Assembly: GCF_014643735.1 (NCBI RefSeq)
Contig: NZ_BMKA01000001.1
Coordinates: 682,001-746,000, forward strand
DNA: 64,000 bases
From: Neptunicoccus cionae
GTDB taxonomy: Bacteria; Pseudomonadota; Alphaproteobacteria; Rhodobacterales; Rhodobacteraceae
Direction: 5' to 3'
A model generated the notes under the pieces. The model had not been told where the DNA came from, did no database searches, and saw only the letters and a list, made by a program, of their open reading frames with translations. Of this stretch, positions 1 through 64,000 are shown in pieces. Both the position numbers and the translations under genes were made by a program. How positions within the stretch are numbered: the stretch's first letter is position 1; the number at the start of each line of letters is the position of its first letter.

Positions 1-297
1 TTCGTCTGGTCCGTGATGCCCACCACCTCTCATGCACCAGCGATCCTCGAGGTGCTTCAAGAGTACGCGGAAAAGGTTTTCGATCATGGTCATTCGCACG
101 GTCTGGAAGAAGATTTGGCTTGGGCCGCACACGGTCACAATCACGATAGTGTAGACCACGATCACAGTCAGGCGGTCGTCGTTGGCAACAATCTGTCGCC
201 GCAGCCGCTAGATATCTATAAAACTGCATGGCGGCTGAGTTCGACGACAGCGGACACGTTAAAGAGATACCAGATCGAAAGACCTCCGCGCGTCTGA
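1..297 (+). CDS. His-rich protein, C-terminal part (5' end outside window)
   Basis: The reading frame is open from base 1, so the gene probably starts upstream. A GTG at 13 followed by ATG at 16 are internal start candidates, but neither has a clear ribosome site in view. The visible part has about 98 residues with two clusters of alternating His and acidic residues (DHGHSHG near residue 28 and AHGHNHDSVDHDH near residue 45), typical of metal-binding loops. No catalytic motif or membrane segment is visible. It lies 60 bp upstream of a HupE/UreJ-type gene on the same strand, which fits a divalent-metal role, but the family is not recognised. Confidence 0.5.
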   Translation, partial: FVWSVMPTTSHAPAILEVLQEYAEKVFDHGHSHGLEEDLAWAAHGHNHDSVDHDHSQAVVVGNNLSPQPLDIYKTAWRLSSTTADTLKRYQIERPPRV

Positions 298-357
298 TCG
301 ACGGCGCGTCATTGGCGCGTTTCATTCGATCTTCAATACTCATGCGGAGTTTATTCT

Positions 358-1086
358 ATGACTGCAGTCCAACGTGGCTGGACCGATCCCGGCATACGCC
401 GGAGAGCGTTTCTGCCTTTCCTTACACTATCTGTGCTCTTTCTGGGCGCGGACAACGCGCTCGCCCATAATGTCACCGAAGGAGACGCGGGCTATATTCA
501 GGAAATCTGGGGCGTAAATATCGTTCCCTTCATGTATCTCGGTGCCAAACATATGGTGACCGGCTACGATCACGTCCTGTTTCTGTTCGGCGTCGTCTTT
601 TTCCTTTACCGGATGAAGGACGTCGCTATCTATGTCAGCCTTTTCGCCTTAGGCCATTCAACCACGATGCTTCTCGGGGTCTGGTTTGGCTGGGGCATCA
701 ACGCCTACATCATCGATGCCATCATCGGCCTCTCGGTCGTCTACAAGGCGCTCGACAATCTTGGCGCTTACCAGCGATGGTTCGGTTTCCAACCCGACAC
801 CAAGGCCGCGACGCTGATCTTCGGATTTTTCCACGGCACCGGCCTTGCTACCAAGATCCTCGACTACGAGATCGCTTCGGACGGGCTGCTTGCCAACCTG
901 CTGGCGTTCAATGTCGGCGTCGAGCTCGGCCAGATCATGGCGCTTGCCGTGATCCTCATCGTTATGGGCTTCTGGCGGAAGTCCCCGAACTTCTTTCGCC
1001 AGGCCTACACCGCCAACGTCATCATGATGTCCTTGGGATTTATCCTTATGGGCGTACAAATCACCGGCTACTTCGTAGCCACCTGA
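358..1086 (+). CDS. HupE/UreJ-type membrane protein (probable metal permease)
   Basis: This 242-residue protein has an N-terminal hydrophobic segment (about 18-36, ending ALA, possible signal peptide) followed by about five or six membrane helices. Conserved HupE/UreJ_2-type features are visible: GYDHVLFLFG (69-78, D71 and H72), ALGHST (97-102), FGFFHGTG (155-162) and NVGVELGQ (185-192). Members of the family are linked to nickel or cobalt uptake for hydrogenase and urease, but many, as here, lie in other metal contexts. No hydrogenase or urease gene is in view. It is followed after 16 bp by a membrane-anchored protein and preceded by a His-rich one, so these three are likely co-transcribed. 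The substrate is not known. Confidence 0.75.
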   Translation: MTAVQRGWTDPGIRRRAFLPFLTLSVLFLGADNALAHNVTEGDAGYIQEIWGVNIVPFMYLGAKHMVTGYDHVLFLFGVVFFLYRMKDVAIYVSLFALGHSTTMLLGVWFGWGINAYIIDAIIGLSVVYKALDNLGAYQRWFGFQPDTKAATLIFGFFHGTGLATKILDYEIASDGLLANLLAFNVGVELGQIMALAVILIVMGFWRKSPNFFRQAYTANVIMMSLGFILMGVQITGYFVAT

Positions 1087-1102
1087 GAAATTGGAGATAG
1101 AT

Positions 1103-1726
1103 ATGTTCAACACACAAAAACCAAGCCTTGAAGAGTTGCCAAGCTCTGCCCAGCTTATCCGCTCTACGGGCATCGCTGCGGCCAGCGCCGTAGCAATCCT
1201 CGTTACCGTCGTTCTGCCGGCCGAATACAACATCGACCCGACCGGGATCGGCGGCGTGATCGGACTGACGGAGATGGGGGAGATTAAAGCCCAGCTTGCG
1301 GAAGAGGCAGAGGCCGACCGGCTGATGGAGTTGGAGGCAGGGAAGCAGTCGAACCTGATGAACGATATCTTCGGGCTCTTCGTCGGCACGGCACAAGCGC
1401 AGGACGCCGAAGTCTGGCGCGACGAGACCACCTTCACTCTGGCTCCCGGTGAAAGTGCCGAATGGAAACTGGTCATGGAAGAAGGCCAGACTGCGCAATA
1501 CCGGATGCACGTTGACGGCGGTCGCGTAAATTTCGACCTGCACGGTCATGGCGGCGGTCAGTCTGTGACCTATGAGAAGGGCCGCGGGTCCACCGGAAAT
1601 GAAGGAGAGATCGTGGCCGCGTTCGACGGCGAGCATGGCTGGTTCTGGCGTAATCGCGATAGCTCGGACGTGACTGTGACCGTGCAGCTGCGCGGCGAAT
1701 ATGCGGAATTCAAAGACGCCAGCTAA
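1103..1726 (+). CDS. membrane-anchored protein downstream of HupE-like gene
   Basis: ATG 1103 is preferred because GGAG lies 6 bases upstream; a TTG at 1091 is in frame but has no such site. The protein has 207 residues: a single hydrophobic segment at about 22-42, a charged stretch rich in Glu and Ala (about 57-82, possibly helical), a second short hydrophobic stretch ending in TAQAQD (about 90-100) that looks like a cleavage-type sequence, and a C-terminal domain of about 105 residues with a HGHGGG motif and many Trp, Asp and Glu. The C-terminal half probably sits in the periplasm. No catalytic motif is recognised. Similar anchor proteins accompany HupE-like genes, as I recall. Confidence 0.6.
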   Translation: MFNTQKPSLEELPSSAQLIRSTGIAAASAVAILVTVVLPAEYNIDPTGIGGVIGLTEMGEIKAQLAEEAEADRLMELEAGKQSNLMNDIFGLFVGTAQAQDAEVWRDETTFTLAPGESAEWKLVMEEGQTAQYRMHVDGGRVNFDLHGHGGGQSVTYEKGRGSTGNEGEIVAAFDGEHGWFWRNRDSSDVTVTVQLRGEYAEFKDAS

Positions 1727-1732
1727 TGATCG

Positions 1733-1769
1733 GGGCTGCCATTGTTGCGCAACGTAGGACTGGCAGCCC
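1733..1769 (+). terminator. hairpin after the HupE-like unit, possible terminator
   Basis: A perfect 9-bp stem (GGGCTGCCA at 1733-1741 with TGGCAGCCC at 1761-1769) starts 7 bases after the stop codon at 1726. The 19-base loop itself contains the palindrome TTGCGCAA. No T tract follows, so termination without a cofactor is not assured. Confidence 0.4.
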
Positions 1770-1873
1770 TATGCAACCTCCTTCAAGGTGATCGACTTCG
1801 CCGATTGTGTTGAAGAACTATTCCTTGATCGTAGCACAGGCTGCTGATTCAATCTGTTTATTGATTGGGGGAT

Positions 1874-3060
1874 ATGGCGATGATGGGACCAGGGCAGGAG
1901 GCGCAGGCAGCACTGTTTTATGAGTTTTCACGGAAGATCATGTTCCCCAAGACCACCCGTTGCGTTCGATTGATCGGTTCGTTGACCTGAGTAGTATTCG
2001 TGCGCATCTTGCCGATTTCTATAGCCACACTGGTCGCCCCTCCATTGATCCTGAATCGATGATCCGGATGTTGTTTGTGGGCTATTGCTCCGGCATCCGG
2101 TCCGAGCGCCGCTTGTGCGAAGAGGTTCACCTGAACTTGGCCTATCGCTGGTTCCGCCGCCTCGACCTGAGTGACTGCATCTTGGAACATTCGACCTTTT
2201 CCAACAACCGCCACGGACACTTTCGCGAGAGTGATCTTCTGCGTCACGTATTTGAGATGACTGTCGCCCGCTGCATGGAAAAAGGATTGGTAAGTGGCCA
2301 AGGATTTGCCGTCGATGCCAGCTTGATCAGTGCTGATGTCCAGAAACAGAACTCCAGTAACCCTGAAGACCGGGCAGTCCGGCTGGCCGACGTCGATGAC
2401 GCACCACGCGCGGTGCAGGAATATCTCGACGCGCTGGACGACGGAGCCTTTGGTGCGGCCACCACGACCAAACCCAGGTTTACGGCTCATGCTGATCCGG
2501 CCAGCCAATGGACTGCCGCACGCAAAGGCCCCCGCATTCTTTGCGTATTCTGCCAATTATCTGATCGATACAGTTCATAGTATCATCGTTGATGTCGACG
2601 CCAGCCGCTCGAACAGAACCGCCGAGGTCGGCGCAATGGGAAGGATGCTCAACCGGACCGAAGAACGCTTCGGGCTGAAGCCTGACTGGATCGCAGCCCC
2701 CTCTCATTGATTGCTCTGCAATCAACTGCCGGGCAATGGATACCGCGTATGGTGCCGCCGGCAATCTGCCGAGAGGGACAAAGGTGAAAGCAAGGACGGC
2801 ACCTTCTCGCGGTCCGACTTCACTTGGGACGACGAGCACGACCGCTACATCTGCCCAGGTGGCAAGGAGATGTTGCACACGAGGCGAAACTACTCGGATC
2901 CGGCCCGAAATGCGCCCGTTTGGAAAGCCAGCAATTTTCGAGCAATGAAGTCAGATTGCACAGGATGTGACTTGTAGGCAAAGTGCTGCCCGAACGCTGA
3001 AAGGCGTTCGGTTCATCGAGAGAAATATGAAGGTGTCAGAGACTTTGCTCGGGTATGCAC
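1874..3060 (+). pseudogene. IS1182-type transposase, decayed remnant
   Basis: The translated pieces, read together, match the N-terminal and middle parts of IS1182-family DDE transposases (GQEAQAALFYEFS, RSIDRFVDLSSIRAHLADFY, GYCSGIRSERRLCEEVHLNL, ASQWTAARKGP, FFAYSANYLID, DTAYGA, RYICPGGKE, RRNYSDP, CCPNAE). The frame breaks at about 1931 (one base lost), about 2533 (one extra C), about 2700-2735 (about 38 extra bases with a stop) and about 2760-2790 (bases lost). An in-frame TAG stands at 2975. The match fades near 3060, and the C-terminal part with the last catalytic residues is missing. No intact terminal inverted repeats were recognised. It cannot encode an active transposase. Confidence 0.85.
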
Positions 3061-3155
3061 AGCGCTTGAATGGCTGCTATTGCACTGTAGACTAAGCACC
3101 GGTCGCTACTACCTCCGCGAGTGGCCCTGTGAAGATTGGTTGTTCCAATTCTCAT

Positions 3156-6100
3156 CTAAGCGAGCTCCATGGACTTGGCCGGAGCAACTGGTTGTGCCCG
3201 TTTTACCTTTTTCTCTCCCAGCATTAGCATGGCGGGGGTGACGATTAAGGTTAGCACAGTCGCGATGACAAGGCCTCCGGCAATGGCCGAGCTAAGTTCT
3301 GTCCACCATTGGGTTGAAGGTGCTCCGTATACAATCTCTCGACTGAAGAAGTTTAGGTTTACACCGATAACCATGGGCATCAGGCCGAGTGCCGTTGTAA
3401 CGGACGTCAGAACCACCGGGCGCAGTCGTTGTGCGCCGGTGCGCAGAGCGGACTCCAACGGCGACAGGCCTGCTTTTTTCAGGTCGTTGTAGGTGTCGAT
3501 CAACACGATGTTATTGTTCACCACAATGCCTGCCAGCGCGATGACCCCAATGCCGCCCATGACCACGCCAAAGGGACGGCCGGTGATGATCAGGCCGAAT
3601 AGGACGCCGGCGATAGAGAACACAATTGCGCTCATCACAATGAAGGCCTGATAAAAGCTGTTGAACTGGATCACGAGGATCACAAACATCAGGAAGATTG
3701 CCGTGATGAACGCACCAACCAAAAATGTCATTGCATCAGTTTGGTCCTGCGCTTCGCCGGCAAAAGTAGCTTCGACCCCGGCCGGTAGGTCCATTGCATC
3801 AATTGCCGCCTGTAACGCAACCACCTGATTGTTCACAAGAATGCCGGGCACGACATTCGCTTCGATGGTTATGATCCGTTGTTGGTCAATACGGGTGATG
3901 GTGCCAGAGCGGGGGGCTGGCTGGAAGGTGACAAAGTTCGTGATCGGGACAAGTCCGGACGACGTGGGCACGCGCAACGATTGCAACTCTTCGAGCGTGC
4001 GTTCACCGGCCGGGAAGCGCACATTAATGTCGACCGATCCTTCGGCATCCTCTGGGCGGTAATCAGCCACAGTGATGCCGCGTGTCAGCAAGCGCACCGC
4101 CTGTCCGAGTGTCGAGATGTCAGCACCGAAGCGCGCGGCTTCGGAGCGGTTCACGGTGAGAAGCCATTCCACGCCGGGCAGGGGCCTTGTGTCGGTCACA
4201 TCGGTGAACCCGCCAATCTTTTCCATTGCGACCCGAATGGCCTTGACCGCTTCCTGTTGCGCGGCAGGGACTCTGGACCGGACGCGCAGGTTCACAGGCT
4301 TGCCCGCCGATGGTCCTTGTGACGCTGTCTGAACCTGCACGTCGACACCCGCGATCGTTGACATGTCGGCGCGGATATCCTCGCCGATTTCGGCGGCGGT
4401 GCGGCGCATGTCCCATTCGGTGAATTCGATCTGGATCGTGCCGATAAGGTCAGCTGTGTCCTGATTGGAGCCGCCCGAACGAGCGTAAACCGAAGCGATC
4501 TCGGGGTAGTCGAACAATCGTTCCTCGACCTTGCGCACCAGCGCGTCCTTTTCGTAGATTGAGAAGTTATCGCGTGCGCGCACCTGCACCTGTGCGAAGT
4601 CAGGTTCAATCGAGGGAAAGAAGCTGATGCCATTGCCGAATTGGCCATAGGCCGAGAACCCGGTGAGGAGAAAGCTGACCGCAATGATCAACGTTGCCCA
4701 AGGTCGCAGAATCGCGAACTCCAGCACTCGAACATAGCCGCCGGTAAAGCCGCGAAGCGTGCGCGGGTCGCCGTTTTCGGCTGCATACAGGATTTGCTTG
4801 GAAGCAGCCGATTGCGGTGGCTTTTTACCGATGATGCCGCCAACCACGGGGATAAAGATCAGGGCCATGAATAGTGATGCGGTCAACGTCAGAATAACGG
4901 TGATCGGGAGAAATTTCATGAATTCGCCGACCATGCCGGACCAGAACAGCAATGGAAAGAATACCGACAGGGTCGTTGCTGTGGAGGCGATGATCGGCCA
5001 GGCCATGCGCTTGGCAGCAAAGGTGTAAGCAGCTTTCGGGGGATCGCCCTCCTGCAAACGCCGGTCGGCAAGTTCGGTCGTGACGATAGCACCGTCCACG
5101 AGCATCCCCACGACGAGGATCAGCGAGAACAGCACAATGAGGTTCATGGTCGATCCCATAAAGTAGAGTATCGCAACCCCGGCGAGGAAAGCCCCGGGAA
5201 TAGCGAGTCCGACCAGCAGTGCCGACCGGATGCCGAGCGCCCAGACGATGACAATCATCACTAGGATTACGGCAGCGATCACGTTTGCTTCAAGATCGCT
5301 GAGCATGGTCTTCACCTGTTCGCTCTCGTCCTGTGTATAGTTGATCTGCACGGAGTCGGGCCACTCTGTCTGCGACGCAGCGATTACGTCGCGCACCTCG
5401 GCAACAGTGTCGATGATATTGGCCCCGGACCGCTTTTTGACTTCGAGTGCTAAGGCGGGCTGACCGTCGATACGGGCAAACCCGCTGGGATCCTCGAATG
5501 TGCGGCGGATTGTGGCGATATCAGAGAAAGTTACCACCGTGTCGCCGCGCACCAGCACGGGCAGGGACATCACGTCCTCGACATCCTCGATCAGGCCGGG
5601 CACCTTGAGCACGATGCGCCCTGCGCCGTTTTCGATGGCACCTGCTGCGATTAACTGGTTATTGCGATTAATCTGGCCGATCAGTTCCTCAAAACTGATA
5701 TTGTAGGTCTCGAACACAGTTGGATCGATCAACACTTCGAGCAATTCGGTTCGCTCACCGCCCACGTCAACTTCAAGAACACCGGCGAGTCCTTCGATAC
5801 GGTCCTTCAGATCTTCAGAAAGTGTGTTCAATGTCCGCTCGGGCACGGGCCCCGACAGGATTACCGTCAGGATCGGGAACAGGGCGGTGTTGATCTCGTT
5901 TACGACCGGATCGGTGGCATCTGTGGGCAGATCCGTAGTAGCACGGTCGACAGCTTCCTTGACTTTGTCCAGCGCCACCTCGGCGTCAAACCCCGGCTCA
6001 AACTCAAGCTGCAAACTGGCATAGCCTTCGCCGCCGTTGCCTGTCATCTGTTTAAGGCCGGTAAGGCTGCTCAGTTCTGTTTCGAGTGGCTCAACCAAAA

Positions 6101-6287
6101 GCCGTTCTGCGTCTTCAGGCGAAATACCGTCAAGGCCGGTTGAGACGTAAAAGATCGGGATCGGCACCTCGGGCGAGCTTTCCTTGGGGATCGCAATATA
6201 CGCATAGGCGCCAACGGCAAGGATCATAAAAAGAGCCATTACGACCACACGGCTGCGACTGAAGGCTGCGTCGATGATGGCGTTCAT
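3156..6287 (-). CDS. RND efflux pump, inner-membrane permease subunit
   Basis: At 1043 residues it has the full length of an AcrB/HAE-type pump: a first helix at about 12-32, a large periplasmic loop, a helix bundle from about 336, a second periplasmic loop and a C-terminal helix bundle. Typical landmarks include IPKESSPEVPIP near residue 33, GAFLAGVAILYFMGSTMNLIVLFSLI (TM3-4 region, described here by position 366-390) and GIVVNNNIVLIDTYN in the later bundle. In TM4 the usual Asp-Asp proton-relay pair reads VDG (D398, G399), so only one Asp remains. It overlaps the adaptor gene by 4 bases (ATGA), so the two are translationally coupled. No outer-membrane TolC-type gene is nearby. The substrate is unknown. 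Confidence 0.9.
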   Translation of the reverse strand: MNAIIDAAFSRSRVVVMALFMILAVGAYAYIAIPKESSPEVPIPIFYVSTGLDGISPEDAERLLVEPLETELSSLTGLKQMTGNGGEGYASLQLEFEPGFDAEVALDKVKEAVDRATTDLPTDATDPVVNEINTALFPILTVILSGPVPERTLNTLSEDLKDRIEGLAGVLEVDVGGERTELLEVLIDPTVFETYNISFEELIGQINRNNQLIAAGAIENGAGRIVLKVPGLIEDVEDVMSLPVLVRGDTVVTFSDIATIRRTFEDPSGFARIDGQPALALEVKKRSGANIIDTVAEVRDVIAASQTEWPDSVQINYTQDESEQVKTMLSDLEANVIAAVILVMIVIVWALGIRSALLVGLAIPGAFLAGVAILYFMGSTMNLIVLFSLILVVGMLVDGAIVTTELADRRLQEGDPPKAAYTFAAKRMAWPIIASTATTLSVFFPLLFWSGMVGEFMKFLPITVILTLTASLFMALIFIPVVGGIIGKKPPQSAASKQILYAAENGDPRTLRGFTGGYVRVLEFAILRPWATLIIAVSFLLTGFSAYGQFGNGISFFPSIEPDFAQVQVRARDNFSIYEKDALVRKVEERLFDYPEIASVYARSGGSNQDTADLIGTIQIEFTEWDMRRTAAEIGEDIRADMSTIAGVDVQVQTASQGPSAGKPVNLRVRSRVPAAQQEAVKAIRVAMEKIGGFTDVTDTRPLPGVEWLLTVNRSEAARFGADISTLGQAVRLLTRGITVADYRPEDAEGSVDINVRFPAGERTLEELQSLRVPTSSGLVPITNFVTFQPAPRSGTITRIDQQRIITIEANVVPGILVNNQVVALQAAIDAMDLPAGVEATFAGEAQDQTDAMTFLVGAFITAIFLMFVILVIQFNSFYQAFIVMSAIVFSIAGVLFGLIITGRPFGVVMGGIGVIALAGIVVNNNIVLIDTYNDLKKAGLSPLESALRTGAQRLRPVVLTSVTTALGLMPMVIGVNLNFFSREIVYGAPSTQWWTELSSAIAGGLVIATVLTLIVTPAMLMLGEKKVKRAQPVAPAKSMELA

Positions 6288-7648
6288 TGGGTAGCCTCTG
6301 TATCATTCAGGGCATCTGGGGTGCCTTGGTCGATGATCTGCCCGTCCTTCGGCGTCTGGATTTCGGTTTCAGGCAAGCCCGTCATGGGCTCTCGCGCCAC
6401 AGTGTCCGCCATTTCGTTCTCGAATTGCGGGTTCACCTTTTCTCCGTCGTTCACGAAACCCTGACCGATCGAGATAATTTGCGCTTTTTCTGGCAGTCCC
6501 GACACCCAGATGCCATCGGTTTGGGCGCGGACGATGCCGATCTGATGGAATTCCACCACTTCGTCGGCATTTACGGTCTTGATCCCCAGCGTCCCGTCGG
6601 TGCCGAGCGACAGGATTGCGGGTGAGATAAAATGCGCCGTAACCTCGCCTGTGGGGATGCGCAATTGTGCGCTGATCCCGGCCGGGATCGCGCCGTCGGT
6701 ATTCGCTACCCTGATCCTTGCCATGAAGGTTCTGGTTTCCGCGTTTGCGCTGGTTGCCACGAAATTCACTTCGCCAGTGGATGTTTCGCCGGTGATGAAC
6801 GCGACCTCGGCGGTCTGGCCAACCTTTACGTCGCGTAGTGATTGCTGGGGGATCTGGATGCTGATTGTCAGTGGCGTATTGTCAACAACACGTCCAACTT
6901 CGGCCCCCAAGGACACGAATTCGCCAATGTTTATGTCAAGCGCCTCTAGGCGGCCAGCGAAAGGCGCACGAATTTCGGTGTCCCCAATGGCCTCTTCGGC
7001 AGTGCTGACGCTCGCTTGGGCCGCCGCAAGGGTGGCCCGTGCCTGAGCGACCCGATCGACGGTGGCAACGCCGCGTTCGACCAACGCAGTGGCGTTGTCA
7101 AATTCCCTTTGCGCGCGCTCCCGTTCCTGCTGTGCGCGGTCCAGATCTGCCTGACGGGCAGCAATATTAAAGCGGGCGATCACCTGCCCAGCCAAAAGGT
7201 CGTCCCCCATCTCGACCAGTAGATCACTAATCTGGCCAGATGTCTCCGCGCGAACTGCGGTGTCGCGGTCCGGCAATGCTTGCCCTTCTGCAACAAACAC
7301 CTGTTCGATCGGTTCGGCGACTGAACGCTGCACGGCGACCGTGACTGTGCGTGGTGCGGCGGAGGTCGTGGCCGGCTCTGCTACGTCTTCAGATGGCAGG
7401 ATGTAACCACTTCCCATCCAACCTACGATAGCCAACGCAAGGCCTCCCGCCACCCAACGCGACCTGTTTGATCCACGGTCGCTGTCGAAATGCAGAGGCT
7501 CGCGCGTCGAAGCCGTTGCCGTGTCCGCTGGCGGGACTTCATTCGTCATCGCGGTCATTTCCCCTTCTGCCTTCTCTGGCAGAATGCCATCGTTCTTGTC
7601 GGTCTGTTTCGGCACGTCAGTCGCCATTCTAGAACTCGTATTTGTCAT
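6284..7648 (-). CDS. RND efflux periplasmic adaptor (membrane fusion protein)
   Basis: ATG 7648 is chosen because GAGACGAG lies just upstream; a longer frame to 7780 would intrude into the preceding gene. The 454-residue product starts with about 65 polar residues, then one membrane anchor (about 67-84), then the lipoyl/barrel-sandwich halves flanking a coiled-coil hairpin (about 165-225, rich in Gln, Arg, Ala and Glu) and a beta-barrel domain. The motif VRAETSGQISDLLVEMGD marks the first half-lipoyl region and IRAPFAGRLEALDINIGEFV the second. It joins the pump to an outer-membrane channel. The long cytoplasmic N-terminal tail is unusual for the family, whose members often begin with the signal anchor. 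Confidence 0.88.
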   Translation of the reverse strand: MTNTSSRMATDVPKQTDKNDGILPEKAEGEMTAMTNEVPPADTATASTREPLHFDSDRGSNRSRWVAGGLALAIVGWMGSGYILPSEDVAEPATTSAAPRTVTVAVQRSVAEPIEQVFVAEGQALPDRDTAVRAETSGQISDLLVEMGDDLLAGQVIARFNIAARQADLDRAQQERERAQREFDNATALVERGVATVDRVAQARATLAAAQASVSTAEEAIGDTEIRAPFAGRLEALDINIGEFVSLGAEVGRVVDNTPLTISIQIPQQSLRDVKVGQTAEVAFITGETSTGEVNFVATSANAETRTFMARIRVANTDGAIPAGISAQLRIPTGEVTAHFISPAILSLGTDGTLGIKTVNADEVVEFHQIGIVRAQTDGIWVSGLPEKAQIISIGQGFVNDGEKVNPQFENEMADTVAREPMTGLPETEIQTPKDGQIIDQGTPDALNDTEATQ

Positions 7649-7755
7649 GGTCTCGTCTCTTTGGAACGCGCAGTGGCGCCCGGTCAGGGTTTCCAAGTCG
7701 AAACCACGGTTTAGGATTGAAGCGTCGCCTGGCCTCGCCCCGCGACACCAAAAGA

Positions 7756-8517
7756 TCAGTCTGCGCGGACCCATTCCCATGCGGCGTCATCTTGCGATGA
7801 ATCGAACATTCTCATTTCAACGGGAAGCATGGCTGCCACAGTAGTGGCCATCGCAGCCATCCACTTTGGCGCGCCAACAACAGCGTAGCGCCGTACATGT
7901 TTGATTGCTGTCATTTTGGTTCCCCAGAGAGAGCCGCGCGTCAGGATCGACAGGTCCATCCCGTCGTAATGCCGAATCCGGACCAGCAGATTTATCTTTT
8001 CGTCACCTTTCATTTGGGCTTCGAGGGGAGCAAGCAACTCGTTCACGTCTTCTGCGGAAATTCGACCGTCGATTTCATATGCGAGAACGCCATCCTTACC
8101 ATCCGAAAGCAGGCTTATTCCGTTGCCCTGCGACGCGCCATGCGGTGCTGGCAGGTCGGAAACAAAGCTCTCTGCGGCGGCGACTTGAGAAGTTGCGAAC
8201 GACCGCATGTCGATCATCGGTAGGATCGGGTCGACCCATTTCAGTAACGCAGCAAGCGCCTGCAAATCCGACACGATCGCCATGCGCGAAATTTTCGTCC
8301 ATTGGGACATCATTGCAAACTCGAACTTTGCATCCTCGGCTATTGCGTCTGCGGTCAGATCCTTCAGGCCGTCCGCACGAACGATCAGCCCGAAAGGTCC
8401 CTCGCCTTGAATGATCGGAGTCAGGTCGCGCTCCATCGTCCGGATGTCAGATTTGGTCAGAACACCTTCCAGCGTGAGTTCCCAAACATTCTTTTCTAGC
8501 TCTTTAACTTTCAGCAT
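7756..8517 (-). CDS. tandem SpoIIAA-like (STAS/SEC14-type) protein
   Basis: The 253-residue soluble protein seems to contain two copies of the SpoIIAA-like fold (family formerly DUF3478), about residues 1-120 and 135-253. Each has the pattern of an opening strand, an L/I-T/S-x-E-D-x helix, a central I/L-V-R-x-x-x strand (GLIVRADGL at 42-50; NLLVRIRHYDG in the second), and a K-x-x-R-x-A-V/I-V strand (KISRMAIVSD; HVRRYAVVGA). Single-domain members occur as stand-alone proteins of unclear function in marine and halophilic bacteria. Here it lies between tetR and the RND adaptor on the same strand, so it is probably co-regulated with the pump. A direct role in efflux is inference only. Confidence 0.7.
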   Translation of the reverse strand: MLKVKELEKNVWELTLEGVLTKSDIRTMERDLTPIIQGEGPFGLIVRADGLKDLTADAIAEDAKFEFAMMSQWTKISRMAIVSDLQALAALLKWVDPILPMIDMRSFATSQVAAAESFVSDLPAPHGASQGNGISLLSDGKDGVLAYEIDGRISAEDVNELLAPLEAQMKGDEKINLLVRIRHYDGMDLSILTRGSLWGTKMTAIKHVRRYAVVGAPKWMAAMATTVAAMLPVEMRMFDSSQDDAAWEWVRAD

Positions 8518-8572
8518 GATCTATCCTTTCTGCCATAGTTGTCTCTGGTGTTTTCCGCGGGCTTTCCGCTTT

Positions 8573-9307
8573 TCAGCACCAAACAATTGCTTTCAGCATA
8601 AGTCGGAATTCCTTTGGATTCGTCATCGTGACGCTGCCTTGTGGCAAACCAAGCATCCGGTCAAACAGTGCGCCCTCCGCGATCATCCGAGTGTCGAGTA
8701 TAGAAACGGCGCGTTCCAGATTGCCCTCTTTTGCCACTTTAAATGACTGCTCCAAGGTTGCACGGCGGGCTTGGCTCATAGCCATGATTGTCTCTCCGAC
8801 AAGTGTAACATCGGGCACGTCGAATGTGCCGTCTTCGGTGCCTTGGCTGATAATATCTAGTAATACAGGCAATGCAGCCGCCGCGGCTGCGGCAGTGATC
8901 CGGCCAAACAGGATGTCATTTCCCGGGCGCAACATAACTTCCATGAAGAATTTCATTTGGGGAGCCTGTTCGGCTTTCCAGCGATAGGTCTCGGCGAGAA
9001 AGGCATTGAAACGTGCAAGTGCATTTCCGGACGCTGCTGCGCGCGCTGCTTGGGCCGAGTCGAGTGCTTCGCCCGTGAAACGCTCGACTATTCCGTCCAG
9101 AAGATCTTCCTTTGCGGTGAAATGATGATAAAAACCACCCTTGGATATACCCGCCTCTGCTACAACATCGGCCACTGTCACTTCTTCCCAGCCGTTGGCA
9201 AAGAACAGTGTCTGAGCCGCATCCAAGATGAGTGCACGCCGTTCCTCTGGAGCAAGGCGCTGGCGCTTTGGCATCCCTTCAGGGGGTGAGTCTGATGCGC
9301 GTTTCAT
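8573..9307 (-). CDS. TetR/AcrR-family repressor of the efflux operon
   Basis: An N-terminal TetR DNA-binding domain is clear: ALILDAAQTLFFANGWEEVTV followed by the recognition helix in ISKGGFYHHFTAKEDL (about 45-65), then a helical ligand domain of about 180 residues. Two starts are possible, ATG 9319 and ATG 9307. I chose 9307 (244 residues) because GGA lies 8 bases upstream, while 9319 directly abuts the palindromic operator and has no ribosome site. The gene heads the minus-strand operon with the SpoIIAA-like and RND genes, so it most likely represses itself and the pump until a ligand binds. Confidence 0.87.
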   Translation of the reverse strand: MKRASDSPPEGMPKRQRLAPEERRALILDAAQTLFFANGWEEVTVADVVAEAGISKGGFYHHFTAKEDLLDGIVERFTGEALDSAQAARAAASGNALARFNAFLAETYRWKAEQAPQMKFFMEVMLRPGNDILFGRITAAAAAAALPVLLDIISQGTEDGTFDVPDVTLVGETIMAMSQARRATLEQSFKVAKEGNLERAVSILDTRMIAEGALFDRMLGLPQGSVTMTNPKEFRLMLKAIVWC

Positions 9308-9319
9308 TAACAATTCCAT

Positions 9320-9342
9320 TACAAACCGACGGTCGGTATGTA
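9320..9342. promoter_or_regulatory. palindromic operator, probable TetR binding site
   Basis: The core ACCGAC-G-GTCGGT (9325-9337) is a perfect 6-bp inverted repeat around one central base. Extending outward, TACAA on the left pairs with ATGTA on the right with one mismatch, giving a 23-bp site with 10 of 11 pairs matched. It sits immediately upstream of the TetR-family gene, the usual place for an autoregulatory operator, and ACCGAC/GTCGGT half-sites are common for this family. Confidence 0.75.
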
Positions 9343-9730
9343 GGTAGTAGAAGTTGAATCTTAGTCAAGTGGCTTCTGCATACTTCGCTTTGTTCACGCT
9401 TCGACCTGCCCGCACAGGGTGCTTGGTCCGAGCCTCTCACGACCCGCAATTTACCCTAGCACTCCCAACGACAGCCCCTGTGTCATAGGCGCTTTGTACG
9501 TTTTGGGGCAGCGATGTACCTAAGGCGAGTTTCCGCCGAAACTGCCGAACTGGTGGTTGTTCTAAGCGTTAACATCGTTAAAGCCACACCAGCAGTCAGT
9601 TTGACGGGATTGTCGAAGTTGCAAGGTCTTGCACATTGATTGCCATCCGCGTTAATGGCGCGAGAAATAGGCACAATTATGCCACGCGTTCCAGTCGCTT
9701 GATCTTGGAACACAAACGCCGGAGGGCATT
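9343..9730. other. non-coding gap between tetR and the histidine kinase
   Basis: Apart from the operator at its left edge, these about 390 bases hold no convincing gene. A 76-codon minus-strand frame at 9483-9713 has no ribosome site or recognisable motif. The right end carries the ribosome site of the kinase (GGAGGG at 9721-9726). Promoters for the divergent units must lie here, but no clear -35/-10 pair stands out. Confidence 0.5.
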
Positions 9731-10969
9731 ATGAACGAAGCTACACTGCGTCGGGCAGTTATACAGGATCATGCAGCCTTTCTAGACGGGGAACATGATT
9801 TCCAAGAGGATATTCTAAAACTCGCCGGTAGCGATCTGGTGGGTACGATTCTTGAAACCGTTATGCTGGCCACCAACATGCGCTTTGCTGCGGTTGCCCG
9901 CGTTACGAACGATCGCTGGGTCGCCTGTCGGACAGTGGACGAAGTGAACTTCGGTCTGGCGGCAGGGGACGAGATCGATATTCAATCGACATTTTGCCAG
10001 ACGGTGCGGGACACCTCTGACAAAGTTCTGTTCAACGATGTGGCCACGGATGAGGTTTATCTCAATCATCCGATTGCAGCGAAATTCGGTATCGTCAGTT
10101 ATGCTTCGATCCCTATTTACCGTGGTGACGGAAGCTTTTTTGGCACGCTTTGTGCGATTGATACGGTGCCGCGCAACGTCAAACACCCGCGTGCCGTGGC
10201 GATGCTTGAGATGTTTGCCGATGCGATTGGCAAAAGTCTGGAAACCGAAGAGCGTCTGGAAGCCCAAGAAAAACAGGTAGAGCAAGAACGCGAAATGATG
10301 CGGATTCAGGATGAATTCGTTGCAGTGCTTGGCCATGATCTGCGCAATCCGGTTGCCGCCCTGCAGTCCGGTATCCGCTTGCTCGGCAGGCAACCCCTGC
10401 CAGATGGGGCGCGCAAACTGGTTCCTGTGATGCAGGCTTCACTGCTGCGGATGAGCGACTTGATCGACAACATCATGATGCACGCCAAGGCCCGCTTGGG
10501 GGGTGGTATCCGTATTGAACCCGTGGCGGATGCTCCTTTGGCTCAGGCCCTGACCCATATCGTTGAGGAAACCCGTGTGGTGAACACTCAGCAGGTCGAA
10601 CTTGACCTGTCGTTTGACCGCCCGTTGTACTGTGATGCGCCCCGTGTGGCGCAGGCTGTTGCGAACCTGTTGTCTAACGCGGTGCGCCACGGAACATCCG
10701 GTACGCCGATCAGGTTGCGCGGGACAAGTGATGCGTCCGGAATTGAAATTAGCGTGACCAATCAGGGGGAAGGGGTTCCCGAAGACATGCTACAAGAGCT
10801 GTTTCACCCGTTTCGCCGTGGCACCCAAACCCGTGGCGAAGGGCTTGGACTTGGTCTTTACATCGCAGCTTCGATTGCTGCGGCACATGGCGGGCGGATT
10901 GATGTGTCCTGTGAAGATGGCACAACGACCTTCACCTTTGAGATGCCCTTGCTATCGGAAGCGGACTGA
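9731..10969 (+). CDS. GAF-domain sensor histidine kinase (soluble)
   Basis: The 412-residue protein has no membrane helix. A GAF domain spans about 28-172 (SYASIPIYRGDGSFFGTLCAID at 123-144 is a typical GAF end), a coiled linker follows (172-195), then the HisKA dimerisation helix with the phospho-acceptor H202 in VLGHDLRNPVAAL, and the ATPase domain with N box NLLSNAVRH (312-320), a G1-type NQGEGVP (344-350, with Asn where Asp is usual) and G2 GLGLGLYIA (371-379). GGAG lies 6-7 bases before the ATG. No response regulator gene is adjacent, so the partner is encoded elsewhere. The replaced Asp in G1 may weaken ATP binding or reflect a known variant. Confidence 0.88.
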   Translation: MNEATLRRAVIQDHAAFLDGEHDFQEDILKLAGSDLVGTILETVMLATNMRFAAVARVTNDRWVACRTVDEVNFGLAAGDEIDIQSTFCQTVRDTSDKVLFNDVATDEVYLNHPIAAKFGIVSYASIPIYRGDGSFFGTLCAIDTVPRNVKHPRAVAMLEMFADAIGKSLETEERLEAQEKQVEQEREMMRIQDEFVAVLGHDLRNPVAALQSGIRLLGRQPLPDGARKLVPVMQASLLRMSDLIDNIMMHAKARLGGGIRIEPVADAPLAQALTHIVEETRVVNTQQVELDLSFDRPLYCDAPRVAQAVANLLSNAVRHGTSGTPIRLRGTSDASGIEISVTNQGEGVPEDMLQELFHPFRRGTQTRGEGLGLGLYIAASIAAAHGGRIDVSCEDGTTTFTFEMPLLSEAD

Positions 10970-11021
10970 CCGCGTGACTGCCGGTCTACGGTTGTGGGCG
11001 CGGTATTCCACGCCCCAACCT

Positions 11022-12149
11022 TCAATTCGCTGCGGCCTGTATTCGCCGGTTTATGTACTGCGCAAATTCATAATTCGGGCGTTCGAGATGGGACAGGTGT
11101 CCCGGAGCGGCGCCTTGGGATGACAGCCCTTTATAGACCTTTTCGGTGCAGCCCTTGTCCTCTTGATTTACCGCATCAAGCAGGGTTTTCAATGCCTCGA
11201 AATTCTCTTGCGCGTCCGGATCATCTGCATAGTCGTCCGACATACCGCCGCCAAAGCTGATGTGGACATGATCAACACCGTCCGGATGCAACGAGAGATA
11301 CCAGAAATATCCGGGCGTCAGGGTGATCAGCAAACTTGGATAAATGGCCAGAAGGAACGTGGTGCGCCTGCGGTCCCCTGTCATCCGTGTGTTCGACGGA
11401 TGGGCCATAGCAATGCGCAGAGAATCGTCCTTTAAAATCGTGTGGTAGTTGAATGTATCCTCACCCGGCGGGCAGATCATTTCGTCCAGTTTCGACAGGC
11501 CGCCAATGGTGCCAGCATGACAGACCGGCAAGTGATAACTCTCCATGAAATTCTCGGCGAGGACTTTCCAGTTTGTGTTCCAGCGGTGGGTTTCAGCGAA
11601 GGTCTGTGTGTACCCTGTCATGTTGTAGTCGCCAATCAGATCTTCGACCGAAGCCAACTGCGCCGCCACATCCGGCGCTTCGCGGTTCAGGGTCACAAAC
11701 ACCCAGCCGAGCCATTCCTGACAGCGCACCTTGGGAAGGTGATAGTCCGATTTACAAAAGCCCGCATTCTGGGTCATCGCCGGGGCGCCGCGCAGGGAGC
11801 CGTCTAGATTATAGGTCCATGCGTGATAGGGGCAGACAATGGCGCGGGTGTTGCCGCTGCCCTCTAGCAGGGTGGACATGCGATGGCGGCAGACGTTGGA
11901 CATCGCCTTTAGCGCGCCTTCATGATCGCGCAAAACGATAACCGGCTGTCCGGCGAGCTCGAGCGTTGTGTAATCGCCAGGCTGTGACAGGGCATCAGCC
12001 CGCCCGACGCAAAACCAGTCCTTGGCGAAAATGGACGAAAGTTCCTTCTTCAGGAAAGCTTCGCAGGTATAGACAGATGGTGGCATGGCGCGGGCCCGCT
12101 CAAAGGCGTGGGATACGTTTTCCTGCAATTCGAGGGCGGCGTCTTTCAC
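11022..12149 (-). CDS. Rieske-type non-heme iron oxygenase, alpha subunit
   Basis: A GTG start at 12149 has GGAAG 6-7 bases upstream. The 375-residue protein contains a Rieske [2Fe-2S] site (C87-x-H89 and C106-P-Y-H109) and the mononuclear iron site in NWKVLAENFMESYHLPVCH (H206, H211, preceded by N193-W194 and E203). The arrangement resembles the group that includes choline monooxygenase, glycine-betaine demethylase and carnitine oxygenase, with a broad SRPBCC-type C-terminal domain. No reductase or ferredoxin gene is beside it, so electrons must come from elsewhere. The substrate cannot be named from sequence; a quaternary amine is a reasonable guess in a marine organism. Confidence 0.82.
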   Translation of the reverse strand: MKDAALELQENVSHAFERARAMPPSVYTCEAFLKKELSSIFAKDWFCVGRADALSQPGDYTTLELAGQPVIVLRDHEGALKAMSNVCRHRMSTLLEGSGNTRAIVCPYHAWTYNLDGSLRGAPAMTQNAGFCKSDYHLPKVRCQEWLGWVFVTLNREAPDVAAQLASVEDLIGDYNMTGYTQTFAETHRWNTNWKVLAENFMESYHLPVCHAGTIGGLSKLDEMICPPGEDTFNYHTILKDDSLRIAMAHPSNTRMTGDRRRTTFLLAIYPSLLITLTPGYFWYLSLHPDGVDHVHISFGGGMSDDYADDPDAQENFEALKTLLDAVNQEDKGCTEKVYKGLSSQGAAPGHLSHLERPNYEFAQYINRRIQAAAN

Positions 12150-12275
12150 GGTTGTCTTCCTTGGCTGGGGTTATGCCCCCGAACATGGGGCAGTTTTCCA
12201 GCCATTTGAAGGTGTTTCTCTTAAAGACTTGCTTAGCGACAGGCTAACCTGTCGTTTGCCTGCGGCACAGCCAGT

Positions 12276-12665
12276 CTACTCTGCCGGTTGGGACTGTCCC
12301 TGCCGCATTTCGCGCACCACAGCCACCAGAAAGACCACCATTGATAACAGCGTCAGGATAGAGCCGATCTTGGCCAGCCCTTCACCCTGACCTTGCTGGG
12401 CCATGACGATACCGGGAACAATGCCAATCAACCCCAAAGCTGCAAGGCCAAAGTGAATACGGGGCAACATGCCTTCTGCTGCACTTGGCACCAGATGATA
12501 ATAGAACGCAAAGATCGCCATGGTCACCCAACCAAGTAGGTTAAGATGGGCATGTGCCGGGGACAGTGAATGATCCCCGGTGGCGGCCATAAAAATGCCC
12601 CAGATCATCCCGCAAACGGCGGATAGAATGGCAAGAACCAGAAATCCGAATGATACACCGCGCAT
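12276..12665 (-). CDS. small four-helix membrane protein, heme-copper-oxidase-like
   Basis: ATG 12665 is chosen because AGGAGA lies 7 bases upstream; ATG 12680 is in frame but would place that site inside the gene. The 129-residue protein has four membrane helices. The motif SPAHAHLNLLGW (after helix 1) and FAFYYHLVPSA resemble the H-containing helices of cytochrome-oxidase subunit I or NnrS-like proteins, but it is far too short for an oxidase. Such small proteins are common in proteobacteria and have no agreed function. It lies between the Rieske gene and the divergent LysR gene and could be controlled with either. Confidence 0.65.
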   Translation of the reverse strand: MRGVSFGFLVLAILSAVCGMIWGIFMAATGDHSLSPAHAHLNLLGWVTMAIFAFYYHLVPSAAEGMLPRIHFGLAALGLIGIVPGIVMAQQGQGEGLAKIGSILTLLSMVVFLVAVVREMRQGQSQPAE

Positions 12666-12830
12666 GATTAATCTCCTCATATGGCCCTGCGGTCGCGCTG
12701 GCTGGCCGAAGGGTGTTTAAATTCATTGGTGTACTGACGAAAACAATCCTGTGCGGATGCCGCCAATTGGAAAGAAAAATCCTGTAATTGAGAATATTTT
12801 AGTAAAAGTCAGGTCATATGAAAAATCGGT

Positions 12831-12850
12831 AAATAGTATATATACTATTT
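12831..12850. promoter_or_regulatory. perfect 20-bp palindrome in front of lysR gene
   Basis: AAATAGTATATATACTATTT reads the same on both strands over all 20 bases and ends 2 bases before the ATG at 12853. Its place, length and AT content fit an operator at which the LysR regulator, or another dimer, controls the gene. Because it occupies the ribosome-site position, the lysR transcript may be leaderless or start further upstream. Confidence 0.6.
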
Positions 12851-12852
12851 GT

Positions 12853-13800
12853 ATGGTAAATTTATCCAGCTTTGATCTGAACCTGCTTCGCGTTCTCGAT
12901 GCGTTGCTGCGCACACATTCCACGGTACGCGCCGCACATTTGGTGGGGCTGTCCCAACCCGCTGTGTCTGCCGCGCTTGGCCGATTGCGGCTTGCGCTAG
13001 GGGACGAGTTGTTTTTCCGGCAGGGGCTGGCGCCAACCCAGTTTGCGCAGTCTCTGGAGGCACCTTTACGCAATCTGCTGGATCAGATGGAAACCCTGCT
13101 TCAGGGGCCAGCTGACTTCGATCCCACCCGTTCGGAGCGCAATTTCAAAATTTCGGGGAGTGACTTTTTCGCGGAGATGTTGATGCCAAGCCTTGCAGAG
13201 CGGCTGCAATCCGTCGCCCCCGCCATGCGCGTGCATTTGGTGGACTTCGTGCAAGACAGCTACCTCAACATGATGGAGGAGCATGAGATCGACCTCGCCT
13301 TGCTGCCGAATATAGACCTGCCGGACTGGGCCGAGAGCCGCGTGATGTTCCAGTCTGGCTTTTCGGTTATCGCGCGAAAGGACCACCCCCGGTTTGAACA
13401 GGCAGGGGTGCAACCAGACGCGATGGTTCCTATCGACTTGTACTGCGACCTCGGGCATGTGCTGTTTTCAACCCAAGGCAACAGCAGCGCCATGGGGGAT
13501 TCCGCCCTTGCAGCCATTGGCAGAAAGCGCCGCGTGGTTATGACAATGCCTGTGTTTTCAGGAGTTTATCGCGCTGTGGCCGGTTCGGATCTGATCGCGC
13601 TTTTGCCAACAGCTTTTGCCAGACGCATCGCCCCGGCGGCGAACCTTTCGGTTTACAAGATGCCCATGCGGATCAAGAACACGCAAATCGTCATGGTCTG
13701 GCATCGTCGCCATTCCGCCAGCCCAGCCCATATCTGGCTGCGCGGCCAAGTGGCAGGGCTGCTGTCCCCCTTTGACGAGGCGTCTGCGCCGGACGACTAA
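12853..13800 (+). CDS. LysR-family transcriptional regulator
   Basis: The 315-residue form starting at ATG 12853 begins MVNLSSFDLNLLRVLDALL, the normal N-terminus of the family; an upstream in-frame GTG at 12751 would add 34 atypical residues. A winged helix-turn-helix is seen at about 20-65 (STVRAAHLVGLSQPAVSAALGRLR), followed by a periplasmic-binding-like effector domain. There is no ribosome site because the 20-bp palindrome ends 2 bases before the start. The nearest divergent genes are the small membrane protein and the Rieske oxygenase, which are candidate targets. The inducer is unknown. Confidence 0.87.
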   Translation: MVNLSSFDLNLLRVLDALLRTHSTVRAAHLVGLSQPAVSAALGRLRLALGDELFFRQGLAPTQFAQSLEAPLRNLLDQMETLLQGPADFDPTRSERNFKISGSDFFAEMLMPSLAERLQSVAPAMRVHLVDFVQDSYLNMMEEHEIDLALLPNIDLPDWAESRVMFQSGFSVIARKDHPRFEQAGVQPDAMVPIDLYCDLGHVLFSTQGNSSAMGDSALAAIGRKRRVVMTMPVFSGVYRAVAGSDLIALLPTAFARRIAPAANLSVYKMPMRIKNTQIVMVWHRRHSASPAHIWLRGQVAGLLSPFDEASAPDD

Positions 13801-13809
13801 ACGGTCTAT

Positions 13810-15543
13810 TTATCCAGTAGCGGGCGCTTCCTCATCCAAGGCTTTAACCGCTTCGTGTTGGCTAAGGAAAATCTCTCCGGTCAGTTCATCGAGGAAATAG
13901 CTGCGTTTCAGCCTGTCCATCACCGGTCCCTTTACCTCGCTCAGGTGCAGGCGGATGTCGGCTTCGCGCAGCCGCGTGTTGATCGCTTCCAGAGAGTCGA
14001 GCGCGGACAAATCCACCTCGTTCACGGCTGTAAACATCAGGATTACATCTGTTAGGTCTTTCTTGTCAGCGGCGTATTGCGCCACATGGTCCTCAAGAAA
14101 CCGTGCGTTCGGGAAATAGAGGCTCTCGTCCACCCGCAAAGACAGCACATGGGGCTGGGTTTCTACGCTGTGACGCCTGACATTGCGGAAGTGCTCGGTG
14201 CCGGGAACCCGCCCCACAACGGCCATATGAGGACGCGAGGTTTTGTAAAGATGGATCAGGATTGACGTTATCACGCCGGCTGTAACGCCGACCTCTACCC
14301 CCAGCAGCAGGGTCAGCAGTATGGTTGCGGCCACTGCCGCGAAATCGGCGCGGCTGAAGGTCCATGCCCGCTTCAGGATCGAAAAATCTACAAGGCTTAG
14401 CACCGCCACGATGATGGTCGCGGCAAGCGTAGCTTTGGGCAGATAATGGATCAGCGGTGTAAGAAACAGCGCGGCCAGCATCAATCCAATGGCGGTGAAT
14501 GCCCCCGCTGCAGGCGTTTTAGCCCCCGCATCGTAATTCACAACCGAGCGGGAAAATCCGCCCGTGACCGGAAATCCACCCGTTAGGGACGCGCCGATAT
14601 TGGCGGCACCAAGTCCGATGAGTTCCTGATCGGGATCAATCCGCTGGCGTTTCTTGGCGGCAAGGGTTTGGGCAACCGAAATACTTTCGACAAAGCCGAT
14701 GATGGAAATCAGCAGCGCAGGCACCAGCAGTTGCGAGATCAGATCAGGCGAGAGAGAGGGCAGGGTAAGGGGCGGCAGGCTTTGCGGGATCGCACCGACA
14801 ATCGCGACGCCCTGATCGGCCAGTTCAAACCCCCAAACCGCCAGTGTGGTGGCAATGATCGCAAGCACCGGACCCGTCTTAACGCCAATGTCCACCAACA
14901 GGGGCGGCAATCCGATTTTTTGCAGCAGCGGTTTTAAACCGCTGCGGACCCAAAACAGGAAGGCGGTGGCGCTTAGGCCCAGAACGATGGTGATCGGGTT
15001 GGCGGCGTAAAGGTTGGACCAAAGGCTTGTGGTGATCTCGATCAACGTGTGACCCTTGGCCTCGATCCCCAGAATGTGGCGCAATTGGCTGGCAGCAATC
15101 AGGATGCCGCTGGCTGTGATAAATCCGGCAATGACCGGATGGGATAGGAAATTCGCCAAAAAACCCAGCCGGAACACCCCAAGCGTCAGCAGCATCAGAC
15201 CGGACAAAAACGCCAGCGTCAGCGCCGCAGCGATATATCCCGCCGTGCCACTGTCCACGATATTCCCCACCGCCGCTGCCGTCATCAAGGAAACAACCGC
15301 CACCGGCCCGACCGCAAGCACCCGCGAGGTGCCAAAAACCGCATAGAGCAGGATCGGCGCGATAGAGGCATAAAGCCCGGCCTCTGGTGGCAAACCGGCC
15401 AGCAGCGCATAGGCCAGCGACTGGGGGATCAGCATGACCGTGACAATCACAGCGGCGACCATATCCCCGACAAACCGATCACGATCATAGCGCCGTCCCC
15501 AGTCAAGAATTGGAAGATATTGCGATAGGGCTGGCAGTTTCAT
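13810..15543 (-). CDS. SulP-family anion (sulfate) transporter with STAS domain
   Basis: ATG 15543 gives 577 residues beginning MKLPALSQYLPILDWGRRYD, a typical SulP N-terminus; the frame upstream to 15585 adds 14 unlikely residues. The signature VTVMLIPQSLAYALLAGLPPEAGLYAS is at about 30-60, followed by about ten more helices and a C-terminal STAS domain (about 430-560). It is the last gene of the minus-strand sulfur operon, 60 bp after the metallo-hydrolase. SulP or TauE-type exporters are known companions of BigR-type operons, where they are thought to move sulfite or sulfate formed from sulfide out of the cell. Confidence 0.85.
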   Translation of the reverse strand: MKLPALSQYLPILDWGRRYDRDRFVGDMVAAVIVTVMLIPQSLAYALLAGLPPEAGLYASIAPILLYAVFGTSRVLAVGPVAVVSLMTAAAVGNIVDSGTAGYIAAALTLAFLSGLMLLTLGVFRLGFLANFLSHPVIAGFITASGILIAASQLRHILGIEAKGHTLIEITTSLWSNLYAANPITIVLGLSATAFLFWVRSGLKPLLQKIGLPPLLVDIGVKTGPVLAIIATTLAVWGFELADQGVAIVGAIPQSLPPLTLPSLSPDLISQLLVPALLISIIGFVESISVAQTLAAKKRQRIDPDQELIGLGAANIGASLTGGFPVTGGFSRSVVNYDAGAKTPAAGAFTAIGLMLAALFLTPLIHYLPKATLAATIIVAVLSLVDFSILKRAWTFSRADFAAVAATILLTLLLGVEVGVTAGVITSILIHLYKTSRPHMAVVGRVPGTEHFRNVRRHSVETQPHVLSLRVDESLYFPNARFLEDHVAQYAADKKDLTDVILMFTAVNEVDLSALDSLEAINTRLREADIRLHLSEVKGPVMDRLKRSYFLDELTGEIFLSQHEAVKALDEEAPATG

Positions 15544-15602
15544 TGCTTTGGTTCCGGTTTGTCTGGGAAAAGAAACGCGGCCCACAAGCCGCGCCTCAGG
15601 TC

Positions 15603-16520
15603 TTAATCAAAGCGGTTTGCAGGTACTTTGAGATAGTGATGGCCATCATCTTCCGGCTCTGGCAGTCGTCCGCCACGCAGGTTGATCTGTAAGGCCGCAA
15701 GGATACGCATCGGCAGAGAGAGCGTCGCATCCCGCGTCTGGCGGCGCTCTATGTAATCCTCACGTTTTGTGCCGTCCTTCACATGGATATTCTGCGCCTT
15801 ATGTTCCGCCACAGTGGCTTCCCACATGGGTTCTTTCCGCTCTTTCGTGCCGTAATCATGGCCGATATAAAGCCGCGTTTCGGCGGGCAGGGCGAGGATG
15901 CTTTGGATTGAGTCCCACAAAGCCTCTGTGTCGCCGCCCGGAAAATCACTGCGCGAGGTTCCGGCATCAGGCTGCATCAGCGTGTCATGCACAAAGGCTG
16001 CATCGCCGCAGACATAACTGACAGAACCAAGCGTGTGACCGGGGGAGAGCATGACCTCTACTTCAAGATCACCAATGGAAAACCGCTCGCCTTCCGCGAA
16101 CAGCTTGTCGAAATCCCGTGTCGGCTCAAACGCGTCCGGCAGGTTGTAAAGATCGGCCCAGATCGCAGCAATATCCGGCACAAGCGCCCCAATCGCGTTG
16201 GGCGCACCCGTCCGTTGCTTCAGGTTTGCCGAGGCCATCACGTGATCCGCATGGGGATGGGTGTCGAGCACCCATTCCACGCTCAGACCGTTTTCCTTCA
16301 CAATATCAAGCACCTGATCCATGCTATGCGTGCTGAAGCGATAGTTCTTAGGGTCAAAGTTCCAGACCACATCAATCAACGCAGCCTTGCGCGTCTTTGG
16401 ATCAGCGCAGATGTACTGGATCGATCCGGTGTCGGGTTCGTAGATGCCCCAAACATCCGGACTGGTCGGACCGTTGGACGGCGAATGGCGCACCACCGGC
16501 GTGTTCAGCGGGTCGGTCAT
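15603..16520 (-). CDS. Blh-like persulfide dioxygenase family metallo-hydrolase
   Basis: This 305-residue metallo-beta-lactamase-fold protein carries THPHADH (H88, H90, D92, H93), H162 in SPGHTLGS, D185 in MQPDAGTSRSDFPGGD and H221 in YIGHDYG. The DAGTSRSDFPGG stretch is characteristic of the ETHE1/Blh group of sulfur dioxygenases, which use one iron and oxidise glutathione persulfide to sulfite. In Blh proteins this domain is often fused to a rhodanese-like DUF442 domain; here no such N-terminal fusion is present. It overlaps the preceding DUF6691 gene by 4 bases and belongs to the operon divergent from the SqrR/BigR gene. Confidence 0.82.
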   Translation of the reverse strand: MTDPLNTPVVRHSPSNGPTSPDVWGIYEPDTGSIQYICADPKTRKAALIDVVWNFDPKNYRFSTHSMDQVLDIVKENGLSVEWVLDTHPHADHVMASANLKQRTGAPNAIGALVPDIAAIWADLYNLPDAFEPTRDFDKLFAEGERFSIGDLEVEVMLSPGHTLGSVSYVCGDAAFVHDTLMQPDAGTSRSDFPGGDTEALWDSIQSILALPAETRLYIGHDYGTKERKEPMWEATVAEHKAQNIHVKDGTKREDYIERRQTRDATLSLPMRILAALQINLRGGRLPEPEDDGHHYLKVPANRFD

Positions 16521-16960
16521 GACGGGGCTCCTTGTTGTTTGGCGCGGCCCAGATCAGGCGTATTGCGGGCGAGCCACATGCCGATCAGCATGAAGGGAAC
16601 GAAAATCAGCGTTCCGCTTGCGCCGATGGGAAGGGCCGTCAGGGCAGGGCCGGGGCAAAAGCCGCCCAGTCCCCAGCCAACCCCGAAGATCGCTGCACCG
16701 CTCAGGAGTTTGGGGTCGATTTCTGATCGCGTTGGTATGTGGAATTGGGGATGGAATAACGGCTTGTCGCGTTGACTGGTCAGCAGGTAAAATCCCGGCA
16801 TCGTCACTGCAATCGCGCCGCCCATCACAAAGGCGAGGCTGGGGTCCCATGTGCCAAACACATCCAGGAAGTTCAGCACTTTGGCCGGATCGGACATGCC
16901 GGATATGATAAGGCCAAAGCCAAAGATCAGGCCGGAGAGTAGTGCAAATATCTGTTTCAT
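16517..16960 (-). CDS. YeeE/YedE-family membrane protein (DUF6691), second half-transporter
   Basis: The 147-residue protein has about four helices. The opening GLIFGFGLIISGMSDPAKVLNFLD and the later GVGWGLGGFCPGPAL contain the conserved Cys motif of YeeE/YedE proteins (the C in GGFCPGP). Two such half-size genes in a row are the normal state in BigR operons; together they equal one full-size YeeE/YedE thiosulfate or sulfur-compound channel. It starts 1 base after the stop of the first half-gene, with AGGAG inside that gene, and overlaps the Blh-like gene. Confidence 0.83.
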   Translation of the reverse strand: MKQIFALLSGLIFGFGLIISGMSDPAKVLNFLDVFGTWDPSLAFVMGGAIAVTMPGFYLLTSQRDKPLFHPQFHIPTRSEIDPKLLSGAAIFGVGWGLGGFCPGPALTALPIGASGTLIFVPFMLIGMWLARNTPDLGRAKQQGAPS

Positions 16961-16961
16961 A

Positions 16962-17396
16962 TCATGCTCCTATAATGTGGCGTGCAACCAGAACGGTCAG
17001 GAATGCGGTGGCCATGAATGTGATCGTGGCAAGGATGGAGCGGGCAGAACCGCGACTGATGCCGCAAACTCCGTGGCCGGATGTGCAGCCATTGCCATAG
17101 GTTGCGCCAAACCCGACGAGCAATCCGGCTATGGCCATCAGCAGCGGGCTTGAGGGCACCCACTGTTGCGGCCAGTCGCCCGAGACTATCATCCAGATCG
17201 GTGCCGCGAGTAGCAGGCCCAGCACAAAGAGCGCGGAAACGCCCCGCGCTTCGCCTTTGGTGGACCGTGCAAAAATGCTTGACGTGAGCCCGCTAATGCC
17301 TGCGATCCTACCGTTCGTTGCCATCAGCAACACCGCTGAAGCACCGATCAACATACCGCCGCCCAGAGACAGCCAAGGGGTGAATTCCGTTTCCAT
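16962..17396 (-). CDS. YeeE/YedE-family sulfur-compound channel, first half-transporter
   Basis: ATG 17396 has AAAGGAG upstream and gives 144 residues (METEFTPWLSLGG); an upstream in-frame start at 17447 would run into the regulator promoter. Four helices are visible and the conserved GNGCTSGHGVCGISRGS motif (near residue 107-123) holds two Cys, as in proteins that take up thiosulfate or related sulfur species. It is the first gene of the minus-strand operon and is divergent from the ArsR-family repressor, with 93 bases between the starts. Confidence 0.85.
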   Translation of the reverse strand: METEFTPWLSLGGGMLIGASAVLLMATNGRIAGISGLTSSIFARSTKGEARGVSALFVLGLLLAAPIWMIVSGDWPQQWVPSSPLLMAIAGLLVGFGATYGNGCTSGHGVCGISRGSARSILATITFMATAFLTVLVARHIIGA

Positions 17397-17450
17397 AGTC
17401 AAACTCCTTTTGGGGACGGTTGCCTTTAGGGCTTGTCCGATTCTCATGAA

Positions 17451-17497
17451 CCTATATATTCATCTTACTGTATATTCAATGAGGCGCATATGAATAT
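17451..17497. promoter_or_regulatory. candidate SqrR/BigR operator region
   Basis: The gap between the divergent genes holds TATATTCA twice as a direct repeat with 16-bp periodicity (17455-17462 and 17471-17478) and a reverse copy ATGAATAT at 17490-17497 that includes the repressor start codon. An AT-rich repeat in this position would let one repressor control both directions. I could not find the ATTC-N8-GAAT form that I recall for Rhodobacter SqrR. Confidence 0.5.
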
Positions 17498-17801
17498 TCC
17501 TGATGACTTTCTCGAAGGCGACATCCAGAGCGCGGCAAACCTTATGGCGATGCTGTCCTCGGAGGCGCGCCTGCAGATCCTGTGCCGTCTGGTAGGAGGG
17601 GAGCAGTCGGTCGGTGATCTTGCACAGGCTTGTGGCGTGTCCCAGCCAAAAATGTCCCAACAACTCAAGCGGTTGAAAGAGGCAGGGCTGGTGGAGGGGC
17701 GCCGGAGCGGGCAGACGATTTTCTATAGTCTGACCAGCGCAGAAGTCGCGGCGGTGCTGGAAACGCTGCACCGGTTATATTGCGCGAAACCAGCAGGCTA
17801 A
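17490..17801 (+). CDS. SqrR/BigR-type persulfide-sensing ArsR repressor
   Basis: ATG 17490 has GAGGCG just upstream and gives 103 residues. The winged helix lies at about 20-85 with recognition helix VSQPKMSQQLKRLKEAGLV. Two Cys, C32 (ILCRLVGGE) and C98 (HRLYC), are 66 residues apart, the same spacing as the sensing pair in Rhodobacter SqrR (C41/C107) and Xylella BigR. In those proteins the pair forms a disulfide or polysulfide bridge with reactive sulfur species and releases DNA. A third Cys (C48) lies in the helix-turn-helix. The divergent YeeE/YedE - Blh - SulP operon is its expected target. Confidence 0.88.
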   Translation: MNIPDDFLEGDIQSAANLMAMLSSEARLQILCRLVGGEQSVGDLAQACGVSQPKMSQQLKRLKEAGLVEGRRSGQTIFYSLTSAEVAAVLETLHRLYCAKPAG

Positions 17802-17825
17802 GCGGATGGACCAGCCGTTTGCGGA

Positions 17826-19601
17826 TCAGGCGGTCTGATCGAGCGGTATGGAAATCGCAAAGGTCGTACCCGCGCCAAGCGTGCTTTCGTAGCTGATCGT
17901 ACCGCCATGTTGCAGCATGATCTGACGAGAGATGTGCATCCCCAGACCGCTTCCGGTGATCTTGCGCTCGTCGCCCTCGGCAATCTGCGAGAAACGCCCG
18001 AACACTTTTTCCTCAGAGTTCGGGGGAATGCCACGGCCGTTGTCTTTGATGAAAATCGTCGCCGTATCAGCGGTGGTTTTCAGGGAAATCCCTACCTCTG
18101 TGCCACTGTCCGAGAATTTCATTGCGTTGGATAATACGTTAACAATCACCTGCCGGAGGCGGACGCTATCGGCAAACACCGGCACCAGCGGATCAAGCGG
18201 GCTATAGGCCAGCGTGATGTTCTTCTCGGGCAGAAAGGTTGCCATGCTTGCAATCGCGTCCCCGAGGATTTCCTGAAGGTCGCCAGCCTCTCTGTTGAGA
18301 TTGAAGTCCGAACTGGCCAGCGCCTGCGTGTCGAGCAGATCATTCACCAAGGCGGCCAGGGATGCCGCGTTTTTGGTCATCAACCGCATCAGGCTATCCG
18401 CCTGCGTGTCCGAGATTTTAGCCTTGCTGTTGGTCAGCAGCGACAAGGAGCCGTTGATTGCGGTCAGCGGGGTGCGCAATTCATGGCTGACAGTGGCCAG
18501 AAACTGCGCCTGAGAACGTTCCGCGGCAATGGCCCGATCTGCGGTCTGTTTCTGGGTGGTGATGTCGACAAAGGCCACTGCCCAGCCAAGCAGCGGCTGT
18601 CCCTGTCCCAAGGCAATCGGATAGGCCCGAGCGACGAAATGCTTGCCGTCATGGGGAATTTCCACGTTCTCGGGCAGGGTGGTCCGGTCGATCAACTGGC
18701 GGAAAACCGGACCAAAAGCGGGCAAGTCCTGAGGTGGGGTTTTCAGGGTCTGGTCATAACGGGTGATAAAATCCCGCGCCGACTGATTGGTATTGTGCAG
18801 AGTGCCGTCACGATCCAGCACAAAGACCAAATCGCGGGAGTTGTAGAAAAACAGATCCCGCGCGATGGCATTCATATCGATCCAGCGCCGGTCGGTGATT
18901 AGCCAGAAAATCAGGATCACCGAAACCGCAAAGGAAAACGGCGTCGGGTCCACATCGAATATCTTAACATCAAAACCCACGTGCAGAACATTGCTGACGA
19001 TCGGGATAATCGTAGTGAGAAACAATTTAACAAAAAAGCTGCGCACGGAGGGATCAGCGCGAAGCGCGGCCCGCCCGGCAATCAGCGTGCAGCCCATAGT
19101 CAGCACGTAAAGATAGGCAATGGAAAAGTAAAAATACGGCCCGTGTTCATAGTAAACATAAGGAAATGTTGCATCGGTGCGCAGGGTTGTACCCGCACTA
19201 TAGAACAGCCCGTGCAGTGGATTGGTGGCCGCCAGCGCAAAGACAAACGCCGGCATGACAAAGCTGCATAAGACGACGATGCGCCGAGGGACCGGGCGCG
19301 ACAGGGTGTATTCAAACAGGAAGAACGACCAGAAGGTCGGCAACAGGACGATACCGGGCCATGCGGCTTTGGCCCAAAAGACCTTGCAGGTTTTTCCCGC
19401 GCTGGAAATTTCAAACCCGACCGACGCGAGCCACCACAACATAAACACAATTCCAAGGATGAACCATTTACTGCCCGGCAGACTGCGATGGCCACGGATC
19501 CAAAAGGCCAGCGCTGCTACAACAAGCGAGGTTGCGAGGATGAATTGTACGGCGGGAATACCAAGATCTATACGCAGGCATTGGGAAAGCTGGGTCGTCA
19601 T
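17826..19601 (-). CDS. membrane sensor histidine kinase with N-terminal 7TM region
   Basis: ATG 19601 gives 591 residues; a GTG at 19616 would add five. The first 235 residues contain about seven hydrophobic helices (from 16-34 to 222-235) of the histidine-kinase N-terminal 7TM type, then a PAS-like domain (about 250-350, RDLVFVLDRDGTLHNTN), HisKA with phospho-acceptor H373 in FLATVSHELRTPLT, and an ATPase domain with N box NVLSNAMKFSD, G1 DNGRGIP and G2 GSGLGMHI. No receiver domain and no response regulator are adjacent. It is convergent with the SqrR-like gene, from which it is separated by 24 bases, so the two are separate units. Confidence 0.87.
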   Translation of the reverse strand: MTTQLSQCLRIDLGIPAVQFILATSLVVAALAFWIRGHRSLPGSKWFILGIVFMLWWLASVGFEISSAGKTCKVFWAKAAWPGIVLLPTFWSFFLFEYTLSRPVPRRIVVLCSFVMPAFVFALAATNPLHGLFYSAGTTLRTDATFPYVYYEHGPYFYFSIAYLYVLTMGCTLIAGRAALRADPSVRSFFVKLFLTTIIPIVSNVLHVGFDVKIFDVDPTPFSFAVSVILIFWLITDRRWIDMNAIARDLFFYNSRDLVFVLDRDGTLHNTNQSARDFITRYDQTLKTPPQDLPAFGPVFRQLIDRTTLPENVEIPHDGKHFVARAYPIALGQGQPLLGWAVAFVDITTQKQTADRAIAAERSQAQFLATVSHELRTPLTAINGSLSLLTNSKAKISDTQADSLMRLMTKNAASLAALVNDLLDTQALASSDFNLNREAGDLQEILGDAIASMATFLPEKNITLAYSPLDPLVPVFADSVRLRQVIVNVLSNAMKFSDSGTEVGISLKTTADTATIFIKDNGRGIPPNSEEKVFGRFSQIAEGDERKITGSGLGMHISRQIMLQHGGTISYESTLGAGTTFAISIPLDQTA

Positions 19602-19741
19602 GGTCGGTCTCGGCACAAGTTACTTAGAAATACTAGAATAGATCTGCAGGTTGGGCCGAGCTTTACACGGTTAACCGAACGAAAGGGAATTCATTTCAAC
19701 ACAAATGAAAGATAACATTTTTTGGCGCATTGGCACAACAG

Positions 19742-20614
19742 TCAGACGCGTTGTCCCGATCGCGCCGATAATACCGCAAGCGTGGCGACAGCGGCCATGA
19801 CCACAGCCCCCCCGAGGATCTCCCGCGCGGTCATGGCCTCCCCAAGAAGCCCCCAGACCCAGAGAGGCGACAGAACGGATTCCAGCAGCACCAGCAGGGA
19901 CACTTCGGAGGCGGGGGCATAGGGTGCGCCCCATGTGACAAGCCCGATGCCAACGCCGATGGTAAACGCCCCCATGATCGCGCTGATCACCAGATCGCGG
20001 AGCGGGATGGACAACCCGTCGCCAAGCAGGAACGCGCATCCAGCGGCAAGCAGACCCGCCAGCACGCCGCCCAGAAATGTCCCCCCCAGCACATCCTCTT
20101 TGCCGCCCGCCCGCGCCGTGACCAGCATCAAGGCGAAGAATGCGGCAGAGCTGAGGGCGAAAAGATTGCCGAGCGTCTGCCCGAGGGCGAGTCCCTCTCC
20201 GGCCATCAGCGCAATTCCCAGCACCGCGACCACAATGATGCCACACACGAGCGGGCGCGGGCGCTCCCCCAACCATCCCCAAGCGAGCAGGGTGGCAAAC
20301 AGCGGGGATGATGCAAGGATAAACAGGGCAGAGGCTACAGAGGTGTTCAGCAGTGCAAAAATATAAAAGGTAAAGGCAAGCGACAGAATCGCCCCCAGCG
20401 CCCAATCCTTGCGATCCAGCGTCGCCAGAAACCGCAGCGGGCCGATTCGCCGTCGCAAACACGCCATGACAGCTATCATCCCCGCCAGTGTCACCGACCG
20501 GTAGGCGAGAATCTGAAACCCGTCCGCCTGTTCAATCAACCGCACACAAAGGGCGGCAAGGCTCATGGCGGTGGCTCCGAGCAGGATCAACAGGGTGGCG
20601 TGGGATTTTGGCAT
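19742..20614 (-). CDS. EamA-type (DMT) metabolite exporter
   Basis: The 290-residue protein has ten predicted helices in two homologous halves, each an EamA unit (first half about 5-140, second about 150-282). Typical phrases are ILAYRSVTLAGMI, LNTSVASALFILASSPLFATLLAW and LLVLLESVLSPLWVWGLLGE at corresponding sites of the two halves. Members export amino acids, nucleosides or drugs, and the substrate cannot be read from sequence. It stands alone between a kinase gene and the tRNA-Asp pair. Confidence 0.83.
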   Translation of the reverse strand: MPKSHATLLILLGATAMSLAALCVRLIEQADGFQILAYRSVTLAGMIAVMACLRRRIGPLRFLATLDRKDWALGAILSLAFTFYIFALLNTSVASALFILASSPLFATLLAWGWLGERPRPLVCGIIVVAVLGIALMAGEGLALGQTLGNLFALSSAAFFALMLVTARAGGKEDVLGGTFLGGVLAGLLAAGCAFLLGDGLSIPLRDLVISAIMGAFTIGVGIGLVTWGAPYAPASEVSLLVLLESVLSPLWVWGLLGEAMTAREILGGAVVMAAVATLAVLSARSGQRV

Positions 20615-20791
20615 TGGGTGGCCCTTGAATTACGGCGTGCCACCGTCAAAGCAGGGTCGGACATCTGTGTCTAGGGAATTAACGACCCTTCGTGCGGGGA
20701 AAGGGGCAGATCGAAAAGGCACAAAACAAGGGGCAAACGGGTGCGCGAAAATCTTTCTCGAAGAATATATCAAACTTAGTTGCAGAACCGC

Positions 20792-20820
20792 TTGACGGGG
20801 TAAACATAGCCCCCTAAAAC
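20792..20820 (+). promoter_or_regulatory. sigma-70-type promoter of the tRNA-Asp pair
   Basis: TTGACG (20792-20797) and TAAAAC (20815-20820) are separated by exactly 17 bases and lie 39 bases before the first tRNA-Asp. The spacing and the -35 box fit a strong housekeeping promoter as seen in front of stable RNA genes. Confidence 0.65.
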
Positions 20821-20859
20821 CCCGCTCACGCCTTACGCTGTAGGGCGCAGATTCAGTAC

Positions 20860-20936
20860 GCGGTTGTAGCTCAGCTGGTTAGAGTGCCGGCCTGTCACGC
20901 CGGAGGTCGCGGGTTCGAGCCCCGTCAACCGCGCCA
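20860..20936 (+). tRNA. tRNA-Asp(GTC), copy 1
   Basis: A 77-base tRNA folds with acceptor GCGGTTG/CAACCGC, discriminator G and encoded CCA. The D-arm carries AGCTCAGCTGGTTAGAGT, the anticodon GTC is at 20894-20896 in CCTGTCACG, and the T-arm holds GGTTCGAGCC. The copy at 20983 differs from it by only one base, in the D loop. Confidence 0.97.
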
Positions 20937-20982
20937 CTGAAACGCTTGGGAAGGCAAACGCCTCGGTATGTATGTACCTCGT

Positions 20983-21059
20983 GCGGTTGTAGCTCAGTTG
21001 GTTAGAGTGCCGGCCTGTCACGCCGGAGGTCGCGGGTTCGAGCCCCGTCAACCGCGCCA
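20983..21059 (+). tRNA. tRNA-Asp(GTC), copy 2
   Basis: A 77-base tRNA with anticodon GTC at 21017-21019 and encoded CCA. It matches copy 1 except for one D-loop base (CAGTTGG instead of CAGCTGG). The two copies are 46 bases apart and share one promoter and one terminator, so they are probably made from a single precursor. Confidence 0.97.
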
Positions 21060-21081
21060 CCCCAAACGGTCTGATACAGAT

Positions 21082-21110
21082 AAAGCGGTCCTTCGGGGCC
21101 GCTTTTCTTG
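21082..21110 (+). terminator. intrinsic terminator after the tRNA pair
   Basis: A 10-bp stem (AAAGCGGTCC at 21082-21091 with GGGCCGCTTT at 21096-21105, one G-T pair) is closed by a TTCG tetraloop and followed by TCTTGTTT. It starts 22 bases after copy 2. Confidence 0.85.
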
Positions 21111-21191
21111 TTTCAAGACGTCTGTAATTTCAACAGCTTAGAAGGCGCAGCCCACGCAATTTCCGGGCTTTGCTAGAGCCGGAAAAAGGCC

Positions 21192-22025
21192 TTAGCTTTT
21201 GGTAAGTGCATCCGGCAAATCAATACCCGCGACCTGTTCGGGAATCGGATCCTGCGCAAGCGGGTGCGTATCCAGTTTGAAGTCTTGGGGATTGTCGAGC
21301 GCCTGCCATTCGCCATTGATGAAGATTTCCAAAGCTCCGAAACTGGCTTTGTATTGCATTTTCGGACTGCCCGGCACCCAATAGCCAAGATAGATATAGG
21401 GCAGTTCAGCCTCGCGTGCGATTTCGATGTGATCGAGGATCATATAGGTGCCAAGCGAGCGGGTGTGCAGATCGGGATTGAAGAAGCTGTAAACCAGTGA
21501 CAACCCGTCCTCCAGCACGTCGGTCAGGCAGACTGCTGTAAGCTCGCGCCGGTTTTGACGGCCTGTTGGAGGGCTGTGATACTCCACCACGCGGCTGCGC
21601 ACAGGGGTTTCTTCGATCATGGAGGCAAATTCAAACACATCCATATCGGCCATTCCGCCATCGGCATGACGCGCCCCGAGATAGGTGCGGAACAGATCGA
21701 ACTGTTCTTCTGTGGCCCAAGGGCTGGTGGCCTGACGGGAGAAATCCCTGTTCCGGTTCAAAATCCTGCGGTGGCTGCGCCGTGGCTTGAAATCTGCGAC
21801 ACGAATGCGCGCGGACAGGCAGGCGTTACATTCTGCACAGGACGGGCGGTAAAGTACGTTTTGGGACCGGCGGAACCCTTGTTTAGACAGCGCGTCATTC
21901 AGCACAGACGCATGGTCCCCTTGCAGAGCAGTAAACAGTTTGCGTTCAACCCTGCCATCCAGATAGGGGCAGGGCTGGGGTGCGGTCACGTAAAACTGTG
22001 GTGCCAGTGGCAGCGTATGGCGCAT
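21192..22025 (-). CDS. bpt: aspartate/glutamate leucyltransferase (N-end rule)
   Basis: The 277-residue protein has the full length of bacterial Bpt, which adds Leu from tRNA to proteins that begin with Asp or Glu and so marks them for ClpS-ClpAP degradation. Visible family features are the N-terminal [19 protein letters not shown] (about 17-35), the Cys-rich [16 protein letters not shown] (59-74, likely zinc or iron-sulfur site) and the central YHSPPTGRQ and [16 protein letters not shown] regions of the ATE1-type GNAT-like fold. It stands upstream of an RDD and a DUF2852 gene on the same strand, a common order in the Roseobacter group. Confidence 0.92.
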
Positions 22026-22109
22026 GTCAGTTCCTTGGGCAGCGGTCCAGCCCAGAGCCTAGCGCGGGACCCTATATTTTTGCAACCCGCTATTCTGACG
22101 GGGGCGGAC

Positions 22110-22550
22110 TCAATCTACCGGGCAATTTATAACAACTGTCCCGAGCAGCAGATCATGTAGCGTCTGACCTTTGTCGTTCAACAGGATAGACAGAATATTG
22201 GCAAAAATGCCAAGCACCGACATAAAGATAAAGATAAACAGGCCGGTATGGAACATTGCTTGTGCTGCGTTTAGCCGGTCGCCGGTACTGTTGCGCACCT
22301 CAATGCCGACGGCCCGCATGCCAAGGGTTGCAGAGCATCTGTGCAGGCAGAAAGCACGGTAGCAAAAATTAGCGACCAGAGCGAGAACAGGAATGAAAAA
22401 CGCCATCAGTCCGAGGCTCGCAATGATGAATGCCAGACAGATGCCGATGACAACGATCAGGTCCAGTACCCAAGCCACAAGCCGTTTGGCAGGAACGCCA
22501 TCATAAAACTGTGCATCTAGTCGGGGATCGGGGTGTTGGGTAATTTGCAT
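22110..22550 (-). CDS. RDD-family membrane protein
   Basis: The 146-residue protein has three or four hydrophobic helices (about 25-45, 48-66, 100-118). The name-giving conserved Arg and Asp residues appear as KRLVAWVLDLIV (22-33, R23 and D30), and TLGMRAVGIEV (75-85) is the usual second RDD motif. The function is unknown; some members take part in Na+/H+ exchange. It probably shares a transcript with the neighbouring minus-strand genes; 84 bases separate it from bpt. Confidence 0.83.
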   Translation of the reverse strand: MQITQHPDPRLDAQFYDGVPAKRLVAWVLDLIVVIGICLAFIIASLGLMAFFIPVLALVANFCYRAFCLHRCSATLGMRAVGIEVRNSTGDRLNAAQAMFHTGLFIFIFMSVLGIFANILSILLNDKGQTLHDLLLGTVVINCPVD

Positions 22551-22627
22551 GATCGCTCATATGTGGGTAACGCTGCCCTTTTGCAAGAGCAGCGCAGCTT
22601 CAGGGAGGGCTTGAACTAAGGCCGAGT

Positions 22628-23035
22628 TTACACGGTTTTAGGTTCGGGTGAAGACGGAGCGGCAACATCGCGCGCCCGTTCGTTCATGAACTGGTCAAAT
22701 TCCGTCTTGTCCTTGGCATCGCGCAGGCGTTGCAGGAAGCTTTGGAAGGCGGTTTGCTCGTCCTCTAGCCGTTTCAGTGTATCGTCGCGGTAGGCGTCAA
22801 ATGCTGCGTTGCCGGACGATTGCGTGTTGCTTACGCGGCGGGCGGCGGATTTGGATGAACGGCTACAGAAAAACGAACCTGACATACGATTGCTCCAGAT
22901 CATGTAAAAGAGAATTGCGAGCCCGACGGGCCAAAAGAAGATAAAGCCGAGGATCATAGCGGCCAGCCAGGCCCCTTTGCCCCGTTCGTCGAGCCAGCTT
23001 TCGGTGGAAGAAAACCAGGTTGCGGGCGTTGACAT
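22628..23035 (-). CDS. DUF2852-family protein
   Basis: ATG 23035 has AAAGGACAG about 8 bases upstream; the 230-residue frame that begins at 23320 overlaps the TetR gene and is spurious. The 135-residue product begins MSTPATWFSSTESWLDERGK, has one strongly hydrophobic stretch (about 22-45, WLAAMILGFIFFWPVGLAIL) and a charged helical tail (about 78-120). This matches DUF2852, found almost only in alphaproteobacteria. No function is known. The C-terminal part may form a coiled coil. Confidence 0.75.
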   Translation of the reverse strand: MSTPATWFSSTESWLDERGKGAWLAAMILGFIFFWPVGLAILFYMIWSNRMSGSFFCSRSSKSAARRVSNTQSSGNAAFDAYRDDTLKRLEDEQTAFQSFLQRLRDAKDKTEFDQFMNERARDVAAPSSPEPKTV

Positions 23036-23177
23036 GTGTACTGTCCTTTCAAGTTGCGTAATGTGAATGTTAATTACATTTACATATTTTGGGGTTCGGA
23101 AGGAAATTTCAAGAGGCAGGCGTAAAGTTTTTCGAAATAGAGGAATACTGGCGTGAACGACAAACCGCGCAAACGGG

Positions 23178-23792
23178 TCAGTCTTTGCCAAGCACCCCAA
23201 GCCCGCGCAGATATATTCCCATGCTGCTTTCCAGCAGGTCCTCGGCAGAGAAAGGGGATCTTGTGCCCGGTTCGCCGCGCGCAAACAGTTCAACCATGCC
23301 GTGACACAGCGCCCAGACATGGTGGCTGATCATGCTCGCTGGCGGGCGTTTGTCTGCGGGGAGGTGACGGCAGAGATCTTCGGCAGCTTGCGTCAACACA
23401 TTCATTGCGCGGTTGGCCACTGTGGCCAGTTCGGCATTGGCGTTGATCTGCACACCGCTCTCAAACATCGCAATATAGTAGCCGGGATATTTGCGGGCAA
23501 AGGCAAGATAGGCGCGCCCTGTGGATTCAAACGCCGACAGGGCCGAGGGCTGACCCTTTTGATAGGCGAACTCCATTAAGTCGGCGAAAATTCCAAACCC
23601 TTGACGGGCAATTTCCGCGATGATTTCCTCGCGGCCTGAAAAATGGCGGTAGGGCGCAGCGGCAGAAACATTGGCCTGTTTCGCCGCCTCGGCCATGGTG
23701 AATCCGGTGGGGCCTTTTTCCTCGATCAGGGCAATGGCCGCCTCGACCAAAGCCTCTTTCAGGTTGCCGTGGTGGTATCCTTTGCGGGCCAA
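23178..23792 (-). CDS. TetR/AcrR-family regulator (WHG-type C-terminal domain)
   Basis: The 204-residue protein begins MARKGYHHGNLKEALVEAA, a frequent start for a TetR subgroup, with the recognition helix in VSAAAPYRHFSGREEII (48-64). The C-terminal domain (about 85-190) includes VWALCHGMVELFARG, where WHG-type domains have an L-x-H-G motif. It lies 124 bases downstream of ppk2 on the same strand. Its targets are not evident. Confidence 0.87.
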   Translation of the reverse strand: MARKGYHHGNLKEALVEAAIALIEEKGPTGFTMAEAAKQANVSAAAPYRHFSGREEIIAEIARQGFGIFADLMEFAYQKGQPSALSAFESTGRAYLAFARKYPGYYIAMFESGVQINANAELATVANRAMNVLTQAAEDLCRHLPADKRPPASMISHHVWALCHGMVELFARGEPGTRSPFSAEDLLESSMGIYLRGLGVLGKD

Positions 23793-23914
23793 ATCCTGCG
23801 CTGCCTTTTCATGACGTTCCGAACGGAGATAGCGTTTCGCCTGCGCCGGTTCAAGCGGGGATAGCGGCGTTGATCTGGCAACTTGTGTCGCTAAGCGGCG
23901 TGGGAACGATACGT

Positions 23915-24790
23915 TTACAGCAACATATCCGGACCGCCGGTGATCTCTGGATCAGGGGATTTCACCACGCTGTCGTCCCGCCCGTCATAGGGAATCTGAC
24001 ACAGCACTTTGCGGATCGCGGCAATACGGGTGCGGCGCTTATCGTCGGACCGGATCACCGTCCACGGGGCGTGTTCACTGTGCGAGCGCGCGAAAGTTTC
24101 GCTGATCGCCTTGGTGTATTCGTCCCATTTGTACAGACCGGTCACATCAATCCCCGACAGCTTCCACTGTTTCAGCCGGTCGCTTTCACGGTCCAGAAAC
24201 CGGCGTAGTTGTTCGGCGCGGCCCACGGTCAGCCAGATTTTCACAAGGATCACACCATCATCCACCAGCATGGCTTCAAAATCGTTCACCTGATTAAAGA
24301 AATGGTCCCGCTGGGCGTCTGTGCAAAAGCCGAAAACTTTTTCCACCACGCCGCGATTGTACCAGCTTCGATCGAACAGGACGATCTGTCCGGCAGAGGG
24401 CAGGTGCTTGATATACCGTTGGAAATACCACTGGCTGCGCTCCTCGTCTGACGGTTTGGGCAGCGCGACCACTTTGGCAATCCGCGGATTCAGGTTTTCG
24501 CGAAACCGCTTGATCGTGCCGCCTTTGCCAGCTGCATCGCGTCCTTCAAAGACTACGGCCACCCGCGCACCGGAGTCAGCGGCCCAAGCCTGCATTTTAA
24601 CCAGTTCGACCTGAAGATTTTCCAGCGTATCCTCGTAATCGTCCTTATCCATACGCTTGTCATAGGCATAATCGGGGTTGAGGATTTCGTTCTTCTTGCC
24701 GCCTTTAATGGCGTCGCGGATGGATTTGGGCGCATCCTGTTCAAAAAACTTGGTAATCGCGCCGTCAAAGGGTTTGTCTGTCTGGGCCAT
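23915..24790 (-). CDS. ppk2: polyphosphate kinase 2
   Basis: The 291-residue protein has a P-loop kinase fold with Walker [10 protein letters not shown] (83-91), lid and Walker B residues FDRSWYNRG (139-147) and the PPK2 motif [19 protein letters not shown]2 enzymes use polyphosphate to phosphorylate GDP or ADP, or nucleoside monophosphates. The single-domain form of this length with the N-terminal [16 protein letters not shown] helix fits class I, which mainly phosphorylates diphosphates. The C-terminal end is an unstructured Pro-Asp-rich tail. No ppk1 or ppx gene is near. Confidence 0.9.
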
Positions 24791-24858
24791 CGTATCCTCT
24801 TAAGCTTTGGGGCGACTATGGCGCTGCCGTTCGGGAAGTGCAACGCCCTGCCAGCGCC

Positions 24859-25797
24859 CTAGCGGGACAGACGTTTTACAGCGGCAAGGATTTCGTCCTG
24901 CGCATAGTGATGGACCGAATGGCCGACGCCTTCGACCTTGGTGTAAGTCACGTTCTCCAGTTGCTTGGACAGAACGTCTGCATGGATAGAAGGCGGCACG
25001 GTTGTGTCTTCTGCACCGTGAATGATCTCAACCGGCATATGCAGATCGGGATAGCGCATGGATTGGTCTTCAATCTGGGGCAACAGGCCATGCACCTGCC
25101 GCCCGTTGGCTCGCAAGGTGATCTTGCGCAGGGTCAGGGGCGCGCCGATATGATCAAGGTAGCCTTCGGGGGTGGGTTTCGGGGTGAAAATGGAGGTCAG
25201 CGTCCCTTCCACCAGAGTACGGGGCGCAAAGGCCGAGAGGGTGGTCCCGAGCAGGGGACCCGTCACAGGACCAGCAGCCAGCGCATAAAGCTTTGAGGGT
25301 GGCGAGACCCAAGGGTTCGACACCGCATTCATCAACAGTAGGCCTTGGGTGGCAGACGGGTAGTCCAGCGCCCACCGCAGCGCCACAGCACCGCCAAAGG
25401 AATAGCCCCCGACAATCGCCTGCGGATAGCCAAGTGCATCTGTCGCCGCCTTCAGCAATGCCGCCTGTTCTGCAAGGCTTTCGCCCCGTTCGTGCAGAAT
25501 ATCGGTAAACCCGTGGCCAGGGCGATCAAAGGCGATAACTGTATGGCTTTGTGCCAGTTTTCCAGTCAGCCCGAAGGTGAAATCCCGCAGGTTTCCCCCC
25601 GCGCCGTGGATCAGCACCACCGGAGGGCCCGATCCTTCAATCACATAGTGGATACGGGTGCCGTCTATGGTGATGAACTGACCGACGGGGGGATAATCAC
25701 GGTTCGCACGGGCATCATTGCGCGCGCTTTTGTAACTGGCCACACCGGAGCCGAGCGCAAGGGCGACTCCGGCGGTTGTGGCCAGTTTGCGGATCAT
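24859..25797 (-). CDS. alpha/beta-fold hydrolase
   Basis: The 312-residue protein starts with a hydrophobic stretch (5-21) that may be an anchor or signal. Oxyanion-hole motif HGAGGN (64-69), nucleophile S133 in GGYSFGG, a probable Asp in HGAEDTTVP and the His in GVGHSVHHY complete a catalytic triad. It overlaps metA by 4 bases (ATGA), so the two are translated together. The substrate is not known; a lactonase, esterase or thioesterase role is equally possible. Confidence 0.82.
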
Positions 25798-26714
25798 TCA
25801 GCGGTGCCGATTTTTGCCATATCAAACGGTGTGGTCTGATAGATCTCGTTGATCCAGTTCCCGTAAAGCAGATGCCCGTGGCTGCGCCAGCGGTTCAATG
25901 GCGGCTGGGCTGGGTCATCGTCAGGATAGTAGTTCATCGGCACATTAATCGGCGTGCCATTGGCAACATCGCGGTCATATTCCTGCTTTAGCGTATCGCG
26001 GTCGTATTCAAAGTGATTGAACACATACAGCGCACGATGCGCATCGTCCTGCACCAGACAGGGGCCGGACTGATCCGAAGTGATCAGGGTTTTCAGCCCC
26101 GCAGCGTCCAGTTCGTCCTGCCGCACCTCTGTCCAGCGGGACACAGGGATCACCAGATCATCAGAGAACCCGCGCAGATAGGGCGAACCGCTGGCGACCC
26201 GTTTATGGCGGAAGCAGCCAAACGCCTTTTGATCCAGCATATGCTTTTTCACACCGTGGAAATGGTTCACCATCGCCATGCCGCCCCAGCAAACGCCGAA
26301 TGTGGACAGCACATTGGTCTGGGTCCATTCCATGACCTCAACCATTTCCTCCCAATAGCTGACCTCTGGAAAGGGCATGTGTTCAATGGGGGCGCCAGTG
26401 ATCACCAGACCGTCGAACTTGCGGTGCTTTACGTCCTGAAACGACTGATAGAACGCCTCCATATGGTCTTGGGACGTGTTCTTGGACTGGTGTTCGGTCA
26501 TGCGGATCAGGGTTAGATCAATCTGCAATGGGGTGGCCCCGATCAATCGCGCAAACTGGGTTTCCGTTGCGATTTTTTTTGGCATCAGGTTCAAAAGGCC
26601 GATTTGCAACGGGCGGATGTCCTGCCGCGCTGCATCGTCGTCTGTCATCACCATAACGCCCTCGTTTTGAAGAACATCAAAGGCGGGGAGGGCGGAGGGG
26701 ATCGTTATAGGCAT
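25794..26714 (-). CDS. metA: homoserine O-acetyltransferase, MetA family
   Basis: The 306-residue protein is a complete MetA-type enzyme: active-site C142 in FGVCWGGMA and the [10 protein letters not shown] region. The residue at position 111 is Glu (E111), the position that, in characterised Bacillus and E. coli enzymes, separates acetyl-CoA users (Glu) from succinyl-CoA users (Gly). I therefore infer an acetyltransferase, despite the gene family name. It acts in methionine biosynthesis from homoserine. The P-loop ATPase gene 30 bases upstream and the alpha/beta hydrolase overlapping its end are probably co-transcribed. Confidence 0.92.
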
Positions 26715-26744
26715 TCTATGCGTCCAACGTAATTATAGGGTAAC

Positions 26745-27596
26745 TCAGGCAAGCGTGCGGGCGATGAGTTCATTGAAATCACCGGCAGAACGGACCATCG
26801 CCATGTCATCAGCCTTAACCGTGACGCCCCAACGGTCCGCAATCTGGCGATACCGTGGCAGGCGATGGTCCAACAACATTCGATAGCCCCAGCGGATGAA
26901 ATCATCGGGGTTCACTTCCGGCTCGCTCAGCGCGTTATTGGCAAGGTATTCCGACCAAAGCTGTTCGAGGAAATCCGGCTGGTAATACATCGGCTTGGGT
27001 GCCTTGACAAAACGACGGACCAGTTCTTCGATATGGCTGTCCGCCCCTTCGATCCAGACCGGCAGCACATGTTCGCACAGCTCGCTCATCACCGGATCGG
27101 CGGGGCTTTCGGCGTTGATTACCTCAACCATCGAACCGGAGGTGTCACAGACGAAATTGTCATAGCCATAGATGTTCTTGGCGCGGTTGATGAAGTGAAC
27201 CGTGTCATGCAGCGCGCGGGTCTCTGCCTCGGCGTGGAGCGCTTGGCGTCGGGTGTATTCGCGAAACGGAATGCCGCCCAGATCAGGATTGCCCGGTTTG
27301 CCAAGGTAGGTGGACAGGGGCGACAGGTTCTCAAACGTGATATTGGAGCCGATATAAATACTGTCATTGCGCAGCAGGTTCGCCAGAAACGGATTCTTCA
27401 TCGCTTCGGCTTTGAAGTTATCGACGATATGTTCGCCCATATATCGTGTGCCAATGCGGTAATCGACGGAGTAGTGGAACCAGCCTTCATCCCGCAAGGT
27501 ATTGGACACAAAGGTTTTCCCAAGGCCGGACATGCCAAACAGCATCACCCGTTTTTGCGGTGCATCGCGCCAGTCTTGTGCGGAGTTGTAAAGCAT
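26745..27596 (-). CDS. P-loop ATPase of unknown function
   Basis: The 283-residue protein has a clear Walker A GMSGLGKT (21-28) near the N-terminus, followed by FVSNTLRDEGWFHYSVDYRIG (described by position 29-49), and a shikimate-kinase-like arrangement. A NFVCDTSGS stretch (about 142-150) is a Walker B-type strand. The C-terminal third is charged and helical, without membrane segments. It is immediately upstream of metA, a neighbourhood I have seen in Rhodobacterales, but no function is assigned. It could be a small-molecule kinase. Confidence 0.7.
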   Translation of the reverse strand: MLYNSAQDWRDAPQKRVMLFGMSGLGKTFVSNTLRDEGWFHYSVDYRIGTRYMGEHIVDNFKAEAMKNPFLANLLRNDSIYIGSNITFENLSPLSTYLGKPGNPDLGGIPFREYTRRQALHAEAETRALHDTVHFINRAKNIYGYDNFVCDTSGSMVEVINAESPADPVMSELCEHVLPVWIEGADSHIEELVRRFVKAPKPMYYQPDFLEQLWSEYLANNALSEPEVNPDDFIRWGYRMLLDHRLPRYRQIADRWGVTVKADDMAMVRSAGDFNELIARTLA

Positions 27597-27961
27597 ATCG
27601 TCGCGCCTGTTGGCTTGGTGGTGTCACGGTGCCTTGTCCGGCCTGTTGGGCTGAACAAGGCGTTTCAGCGCGGTGTTAGCGCGAATGACACGATTGGGCA
27701 AGCTGGGAGCAGGCCGCGCGCATTCGGGATGAGCCGCTTTACCGTGCTGTGGCGCCTCTGGTTGTTACGAGCATTGCAAAATGTTCTGCCGACTTTGGCA
27801 GGTGAGGCGGTGCTGCCGCTTAAATCAGTGCCGCTTGCCTCATTCATCACGGTGTTTGGCATTTATGGCGTCGGCTTGCTTGTGCGTCAGGAGACGTATT
27901 TGGACGATAGGCCGCTGTTGTTTGTCGCAGTCAAAGTGATCGTTAGCCCGCCTGCGTGCGC
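27597..27961. other. non-coding gap with repeated motif and hairpin
   Basis: This 365-base stretch separates two minus-strand genes. GCCTGTTGG occurs twice (27605-27613, 27641-27649), 36 bases apart, and CCTTGT/ACAAGG (27632-27637, 27655-27660) can form a hairpin in the leader of the ATPase-metA transcript. A plus-strand frame from ATG 27728 continues to 28034 without a ribosome site and is probably chance. Nothing else was recognised. Confidence 0.4.
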
Positions 27962-28510
27962 TCAGTGTCGGATGAAATCAATCTGCGCGCCGGTGATCCT
28001 ACTAATCACGCCACCGGTGTTCACAGCGCGATAAATCGAGCGTGGCGGGCGGGCCGTTTCGTCAACGCTGCGCTGAACCCAGTCTTTTTCTTCCATTAAT
28101 TTCAAAGACTGGGACAAGGCGCGATCGGTAATCACGCTCAGGCTCCGTTTGATGTCGTTGAAACGGCGCGGCGTCTGAAGCGTGGTCAGCACCGGCAGCG
28201 TCCATGACTTTCGAAGCAACCGCTGATCCGCCTCAGAGGATGCACGTTGAACCTGATAAGCAATTGCAGCGGCCTCTGTTCCAAGTCGGGTAAGGCGGAA
28301 CTCCGGTCGCAGCGGATGTCCATGTCCGGGGTTCCGTTCCAACAACCCGTTGTCAACGAGATGCGCCATGCTTTGCGCGAATGCAGTCCTGCTGGCACCA
28401 GTCGCCGCAAGCAGTGTCGCCTGTCGGCCTGCAACACCTGCGTGCAGGTTGGCCAAAATCGACAGAGCCCAGGCTTTGGAGGTGATATTGACAAAGGCTT
28501 CAATGTACAT
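27962..28510 (-). CDS. tandem winged-helix regulator, HxlR-like
   Basis: The 182-residue protein has two winged helix-turn-helix units. The first, about 12-80, reads KAWALSILANLHAG...TLLAATGASRTAFAQSMAHLVDNGLL. The second, about 100-170, reads KSWTLPVLTTLQTPRRFNDIKRSLSVITDRALSQSLKLMEEKDWV, which is the typical HxlR pattern (short helix, R-F-N/S-D/E-I, wing). There is no Cys for redox sensing. It is divergent from a VOC gene with 39 bases between starts, where an AT-rich stretch with AGTATA repeated is a plausible operator. Confidence 0.75.
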   Translation of the reverse strand: MYIEAFVNITSKAWALSILANLHAGVAGRQATLLAATGASRTAFAQSMAHLVDNGLLERNPGHGHPLRPEFRLTRLGTEAAAIAYQVQRASSEADQRLLRKSWTLPVLTTLQTPRRFNDIKRSLSVITDRALSQSLKLMEEKDWVQRSVDETARPPRSIYRAVNTGGVISRITGAQIDFIRH

Positions 28511-28549
28511 AAAGTATAGTTAGTATATTTTTAGACAAAAGGAAAGCCT
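28511..28549. promoter_or_regulatory. divergent promoter region, HxlR-like/VOC
   Basis: The 39 bases contain AGTATA twice as a direct repeat (28513-28518 and 28522-28527), 9 bases apart, and AAAGGAAAG before the VOC start as ribosome site. Such a compact gap suggests one operator serving both genes. Confidence 0.45.
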
Positions 28550-28927
28550 ATGGGCCTCATTACACCGGATGAAACAATTAACATCGCGTTTTCGGTCAGA
28601 GATCGCCACGCAAGCGCCAAGTGGTTTGAAACGATGTTGGGATTTAAGACGATCTATCACGCGGACGAAGCTGGCTGGTCGGAACTTCAAACCAATACAA
28701 CCGGTGTAACAATTGGTCTTGGTGAGTACACACAACCCGCACCTGGAAATTGTGTGCCGGTGTTTGGGATCGCCGATCTGGCCTCCGCGCGGCAGGCGTT
28801 AGAGCAAGCTGACGTCAAGTTTGATGGGGAGACCGACGTGGTGGAAGGCATGGTAAAGACGGCGACGTTTTATGATCCGGACGGGAATGCTCTGATGCTC
28901 GCAGAGGATCTGACCACAGGCTCCTAA
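28550..28927 (+). CDS. VOC-superfamily (glyoxalase-like) protein
   Basis: The 125-residue protein has the beta-alpha-beta-beta-beta repeat of the vicinal-oxygen-chelate fold in two halves. Conserved landmarks are NIAFSVRDRHASAKWFETMLGF (13-34, described by position) and the C-terminal TATFYDPDGNALMLAED. A Glu in LGEYTQP may be a metal ligand, but the His usually found in strand 1 is absent. The small size fits a dimer. Control by the divergent HxlR-like regulator suggests a detoxification or resistance role. Confidence 0.7.
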   Translation: MGLITPDETINIAFSVRDRHASAKWFETMLGFKTIYHADEAGWSELQTNTTGVTIGLGEYTQPAPGNCVPVFGIADLASARQALEQADVKFDGETDVVEGMVKTATFYDPDGNALMLAEDLTTGS

Positions 28928-29283
28928 CTGCCTTGAACTGAAGCGTAGTCCTAAAAAATTGCCAATATCCTTTTGCCGCCACACGCCTGTGTTCGGGGCG
29001 CAGTTCTGCGATGACCATCGGAGTAAGGATGCGGAGCATTGGTGTTTACACTGATCTCTCCCTGTCATCTATTCGACGTAGGTATGATCCCGTGCTGGTT
29101 CAATTGATTTAATGCGCAAACCTTTCATCTGAACTTGAAGGGACGGGGGTGTTCCATCTGCAGTTATCCATCAAATGTGATCCAAGTGGTTAACAGGCGC
29201 GTAACGGTTTGCAGATACTCTGAAGGGGAACCGATCTTCGGGGTATTAATAAAAAACAACTTCATGTTGGGAGGCATTCACTT
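28928..29283. other. non-coding gap before the secreted protein gene
   Basis: The 356 bases show no convincing gene on either strand. The last 20 bases hold GGGAGGC just before the ATG at 29284. AT-rich tracts near 29240-29265 could hold a promoter, but no confident box was found. Confidence 0.4.
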
Positions 29284-29796
29284 ATGGCTAAAAGCCCCTT
29301 TTTCCTTGGCAGCCTTGTTGCGCTGCTTTTATCGTCCCCTTCCTATGCAGACGTTCAGGTGCAATTTGTGGAAGGTGCGCCGAAAGACCGGTTTGTCATA
29401 GAAAATGATGGCAGTTGCGACCTTGGTCCGGCAGAGTTCACAATCGATTTCGCTGTATCAAATGCTGGCTTGATCTTTGATGTCACTGATACGGGTGCAG
29501 GTGTTGAAGTGTTCCAACCGTTTGAAGCGACAGACGGTGCGCAGCACCTCGCAAGGCTTCCGATGATTTCGGATGATGATCAACGTGCCACCCTTATGAT
29601 GAAAGGTCTGGCCCAGAACGAAAAGATTGCGTTCACCATTGATGTAGACGACACGAATGGAACACCGGAAATCATCGTTGCAGACAGTGAGATCAGCGGC
29701 ACGGCAGTTTCTTTGGTGGCGGATAGTACCACCTTTTCGGCTGTCATGGACAACGGGGCGCAAGTGTCCATCAAAACCGCGCCATGTAACACCTAA
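29284..29796 (+). CDS. small secreted protein of unknown function
   Basis: The 170-residue product has a Sec signal peptide (MAKSPFFLGSLVALLLSSPSYADV, cleavage likely after SYA) and GGGAGG 9-10 bases before the start. The mature part is acidic and rich in beta-type residues, with two Cys (CDLGPA near residue 44 and the penultimate-region CNT at the end) that could form one disulfide. No domain is recognised. It lies 94 bases upstream of the photolyase operon and could be co-transcribed, but that gap is larger than those inside the operon. Confidence 0.6.
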   Translation: MAKSPFFLGSLVALLLSSPSYADVQVQFVEGAPKDRFVIENDGSCDLGPAEFTIDFAVSNAGLIFDVTDTGAGVEVFQPFEATDGAQHLARLPMISDDDQRATLMMKGLAQNEKIAFTIDVDDTNGTPEIIVADSEISGTAVSLVADSTTFSAVMDNGAQVSIKTAPCNT

Positions 29797-29890
29797 GCTC
29801 TGATCCTGCCCCGCTCGCACAACGCTTTTTGTGGTTTGTTCGTTGTGGTCTGGTGATGGTTCTCCCTAAGTCAAAGTCAGTGGAAATGTT

Positions 29891-31426
29891 ATGAAATTAC
29901 GATTGATATTAGGCGACCAGCTTAGCCAGAACATTTCAAGCCTTTCCGATGTGGACGCGCAAAAGGATGTTGTCTTGATGTGCGAAGTCCGCAGCGAGGC
30001 AACCTATGTAAAGCACCACAAGAAAAAGATCGCGTTTGTCTTTTCTGCGATGCGCCATTTTGCTGACGCGCTGTCAGATGAAGGCCTGAATGTCCGATAC
30101 GTGCGCTATGATGACCCAAAAAACGCGGGGTCGTTGCGCGGGGAAGTCGCCCGCGCTTTGGACGACTACGACATTGACGAAGTGATTGTGACAACTGCTG
30201 GCGAACACCGTCTTGTTCAGGACATGGCTGGTTGGGCGGAAAAGTTGGACGTAGCGGTCTCCATCAGGGATGATGATCGCTTCCTGTGTAGCGCGGCGGA
30301 ATTTGCCACATGGGCGGAAGGTCGTAAGCAATTGCGGATGGAATATTTCTATCGCGAAATGCGCCAGAAATACTCCGTATTGATGGACCAAGATGGCCCG
30401 GTTGGGGGGCAGTGGAACTACGACGCGGAAAACCGCAAACCAGCTGAGGCGGGATTGGACGTACCAGCGACCTATAAGGCGAAACCGGATGCGATCACGC
30501 AAGAAGTTATCGATTTGGTTAACGCCCATTTCACGGACCATTTCGGAGACCTGACACCGTTTCACTTTGCGGTCACGCGCGATCAGGCCATTTCTGCGTT
30601 AGAAGAATTTATCGCGCGTCGGTTAAAACTGTTTGGCGATTATCAGGATGCGATGATCCAAGGTGAGCCTTGGATGTACCACAGCCATATCGGTCTTTAC
30701 GTCAATTGCGGGTTGCTGGACCCGTTGGACTGTATCGAACGCGCGGAAGCGGCTTATCACAAGGGCGCGGCCCCATTGAACGCGGTCGAGGGGTTCATCC
30801 GTCAAATCCTCGGATGGCGCGAATATGTGCGCGGGGTGTATTGGCTTAAGATGCCGGATTACAAAACCGCGAACTATTTTGATGCCGACCGTGCCTTGCC
30901 CGACTTCTACTGGAGCGCCGAGACGCAGATGAATTGCATGCGGCAGTGCATTACCGAGACCAAACAAAACGCCTATGCGCATCACATTCAACGGCTGATG
31001 GTGCTTGGGAATTTTGCATTGATTGCGGGCTTGGACCCTGACGAGGTCAATAATTGGTACATGTTGGTTTACGCAGACGCCTATGAATGGGTCGAACTGC
31101 CGAATGTCTCGGGGATGATTTTATATGCAGACGGCGGATTACTCGCTTCTAAACCCTACGCGGCCAGCGGTGCCTATATCAACAAAATGTCCAATTATTG
31201 CGGTTCTTGCAAATACAAGCCCACGGTCAAGAACGGGCCAACCGCGTGCCCTTTCAACTACCTTTATTGGGATTTCATTGCGCGAAATGAGGGCAAGCTA
31301 AGGGGAAACCCGCGGATGGGTTTTATGTACAAAAGCCTCGATCGTATGGGGGATGAAAAGCGCCAAGCGGTGCAGGACGACACCCGTAGATTTTTCAAAG
31401 CGATAGAAGCAGATGAAAAAGTCTGA
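29891..31426 (+). CDS. FeS photolyase/cryptochrome, PhrB (CryPro) type
   Basis: The 511-residue protein has the photolyase-related N-terminal Rossmann-like domain (about 1-140) and the FAD domain (about 170-500). Four Cys match the [4Fe-4S] ligands of Agrobacterium PhrB: C349, C437, C440 and C453, against C350, C438, C441 and C454 there; C353 is extra. Typical motifs are WRKQ-like [34 protein letters not shown] and [27 protein letters not shown]. The C-terminus overlaps the next gene by 14 bases. PhrB repairs (6-4) photoproducts using blue light and needs iron. Confidence 0.9.
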
Positions 31427-31574
31427 CCTGCCGCACAAGAACTGCGCTTGTTGCGGTCTGCCGTTCGCGTGGCGCAAGAAATGGGCCAAGGTTTGGGATG
31501 ATGTAAGATATTGCTCAGAGCGGTGCCGCCGCACGCGCACGCCCACAAAATCCAGCAAAGGCAGTGCAGCATGA
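31413..31574 (+). CDS. DUF2256 zinc-ribbon protein (53 residues)
   Basis: This gene is easily missed. It starts at ATG 31413 inside the end of the photolyase gene and ends with TGA at 31574, overlapping the next start by 4 bases (ATGA). The product contains LPHKNC-x2-C (C11, C14), [14 protein letters not shown] and YC-SER-C (C34, C38), which is the whole DUF2256 signature: a four-Cys zinc-binding core around a basic WRKKW helix. In DUF2256 the family function is unknown, but it is often encoded beside photolyase/cryptochrome genes, as I recall. Confidence 0.88.
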
Positions 31575-32806
31575 TGCCGAAACCAGATCCTTCCGCAATT
31601 CTACCATCAGAAGTGGTCGCGTTTGAACCGACGCGCAAAGCCGGACTTGAACGGCTGGACAATTTTGTCGCGCGCACTGGCGCGCATTACGCATCCCATC
31701 GGAATTATGATTATGGGCCGCAGCACCGCAGCTCTGTTTCGGCCCTGTCGCCGTGGATCAGACACCGGCTGATCACTGAAGAAGAGGTGCTGAGAAAAAC
31801 ACTTGCGCACCATGGCCCGAGTGCTGCCATGAAGTTTATAGAAGAGGTGTTCTGGCGCGGGTACTTCAAGGGATGGCTGGAACAACACCCGAGCGTTTGG
31901 ACAAGCTATCAAACGGGTCTTCAGGCTGCTTTGGCAACATTGAAAACCGATGCGGTGCGTAATCTGGATTACAACGATGCAATCGCTGGGCGCACAGGGA
32001 TCGCGTGTTTTGACCATTGGTGCCAAGAGCTTGAAAGCACGGGTTATCTGCACAATCACGCACGGATGTGGTTTGCATCAATCTGGATTTTCACTTTGCG
32101 ATTGCCGTGGGAACTGGGGGCCGATTTCTTTCTGCGTCATCTGATTGACGGTGACCCTGCGTCTAACACGCTAAGCTGGCGTTGGGTTGGCGGCTTGCAT
32201 ACGAAGGGCAAGACGTATCTGGCCCGCGCCTCAAACATCGCGAGTTTTACCAACGGTCGTTTTGAACCGACTGGGCAGCTTGCGACACATGCGGACCCCC
32301 TGTACGAGGATGCAGAGCACCCGTTCGTTCCGCTGTCCCAACCCGTATCACAGGTTCCGGAGGGTTACTTGCTGTTGATTACTGCGGAAGATTGCCTGCC
32401 GGAGCAGACGCAAACAGGATCGCCAAAGGGTGTTTTGGGCCTTGTTGGCATGGCACCGCCCCGACAGAATAGCAATGTGACTGCGTTTCAAAAAACTGCT
32501 GTTGAGGAGGCGGTGAAGCGAACAGATCCAAACGGGGCTACCTTTGTGCCGACAGGGAACTGGGCAGAAACCATCATCAATGCTGCCACCGATGCGGGAA
32601 CCAAGGATGTTCTTACTCCTTGGGCGCCGGTTGGACCAACAGCATCGTACCTTGCCGCTGCACGGCCCCAGCTATTGGATGCTGGCATCCGCTTGCATGA
32701 AACCCGCCGTGCCTATGACACACTCACATGGCCACACGCCGACAGGGGCTTTTTCAAACTGAAGAAGAAAATCCCCACAATCCTAAGCGCGCTTGACCTT
32801 TCCTAG
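31571..32806 (+). CDS. photolyase/cryptochrome-like protein with reversed domain order
   Basis: ATG 31571 (MMPKPDP) gives 411 residues; the 31511 start would overlap the DUF2256 gene out of frame. Residues 50-235 form a photolyase FAD domain: [14 protein letters not shown] (55-68), [12 protein letters not shown] (89-100), [13 protein letters not shown] (161-173), [16 protein letters not shown] (193-208). Residues 262-405 look like the alpha/beta domain that in photolyases precedes the FAD domain: [75 protein letters not shown]. No photolyase-like domain exists before residue 50. Whether it repairs DNA or senses light is unknown. Confidence 0.78.
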
Positions 32807-32854
32807 CCCTAAGACCTGCCGAACCTGAAACGCAGTGAAAGATTCCGTCACACC

Positions 32855-33070
32855 ATGAAAACCACCGACGATATCCCGCCAGAGCACATCAGCGAAATCA
32901 TCCAAATGGCCTTATCTGATCATGTTAGCTTTGCTGATATTCACGCCGAATACGGAATCAGTGACAAACAGGTAAAACAGCTTATGCGATCAGAGCTGAA
33001 AAGCAGCAGTTATAAAACCTGGCGAAAACGGGTGCGGGCCTTTGGGGATCGCAGAGCTGTATATAAGTAA
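32855..33070 (+). CDS. DUF2805/TIGR03643-family small protein
   Basis: The 71-residue protein shows the family pattern: IPPEHISEIIQMALSDHVSFADIHAEYGISDKQVKQLMR followed by SYKTWRKRV. The first part reads like a helix-turn-helix (DIHAEYGISDKQVKQLMR, about 27-44), so DNA or RNA binding is possible. It is the last of four co-directional genes with the two photolyase-type proteins and DUF2256, 48 bases after the preceding stop. The function is not known. The family is frequently found beside cryptochromes, as I recall. Confidence 0.75.
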   Translation: MKTTDDIPPEHISEIIQMALSDHVSFADIHAEYGISDKQVKQLMRSELKSSSYKTWRKRVRAFGDRRAVYK

Positions 33071-33100
33071 CTGACAATACCTCAGGGGCCAAACACGGAC

Positions 33101-34114
33101 TTACATCCGATACGATCCGGGCGTCCGGTTGGTCCATTTGCGAAAGGCGCGGTGAAAATTCGACGTGGCCGAAAAGCCGTTGTCAAAGGCGATTTGTTCG
33201 ATGCTGTCTGTGCCATGTTGAAGCGCTCGGATCGCGATGTCGCGGCGTAAGGCGTCTTTAATATCCTGAAAGGATGTCCCTTCCTCTTTCAGGCGTCGGT
33301 TCAGTGTTCGTGGCGTCATCTTAAGGGCGTGGGCCGCATCAGGCAGCTGGCAGATGTGCCAGTTCGCACCGTAAAGGAATGCCCGAACCTGTAGGCTGTT
33401 TGTATGGACGCGCGATCCCGTGAAGATCCAGTCTATCGGTGCGCGTTCAAGAAAGTCTGACGCTTCTGCGGAACTGCGGCTCATCGGGCGCGGGAAAAGT
33501 TTCGGGTCAAAACATATGCTGGTTTGCTGTGCGTCGAACCTGACAGGGCAGGGGAAGACGACCGCGTAATCTGCGGCGAAATCTGGTCGAGTGAAGGCAA
33601 AGTGAACCGCTTTGACAGGCGTTTCCGACCCGCTCAGCCAAGATAAAAGCCCGTGTGCCAGTTTTAAAATCAACATGTGGCCAAAACGCTGTGGGCGGAT
33701 CGCGGGCGCGTAGGGGACCAAGGCAAGCTCGAGGGTCTCTGGGCCGCTGCGTAACTCAAGTCGAAAATCGTCTAACAACAGATTCCAGAAGGTCGAAAAC
33801 CGGTAGAGTGCGGATGTCAGGCTGCCTGCCTCGCGCAGGACGGTGACAAGATGCTGCAACGCACGGGGACGTATTGGACGGCTCCAAAGGCCCATCATTT
33901 CGTCTTGGGTTTCTGGCGCGGCAAGCTGATAGAGCTTGGCAAATTCATTAAGGGTCACGCGCTGCCTGGCAGCCATTGGACCTGATTGCAGCCCCGAGCG
34001 TGCCAGTAAAGAGCCCATTTCCTGCGCCGTGCAGCGGCCTTCCAACGCCTCGAGCCAATCCTGAATAAAGCCCGATGAGACGGTGGTGAGAGTTATCGGG
34101 TCATAGCCGGCCAT
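33101..34114 (-). CDS. AraC-family transcriptional regulator
   Basis: ATG 34114 has AGAGG 5 bases upstream and gives 337 residues; starts at 34204 and 34273 lack such a site and the last would enter the divergent gene. The N-terminal Arabinose-binding-type domain (about 15-200) begins with SGFIQDWLEALEGRCTAQEMG, and the C-terminal AraC helix-turn-helix pair (about 235-337) contains HALKMTPRTLNRRLKEEGTSFQDIKDALR and FDNGFSATSNFHRAFRKWTNRTPGSYR. It is divergent from an acyl-CoA dehydrogenase/crotonase pair and is the likely local activator of it. Confidence 0.85.
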   Translation of the reverse strand: MAGYDPITLTTVSSGFIQDWLEALEGRCTAQEMGSLLARSGLQSGPMAARQRVTLNEFAKLYQLAAPETQDEMMGLWSRPIRPRALQHLVTVLREAGSLTSALYRFSTFWNLLLDDFRLELRSGPETLELALVPYAPAIRPQRFGHMLILKLAHGLLSWLSGSETPVKAVHFAFTRPDFAADYAVVFPCPVRFDAQQTSICFDPKLFPRPMSRSSAEASDFLERAPIDWIFTGSRVHTNSLQVRAFLYGANWHICQLPDAAHALKMTPRTLNRRLKEEGTSFQDIKDALRRDIAIRALQHGTDSIEQIAFDNGFSATSNFHRAFRKWTNRTPGSYRM

Positions 34115-34225
34115 GGAAACCTCTATTTGTCGCAATCGGATATAATCTTGGCAAGAAATGAGCTTATCGGATAGGTTTGCTATAAGTAAATGACGTGAAG
34201 CCATAATTTTACGTGGGAGCCAGAC

Positions 34226-35989
34226 ATGTCTTATCAACCGCCTGTTCAGGATCTGATGTTCTGCATCAAGCATTTATCCCATTGGGATCAAGTATCTGCA
34301 CTGGAAGTCTATTCCGATTATGACCTGTCCGATATAGGAGCAGTACTGGACGCTTACGCACGTTTTTGCAGTGAACAGGTTGCACCGCTGTCTTATGACG
34401 GCGACACGCTTGGCGCACAGTTCGACAACGGGCGCGTGACTTTGCCAGACGCCAACATGCAAGCCTACGCGCGTTTTGTTGAAAACGGGTGGCAGGCGTT
34501 GACCCATCCCCCTGAATACGGCGGCATGGGGCTGCCGCGGGCCGTTGGTGCGGCGGCGGTTGAAATGCTGAACGCGGCTGATATGAGTTTTGGTCTGTGC
34601 CCGCTGTTGACCGATGGCGCAATCGAAGCGCTGCTGCTGACCGGATCGCAAGACCAGAAAGCCACCTATCTGGAACCGCTGATTGCGGGGCGCTGGTCGG
34701 GCACCATGAACCTGACGGAACCGCAAGCAGGCAGTGATCTGGGTCGTGTGACGACCAAGGCGGTTCTGCGAGAGGGGGGCAGCTATGGCATTTCGGGGAC
34801 CAAAATTTTTATCACCTATGGTGCCCATGACCTGACGGAGAACATCATCCACCTTGTGCTGGCGCGTACACCTGACGCGCCAGCCGGCCCAAAAGGGCTG
34901 AGCCTGTTTATCGTGCCACAAACCATGGTGGAGCCGGATGGCACGTTGGGCGCCAGAAATTCGGTCAACTGTGTCAGTATCGAACATAAACTGGGCGTGC
35001 GCGCCAGCCCGACAGCCATTCTGGAATACGATGATGCCACTGGTTTCCTGATCGGCGAGGAGAACTGCGGACTGGAATATATGTTCATCATGATGAACGC
35101 CGCGCGTTTTTCGGTGGGAGTGCAGGGGATTGCAACGTCGGATCGGGCCTATCAACGGGCACTGGCCTATGCGCGCGACCGCGTTCAAAGCCGGCCTGTG
35201 AATGGCCAAAGCAAGGATGCTGCCGCTATTATCGAACATCCTGACGTGCGCCGGATGCTTTTGCGGATGCGCAGCCTGACCGAAGGCGGACGGGCGATGG
35301 CCACGGCAACCGCGGGGCTACTGGATATTGCCCATCATCAAAACGATCCCCAGATGGCCGCACTGGCCGAGTTCATGGTCCCGCTGGTTAAGGGATTTTG
35401 CACGGAACGGTCCGTAGAGGTCGCGTCTTTGGGGGTGCAGATCCACGGTGGCATGGGCTTCATCGAAGAAACCGGTGCCGCGCAGCACTACCGCGACGCC
35501 CGCATTTTACCGATCTACGAAGGCACTACGGCGATCCAGGCCAATGATCTGTTAGGGCGCAAAGTGATGCGGGACGGCGGCGAAACCGCCCGCCTGTTTG
35601 CCGCGCGCATTGCCCAGACCGAGGCTCAGCTGGCCACCGGAGATGCTACCCTGCAAGCAATTGGTGCAAGTCTGACACAGGCCCGAGGCACGTTTGAAGC
35701 AGCGTTGGACTGGATGCTGGACAACAGCCGCCGCGACATTGACGCCGCCTTTGCGGGCTCTGTTCCCTTCCTGATGCTGGCAGGCACATTGGCCGCTGGA
35801 TGGAAGCTGGCCAAGGGTGCCATTGCGGCACAAGAAGCCCGCGACGCCGGAGAGGACACACCGTTCATGGCCCAGAAGATTGCCACTGCACTGTTCTTCG
35901 CCCAGCACATCTTTCCCGATTGTGCCGCCGAACACACCCGCATCCTGCATGGCTCTCGCAGCCTGCTGGACGCGGATTTTCCAGAATAA
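34226..35989 (+). CDS. acyl-CoA dehydrogenase, DmdC-like
   Basis: The 587-residue protein has an N-terminal helical domain, a middle beta-domain with TMNLTEPQAGSDLG and GTKIFITYG (FAD contact) and a C-terminal helical domain with the FAD/active-site motif LPIYEGTTAIQANDLLGRK followed by an extra AcylCoA_DH C-terminal extension of about 120 residues, typical of DmdC (3-methylmercaptopropionyl-CoA dehydrogenase) and its paralogues. The adjacent crotonase, 21 bases downstream, and the AraC neighbour support a catabolic unit. Roseobacters encode several members of this family, so assignment to DMSP demethylation is inference. Confidence 0.72.
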   Translation: MSYQPPVQDLMFCIKHLSHWDQVSALEVYSDYDLSDIGAVLDAYARFCSEQVAPLSYDGDTLGAQFDNGRVTLPDANMQAYARFVENGWQALTHPPEYGGMGLPRAVGAAAVEMLNAADMSFGLCPLLTDGAIEALLLTGSQDQKATYLEPLIAGRWSGTMNLTEPQAGSDLGRVTTKAVLREGGSYGISGTKIFITYGAHDLTENIIHLVLARTPDAPAGPKGLSLFIVPQTMVEPDGTLGARNSVNCVSIEHKLGVRASPTAILEYDDATGFLIGEENCGLEYMFIMMNAARFSVGVQGIATSDRAYQRALAYARDRVQSRPVNGQSKDAAAIIEHPDVRRMLLRMRSLTEGGRAMATATAGLLDIAHHQNDPQMAALAEFMVPLVKGFCTERSVEVASLGVQIHGGMGFIEETGAAQHYRDARILPIYEGTTAIQANDLLGRKVMRDGGETARLFAARIAQTEAQLATGDATLQAIGASLTQARGTFEAALDWMLDNSRRDIDAAFAGSVPFLMLAGTLAAGWKLAKGAIAAQEARDAGEDTPFMAQKIATALFFAQHIFPDCAAEHTRILHGSRSLLDADFPE

Positions 35990-36010
35990 TCACTCGAAAG
36001 GACCAATCCT

Positions 36011-36820
36011 ATGAACGACGTTGTAAACCCAGACAGCTATGAGCGCCTTTCAATTTCAGCGCGCGACAACGGTCTTTACGTTGTGACACTGAACCGGCCC
36101 GAAAAGCGCAACGCGCTGGATGTGGTGACAATCGAGGAGCTGATCCGTTTCTTCAGCGGCGCGCGAATGGCGGGCGTCAGGGCTGTGTTGCTGGCAGGGG
36201 AAGGCGATCACTTTTGTGCGGGCCTTGATCTGGTTGAACACTGGAAGGCCGACCGCAGCCCTGATGATTTTATGCACGTCTGTCTGCGCTGGCATGAAGC
36301 GTTCAACAAGATGGAGTATGGCGGCGTGCCGATCATTGCAGCACTCAACGGCGCGGTTGTCGGCGGCGGGCTGGAACTGGCAAGTGCCGCGCATCTGCGC
36401 GTTGCTGATCCAAACACCTATTTTGCCCTGCCAGAAGGCCAGCGCGGGATCTTTACCGGTGGCGGCGCCACAATCCGGGTTTCGGATATGATCGGTAAAT
36501 ATCGCATGATCGACATGATCCTCACTGGACGGGTGTATCAGGGACAGGAAGCCGTTGATCTGGGTCTTGCCCAATACATCACCGAAGAAGGCGGCAGTTT
36601 TGACAAGGCGATGGAACTGGCTGAAAAAGTAGCGCAGAACCTGCCGCTGACGAACTTTGCAATCTGTTCGGCGGTCAGCCACATGAACAATATGTCCGGT
36701 ATGGACGCCGCCTATGCCGAGGCTTTTGTGGGTGGGATTGTGAACACTCAGTCCGCTGCCCGCGAACGTTTGGAAGCCTTTGCCAACAAAACCGCCGCCC
36801 GCGTGCGGCCAAACAGCTAG
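36011..36820 (+). CDS. enoyl-CoA hydratase/crotonase, DmdD-like
   Basis: The 269-residue protein has the crotonase signature: oxyanion-hole residues in [10 protein letters not shown] (28-37) and DHFCAGLDL (66-74), and catalytic E122 and E142 in GGGLELAS and [17 protein letters not shown]. These positions are one residue beyond E121 and E141 of methylthioacryloyl-CoA hydratase DmdD of Ruegeria, which is about the same length. It follows the DmdC-like gene by 21 bases. If the pair is dmdC-dmdD it would oxidise and hydrate methylmercaptopropionyl-CoA from DMSP. Other crotonase substrates remain possible. Confidence 0.7.
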
Positions 36821-36828
36821 GGCAAACT

Positions 36829-36867
36829 AAGACGGGGGCGCCTCTTTCACAAGGCCGCCCTCTGTCT
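36829..36867 (+). terminator. imperfect hairpin after crotonase gene
   Basis: AAGACGGGGGCG (36829-36840) can pair with GCCGCCCTCTGTCTT (36854-36868) with a few mismatches, around an 11- to 13-base loop, 9 bases after the stop. No U tract follows, so this is a weak terminator call. Confidence 0.35.
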
Positions 36868-37052
36868 TCCCCTGTTCTGTCGCCTAGGTCGGATTATCTG
36901 ATATTTCTGGGTCGGTCTGCGACTGATTTAAAGCCTGTCTACAGCACCTCTCCAGTTTTTGTGGTTGATGAATTGCCGTCCCACCAAACCGGACTTGGCA
37001 TTCCGCGCAAAGTGGCATTCGGATACAACGCGGTAAGCGAGGATTTCGCAGA

Positions 37053-37964
37053 TTACACCGTGGTTGCGCGGGAGCGGGCGAGGTTGGCTTTGTTCTCGGC
37101 GCGGATGTTTAGGTAATTCGCCCCAAAGACGAGCGCTGCGCCAATGAAGATCGCAGCAACCAACGGTTCGCCATAGAGGAAAAACGCAACCACAGCGACA
37201 AGGGGCAGGCGCAGGAATTCCAGCGGCGCGACGATTGTGGCGGGGGCGAGTTTCAGCGCAGTTGTGATGCAGTAGTGCGCAATCAGGCCGCCAAGACCGA
37301 CAAAGAAGACCCAAGGCAAATCAGCAAGGCTCGGCAGTGTGATGTCCATGTCATAACCCGCACAGGCCAGCCCTAGAACCCCTTGAATGGCGGTTAACCA
37401 GAACATGATGGACGTGGTGGGTTCCGTCCGGCTGAGGCTTTTGGTGGCGATTGTGGTGAACGCAAACATGACCGCACAGGCTGCAGCGGCCCCTGTGGCC
37501 AGTGTGATGGGCGCACTTTCGGGGCGGGCGACAATCAGGATGCCGACAAACCCGAGGATGAACGAAAGGATGCGCGTGCGGCTCATCTTTTCGCCCAGAA
37601 ACAACGGGGCGAGCAGGGCAATCCACAGTGGACTTGTGAATTCAAAGGCGAAGAGCTGGGACAGCGGGATGTAGATCAGTGCATAAAGCCACAGGTTCTG
37701 TCCGGTGAAATGGAACAGGTTGCGCACAGTATGCAGGCCAAGGCGGTTGGTCGAGATTTCCCCCATCCGGCCGTTCAACGCGGCGAGGCACAGCACAACC
37801 ACCAGCCCGATGGCTGAACGGTAGGTCATGATCTCAAAGGTATCCAGCGAGGCGGCAAGTTCGCGTCCCGAAACCGCCATGAGCGTGAAACTGAACATGG
37901 CGCCGGTCATGAACATCGCGGCTTTTAGCGGTTGGGATTGCTCGTCGCTGGCTGGTGGGCGCAT
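37053..37964 (-). CDS. EamA-type (DMT) transporter
   Basis: ATG 37964 (MRPPASDEQSQPL) gives 303 residues; the longer frame to 38123 would run through the rne terminator. Ten helices in two EamA halves are seen (first about 15-140, second about 150-285). The motif YRSAIGLVVVLCLAALNG and the MFAFTTIATKSLSRTEPTTSIMFWL stretch fit rhamnose/amino-acid exporter-like DMT members. It stands alone, convergent with the crotonase gene, with a 232-base gap that contains no gene. Confidence 0.83.
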   Translation of the reverse strand: MRPPASDEQSQPLKAAMFMTGAMFSFTLMAVSGRELAASLDTFEIMTYRSAIGLVVVLCLAALNGRMGEISTNRLGLHTVRNLFHFTGQNLWLYALIYIPLSQLFAFEFTSPLWIALLAPLFLGEKMSRTRILSFILGFVGILIVARPESAPITLATGAAAACAVMFAFTTIATKSLSRTEPTTSIMFWLTAIQGVLGLACAGYDMDITLPSLADLPWVFFVGLGGLIAHYCITTALKLAPATIVAPLEFLRLPLVAVVAFFLYGEPLVAAIFIGAALVFGANYLNIRAENKANLARSRATTV

Positions 37965-38054
37965 TTCGGGATCTTTAAGCTTGGGAATACAATATCTTGA
38001 TGCGCTATGGGTAGCGGAGATATTGGGCGGGTTCAACACACCTTTCCCAATGTA

Positions 38055-38084
38055 AAAAGGGGCCGCGTAGGCCCCTTTTCTAAT
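38055..38084 (-). terminator. intrinsic terminator of rne
   Basis: AAAAGGGGCC (38055-38064) and GGCCCCTTTT (38070-38079) form a perfect 10-bp stem around GCGTA. Read on the minus strand it is followed by a T run, so it fits rne, whose stop is at 38099; it is nearly symmetrical and could also stop opposing transcription. Confidence 0.8.
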
Positions 38085-38098
38085 CAGTATCTCGTGGT

Positions 38099-40954
38099 TT
38101 ACTTGCCGGTCGCGCGGGACCACCAGCCGGAGCGCTTTGGCTTGGGCTTGGCTGGGGGGGCTTCCGGCTCTTGGGCTTTCACCTCGGGTTCCGACGCTTT
38201 TTCGGTTTCCGGTTCTGCAGGTGCCTTGGTGATCGGGATCTCAACCGCTTCGGGTGCAGCAGCAGGGGCGGGCGGCGCTGCGACTGCCTCTGGTGCTGCG
38301 GTTTCCACCGCTTTTGGCTCTGCTGCCGGTTCAGTCGGTTTTTCAGGTTCTACTGGCGCATCTGCCTTGACCTTGTTTGCCTTGGCCGCAGCCGGTTTGC
38401 GGGTGCGGGGTTTGCGCGCTGGCTTAACCGGTTTTTCTTCGGCTGGATTAGCAGCTTTTTCAGCTTCCTTCACAGGTGCTTCTTCAGCCGCAGGCTCGGC
38501 GTTTTGATCCCCGGCAGGTGCGTCGCCTGTTTCGGAATTCGCCGCATCTTCGGTCGCTGCGGAGTCTTTGGATTCCTCCTTGGATTTCGCAGAGGAGCGA
38601 CGACGGGACGTGGTGCGCGATTTCTTCGCCGGAGCATCCTGCTTTTCGCCAGCAGCCTCGCCGGATTTGGCATCGTCGGCCTGTTGCGGCGCGGCAGTGT
38701 CTTCGCCTTTTGCATCGCCGGCAGCAGCGTCTGCGCCGTTTTGGTCGCCATTCTCGCCGTTTTGGGAGTCGTTGCGATCTTTGCCGCCCCGACGCCGACG
38801 ACGCCGGCGCTTTTTCTTGGGCTGATCGTCAGAGGTTTCTGCCTCGGCTTCGGGCGCATTATTCGCCTTTGCTGTTGGGGCTTGTTCCTCTTCTTCAACC
38901 TCAAAGGGCTCAATGCTGTCGATGGTGACAGCCGCGTGAACCGGTGCTTTGGGGATGCGACGTGTGGAAGTTTTGAACTTCTCGATCTTATGATCAGGGC
39001 TGATCAGATGCATATCTGCTTCGATCCGCACGGCCATGCCATAGCGGGCTTCGATCATGGCGATATGTTCGCGTTTCTCGTTCAGCAGGTAGTTTGCAAT
39101 CGCCACAGGAGCTGTGACCAGAACCTCGCGGGTGCGTTTGCGGGTTCCTTCATCCTCCAGCTCGCGCAGGATCAACAGCGCCATGCTGTCATCCGAGCGG
39201 GTGAGGCCGGTGCCGTGACAGGCCGCACAAGGCTGTGTGGTCGCCTCAAGCATGCCGGGACGCAGACGCTGGCGGGACATTTCCATCAGACCAAAGCCCG
39301 AAATGCGACCCACCTGAATGCGCGCACGGTCGTTTTTCAACCGGTCTTTCATACGTTTTTCAACGGCAGCGTTGTTCCGGCGTTCTTCCATATCGATAAA
39401 GTCGATCACGATCAGACCGGCAAGGTCGCGCAGTTTTAACTGGCGGGCCACTTCTTCGGCGGCTTCAAGGTTGGTGCGCAGTGCAGTATCCTCGATCGAG
39501 CCTTCTTTGGTGGATTTGCCGGAGTTCACGTCGATGGCAACCAGTGCTTCGGTGATGCCGATCACGATATACCCGCCGGATTTCAGCTGAACGGTCGGGT
39601 TGAACATACCGTCAAGGTAGGATTCTACCTGATAGCGCGCGAACAGCGGCAGGCTTTCAGCATAATGGCGCACGCGGGTGGCGTGGCTTGGCATCAGCAT
39701 CTTCATGTATTCTTTGGCCACACGGTAGCCCGCTTCACCCTCAACGAAGATTTCGTCAATGTCGCGGTTGTAAAGGTCACGGATCGAGCGTTTGATCAGA
39801 TCGCCTTCTTCATAGATACCCGCAGGGGCGATGGATTTCAGGGTCAGGTCGCGGACCTGTTCCCACTGGCGCATCAAATATTCATAGTCGCGTTTGATCT
39901 CGGTCTTGGTGCGTTTTGCGCCAGCGGTTCGGATGATCAGACCCGCGCCTTCCGGCACTTCGATTTCGTTCGCGATGTCTTTGAGTTTCTTACGGTCGGA
40001 GGCATTGGTGATCTTACGGGAAATACCACCCCCACGGGCCGTGTTTGGCATCAGAACACAGTAGCGTCCTGCCAGCGACAGATAAGTCGTCAGTGCCGCG
40101 CCTTTATTGCCGCGTTCCTCTTTGACAACCTGCACCAGCAGGATCTGGCGAACCTTGACCACTTCTTGAATCTTATAACGCCGCGCCCGTGGTTTGCGGG
40201 GACGGAATTCGGCGCGGACATCGTCTGCTTCCGCTTCGGCATCATCGGTTTCGACTTCTTCCGTGGCGTCGTCTGTTTCAACAGCTTCGACCTGAGGCTC
40301 CACGATGGGGGCTTCGTCTGGTGTTTCTTCAGACTGGGCAGGTGCTTCTTCTGTTTGCTCCGGCGTAGCTGCGACAGCATCCTGCGCTTCAGCAGGGACT
40401 GGAGTGTCTGTCTCTACCGCAGGCGTATCTGTTGCCGCTTCCTGAGGAGCGTCATCAACGGCCTGTGAAGCAGTCGCTTTTTCACCGGTCTCGGGCACAT
40501 CCACCAGACCGGAGTCATCGGAGTCCAGATCAATCACGTCAGATGAAATAACTTCATCCTTAGAGGTTGCTGCACCATCACTGGCGGCTTCGCTCTTTTT
40601 CGAACGGGACGAACGACGGGAGCGTTTCGGCTTCTCGCGGTTTTCTTCCTCGGCCATTGCCTTGGCGTATTCGGCTTCTTCGGCCAGCAGCTTTTCGCGG
40701 TCGGCCACAGGAATCTGGTAATAGTCGGGGTGGATTTCCGAAAACGCGAGGAACCCGTGCCGGTTTCCGCCGTAATCTACAAATGCCGCCTGAAGCGAAG
40801 GTTCGACCCGTGTTACTTTTGCGAGATATATGTTGCCAGCCAGCTGACGTTTGTTTTCGGATTCAAAGTCGAATTCTTCTACCTTGTTTCCATCGACCAC
40901 CACGACCCGGGTCTCTTCCGGGTGGGTGGCATCAATAAGCATCTTTTTAGCCAT
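38099..40954 (-). CDS. rne: ribonuclease E
   Basis: The 951-residue protein is full-length RNase E. The N-terminal S1 RNA-binding region begins MAKKMLIDATHPEETRVVVVDGNKVEEFDFES and is interrupted by an insert of about 150 acidic residues (about 80-250, low complexity, E/A/T/D-rich), found in many alphaproteobacterial enzymes. The catalytic DNase-I-like domain carries VAIDVNSGKSTKEGS and LAGLIVIDFIDMEE (two catalytic Asp) and the zinc link CAACHGTG. The C-terminal half (about 690-951) is disordered, with Arg blocks (KKRRRRRRRGGKD) for RNA and protein contacts in the degradosome. It is essential for mRNA turnover. Confidence 0.93.
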   Translation of the reverse strand: MAKKMLIDATHPEETRVVVVDGNKVEEFDFESENKRQLAGNIYLAKVTRVEPSLQAAFVDYGGNRHGFLAFSEIHPDYYQIPVADREKLLAEEAEYAKAMAEEENREKPKRSRRSSRSKKSEAASDGAATSKDEVISSDVIDLDSDDSGLVDVPETGEKATASQAVDDAPQEAATDTPAVETDTPVPAEAQDAVAATPEQTEEAPAQSEETPDEAPIVEPQVEAVETDDATEEVETDDAEAEADDVRAEFRPRKPRARRYKIQEVVKVRQILLVQVVKEERGNKGAALTTYLSLAGRYCVLMPNTARGGGISRKITNASDRKKLKDIANEIEVPEGAGLIIRTAGAKRTKTEIKRDYEYLMRQWEQVRDLTLKSIAPAGIYEEGDLIKRSIRDLYNRDIDEIFVEGEAGYRVAKEYMKMLMPSHATRVRHYAESLPLFARYQVESYLDGMFNPTVQLKSGGYIVIGITEALVAIDVNSGKSTKEGSIEDTALRTNLEAAEEVARQLKLRDLAGLIVIDFIDMEERRNNAAVEKRMKDRLKNDRARIQVGRISGFGLMEMSRQRLRPGMLEATTQPCAACHGTGLTRSDDSMALLILRELEDEGTRKRTREVLVTAPVAIANYLLNEKREHIAMIEARYGMAVRIEADMHLISPDHKIEKFKTSTRRIPKAPVHAAVTIDSIEPFEVEEEEQAPTAKANNAPEAEAETSDDQPKKKRRRRRRRGGKDRNDSQNGENGDQNGADAAAGDAKGEDTAAPQQADDAKSGEAAGEKQDAPAKKSRTTSRRRSSAKSKEESKDSAATEDAANSETGDAPAGDQNAEPAAEEAPVKEAEKAANPAEEKPVKPARKPRTRKPAAAKANKVKADAPVEPEKPTEPAAEPKAVETAAPEAVAAPPAPAAAPEAVEIPITKAPAEPETEKASEPEVKAQEPEAPPAKPKPKRSGWWSRATGK

Positions 40955-41136
40955 AGTGTATCTTTCGCACGCACGTCCGCACAGGGGCGGACCCCGCTGT
41001 TTCCAGGGGGAGCCGATGTAGAGTTTGCGTGGTAAATTGGGGCGATTTGAATGGCGTCGCTGTCGTCCAGACGCAAAAACGGGGCAGGCGGTTTGCCTGC
41101 TCCCTGCGTGTAGTCAACATAGTCAACGCGTTTCAT
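40879..41136 (-). CDS. possible upstream ORF in the rne leader (85 residues)
   Basis: An ATG at 41136 follows GGAG by about 8 bases and opens a frame (MKRVDYVDYTQGAG...) that ends at 40879, 76 bases inside rne in another frame. The peptide has no recognised domain. A frame of this length could be chance, but a ribosome site and overlap with the rne start make a translated leader possible. Composition is Pro- and Arg-rich toward the end, which argues against a folded protein. Confidence 0.3.
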   Translation of the reverse strand: MKRVDYVDYTQGAGKPPAPFLRLDDSDAIQIAPIYHANSTSAPPGNSGVRPCADVRAKDTLWLKRCLLMPPTRKRPGSWWSMETR

Positions 41137-41455
41137 CGCGGTTATCTCCAGCATCCTTATGGTCGGATGCCAAGCTCTGGCGCGGGCTCTGCTGTTAAGG
41201 CGCGGCCTGCGCAATTCGGGTGGCCGGTTGGCCTTGCCGGTGAAGGCGATCCTGACAGCGGGCGCCGCTTGGGGCCCAGACCATCATCGCGTTTCATCAG
41301 CGAAACTGTTTAAGCAGGGGTTCTGTGAACCGCTGTTACAAATTAGTCTTATGGGGTGGATTGGGGAATTACAATCGGTTTTTAGCTGCGCTATGGTGTG
41401 CGAGCACGGGAAACTCCCGTTAAAGTGATCTCTGGAAAAGAGGCGAGGCGGTATT
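40955..41455. other. long leader region of rne and promoter region of amiC
   Basis: The 501 bases hold no certain gene. Toward rne (minus strand) there is a small reading frame from ATG 41136, a GC-rich hairpin with a T run at 41076-41103, and a hairpin GTCCGC/GCGGAC (40975-40980, 40987-40992) close to the rne start. On the plus side GAGGCGAGGCGG at 41439-41450 is the amidase ribosome site. The spread of structure suggests a long regulated rne leader. Confidence 0.45.
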
Positions 41456-42706
41456 ATGAGCAGCGGTTTTATCAGACAGGCAGTCCTTGGCGCGACCCTG
41501 TTTGCAGGTGTGGTGCTGGCAGGGGTTCACCCTGTTTTGGCGCAGGATTTACAGGCGCTTGCGCGAGTTGATGTGTCGCGCTCCACTATAAAGGACGGAT
41601 CGGGAGATACCGTCAATCTGAGATTGCAATTATCCCAGCCGGTGCCGTATCGGGTCTTTGCTCTGAACGATCCGCCACGCATTGTATTTGATTTCAAAGA
41701 AATCGACTGGAGCGGCTTTGAACCCGGTCACGTCGATCAAAGTGATGTGGTTAAAGGCCTACGCTATGGCATTTTCCGGCCCGGCTGGTCGCGACTGGTG
41801 CTTGATCTGGCCTATCCGATTCTGCCGCAAAAGGCCGAAATGCGGGTGGATGACGTACGCGGCACTGCGGTGCTGGACGTTCGCATGGCCTCTGCCGGTC
41901 AGGAAGAATTTGCCCTGAAATCAGCCAAGCGGGAAGAGGACGGCTGGGCCCTGCCCAAACCGACAGAGGCGGGCAAGCCAAAGCAGCGCCAGTTGGGCGA
42001 CCGGCCGGTGGTGGTCGTAATTGACCCCGGTCACGGCGGCGTAGACGGCGGGGCTGAACGTGACGGTTATGAGGAAAAGGACCTCGTGTTGCAATTTGCG
42101 CGGGAACTGCAAGAAGCTTTCATCCGCACGGGGAGGTTTCAGGCCAAGCTAACCCGCTCGGAGGATGTTTTCCTTTCGCTGCCAGACCGGATTTCTGTGG
42201 CGCGGGCGTTGGGTGCGGATGTGTTCCTTTCCATTCATGCCGACGCTCTGGCAGAAGGAAGTGCAACGGGAACAACGGTTTACACCCTATCAGCTAAAGC
42301 GTCATCAACGATGGCGGCGCAACTGGCAGAACAACACGACCGTTCGGATTTGCTCGCTGGGGTGGACCTGAGCAATCAGGACGACCAGATCGCTGCAGTG
42401 CTGATGGACATGGCCCAACGAGAGACCGGTGTGCGCAGTGATATGCTAGCGGAGATGCTGGTAAACGGGATCGCAAAATCCGTTGGCCGCATCCGCAAAA
42501 GACCTCACCTGAGCGCAGGTTTTACCGTGCTCAAAGCCCCGGACATCCCGTCGGTTCTGGTAGAACTGGGCTTTATGTCTAACAAAAGTGACCTTAACAA
42601 TCTGCTGACTGCGCGCTGGCGGGGACAGGTGATTGCGGGCATCCTTAACGCCCTGGACGACTGGACCGTAGAGGACGCTGCACAAGGCCGCCTGCTGCGC
42701 CAGTAA
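41456..42706 (+). CDS. N-acetylmuramoyl-L-alanine amidase (AmiC type)
   Basis: The 416-residue protein has a signal peptide (about 1-30, cleavage near VLAQD), an AMIN domain (about 40-150) that binds peptidoglycan or septal sites, and a C-terminal Amidase_3 zinc domain (about 180-400). Zinc and catalytic residues are in VVIDPGHGGVDGG (His), YEEKDLVL (Glu), SIHADAL (His) and PSVLVELGFMSN (Glu). It splits septal peptidoglycan in the periplasm during division. The next gene, PBP1A, makes peptidoglycan and starts 195 bases further on. Confidence 0.9.
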   Translation: MSSGFIRQAVLGATLFAGVVLAGVHPVLAQDLQALARVDVSRSTIKDGSGDTVNLRLQLSQPVPYRVFALNDPPRIVFDFKEIDWSGFEPGHVDQSDVVKGLRYGIFRPGWSRLVLDLAYPILPQKAEMRVDDVRGTAVLDVRMASAGQEEFALKSAKREEDGWALPKPTEAGKPKQRQLGDRPVVVVIDPGHGGVDGGAERDGYEEKDLVLQFARELQEAFIRTGRFQAKLTRSEDVFLSLPDRISVARALGADVFLSIHADALAEGSATGTTVYTLSAKASSTMAAQLAEQHDRSDLLAGVDLSNQDDQIAAVLMDMAQRETGVRSDMLAEMLVNGIAKSVGRIRKRPHLSAGFTVLKAPDIPSVLVELGFMSNKSDLNNLLTARWRGQVIAGILNALDDWTVEDAAQGRLLRQ

Positions 42707-42784
42707 TGGCGGGGGCGCCCTTGGTGTTCAGGAAGGATTGACGGGCACGTAAAAGAATCCCTTTATCTTTCGCGCAAAACCCCT

Positions 42785-42836
42785 AAATCAGCTTCAACAA
42801 GTCGTATTTGGGCGAGTTTGAGCCAAATCAGCTTCA
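42785..42836 (+). repeat. 12-bp direct repeat AAATCAGCTTCA
   Basis: AAATCAGCTTCA occurs at 42785-42796 and 42825-42836, exactly 40 bases apart, in the gap upstream of mrcA. It could be part of an operator or chance. Confidence 0.5.
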
Positions 42837-42901
42837 GGGCTGCTTTGACCCGTGTCATGCGGGTTGGTAAGATACCTTGCAAGAGTTGGGGAGTCGCGCG
42901 G

Positions 42902-45445
42902 GTGCTGCGTTTTATACTAAACATATTTGGCTGGATTTTCAGCGGCTTAACCATCGGTGCTGTCATGGTCGTCGTTGCTGTGGGTGCGGTCTTTTGGATG
43001 TACGGCCGCGATCTGCCGGACCATCAGGCGCTCGCCAGCTATGAACCTGCCACCATCAGCCGCGTCTATTCCGGTGAAGGTAAGGTCATGGACGAATTTG
43101 CCCATGAACGGCGGATGTTCACCCCCGCAGATGAAGTGCCGGACGTTGTAAAGCAGGCATTCGTAAGCGCCGAAGACAAACATTTCTACGAACACAAGGG
43201 CTATGACCTACAAGGGATCGTTAAGGCCGCGCTGGATGCGGCACAAGGTGGGCGGTTGCGCGGGGCTTCCACCATCACACAGCAGGTGATGAAAAACTTC
43301 CTTCTGGACGGATCGCGGTCTTTTGAACGGAAAATCAAAGAGATCATCCTTGCGACGCGGCTTGAAGAGACACTCGATAAGGATAAAATCCTCGAATTGT
43401 ATCTTAACGAGATTTTTCTCGGTCAGAATTCTTACGGGGTGACCGCGGCGGCAGATACGTATTTCGGCAAGAACCTCGAAGAGGTCACAGTGGCAGAGGC
43501 AGCGTACCTTGCGGCTCTGCCCAAGGCGCCCAGTGACTATCATCCGGTGCGCCAGAAAGAACGGGCGATCGCGCGGCGAAACTATGTGCTCGGCCAGATG
43601 TACGAGAACGGTTATATAGATGAAACCACTTACAACACCGCAGAAGCGAGCGATCTGTTAACCGTGCAATCCGGGGATTTCACATCCTCGCGCGCAGAAC
43701 GCCCGCCACGGGACTACTTTACCGATGAAATCCGCCGCCAACTGTCGGGTGACTTTGGCGAGGACGAGTTCTTCGGCGGTGGCCTGAGCATCCGTGCCAC
43801 TATGGATCCGGTGCTTCAGAAAGAGGCGGCGAAATCGTTGCGGGCCGGACTGGAAAAATACGACCGCAATCTTGGCATTTATCGCGGGCCTGCTGGCAAG
43901 ATAGAGCCTGCAAAGCTCGGCTCTGAGGCAGAATGGCGCGACGCACTGCGCGATGTAAATACGCCGCGAGATATTGAAGGTTGGCATCCCGCCGTGGTGC
44001 TAGAGCTGGGCGATACATCCGCACGGATCGGGATTGAAGGGGTGGAAGAGGACGAAGACGGTCACTTCCTTCCCAAGCAAGAGTTCAACTGGCGCCCGCT
44101 GCTGGACAACGGGCGGGCAGGCAAGCGGGCGAATAAGCCTGCGGATTTGTTGTCTGTTGGCGATGTGATCTATGTGCGGGCCGTTACCAAAGACAGCGAC
44201 GGGTCCTTTGTCCGCTGGAGCTTGCGCCAGATTCCCCGCATTCAGGGTGGTTTCATGGCAATGGACACCAACACAGGTCGTGTTCTGGCGATGCAGGGTG
44301 GCTTTTCCTATCAAGCCTCCGTGTTCAACCGCGCAACACAGGCGACGCGCCAGCCAGGTTCATCTTTTAAACCCTTTGTTTACGCTTCCGCGCTAGACAG
44401 TGGATATAGCCCGTCCACCATCGTGGTGGATGCCCCGATCGAAGTACAAACACCGCAGGGTTTGTGGCGACCAAAGAATGCGTCGAATAAATTCTACGGT
44501 CCGGCCCCATTACGGGTGGGGATTGAACGGTCCCGTAACCTGATGACCATCCGGCTGGCGCAGGATGTGGGTATGAATGTGGTCGCAGATTACGCCGAAC
44601 GGTTCGGGGTTTACGACGATATGGGCGAATACCTTGCGAATGCGCTCGGTTCGCAGGAGACAACCTTATTCAAGATGGTTGCAGCCTACGCAATGTTCGC
44701 CAACGGCGGGGAGCGGGTTGAACCAACATTGGTGGACCGTGTGCAGGATCGTTGGGGGAAGACGATCTATCGTCACGACAAGCGCGACTGCGAAGGGTGC
44801 GAATTGGCCTCTCTGGAGGAGGGCGTGTCGCCGCGCATCGTTTCCAACCGCGAGCGGGTGATGGATGCTGTAACCGCCTATCAGCTTACGTCCATGATGC
44901 GGGGCGTCGTGGAACGCGGTACCGCGAGTGGGACGGTGAAGCTCGGCGTGCCAGTTGCGGGTAAGACAGGTACAACAAATGATGCGAAGGACGTGTGGTT
45001 TGTGGGCTTTACCCCGAACATTGTTGCGGGGTGTTACCTTGGCTATGATCGGCCCCGTGCCCTTGGACGCGGCGCCTCTGGCGGTGGCATGTGTGGTCCG
45101 GTTTTCAACAGCTTTATGAAAAAAGCGATCAAGCTTTACGGTTCTTCCGATTTTGAAGTGCCGCCCAACACACGCTTTATTAAATTTGACCGCTACTCAG
45201 GCGCGCGCCTGCCACCGGATGCCACCGGACCTAATGTGGTATCCGAATTGTTCCGCATGGGCGAAGAGCCGGAATATGGTATGTTCAGCATCATCGACGG
45301 GGGCTTCGCAATGGGCGAGGATTTGCAGCTTTACGGGCGCGGTGAGGATGACTCGGAAACCGTAATAACCACATCCACCGGCCAGCAGAAAGTGATCCCG
45401 CCGAAAGCATCGTTCGGATCGTTGTCATCGGGCGGATTGTATTAG
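42902..45445 (+). CDS. mrcA: penicillin-binding protein 1A
   Basis: GTG 42902 (VLRFILNIFGWIFSGL) is preferred: GGGGAG lies about 8 bases before it, and a membrane anchor follows at about residues 6-37. Starting at 42818 would add 28 residues without membrane or ribosome-site support. The 847-residue enzyme has a GT51 glycosyltransferase domain (EDKHFYEHKGYDLQGIVKAAL and GASTITQQVMKNFLL) and a transpeptidase domain with the active Ser in QPGSSFKPF, the SRN motif (ERSRNLMTIRL) and KTGTT. It polymerises and cross-links peptidoglycan in the periplasm. Confidence 0.92.
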   Translation: MLRFILNIFGWIFSGLTIGAVMVVVAVGAVFWMYGRDLPDHQALASYEPATISRVYSGEGKVMDEFAHERRMFTPADEVPDVVKQAFVSAEDKHFYEHKGYDLQGIVKAALDAAQGGRLRGASTITQQVMKNFLLDGSRSFERKIKEIILATRLEETLDKDKILELYLNEIFLGQNSYGVTAAADTYFGKNLEEVTVAEAAYLAALPKAPSDYHPVRQKERAIARRNYVLGQMYENGYIDETTYNTAEASDLLTVQSGDFTSSRAERPPRDYFTDEIRRQLSGDFGEDEFFGGGLSIRATMDPVLQKEAAKSLRAGLEKYDRNLGIYRGPAGKIEPAKLGSEAEWRDALRDVNTPRDIEGWHPAVVLELGDTSARIGIEGVEEDEDGHFLPKQEFNWRPLLDNGRAGKRANKPADLLSVGDVIYVRAVTKDSDGSFVRWSLRQIPRIQGGFMAMDTNTGRVLAMQGGFSYQASVFNRATQATRQPGSSFKPFVYASALDSGYSPSTIVVDAPIEVQTPQGLWRPKNASNKFYGPAPLRVGIERSRNLMTIRLAQDVGMNVVADYAERFGVYDDMGEYLANALGSQETTLFKMVAAYAMFANGGERVEPTLVDRVQDRWGKTIYRHDKRDCEGCELASLEEGVSPRIVSNRERVMDAVTAYQLTSMMRGVVERGTASGTVKLGVPVAGKTGTTNDAKDVWFVGFTPNIVAGCYLGYDRPRALGRGASGGGMCGPVFNSFMKKAIKLYGSSDFEVPPNTRFIKFDRYSGARLPPDATGPNVVSELFRMGEEPEYGMFSIIDGGFAMGEDLQLYGRGEDDSETVITTSTGQQKVIPPKASFGSLSSGGLY

Positions 45446-45538
45446 GATTTCACCGTTGGGGGATTATTTTGATCCCCCCGCAGACTGGCCAATGGTGGCC
45501 GCAGGCATTTTCGCCAACCAACTTTGTAGGAGAGATTT

Positions 45539-45964
45539 ATGGGACTTTGGAGTTTTGTGAAGGATGCCGGTAAATCGGTATTCGGGGGCGCTGCGGAAGC
45601 GGCTCCGGCGGAAGATGCTTTGAAAAAAGAGATCGCGGATCTTGGTCTGGATGCCTCTGGGCTCGATATCAAGGTGGACGGCGACACGGTTTCCGTTGCC
45701 GGAACGGCTGTCAGCCAAGAAATGAAAGAGAAAGTCATTCTCGCCGTGGGCAACGTCGAAGGCGTGGCTGCGGTGGACGACAGTGTGGGCGGGGATGATC
45801 CTGTGTTCCACACAGTCGAGAAGGGTGATACGCTCTGGGCGATTTCACAAAAGGCACTGGGTGACGGGAACCGTTACAACGAGATTTTTGAAGCAAACAA
45901 GCCAATGCTGTCCCACCCCGACAAGATTTATCCCGGTCAGGTTCTGCGGATCCCTATGGCCTGA
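45539..45964 (+). CDS. kbp: BON-LysM protein, Kbp-type
   Basis: The 141-residue protein starts MGLWSFVKDAGKSVFGG, carries a BON domain (about 30-82, GNVEGVAAVDDSV) and a LysM domain (about 89-140, FHTVEKGDTLWAISQKALGDGNRYNEIFEANKPML...). The order and many residues, including the ending IYPGQVLRIP, agree with E. coli Kbp (YgaU), a cytoplasmic K+-binding protein. No signal peptide is seen. AGGAG lies 6-7 bases before the ATG. A role in K+ sensing is inferred from the family. Confidence 0.87.
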   Translation: MGLWSFVKDAGKSVFGGAAEAAPAEDALKKEIADLGLDASGLDIKVDGDTVSVAGTAVSQEMKEKVILAVGNVEGVAAVDDSVGGDDPVFHTVEKGDTLWAISQKALGDGNRYNEIFEANKPMLSHPDKIYPGQVLRIPMA

Positions 45965-46020
45965 TCTGCGCGTCCGGGCGCTCAGCACGCCGGTCATAAG
46001 CGTAGATTGCAACGACTATA

Positions 46021-46049
46021 AACCCCGTCTTGTCAGGCGGGGTTTTTCT
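46021..46049 (+). terminator. intrinsic terminator after kbp
   Basis: AACCCCGTCT (46021-46030) and AGGCGGGGTT (46035-46044) form a 10-bp stem with one G-T pair and a TGTC loop, followed by TTTCTTTG. It starts 57 bases after the kbp stop. Confidence 0.85.
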
Positions 46050-46433
46050 TTGCGCCGGTGCATTTATATAAAATTAAAGGACTGATATCGCATGTAAATT
46101 CCATTTAAGACCCTGCAAATATGAAGCGTCTTAAATGAAGCTTCATACAACACGCTTCATATATGAAGCTTCATATTTGCAGGGTGATGAGGCCAGATCC
46201 GTGGCAGCCCAGTCTGTCCAAACAGGGTAACACTTCACCGGATGTCTTGCGTGATTTGCGCTTAAGCAGCCTATAATTTCATCGGCGTGTTTGCGCCTAA
46301 AATAAGGGTCGGAAACATGCTCGCGTCAAGTTTCGTTTTTTCCCCAGCGTAAACCTTGCCCTACAGGGATTTTAGCCCCATGCTATGAGCCGAAAATACA
46401 GGCGCCCGAACGCCTTTCTGGGAGGATAAATTC
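46050..46433. other. non-coding region upstream of the acyl-CoA synthetase
   Basis: Apart from the nested repeats at 46111-46184, the stretch holds no gene. TATAAT at 46272-46277 could be a -10 box, but the best -35 (TTGCGT, 46247-46252) gives a 19-base spacer, so the promoter is only possible. GGGAGG at 46421-46426 is the ribosome site of the gene. Confidence 0.45.
46111..46184. repeat. nested inverted-repeat cluster (ATGAAGC / GCTTCAT)
   Basis: A perfect 17-bp inverted repeat frames the element: CCCTGCAAATATGAAGC at 46111-46127 and its complement at 46168-46184. Between them lie ATGAAGCTTCAT at 46135-46146 and again at 46163-46174, and GCTTCATATATGAAGC, a 16-bp palindrome, at 46154-46169. 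ATGAAGC occurs three times forward (46121, 46135, 46163) and GCTTCAT three times reverse (46140, 46154, 46168). Whole length is 74 bases, so it can fold as one long hairpin or several small ones. It is 250 bases upstream of the acyl-CoA synthetase gene. Confidence 0.85.
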
Positions 46434-48329
46434 ATGGCCATCTTACGTGATCTGGCATCCGTTATTGAAATCGAATCCGAAATGCCGGTCGAGGACCGAT
46501 GGACTGCGCGCACTGTTTATGAACGGCTGGAACAAACCTGCGAAGCCAATGGCAACCGGGCGGCGGTCAGCTTTCAGTTGTTGTCCGGTCCGACCGATCC
46601 CAACATCACGCTGACATGGAACGAGACCAAACAAAAGGTCACGCAGGCCGCCAATCTGTTTCGGTCTCTTGGCGTGGGGCCTAACGATGTGGTGGCGTAT
46701 CTGCTGCCCACAACCCACGAAACCGCAATCACCATGATGGGCGGGATGACCGCAGGTATCGTTGCGCCGATCAACCCGACACTGAAGCCCGACCAGATCG
46801 CGGCCCTGTTGCGCGAAACCGGCGCCAAAGTTCTGGTAACGCTTAAGGCGTTCCCCAAGGTTGAAGTGGCGCAACTGGCTGCCGAAGCGGTGGCACAGGC
46901 CCCCAATGTAGAAACCATTGTTGAAGTGGACCTGCTGACCCATTTGACGGGTTTGAAGAAGTTTATCGTGCCCTTGGTGCGCCCGAAAGTAGAGGCGAAA
47001 CACAATGCCAAAGTGCTCGACTTTAATAAGGCACTGGCAGCACAACCCGGTGACAAGCTGACCTTCCAAGAGGATATGAACGATCCCTTCTGCGCCTATT
47101 TCCACACCGGTGGCACCACAGGCATGCCGAAAATCGCGCAACACCGGCATTCCGGTATTCTGTACAACGGGATGCTCGGCAGTTTGATGCTGCTGAAAGA
47201 GACCGACATCGTGATCTGTCCGCTGCCCATGTTCCACGTTATGGCCGCCCACGTGTTCTGGGCCGCAATGATCACCTCGGGCGCGCATATCGTCTTCCCG
47301 ACCCCTGCGGGGTATCGCGGCGACGGGGTGTTTGATAACTTCTGGAAGCTGGTAGAACGTTATAAAGCTACGTATATGGTCACAGTTCCCACTGCTGCCG
47401 CTGCGCTGATGCAGCGCCCTGTAGACGCGGATATTTCGACGCTGGAAGGTGCGATGTGCGGGTCTTCCCCGCTGCCTGTCGAGCTGTTCCGCCGTTTTCA
47501 GGATGTGACCGGCGTTGAAATTCTGGAAGGCTACGGCATGACCGAAGCCACCTGTCTGGTGTCTGGCAACCCGAAATACGGTGAGAAGAAAATCGGCTCT
47601 GTGGGTCTGCGTTATCCTTATACGGATGTGAAAATTCTTGATTGTTCCGAAGACGGTACCATCAAAAAGGAATGTGGCGTCGATGAGGTTGGCGAGATTT
47701 GCGTCAACAATCCCGGCGTGATGGTGGGCGAGACCTACACGGATGCTTCCAAGAATGTTGGCCTGTTTGCCGGAGGCACCCACCTGCGCACTGGCGATCT
47801 TGGACGGTTTGACAGTGACGGCTATCTTTGGATCACAGGACGGGCGAAGGATTTGATTATTCGGGGCGGTCACAACATTGATCCCGCGTTGATCGAAGAG
47901 GCGCTGGCTGGTCATAAAGATGTAGCCTTTGCGGGTGCTATTGGCCAACCGGATGCCCACGCGGGTGAGCTGCCTTGCGCCTATGTCGAGCTTGTGGAAG
48001 GGGCTTCGGCTTCGGTTCAGGACCTGATGGCCTTCGCAAACGAGCATGTGCCAGAGCGTGCGGCCCAGCCGAAATACATCGAAATTCTGGACGAATTGCC
48101 AAAAACCGCCGTGGGTAAAATCTTTAAACCTGACCTGCGGCGCAAGGCAATCACGCGGGTTTATGATGCTGCTCTTGCGGATGCAGGTGTTGGCGCTTCT
48201 GTGGCTGAAGTTGTTGAGGATAAAAAACGGGGTCTTGTGGCCCAGTTGAAGAAATCCGACCCATCCGTGACAGATTCGCAGGTTGCGGACGTGCTGGGCG
48301 GTTTTATCAACCCTTGGGAATGGGCTTAG
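46434..48329 (+). CDS. acyl-CoA synthetase (AMP-forming)
   Basis: The 631-residue protein has the ANL family motifs: phosphate-binding loop TGGTTGMPK (225-233), GYGMTEAT near residue 363, TGRAKDLIIRGGHNI hinge, and the C-terminal catalytic Lys in PKTAVGKIFKPDLRR. It activates a fatty or other carboxylic acid as acyl-CoA. The chain length is not readable; Roseobacter proteins of this size commonly act on medium- to long-chain acids. It ends before a strong terminator and shares none of its neighbours' strand on the right side. Confidence 0.85.
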   Translation: MAILRDLASVIEIESEMPVEDRWTARTVYERLEQTCEANGNRAAVSFQLLSGPTDPNITLTWNETKQKVTQAANLFRSLGVGPNDVVAYLLPTTHETAITMMGGMTAGIVAPINPTLKPDQIAALLRETGAKVLVTLKAFPKVEVAQLAAEAVAQAPNVETIVEVDLLTHLTGLKKFIVPLVRPKVEAKHNAKVLDFNKALAAQPGDKLTFQEDMNDPFCAYFHTGGTTGMPKIAQHRHSGILYNGMLGSLMLLKETDIVICPLPMFHVMAAHVFWAAMITSGAHIVFPTPAGYRGDGVFDNFWKLVERYKATYMVTVPTAAAALMQRPVDADISTLEGAMCGSSPLPVELFRRFQDVTGVEILEGYGMTEATCLVSGNPKYGEKKIGSVGLRYPYTDVKILDCSEDGTIKKECGVDEVGEICVNNPGVMVGETYTDASKNVGLFAGGTHLRTGDLGRFDSDGYLWITGRAKDLIIRGGHNIDPALIEEALAGHKDVAFAGAIGQPDAHAGELPCAYVELVEGASASVQDLMAFANEHVPERAAQPKYIEILDELPKTAVGKIFKPDLRRKAITRVYDAALADAGVGASVAEVVEDKKRGLVAQLKKSDPSVTDSQVADVLGGFINPWEWA

Positions 48330-48356
48330 CGTCTTTTCCAGTATTAAGAATTGAAG

Positions 48357-48381
48357 AAGGGGGCCGCAGCCCCCTTTTTTT
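48357..48381 (+). terminator. intrinsic terminator after acyl-CoA synthetase
   Basis: AAGGGGGC (48357-48364) and GCCCCCTT (48369-48376) form a perfect 8-bp stem around CGCA, followed by TTTTT. The A run on the other side lets it serve the convergent metG gene as well. Confidence 0.87.
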
Positions 48382-48416
48382 ATGAGTATTTTTGGAACAT
48401 TGAAACCCGGCGGGTA

Positions 48417-50129
48417 TTAGGAATTGCCAGCGAAGCGGGTTTGCATTTCGTCCCGTGCGTCGTCTGTGATTTTGGCGAACATCACTTCGGGTACGGTGAA
48501 GGCATGTCCGGCTGGCAGCGCGTTCAGGGCATCGGCCGCGCTTTCGGGCCAGTCGGCTTTGGCATTCATCGCTGTCAGCATTGTTGCCGCTGCATCCGGA
48601 ATGAACGGTTCGGACAAGGTGGCGTAGAACGGGATAAGGTTCAGTGCGAAGCGCACAGATGTTGCAGCGGCCTCGGGGTCTTCCTTAAATTTGGACCAAG
48701 GGGCGGCGTCTTGTAGGTATTCATTGCCAAGGGTCCAGATCGCCCGCAGCTCGTTCGAAGCTTTGCGGATTTCCATCGCCTCCATGTGGGACTGGTAGGT
48801 GTCCAGACGGGCCTGCAGCGCGTCGATCACGGCGTGTTCGGCCGCGCCGTAAGCAGGGCCTTCGGGAACAACTTCACCGAACTTGGAACGGCAGAACTTG
48901 GTGACGCGGGACACGAAGTTGCCAAGCACATCGGCCAGATCCTTGTTCACTGAAGACTGGAAGTTTTCCCAAGTGAATTCGGAGTCCGAGGATTCCGGCA
49001 CATGGGACAACAACCACCAGCGCCAGTAATCGCTGGGCAGAATGTCGAGCGCCTGATCCATGAACACACCGCGCCCTTTGGAGGTAGAGAACTGGCCGCC
49101 GTCGTAGTTCAGGTAGTTGAAGGATTTGATGTAATCCACCAGTTTCCAAGGCTCCCCCGATCCCATGATTGTGGCGGGGAAGGAGAGGGTGTGGAAGGGG
49201 ACGTTATCCTTGCCCATGAACTGGACGTATTTCACATCATCCGCGCCTTTGTCGGTGCGCCACCAGCGTTCCCAATCCGCATCGGTCTTACCGTTTGCAT
49301 CTGCCCATTCGGCGGTGCCTGCGATATATTCGATAGGGGCGTCGAACCAGACGTAGAAGACCTTGCCTTCCATGCCGGGCCAGTCTTTGGTCCCCCGTTT
49401 GACAGGAATACCCCAGTCCAGATCCCGCGTGATGCCGCGATCCCGCAGGCCGTCACCGTCATGGAGCCATTTCTTGGCGATTGAGGTGGTCAGCACCGGC
49501 CAATCTGTTTTGCTGTCGATCCACTCGTCCAATTGATCGCGCATGGTGGATTGGCGCAGGTAGAGGTGCTTTGTCTCGCGCACTTCCAGATCGGTCGAGC
49601 CGGAAATCGCAGAGCGGGGGTTGATCAGGTCAGTCGGGTCGAGCTGTTTCGTGCAGACTTCGCACTGATCGCCGCGCGCGTCTTCAGATCCGCAGTTGGG
49701 GCAGGTGCCCTCAATATAGCGGTCCGGCAGGAAGCGACCATCGGCGTTGGAGTAGACTTGCGTTTCAAGCACTTCCTCAATCAATCCGGCATCCGCCAGT
49801 TTGCCCGCGAAATGTTGGGTCAGCCGGTGGTTGCGTTCAGAAGAGGACCGTCCGTAGTGATCGAAAGACAGGCGAAACCCTTCGGCCAGTTCGGACTGCA
49901 CCGCGTGCATCTCGCGGCAGTAGTCTTCAACCGGTTTACCCGCTTTCGCCGCAGCCAGTTCGGCCGGTGTGCCGTGCTCGTCCGTGGCGCAAATGAACAT
50001 CACCTCGTTCCCGCGCGCGCGATTGTAGCGGGCATAAAGATCGGCGGGCAATTGCGAGCCGACGAGATTGCCGAGGTGTTTGATCCCGTTGATATAGGGA
50101 ATGGCGGAGGTGATCAGGATGCGGGCCAT
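48417..50129 (-). CDS. metG: methionyl-tRNA synthetase
   Basis: The 570-residue enzyme begins [21 protein letters not shown], with the HIGH-type motif HLGN, and has a zinc-knuckle region [17 protein letters not shown] (four Cys). The KMSKS-type loop reads [11 protein letters not shown]. It ends after the anticodon-binding helical domain and lacks the C-terminal tRNA-binding extension of E. coli MetG, as expected for this short bacterial type. It charges tRNA-Met with Met. Confidence 0.93.
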
Positions 50130-50209
50130 AGATACGTGCCTTGGATTATGATGCGTGGGAGCGTGCTGCGTGGTTTAGCGGAAGACTTACCGCCAAGCCA
50201 GAGGGGAAT

Positions 50210-50230
50210 CAAAGGGGCGCTGCCCCTTTG
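50210..50230 (-). terminator. hairpin between trpA and metG
   Basis: CAAAGGGGC (50210-50218) and GCCCCTTTG (50222-50230) form a perfect 9-bp stem with a 3-base loop, 29 bases after the trpA stop (minus strand). There is no long T run, so terminator activity is only likely. Confidence 0.4.
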
Positions 50231-50258
50231 ACACCGGGATATTGGTGGAAAATGGGAA

Positions 50259-51050
50259 TCAGGCGGCGTGAACGCCATCTGCGAGGGTTCTGACAAAGGC
50301 CAGAACATCCGCTGCTGGTTCACCCGCGCCGAGTTTTTCGACAATCGCAGAACCAACCACCGCGCCATCGGCAACGGCTGCCATTTCTTGTGCGTCCTGC
50401 GGGGTTTTGATCCCGAAACCGATGCAGACTGGGATGTCTGTGCTTTGTTTGATCCGCGCCACTTCGGCACCTACGGTTTGCGCGTTGGCGGAGCCCGAAC
50501 CAGTGATGCCGTTGATCGCCACGTAGTAAATAAAGCCCGAGGTGTTTTGCAGCACTTTGGGCAGGCGTTTGTCATCTGTTGTCGGCGTTGCGAGGCGGAT
50601 GAAGTTCAAACCGGCGGCATTGGCGGGCAGGCAGAGTTCATCGTCTTCTTCGGGGGGCAGGTCCACCACGATCAGCCCGTCGATACCGGCGGCTTTGGCG
50701 TCTGTGACGAACTGGTCCACGCCGTGGTAATAGATCGGGTTGTAATAGCCCATCAGCACGATCGGAGTTGTGTCATCGCCCTTCCGAAACTCTGCCGCCA
50801 TGGCGAGGGTTTTTTTCAGGGTCATCTGCGCAGCAAGAGCCCGCTGGCCGGCCAATTGGATCGTCGCACCATCAGCCATCGGATCGGTGAAGGGTACGCC
50901 CAGTTCGATAATGTCCACGCCCGCGTCCGGTAGACCTTTCATCACTTCCAGAGAGGCGTCCATATTTGGATCACCGGCCATGATGTAGGAAACAAACGCG
51001 GATTTTCCGGCAGCTTTCAGTTCAGCGAATTTTGCGTCGATACGTGACAT
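50259..51050 (-). CDS. trpA: tryptophan synthase alpha subunit
   Basis: ATG 51050 gives 263 residues starting [16 protein letters not shown], with GAAAGAGGTATCACC before it; the 51104 start would add 18 atypical residues. The (beta-alpha)8 barrel has catalytic E49 and D60 in [18 protein letters not shown], exactly the canonical numbering. It converts indole-3-glycerol phosphate to indole and glyceraldehyde 3-phosphate together with TrpB. trpB and the other trp genes are not in the window. Confidence 0.93.
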
Positions 51051-51227
51051 GGTGATACCTCTTTCGTTTGGATGATGAATGCCCGTGCAGCGCGTTAAAT
51101 TCAATGGGGCAATGCAAGGATCGAGCCGGTTCGATCACTTTTTGTGAACTTCGGGCCCACAAATGGACATTTGCGCAGGTCAAGGCCCACGCTTAGATGG
51201 GCAGAAAGCAAACGATAGGAACCTGTT

Positions 51228-52055
51228 ATGGAAATTCAAAGAATCGCTGCGTTTTCACTGAATGATGCTGGTGGAAATCCGGCGGGTGTCGTAATTGCTC
51301 CGGCCTTACCGCCGGTGGCGCAAATGCAAAAGATCGCCGCCGATGTGGGGTATTCGGAAACGGTATTCGCTGCACCGCAAGATGACGGATATCGGGTGCG
51401 GTATTTCGCGCCCGAGGCAGAAGTCTCGTTTTGCGGACATGCCACCATCGCCCTTGGCGCTGCACTCGGGGCGGCCTACGGAGAGGGTGTTTATTCGCTT
51501 TCCATCAACGATGCGGACATCAGTGTAGAGGCTTTCAAATCGGGCGCAGCTTGGGGGGCACGTCTAGTCTCACCTGACACCCGACAGGAAACCGCGCCCG
51601 AAGACCTGAAAACCGGTGTTCTTGAGTTGTTCGGATGGACGACAGAGGATCTGGACAGCGGGCTGGAGCTTATACTGGCTGAAGGCGGGGCACGCCATCT
51701 GTTGGTGCCGCTGCGAAGCCACGATTTGCTGCGCGAGATGTCCTATTCTTTCGATGATGGCGCAGCTTTGATGCAGGCTCATGCGCTGGTTACGATCAAT
51801 TTGATCTACCGACAGGACAGCCAGACCGTTTACAGCCGCAATGCCTTTGCGGGGCACGGGGTTTATGAAGATCCCGCAACTGGGGCTGCTGCCGCCGCAC
51901 TGGCGGGATACTTGCGCGACACTGGGCGGGGTAATGCGCCGTTCACGATTTTCCAAGGTGAGGATATGGGCGCGCCGTCCCGTTTGGTTGTCGCGCCGCT
52001 GGCCACAAAAGGGGCCCCTGTGCGTGTGGAAGGAGAGACCCGCATGATCGTTTGA
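51228..52055 (+). CDS. PhzF-family isomerase/epimerase
   Basis: The 275-residue protein shows two-domain PhzF features: N-terminal [10 protein letters not shown], catalytic E44 in [22 protein letters not shown] and the C-terminal [21 protein letters not shown], where the DPATGSA-type motif closes the active site. Members isomerise or epimerise various small acids; phenazine synthesis is only one case and no phz genes are near. It is 43 bp before the YchF gene in the same direction. Confidence 0.85.
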
Positions 52056-52152
52056 CCTGCCACCCCCGGTAATCCCAAAGGGGTTTGCGTCTTCTGGGTT
52101 GCGAAACGGCCCTTTGCAGCCTAGAAGGCGACAACAAATTTCGGAGACTGAA

Positions 52153-53250
52153 ATGGGCTTTAAAACTGGGATTGTGGGTATGCCGAATGTGGGGAAATCC
52201 ACATTGTTCAACGCGCTCACCAAGACGGCAGCAGCGCAGGCGGCGAATTTCCCGTTCTGCACAATCGAACCCAACGTGGGGGAGGTGTCTGTACCGGATA
52301 AACGGCTGGACACGCTTGCAGAGATCGCCAAGTCCAAGCAGATCATTCCAGCGCGGATGACGTTTGTGGATATTGCGGGTCTTGTCAAAGGCGCGAGCAA
52401 GGGGGAGGGGCTTGGGAACCAGTTCCTCGCCAATATCCGCGAATGTGATGCCATTGCCCATGTGCTGCGGTGTTTTGAAGACGACGATATCACCCATGTT
52501 GACGGCCGTGTGAACCCTGTTGAGGACGCACAGACCATTGAAACAGAACTGATGCTGGCCGATCTGGAAAGCATCGAAAAACGCCTGACCGGTCTGGTGC
52601 GCAAGCTGAAAGGCGGCGACAAGGATGCGGTTCTGGCGGACACACTGCTGCGTCGTGCCAAGGCCGCCCTGGAAGAGGGGCGTCCCGCGCGCACAGTAGA
52701 TGTGGCAGAGGACGAGCGCAAAGCTTGGGATATGCTGCAAATGCTGACCAGCAAGCCGGTTCTATATGTGTGTAACGTAGAAGAAGAAAATGCTGCCGAA
52801 GGGAACGAATATTCCGCGGCTGTGGCGAAAATGGCCGAAGAGGAAGGCGCGGCGAGCGTTGTGATCTCAGCAGCGATTGAAGAAGAAATCAGCCAGCTTG
52901 AAGGCGAAGAGGCTGATATGTTCCTTGAAGAGATGGGGCTGGAAGAGGCCGGACTGGCACGCCTGATCAAGGCGGGTTACGGATTGCTGGACCTGCAAAC
53001 CTATTTCACCGTTGGTCCGAAAGAGGCTCGTGCCTGGACCATTCCGGTGGGCACTGCCGCACCGCAAGCCGCTGGTGTCATCCACGGAGATTTCGAACGG
53101 GGCTTCATCCGTGCCGAAACCATCGCCTACGACGATTTCGTTGCCAATGGCGGAGAGCAGGGTGCCAAGGAAAAGGGCAAAATGCGGGCCGAAGGGAAAT
53201 CCTATGTGGTGTCCGACGGCGATGTTTTGCACTTCCTGTTCAATACCTGA
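52153..53250 (+). CDS. ychF: redox-regulated ATPase YchF
   Basis: ATG 52153 with CGGAGA upstream gives 365 residues ([19 protein letters not shown]); the 52099 start would add 18 residues. The G domain has G1 GMPNVGKST and G3 [12 protein letters not shown], but the nucleotide-specific G4 motif is NVEEE, as in this ATP-preferring subfamily. A coiled helical insert (about 125-200) and a C-terminal TGS domain (about 280-363) are present. It binds ribosomes and reacts to oxidants. The terminator at 53283 follows. Confidence 0.93.
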
Positions 53251-53282
53251 CGCAAGACTGTAAAAGTTAAAGACAGTTCCAA

Positions 53283-53325
53283 AACCCCCGTCGCCTAGAT
53301 TTTAAAAGGCGGCGGGGGTTTTTCT
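53283..53325 (+). terminator. intrinsic terminator after ychF
   Basis: AACCCCCGTCGCC (53283-53295) and GGCGGCGGGGGTT (53308-53320) form a 13-bp stem with one G-T pair, followed by TTTCTTTG. It is one of the strongest terminators in the window. Confidence 0.88.
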
Positions 53326-53336
53326 TTGAAGCTGAA

Positions 53337-53384
53337 GGAGCGTTCTTCGGAAACGCTCCAATTGGGCGAATTGGGTGGAGCGTT
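53337..53384 (+). repeat. GGAGCGTT repeat with a hairpin
   Basis: GGAGCGTT (53337-53344) and AACGCTCC (53352-53359) form an 8-bp stem around CTTCGGA, and a third direct copy GGAGCGTT stands at 53377-53384. Three related units within 48 bases resemble the start of a short repetitive extragenic element. Confidence 0.55.
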
Positions 53385-53662
53385 TTGGCGTTGTATGTCG
53401 GCGTTTTAACCATCTGCCATTCTGCCAACTTTAATACAATTTGAATATCGACATTTTGTTAGAGCGATAAATTCATTGCAAAAAATTTCCTACCGCCAAG
53501 ATTGACCGGCATTAACTTTAGCTTTTCCAAAAGTTGTAAAAGCTACAAATTGATCTAGTAAGTTTCTGTTAAAATCTGTCGCGCACTCCGGTCATCAGAT
53601 GTAATGCGCGACGGTTCCAACTGCCAAATCGGGGAGCCCAGCGCCAAACCAACGGTGCCGGA
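53385..53662. other. non-coding upstream region of the RTX-tailed protein
   Basis: No gene was seen. Two more inverted repeats are present: AGCTTTT/AAAAGCT (53520-53526, 53538-53544) and TCGCGCA/TGCGCGA (53579-53585, 53605-53611), so the leader may be structured. GGAGCC at 53633-53638 is far from the start for a ribosome site; none was confidently found. Confidence 0.4.
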
Positions 53663-55138
53663 ATGTTAACCTTTCAAGTTGAGGCGACAGTGACAGATAC
53701 CAAAAAGCTGTTGCTGCAAGGGGTGTCGGATATCGATCTGGTCGCCCTTGATCGTGGCTGGACTGTGGTTGTTGCCAGCACAGCGGATAGTGCGCTTACG
53801 AGCTTTGATTTCACCGGTGGACAGATCGGGGAGGTGTTAGACACACAAAGATTCACCGACAGTTCCGGTACGCGGACGGTTTGGGATATGACGTTTGTCA
53901 CCTTGGGCGGTTCTGTTGGATTGATCCCCGCCACCCGCTACGAAGATCAGGCCGTTATTTACAATTTCACAGACGGTGGTGATTTTGCGCCAAGCGGTTC
54001 TGCGGGTACGATGGCTGGGTTGGGTCTGACGTTGGCAATCGAAATCGACAGCGGGACTTTTGTTTTTGCCGGTGCGGACGGTTTGACGAGCTACCGCTTC
54101 GGGGCGGGGTTCGATTTGGTGGAAGAAGCGCATTTCGCCGATACATCAAAGCGGTTTCTCGGGGATGTCAGTGCAATGGCCCGCGCAAAGGTGGAAGGCA
54201 CCGATTATCTGTTTGCGGCTTCGGCCTTTGATGCCGGGCTCAGCAGTTTTCGGATTAAAAGCAATGGTGCTTTGCAGTTTATTGACGATGTAGCGCCCGC
54301 GGACGGTTCGGGGTTTTCCAAACCACAAGCGCTTTTGGCGGTTTCTGTGGAAGGGGTAGATTATCTGGTCATGGCTTCCGCTGGCACGTCGAGCCTGACG
54401 GTGTTCTCTGTCGCTTCGGACGGTGAATTGCATGAGGTGGAGCATTTGCTCGACACGCTTGATACCCGTTTTCAGAATGCCACTCATATTGAAAGCTTCG
54501 TGTATGACGACCGCAGCTTTCTGGTGGTGGCGGGATCAGATGACGGGATTTCCGTGCTGGAACTTTCCGCCTCCGGTACGCTGAGCCACATGGGAACGTT
54601 GGCGGATACTTACGATATTACGCTCGACAATGCGTCGGGTCTGGCGGTGGAGGTGATCGACGGGGAGGTGGTTCTGCTGGTCAGCTCTGACACGGATCAC
54701 GGCTTTACCCAGATCACCATAGACATGAGCGCGCTGGAGGCGGTGATGCGCGGCAGTGCGGGGGCGGACTGGATGAAGGGATCGCGGGAGGCGGATTACA
54801 TTGACGGCATGGACGGGGATGATTTGATCGAAGGGAACAGCGGCGCGGATGTGATCATCGACGGTAAGGGGAGCGATGTTCTTTTGGGGGGCGGCGGGGC
54901 AGACGTGTTCCGCTTTGTAGAGGATAACACGCCGGACGAACTGGCGGATTTGCGGCCCAACAATGATATGATCGACCTGTCCAATTACGCGGGCATCAAC
55001 CGGTTCTCTGATATTGATGTGATGGATTGGTGCGACGGGGTGATGATTGTGGTCAACGCGGACATCATTCTGGTGCGGGATTATTCCGGTGTGACCTTTG
55101 AGGTGGACACGTTTGATGCGTCAAACTTCATCTTCTGA
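53663..55138 (+). CDS. calcium-binding RTX-tailed secreted protein
   Basis: The 491-residue protein has no Sec signal peptide. Residues 1-355 form recurring blocks of strand-rich sequence (e.g. GVDYLVMASAGTSSLTVFSVASDGEL) that look like a beta-propeller. Residues about 361-415 contain RTX nonapeptide-type repeats (GSAGADWMKG, GMDGDDLIEGNSGADVI, GKGSDVLLGGGGADVF), which bind Ca2+ and mark type I secretion. The C-terminal end (SGVTFEVDTFDASNFIF) fits a type I signal. No transporter genes are beside it. A surface or matrix role is inferred. Confidence 0.72.
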   Translation: MLTFQVEATVTDTKKLLLQGVSDIDLVALDRGWTVVVASTADSALTSFDFTGGQIGEVLDTQRFTDSSGTRTVWDMTFVTLGGSVGLIPATRYEDQAVIYNFTDGGDFAPSGSAGTMAGLGLTLAIEIDSGTFVFAGADGLTSYRFGAGFDLVEEAHFADTSKRFLGDVSAMARAKVEGTDYLFAASAFDAGLSSFRIKSNGALQFIDDVAPADGSGFSKPQALLAVSVEGVDYLVMASAGTSSLTVFSVASDGELHEVEHLLDTLDTRFQNATHIESFVYDDRSFLVVAGSDDGISVLELSASGTLSHMGTLADTYDITLDNASGLAVEVIDGEVVLLVSSDTDHGFTQITIDMSALEAVMRGSAGADWMKGSREADYIDGMDGDDLIEGNSGADVIIDGKGSDVLLGGGGADVFRFVEDNTPDELADLRPNNDMIDLSNYAGINRFSDIDVMDWCDGVMIVVNADIILVRDYSGVTFEVDTFDASNFIF

Positions 55139-55144
55139 ACGCAA

Positions 55145-55173
55145 AACAGGCGCGGGTTGCCGCGCCTGTCTTT
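55145..55173. terminator. bidirectional terminator, RTX gene / gcvP
   Basis: ACAGGCGCGG (55146-55155) and CCGCGCCTGT (55160-55169) make a perfect 10-bp stem with a GTTG loop. The minus strand is followed by TTTT and suits gcvP; the plus strand has CTTTGG only. Confidence 0.75.
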
Positions 55174-55186
55174 GGGGTTTGTGGCT

Positions 55187-58039
<2,853 letters not shown>

Positions 58040-58148
58040 AGGGTGGCTCCTTGCGGCGATGTTCAGTCAGGCGGGGTTCAGACAGTTCGGCGCGTCCGGT
58101 TCGAAAAAAGCGGGCGCAGGATTGGTTTTTGAGGCCGGTTGGTTGGCG

Positions 58149-58508
58149 TCAGTCCGGCGGGTTGTGTTGCAACACGTTGATCAGCGTTCCAAACGGGTCG
58201 CGCACAAAAAAGCGGCGCACGCCCCAGTCTTCTGTGACAGGCCCGTAGACGGGTTGGTGTCCAGCGGCGGTGCAGCGTTGAAGCAAGCTGTCAAGATTAT
58301 CCACCTCGATGGAAAGGGACGGGACAGGGGTATCATTGCCCCCTTGCGTCATAAGGCTGATCTGGGGTTTGACCGGCTCTGCGCCGCCAAAGGTTCTGAT
58401 CCAGCCCATATCCATCAACGTGTCCATGCCCAGTATGTCGCCATAAAACGCGTGCGCTTTGGCAGGGTCGTCACAGGCAATATCGGGCACGATCCGCAGC
58501 ACCGCCAT
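58149..58508 (-). CDS. VOC-superfamily protein inside the gcv operon
   Basis: The 119-residue protein begins MAVLRIVPDIACDDPAKAHAFYGDILGMDTLMDMGWIRTF, a typical glyoxalase/bleomycin-resistance half-fold start, and ends WGVRRFFVRDPFGTLINVLQH. It starts 4 bases after the gcvH stop and precedes gcvP by 109 bases, so it is co-transcribed with the glycine genes, an unusual insertion. Metal ligands cannot be placed with certainty (His at the ends, Glu in SIEVDNLD). No function is known in glycine cleavage. Confidence 0.78.
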   Translation of the reverse strand: MAVLRIVPDIACDDPAKAHAFYGDILGMDTLMDMGWIRTFGGAEPVKPQISLMTQGGNDTPVPSLSIEVDNLDSLLQRCTAAGHQPVYGPVTEDWGVRRFFVRDPFGTLINVLQHNPPD

Positions 58509-58512
58509 CCGA

Positions 58513-58872
58513 TCAGGCGATCAACGCGTTATAGGCGGCTTCGTCCATCATGTCGTCCAGATCGGCCATATTGTCCGGCTTCATCTTGAAGAACCATGCC
58601 TTGCCCAGCGGGTCTTCGTTGACCAGCGTCGGGTTCTCCAGCAGTTCGGTGTTCACTTCAACGATCTCGCCATCAATCGGGGCCATAATGTCAGAGGCCG
58701 CTTTCACGCTTTCGATGACAACGATGTCTTCGTCTTTGGTCACTTCGGTGCCCACTTCGGGCAGTTCCACGAACACCAGTTCGCCAAGGGCGTCAGCGGC
58801 GTGTTTGGTGATGCCAACGACTACAATATCGTCTTCGGCCAGCAGCCATTCGTGTTCTTCAGTAAATTTCAT
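58513..58872 (-). CDS. gcvH: glycine cleavage system H protein
   Basis: The 119-residue carrier has the lipoyl Lys K57 in DIVVIESVKAASD, the canonical motif in a compact beta-sandwich. It starts 26 bases downstream of gcvT and ends before the VOC gene. It shuttles the aminomethyl group between GcvP and GcvT and needs lipoylation. Confidence 0.95.
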   Translation of the reverse strand: MKFTEEHEWLLAEDDIVVVGITKHAADALGELVFVELPEVGTEVTKDEDIVVIESVKAASDIMAPIDGEIVEVNTELLENPTLVNEDPLGKAWFFKMKPDNMADLDDMMDEAAYNALIA

Positions 58873-58898
58873 AGGTCTGTTCCCTGCGTCTGGTGGGG

Positions 58899-60029
58899 TT
58901 ATCGTTTAAAGTTTGCGGGTGTGAAGGGCAGGGCTGCAACGCGCACGGGCAACCGTTTGCCGCGCAGTTCTGCGTAAAGAGTGGTATCTGTTTGGGCCAG
59001 TTCCGTTGTGACATAGCCCATTGCAACGGGGCGTCCCACTGTCGGGCCAAAACCGCCCGAGGTGATGCTGCCGATTTGCTCTGCGCTGTCGCTATCCGCG
59101 AAAAGAGGTGTGCCACCGCGCATCGGGGCGCGGCCTTCCGGCGCGATGCCGACCCGTTTGCGCACTGTGCCTTCTGCCATTTGGGACAGGATCACATCTG
59201 CGCCCGGAAAGCCGCCTTCGCGATCGCCACCACTGCGCCGTGCCTTCTGGATCGCCCAGTTCAAAGCCGCCTCAATCGGGGTGGTTTCGGTGTCGATGTC
59301 ATTGCCATAAAGGCACAAACCACCCTCTAGCCGCAGGCTGTCCCGCGCACCCAGTCCGATCATTTCGACCTCGTCCATCGCCAGCAAATCCCGTGCAAGG
59401 CCGGTGGCTTGATCTGCCGGAATTGAAATCTCGTAGCCGTCTTCACCGGTGTAGCCGGAGCGGGAAATCCACAATTCAACATCTTTGTAAGGCAGGGTTT
59501 TTACGTCCATAAAGGACATATCCGCAACCTCGGGGATCAGGCGGGACAGGGCGGTTTCCGCCGCTGGCCCCTGAAGCGCCAGCAGGGCGCGGTCGTCGTG
59601 CATTTGCAGATCGCAACTGTCAGACAGATGGGCCTGGATATGGGCAAAATCATCGTCCTTGCAGGCACCGTTCACAACCACATAAAGGTGATCCCCCCGA
59701 TTGGCGAACATAAGATCGTCACGGATGCCGCCCTGATCGTTGGTTAGCATGCCATAACGCTGCCGCCCGTCTTTCAGGCCGAGCACATCCATCGGGATCA
59801 GGCTTTCAAGCGCGCGCGCTGCATCTTCAAGCTTGCCTGATTTTGGCGTGATTATCACCTGACCCATATGGCTGACATCAAACAGGCCGGCGGCATTGCG
59901 GGTGTGATTGTGTTCCTTCATCACGCCAAGGGGAAATTGCACGGGCATTTCATACCCCGCGAAGGGCACCATTTTGGCGTCCAGTTCCACGTGAAGATCA
60001 TACAGCGGTGTCTGTTTCAGATCGGACAA
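58899..60029 (-). CDS. gcvT: glycine cleavage system T protein (aminomethyltransferase)
   Basis: The 376-residue T protein starts MSDLKQTPLYDLHVELDAKMVPFAGYEMPVQFP. It transfers the one-carbon group from the GcvH arm to tetrahydrofolate and releases ammonia. Motifs for folate binding (GLFDVSHMGQ, residues about 49-58, and the later GYTGEDGYEI) are present. It is the first gene of the operon and carries the tandem glycine riboswitch in its leader. Confidence 0.94.
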   Translation of the reverse strand: MSDLKQTPLYDLHVELDAKMVPFAGYEMPVQFPLGVMKEHNHTRNAAGLFDVSHMGQVIITPKSGKLEDAARALESLIPMDVLGLKDGRQRYGMLTNDQGGIRDDLMFANRGDHLYVVVNGACKDDDFAHIQAHLSDSCDLQMHDDRALLALQGPAAETALSRLIPEVADMSFMDVKTLPYKDVELWISRSGYTGEDGYEISIPADQATGLARDLLAMDEVEMIGLGARDSLRLEGGLCLYGNDIDTETTPIEAALNWAIQKARRSGGDREGGFPGADVILSQMAEGTVRKRVGIAPEGRAPMRGGTPLFADSDSAEQIGSITSGGFGPTVGRPVAMGYVTTELAQTDTTLYAELRGKRLPVRVAALPFTPANFKR

Positions 60030-60065
60030 TCCGGCCTCCTGTTCGTATCAGCCGGTCGGATTTCC

Positions 60066-60104
60066 GGCATCGGTCTGGCTGCGCAATTGCGCAACCGCGA
60101 TGCC
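60066..60104 (-). promoter_or_regulatory. stem between the glycine aptamers and gcvT
   Basis: GGCATCG (60066-60072) pairs with CGATGCC (60098-60104), and GCGCAATTGCGC (60081-60092) is a 12-bp palindrome in the loop. On the minus strand this lies just downstream of aptamer 2 and 37 bases before the gcvT start, where an expression platform is expected. No T run follows, so control of translation rather than termination is more likely. Confidence 0.5.
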
Positions 60105-60250
60105 CCCTCTGTACCTTTTGCCTGAGATCGCTATCCCTTCGGCGGACACGTATGTGCCTCTCTCCAGAGTCTGTAAGATCGGCGGTCCTTTTGCCTGAGA
60201 GTTTCCGGGGCGGTTGCTCCTTCGGCACCAGCTGGGCTGGCTTCTCCCGA
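60102..60250 (-). ncRNA. tandem glycine riboswitch of the gcv operon
   Basis: Two aptamers are arranged head to tail on the minus strand. Each contains the conserved core, seen on the plus strand as CCTTTTGCCTGAG at 60187-60199 and 60114-60126. The first starts with GGGAGAAGCC (60248 downward), the second with CTCTGGAGAGAGGC (60168 downward). This two-aptamer arrangement turns on gcv operons when glycine is abundant in other bacteria. It lies 72 bases upstream of gcvT. Confidence 0.93.
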
Positions 60251-60378
60251 CTCGATCTGCTGTGCACCATAGTATGCAATCAGATTCTGTTCAAGGTATC
60301 GCAGCGGTGATTTTGCGGTGGAATTCAATCTGTTTCACGATAGGTTGCAGGCAATCAACAGTCTTACGGAGAACGACA

Positions 60379-60822
60379 ATGCGCTATCTTCACACAATGG
60401 TCCGCGTGGCCGATCTGGATGAATCCATGGACTTCTGGTGCAACAAGATGGGGCTGGTCGAAACCCGCCGCACCGAAGTTCCCGAAGGCAAGTTTACCCT
60501 GATCTTTCTTGCTGCCCCCAAGGACGAATCCCACGCCAAAGAACATAACGCACCGGAGCTGGAACTGACCTACAACTGGGACAGCGACGAGAAACTTGAA
60601 ACAGGTCGTAGCTGGGGCCATCTGGCCTATAAGGTGGATAACATCTATGAAACCTGTCAGGCGCTGATGGATAAGGGCGTTGTGATCAACCGCCCGCCAC
60701 GCGATGGTCGCATGGCTTTTGTAAAATCCCCTGACAACATTTCTATTGAATTGCTGCAAGAGGGCGACAGCCTTGCCCCTGCCGAGCCTTGGGCCAGCAT
60801 GGAAAACACCGGCGAGTGGTAA
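60379..60822 (+). CDS. gloA: lactoylglutathione lyase (glyoxalase I)
   Basis: ATG 60379 ([20 protein letters not shown]) has ACGGAGA upstream; the longer frame from 60214 covers the riboswitch on the other strand. The 147-residue enzyme has metal ligands H5, E62 (ELTYNW), H81 (GHLAYKV) and E124 (ISIELLQ), matching E. coli GloA H5, E56, H74 and E122. It detoxifies methylglyoxal with glutathione. Confidence 0.9.
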
Positions 60823-60839
60823 CAACCCTTTGTAAAAGT

Positions 60840-60866
60840 CCCCCGTCCGGCATGATCGGGCGGGGG
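60840..60866 (+). terminator. GC-rich hairpin after gloA
   Basis: CCCCCGTCCG (60840-60849) and CGGGCGGGGG (60857-60866) form a 10-bp stem with one G-T pair and a 7-base loop, 17 bases after the stop. There is no T tract after it, so it may only stabilise the RNA end. Confidence 0.45.
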
Positions 60867-60888
60867 CGGCACCATTGGCGTTCGCCAT

Positions 60889-61710
60889 ATGTCAGTTCGC
60901 TGCCTGCTGGCGCTAGACAATCCGATGGCTGTTTCGCATCTGTGTCAAAACACAGGGGTAGGTGAACAAGTGTCTTCCGATCAACTGGATATCCGACAGC
61001 GGTGTAACAACAGCCTTTTGCGCAGTTGGGAACACTATGGACGATCTGACACGCTGGTCCTGTGCTTCACTGGTATCGGGCGGGTCGATCAGGACTGCCC
61101 ACCGCCGGAATTTGTGCGCAGCGCCACCGCTGGTGGCAGGCACCATGTGCTGTTTCTATCGGACCCGAACCGAAGCTGGCTGAATGAACCGGGGCTGGTG
61201 CCCCTTATGCAAGAAGAGATCGCGCGCTTCCGGCAGGCGTGCAATCCCCGCCGCGTTGTGGCTATGGGCCATTCGATGGGTGGGTTCAGTGCGTTGGTCG
61301 CACCGTCATACACCACCGTTCACCAAGTGCTTGCCTTCGCGCCGCAATACTCGGTGCATCCCGATCTGGTGCCGGACGATCACCGTTGGTCGAACTACCG
61401 CACACGGATTAAGACTTTTACCATCCACTCCATCGCGGATCATCTGAATTCGCAGACCAGCTATTGCGTGATCCACGGTCGTCACGGACGCGAAGCCCCC
61501 CAGCGGGACCGCTTCCCGCGTCCGCCAAACCTGCGCCACTACGTGATGCCGCGCACCAATCACAATGTGCCCCAACGGCTCAAGGCGCTCGGCTGTCTAC
61601 CAGAGGTAACCGCGCTTGCGATTGAGGGGCGCGCCCGCAAACTGCTGATGCTGATGAAGGCGCGTGCCAATGCATCTTTGCGACCCGCCGAGGCGAGGGA
61701 GACACCCTAA
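60889..61710 (+). CDS. alpha/beta-fold hydrolase-like protein
   Basis: The 273-residue reading frame has a nucleophile elbow GHSMGG (S in [14 protein letters not shown]) and a late His in TNHNVPQ that could complete a triad; a charge-relay Asp is not certain. The start is unclear: ATG 60889 and ATG 60925 have no ribosome site, while GTG 60970 ([10 protein letters not shown]) has GGTGA 5-6 bases upstream. An S-D type SDPNRSW fragment follows the first strand. It has no signal peptide. The gene is in the gap between gloA and the catalase and its role is not known. Confidence 0.6.
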
Positions 61711-61786
61711 AGGGGGAACCAAGGGCGGGGAACCTGCGTTGGGTAGCGTAAGAGATTGCGCATTAACCAACATGGAAGGGTCCAAA

Positions 61787-63301
61787 ATGACCGATAAAAA
61801 GTCTCCTCCAACCACCACAGATGCAGGTATCCGCGTTCGCAGCGACGAGCACTCGCTCACGGTCGGGCCTGATGGCCCAATTGTCCTGAACGACCACTAC
61901 CTGCTTGAACAAATGGCCAATTTCAACCGCGAACGTATCCCTGAACGCCAGCCCCACGCCAAAGGCTCCGGTGCTTTTGGGACGTTTGAAATAACCGCAG
62001 ATGTGTCCAAATACACCAAGGCCAAGATTTTCCAGCCCGGCGCAAGTTGCGATGTTGTGATGCGGTTTTCCACCGTTGCCGGAGAACGCGGCAGCCCTGA
62101 CACATGGCGCGACCCGCGCGGCTTTTCGGTGAAAATGTATACCGAAGACGGTAACTTTGACATGGTCGGGAACAACACGCCGATCTTCTTTATTCGCGAT
62201 CCCTTGAAATTCCAGCACTTTATCCGCAGTCAGAAACGCCGCGCGGACAACAATCTGCGCGATCACGATATGCAGTGGGATTTCTGGACACTGTCGCCCG
62301 AAAGCGCCCATCAGGTGACTTACCTTATGGGGGACCGTGGCATCCCGCGCACCTGGCGCGAAATGAATGGCTATTCCAGCCACACCTATTCGCTGGTGAA
62401 CGCGGATGGCGAACGGTTCTGGGTCAAGTTTCACTTCCATACGGATCAGGGCGACGGGAACGCCTACCTTAGTCAGGATGAAGCGGACAAGCTGGCGGGT
62501 ACGGACGGGGACTATCACCGCGCCGACCTGTTCAACCACATCGCTGACGGGGACTTCCCAAGCTGGACGCTGAAGTGGCAAATCATGCCGTTCGATGACG
62601 CTAAGACATATCGTTTTAATCCGTTCGATCTGACCAAAGTTTGGCCGCACGAGGATTATCCGCTGATGGATGTGGGCAAGCTGACCCTGAACCGGAACCC
62701 GACGGATTTCCACACAGAGATCGAACAAGCCGCATTCGAGCCCAACAACATGGTGCCTGGCGTTGGGCTGTCGCCTGACAAAATGCTGCTCGCCCGCGGG
62801 TTTTCCTATTCTGACGCCCACCGCGCGCGCCTTGGGGTGAATTACAAGCATATTCCGGTGAACAGTCCGAAAGCACCTGTTCACAGCTACTCCAAGGATG
62901 GGGCGGGGCGGACTGTGAAAGTAGAAGATCCGGTCTATGCGCCGAACTCCTATGGCGGACCGTCTGCCCAACCCGAAGCGGGCGAGGAAGCAGGCATCTG
63001 GCACGCAGACGGAGAAATGGTCCGCGCCGCTTATACCCTGCGCAAGGATGACGATGACTGGTCGCAAGCCGGCACACTGGTCCGCGATGTCATGGATGAT
63101 GCCGCGCGGGACCGTCTGGTGCAGAACGTCACTGGCCACCTGACCGCAGGCGTCAGCGAAAAAGTCCTGCAACGCGCGTTCGAATACTGGCGTAACATTG
63201 ACGCTGACACTGGCGTGAGGATCGAAAAAGCCGTTCGCGACAAGTTGGGAGGCAAATCCAAAGCCCCCGGCATGGCCTCCGCCAAAAGCATTGGCGGCTA
63301 A
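61787..63301 (+). CDS. monofunctional heme catalase
   Basis: ATG 61787 ([14 protein letters not shown]) has GGAAGGG about 6 bases before it and gives 504 residues, the normal clade 3 length. Active-site residues are H57 ([13 protein letters not shown]), N130 ([14 protein letters not shown]) and the heme ligand Y342 in [17 protein letters not shown]. It breaks down H2O2 in the cytoplasm. It follows the hydrolase gene by 76 bases, with no promoter-like element found between them. An oxyR-type regulator is not in view. Confidence 0.93.
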
Positions 63302-63315
63302 CGTAAATAGGCAAA

Positions 63316-63350
63316 CGTACGGGGCGGTTTGCGCCCCGTACGGAATTTTT
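63316..63350 (+). terminator. intrinsic terminator after catalase
   Basis: CGTACGGGGCG (63316-63326) and CGCCCCGTACG (63332-63342) form a perfect 11-bp stem around GTTTG, followed by GAATTTTTG. It begins 14 bases after the stop. Confidence 0.9.
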
Positions 63351-63434
63351 GTTGCTTTTAAAATTAAGCGGAGTCAAATTTAACCCAAGACAATTCCGAA
63401 TATTTTTTCAATTTTTTCAACGATGGGGAAGTCT

Positions 63435-64000
63435 ATGGTTACGATTAATTCACATTTCGATGGCAGCAGCGATATTGAGAATGAGCCGGTTGGCGAGAAT
63501 GACAGTGCGGACCTGACGTGGTCGGGGTACCTCCCATTCTACTCGGTCTATGACGACAGCGATGACCGGTTTTACAACGTCAATGCCAGTTTCAGCGGAT
63601 CAAACTGGACAGTCGCATATATGGCGTTTCATGCCAAAGGTGGCAGCAAAGCAACCATTTCCGATGGCGGGACCAATACCAATATCGGGGTTCTGGCGCT
63701 GGGCGAGAGTTCGAAAGTTGTGCTGGATGGCACGCAGGTCGACTACATTGAAGGCTGGGGCGGGGTGCATGACATCACGCTCGGGGATCAGCGCACCCGG
63801 TTAGTGAAGTTAGGGGGGGATGAGGTCAAAGTCACGCTCTCTGGCAGGATCGATACCCTTGATCTGGGAGGTGTTGATAACACCGTTACCATGAACGGTG
63901 ACTCAGATATAAATTTCGCAAGGGTCTACACAGAAACCGGATTATCCAAGTTTAACATAAATGACGGCGGCGACATGCGTGTTCTTACCGCCAACGGTGG
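63435..64000 (+). CDS. secreted repetitive protein, N-terminal part (3' end outside window)
   Basis: An ATG at 63435 follows GGGGAAG by 5 bases and the frame stays open to the last base (188 codons). The product begins MVTINSHFDGSSDIENE without a hydrophobic signal, and contains Asp-, Gly-, Asn- and Thr-rich strand blocks such as ATISDGGTNTNIGVL, KVVLDGTQVDYIEGWGG and DTLDLGGVDNTVTMNGDS. Such periodic D/G/N sequences fit a beta-helical, Ca2+-binding RTX-type protein exported by a type I system. The end is missing, so the C-terminal signal cannot be checked. Confidence 0.6.
   Translation, partial: MVTINSHFDGSSDIENEPVGENDSADLTWSGYLPFYSVYDDSDDRFYNVNASFSGSNWTVAYMAFHAKGGSKATISDGGTNTNIGVLALGESSKVVLDGTQVDYIEGWGGVHDITLGDQRTRLVKLGGDEVKVTLSGRIDTLDLGGVDNTVTMNGDSDINFARVYTETGLSKFNINDGGDMRVLTANG

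Follow-up and report, generated by a model that had tools for sequence, protein, structure and literature searches.

The window, the whole 64,000-nucleotide stretch of Neptunicoccus cionae DNA analyzed here, carries a photolyase gene of reversed domain order within a cluster of four genes. The annotation of this gene is based on its open reading frame (ORF), Pfam hits, an AlphaFold model, and fold matches. The features of the locus are the following:

29891..31426, + strand: upstream DPRP / FeS-BCP-type (6-4) photolyase gene (N-terminal PF04244, E 1.3e-88)
31413..31574, + strand: DUF2256 gene, 53 aa, cysteine-rich (PF10013, E 8.1e-21; start picked from the frame)
31571..32806, + strand: gene of a very probable NewPHL-type photolyase, 411 aa, with the FAD domain preceding the alpha/beta domain
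31601..32317, + strand: FAD/catalytic domain, residues 11-249 (PF03441 at residues 89-236)
32342..32803, + strand: C-terminal photolyase-type alpha/beta domain, residues 258-411
32747..32776, + strand: conserved 10-residue block of the C-terminal domain, residues 393-402
32855..33070, + strand: DUF2805 / TIGR03643 gene, 71 aa, helix-turn-helix-like (PF10985, E 3.2e-17; TIGR03643, E 1e-18)

The DUF2256 gene overlaps the 3' end of the DPRP gene, and the start of the NewPHL-type gene in turn overlaps DUF2256 by ATGA. In the related loci L001-L004, L008, L009, and L016, the open frame 5' of the start spans no more than about 20 residues. Because the start sits inside the DUF2256 overlap and the upstream frames are short, there is no room for a missed N-terminal domain, and the reservation attached to the original prediction, that an alpha/beta domain might have been overlooked at the true start of the gene, is ruled out. 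The DUF2256 and DUF2805 genes, the former by its overlap and the latter across a gap of 48 bases, are linked into the photolyase operon of the window and may have some part in photorepair or in its regulation.

Parts of this arrangement recur elsewhere. Among 18 related loci, some of which end at contig ends, DPRP is found upstream in 7 (L001-L007), DUF2256 immediately upstream in 9 (L001-L009), and DUF2805 downstream in 9 (L001-L007, L014, L018). All three neighbors are absent from the five plasmid loci L019-L023. A canonical-looking photolyase/cryptochrome of ~510 aa adjoins the inverted gene in 8 of the 14 loci listed (L001:6525-8102, L003:3626-5170, L008:6136-7677, L011:3371-4894, L014:1102-2640, L018:5371-6987, L023:4058-5581, and a copy in L005 that is broken in frame); the neighbors in L001 and L023 (Bacteroidota) were checked by Pfam. 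Among the ORFs of the window, no such canonical-looking gene adjoins the inverted one.

The FAD domain of the window protein is recognized by Pfam, by sequence matches in the PDB, and by its fold, with about the last 60 positions of PF03441 unmatched in the Pfam alignment. When the full model is used, VIA matches cover the FAD domain only, and the PDB sequences found at E 1e-20 or better, three in number, are all canonical photolyases matched over this domain. The site-by-site comparison uses the residue roles of the E. coli photolyase. The window protein keeps the counterparts of E. coli E274, W277, N341, M345, W359, D372, D374, N378, W382, and W384. In an alignment of 59 fused rows, which counts at least 4 genes twice (L105, L108, L110, and L115 are second copies of L033, L086, L035, and L034), the W277, N341, W359, D372, D374, N378, and W382 sites hold the same residue in all 59 rows, the M345 site holds Met and the W384 site Trp in 57 each, and the E274 site has Glu in 56 and Gln in 3. 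The counterpart of R342 is His in 59 of 59 rows, so the substrate contacts would differ from those of class I enzymes. The chain tryptophans of the window protein are W180 and W203, with no Trp in residues 111-149. The window protein lacks an Fe-S cysteine motif, as do 57 of the 59 fused rows; two rows were unscored.

These features suggest how the protein might work. Domain content and order, predicted folds, conservation of catalytic residues, gene neighborhood, and distribution were computed here, while the specificity for cyclobutane dimers (CPDs) and single strands and the role of the C-terminal domain are likely ones, carried over from the published class. The window protein would most likely bind FAD in its helical domain, with N199 (E. 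coli N378) beside the flavin, and be photoreduced via a short Trp chain or pair. A CPD flipped from single-stranded (or distorted) DNA might then enter a cavity of E92, W95, N162, M166, and W205 and be split as FADH- transfers an electron to it. Rather than holding a strong antenna, the C-terminal domain probably packs on the catalytic domain so that the FAD site is closed. Together, the NewPHL-type and FeS-BCP-type enzymes of the operon would cover both main UV lesions.

A blue-light photoreceptor (cryptochrome) in place of a repair enzyme would fit two features of the neighborhood: the group to which the operon partner belongs includes R. sphaeroides CryB, a reported gene regulator (passages of PMC9178010), and the helix-turn-helix-like DUF2805 gene comes next. 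This role is nevertheless unlikely, as the counterparts of E274, W277, N341, M345, and W384 are kept nearly invariably, and passages of PMC13274461 and PMC9426592 credit members of the published class with CPD repair. A CPD photolyase is the preferred reading of the window protein.

The C-terminal part is predicted to fold as a photolyase alpha/beta domain, in agreement with the original prediction. AlphaFold models the domain alone with a pLDDT of 86.6, and the best VIA matches to residues 258-411 are the N-terminal domains of photolyases (best Z 9.8). Among the 50 VIA rows listed, most N-domains of photolyases and cryptochromes align over 133-146 residues, and only 3zxs (110) and 8a1h (115) fall short of this range; universal stress proteins (Z 9.3 and 9.0) align over 103-128 residues, and alignments of >130 residues belong to photolyases/cryptochromes and a single mitoribosomal subunit (7pua_Ff, 144). 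In Foldseek searches with this domain, cryptochromes/photolyases take ranks 1-5 and a universal stress protein rank 6, with zero matches at E < 0.001.

Sequence comparisons connect the domain to its canonical counterparts by a detour. Single-sequence searches of Pfam and NCBIfam do not detect an alpha/beta domain in the window protein. With hhalign, the profile of 21 family C-terminal parts matches 20 canonical N-domains with E 0.027 (score 19.3; best control 25.4), and that of 49 rows with E 0.0089 (score 21.6; best control 25.9); the controls being 30 window proteins taken as single sequences instead of profiles, this direct match lies inside the control noise. A chain of two profile steps leads further. 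The C-terminal domain matches the separate alpha/beta proteins described below with E 3.1e-5 (score 34.8, compared with 11-12 for reversed sequences and 25.9 for the best of 30 controls), and these proteins match the canonical alpha/beta domains with E 2.2e-11 (score 70.9). Among the approaches tried, only this chain and the fold succeed in tying the C-terminal domain to the photolyase alpha/beta domain.

Conservation within the C-terminal domain is highest at residues 393-402. In this block, GFFKLKKKI is identical in 18 of 18 rows of alignment A1, from which L006 (in-frame stop near the start) was excluded and which alone includes the partial L014, L015, and L018; it is less strict in further members, e.g., L021 and L036. 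Its aligned counterpart in the separate alpha/beta proteins is RFFRYWNKxKK. When 9 alpha/beta stretches from relatives, some separate and some fused, were searched against Pfam, PF00875 was among the matches in 4 (E 2.3e-4 to 0.17, all under the curated cutoff) and absent in 5. Two Persicobacter C-terminal parts have no direct match to canonical domains and match the separate alpha/beta set with E 3.5e-8. In six loci, a model of separate and Deinococcus alpha/beta sequences matches the N-terminal part of a long neighboring frame (E 2e-6 to 7e-6); the frame inspected, in L091, is a canonical photolyase with PF00875 at that place.

An unrelated Rossmann-like domain, e.g., of the universal stress protein kind, might have been fused to a FAD-only photolyase instead. 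The VIA Z scores of the stress proteins come near that of the best photolyase, one of them ranks sixth in a Foldseek search with nothing at E < 0.001, and the direct profile score falls within the controls. Such an origin is very improbable, however, given the shorter stress protein alignments among the VIA rows listed, the profile chain that runs through the separate alpha/beta proteins to the canonical domains, and the ability of the alpha/beta model to find the N-terminal parts of the six long frames, including the one with PF00875. Fold and indirect profile evidence support a view of the C-terminal domain as a diverged form of the photolyase alpha/beta domain, and it is probably the "Z-domain" mentioned in passages of PMC9426592.

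The order of domains noticed originally in 31571..32806, with the FAD domain first and the alpha/beta domain last, is thus confirmed by Pfam, AlphaFold, and fold matches. The accompanying statement that the alpha/beta domain always precedes the FAD domain in known photolyases does not hold: the published NewPHL/Phr7 class has the reversed order (passages of PMC13274461 and PMC9426592). The suggestion of a circular permutation or a swapped fusion is supported. Of the two routes, the gene arrangement favors the swapped fusion and not a classical permutation of the duplication type, since in relatives each domain has its own gene and the two genes are neighbors that keep this order.

In these relatives, the FAD-only genes have open frames of 246-313 aa, except for two that extend upstream to 477 and 596. 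They display traits of the short photolyase-like (SPL) group, namely, class I similarity and the absence of an N-terminal alpha/beta domain; the Fe-S cysteine motif is present in 4 of 28, absent from 18, and unscored in 6. Passages of PMC9649867 describe SPL as similar to class I, devoid of the N-terminal alpha/beta domain, and in some cases endowed with an Fe-S cysteine motif.

A separate alpha/beta ORF (131-173 aa) is found directly downstream, on the same strand, in 28 of 28 FAD-only loci examined, which come from 27 alphaproteobacterial genomes (8 from a 289-genome set and 19 from a 121-genome order sample) and 1 Deinococcus plasmid; 5 of the 25 FAD-only genes in the order sample got no locus and are outside the 28. 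Examples of such separate alpha/beta genes, among others, are the following:

L089:2211-2672, + strand
L092:2189-2620, + strand
L093:978-1409, - strand
L088:1100-1495, - strand
L096:3106-3627, + strand

Of the 28 downstream ORFs, 21 were outside model building, and all 21 match the model at E 6e-29 or better (search size 1000). The alpha/beta gene begins -8 to +14 bases from the end of the FAD-only gene, with the start set by rule at the nearest ATG (one GTG). Its reading phase relative to the FAD-only gene, which is independent of the choice of start, is +1 in 16 loci and +2 in 12 and is in frame in none. The occurrence of two phases speaks against one conserved programmed frameshift, a mechanism considered for phr4/phr5 in passages of PMC9426592; in these lineages, the two junction phases would argue for a translationally coupled heterodimer. 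With the same model, a separate alpha/beta gene is absent from 18 of 18 long-frame loci (L100-L117), where the model has matches in three, at E 2.2e-4, 8.1e-4, and 2.5, the first two inside long neighboring frames. The order sample of 121 genomes contains FAD-only genes in 25 and fused-length genes (377-460 aa, called by frame length only) in 18, with both in none (E 1e-40 or better).

Both arrangements occur on Deinococcus plasmids, where the domains are fused in L020:2842-4215, L022:2956-4326, and L097:2492-3910 and split in L096:2336-3627. In the FAD tree, which leaves out ten near-duplicate rows and L109 (no anchor), 49 fused NewPHL-type rows fall on one side of a branch (98/99), and three fused Deinococcus rows nest within the split group, where they join three split rows (99/83). 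Given this nesting, fusion or fission would have happened more than once; the root is uncertain, and long branches lead to the canonical outgroup. L002, L004, and L009 were deliberately omitted from the first tree, which also lacks ten anchorless rows (L008 and nine partner photolyases), and L006 is in neither tree.

On balance, we lean toward the view that SPL represents one subunit of a two-gene photolyase, whose alpha/beta domain is encoded in an overlapping or adjacent downstream gene. The absence of the domain would then reflect relocation, not ancestry, and the fused reversed forms (NewPHL and Deinococcus) would have arisen, or the genes would have split, more than once.

A scan of the genome contig collection yields 18 loci; going by title, 16 are alphaproteobacterial and 2 belong to Marinimicrobia (Fidelibacterota). 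Of 289 genomes from the class to which the Aquisalinus relative belongs, 30 match at E 1e-30 or better: 21 encode the fused form, 8 a FAD-only gene, and 1 a canonical photolyase. Among 150 genomes drawn from the phylum, 5 encode the fused form and 1 the FAD-only form, and in a draw of 398 genomes, 20 match with E 1e-40 or better, where the frame is long in 18 and FAD-only in 2. Complete fused genes are found in 4 of 149 genomes of the Marinimicrobia phylum and partial ones in 2, one of which stops at a contig end before the C-terminal domain. In a scan of IMG/VR with one peptide pattern, a weak test, none of 54 pattern matches was confirmed as a relative, and a viral structure library gave zero matches at E 0.001 or better.

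Individual genomes add some details. One Marinimicrobia-phylum genome (G307) encodes two different inverted-photolyase copies, on contigs C54 and C60 (L048 and L066). The metagenome-assembled L006:2501-3637 has an in-frame stop near the gene start and is either a pseudogene or the product of a sequence error. In genome G010, L018:5001-5162 retains only about the last 50 codons of an inverted photolyase, beside DUF2805 and a canonical photolyase, and two more PF03441 genes, whose frames measure 422 and 418 aa, are located elsewhere. Could this fragment be a remnant after duplication or transfer?

To the NewPHL-type genes, the window adds one more, whose operon also encodes a (6-4)-type photolyase. 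The two-gene reading of SPL outweighs it in importance and is the part that specialists might not expect. The lack of the alpha/beta domain is the reason why SPL have been put forward as ancestors of the entire family. If the published SPLs are like the relatives described here, the domain has not been lost but forms a second subunit, which would make them a weaker model of the family ancestor; and if SPL is always paired with an alpha/beta gene, the argument for a family origin without this domain loses its footing. Such a pair would also offer a natural two-subunit photolyase for probing the role of the antenna domain. Coexistence of two-gene and one-gene forms is already known in picocyanobacteria (passages of PMC9426592). 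The present analysis extends the two-gene form to Alphaproteobacteria and Deinococcus and connects it with SPL. These points do not appear in those passages of PMC9426592, and the term SPL is absent from its main text; the original SPL and NewPHL papers may note them.

A class with the reversed order is already published (2020-2022), and the window gene is a further member of it; that its product is a NewPHL-type photolyase is very probable, the assignment being made by features, not by alignment to published NewPHL sequences. NewPHL was reportedly described by Emmerich et al. (2020, NAR 48:12845), who are also said to have dealt with the role of its C-terminal domain. Passages of PMC13274461 speak of an "inverted domain topology" and name NewPHL sequences from D. 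shibae, Methylobacterium, Erythrobacter, and Rhodospirillum. The same class is called Phr7 in passages of PMC9426592, where it combines an N-terminal FAD domain with a C-terminal "Z-domain," has no Fe-S cysteines, and, in D. shibae and M. mesophilicum, is a single-strand CPD photolyase. The window protein shares with NewPHL/Phr7 the N-terminal FAD domain (residues 11-249), the short C-terminal photolyase-type domain (residues 258-411), and the absence of the Fe-S cysteine set. Its W180 and W203 fit, by description, the "mere Trp dyad" reported for Dinoroseobacter shibae NewPHL in passages of PMC8948257, and the hosts of NewPHL are alphaproteobacterial, like the nearest relatives found here. 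In this comparison, which is by description rather than by sequence alignment, zero differences were found.

The closest relatives of Phr7, according to passages of PMC9426592, are the cyanobacterial reversed-order photolyases encoded by two genes, phr4/phr5, or by the fused phr6. Like the window protein, these proteins of marine Synechococcus and Cyanobium have the FAD domain first and the alpha/beta domain second; unlike it, they carry Fe-S cysteines, again as compared by description. The shared order might suggest that the window protein is a (6-4) photolyase, as passages of PMC9426592 predict for Phr4/Phr5 and Phr6, but this is very unlikely, as that prediction rests on Fe-S cysteines that the window protein lacks, and a (6-4)-type gene already adjoins at 29891-31426.

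SPL (Xu et al. 2021, MBE 38:4505, as described in passages of PMC9649867 and PMC9178010) resembles the window protein in having a FAD domain close to class I/III CPD photolyases and no N-terminal alpha/beta domain; it is said to be without this domain altogether, whereas the window protein carries one at its C terminus. The FeS-BCP traits, PF04244 and Fe-S cysteines, are both absent from the window protein, with PF04244 present in its neighbor at 29891-31426. In Pfam searches, the class I trait of PF00875 before the FAD domain is likewise absent. With class I CPD photolyases (E. coli PhrB and S. elongatus 1owl), the window protein has in common the catalytic domain and most of the FAD and CPD contacts, and it differs from them in the reverse order of domains and in having His as the counterpart of R342.
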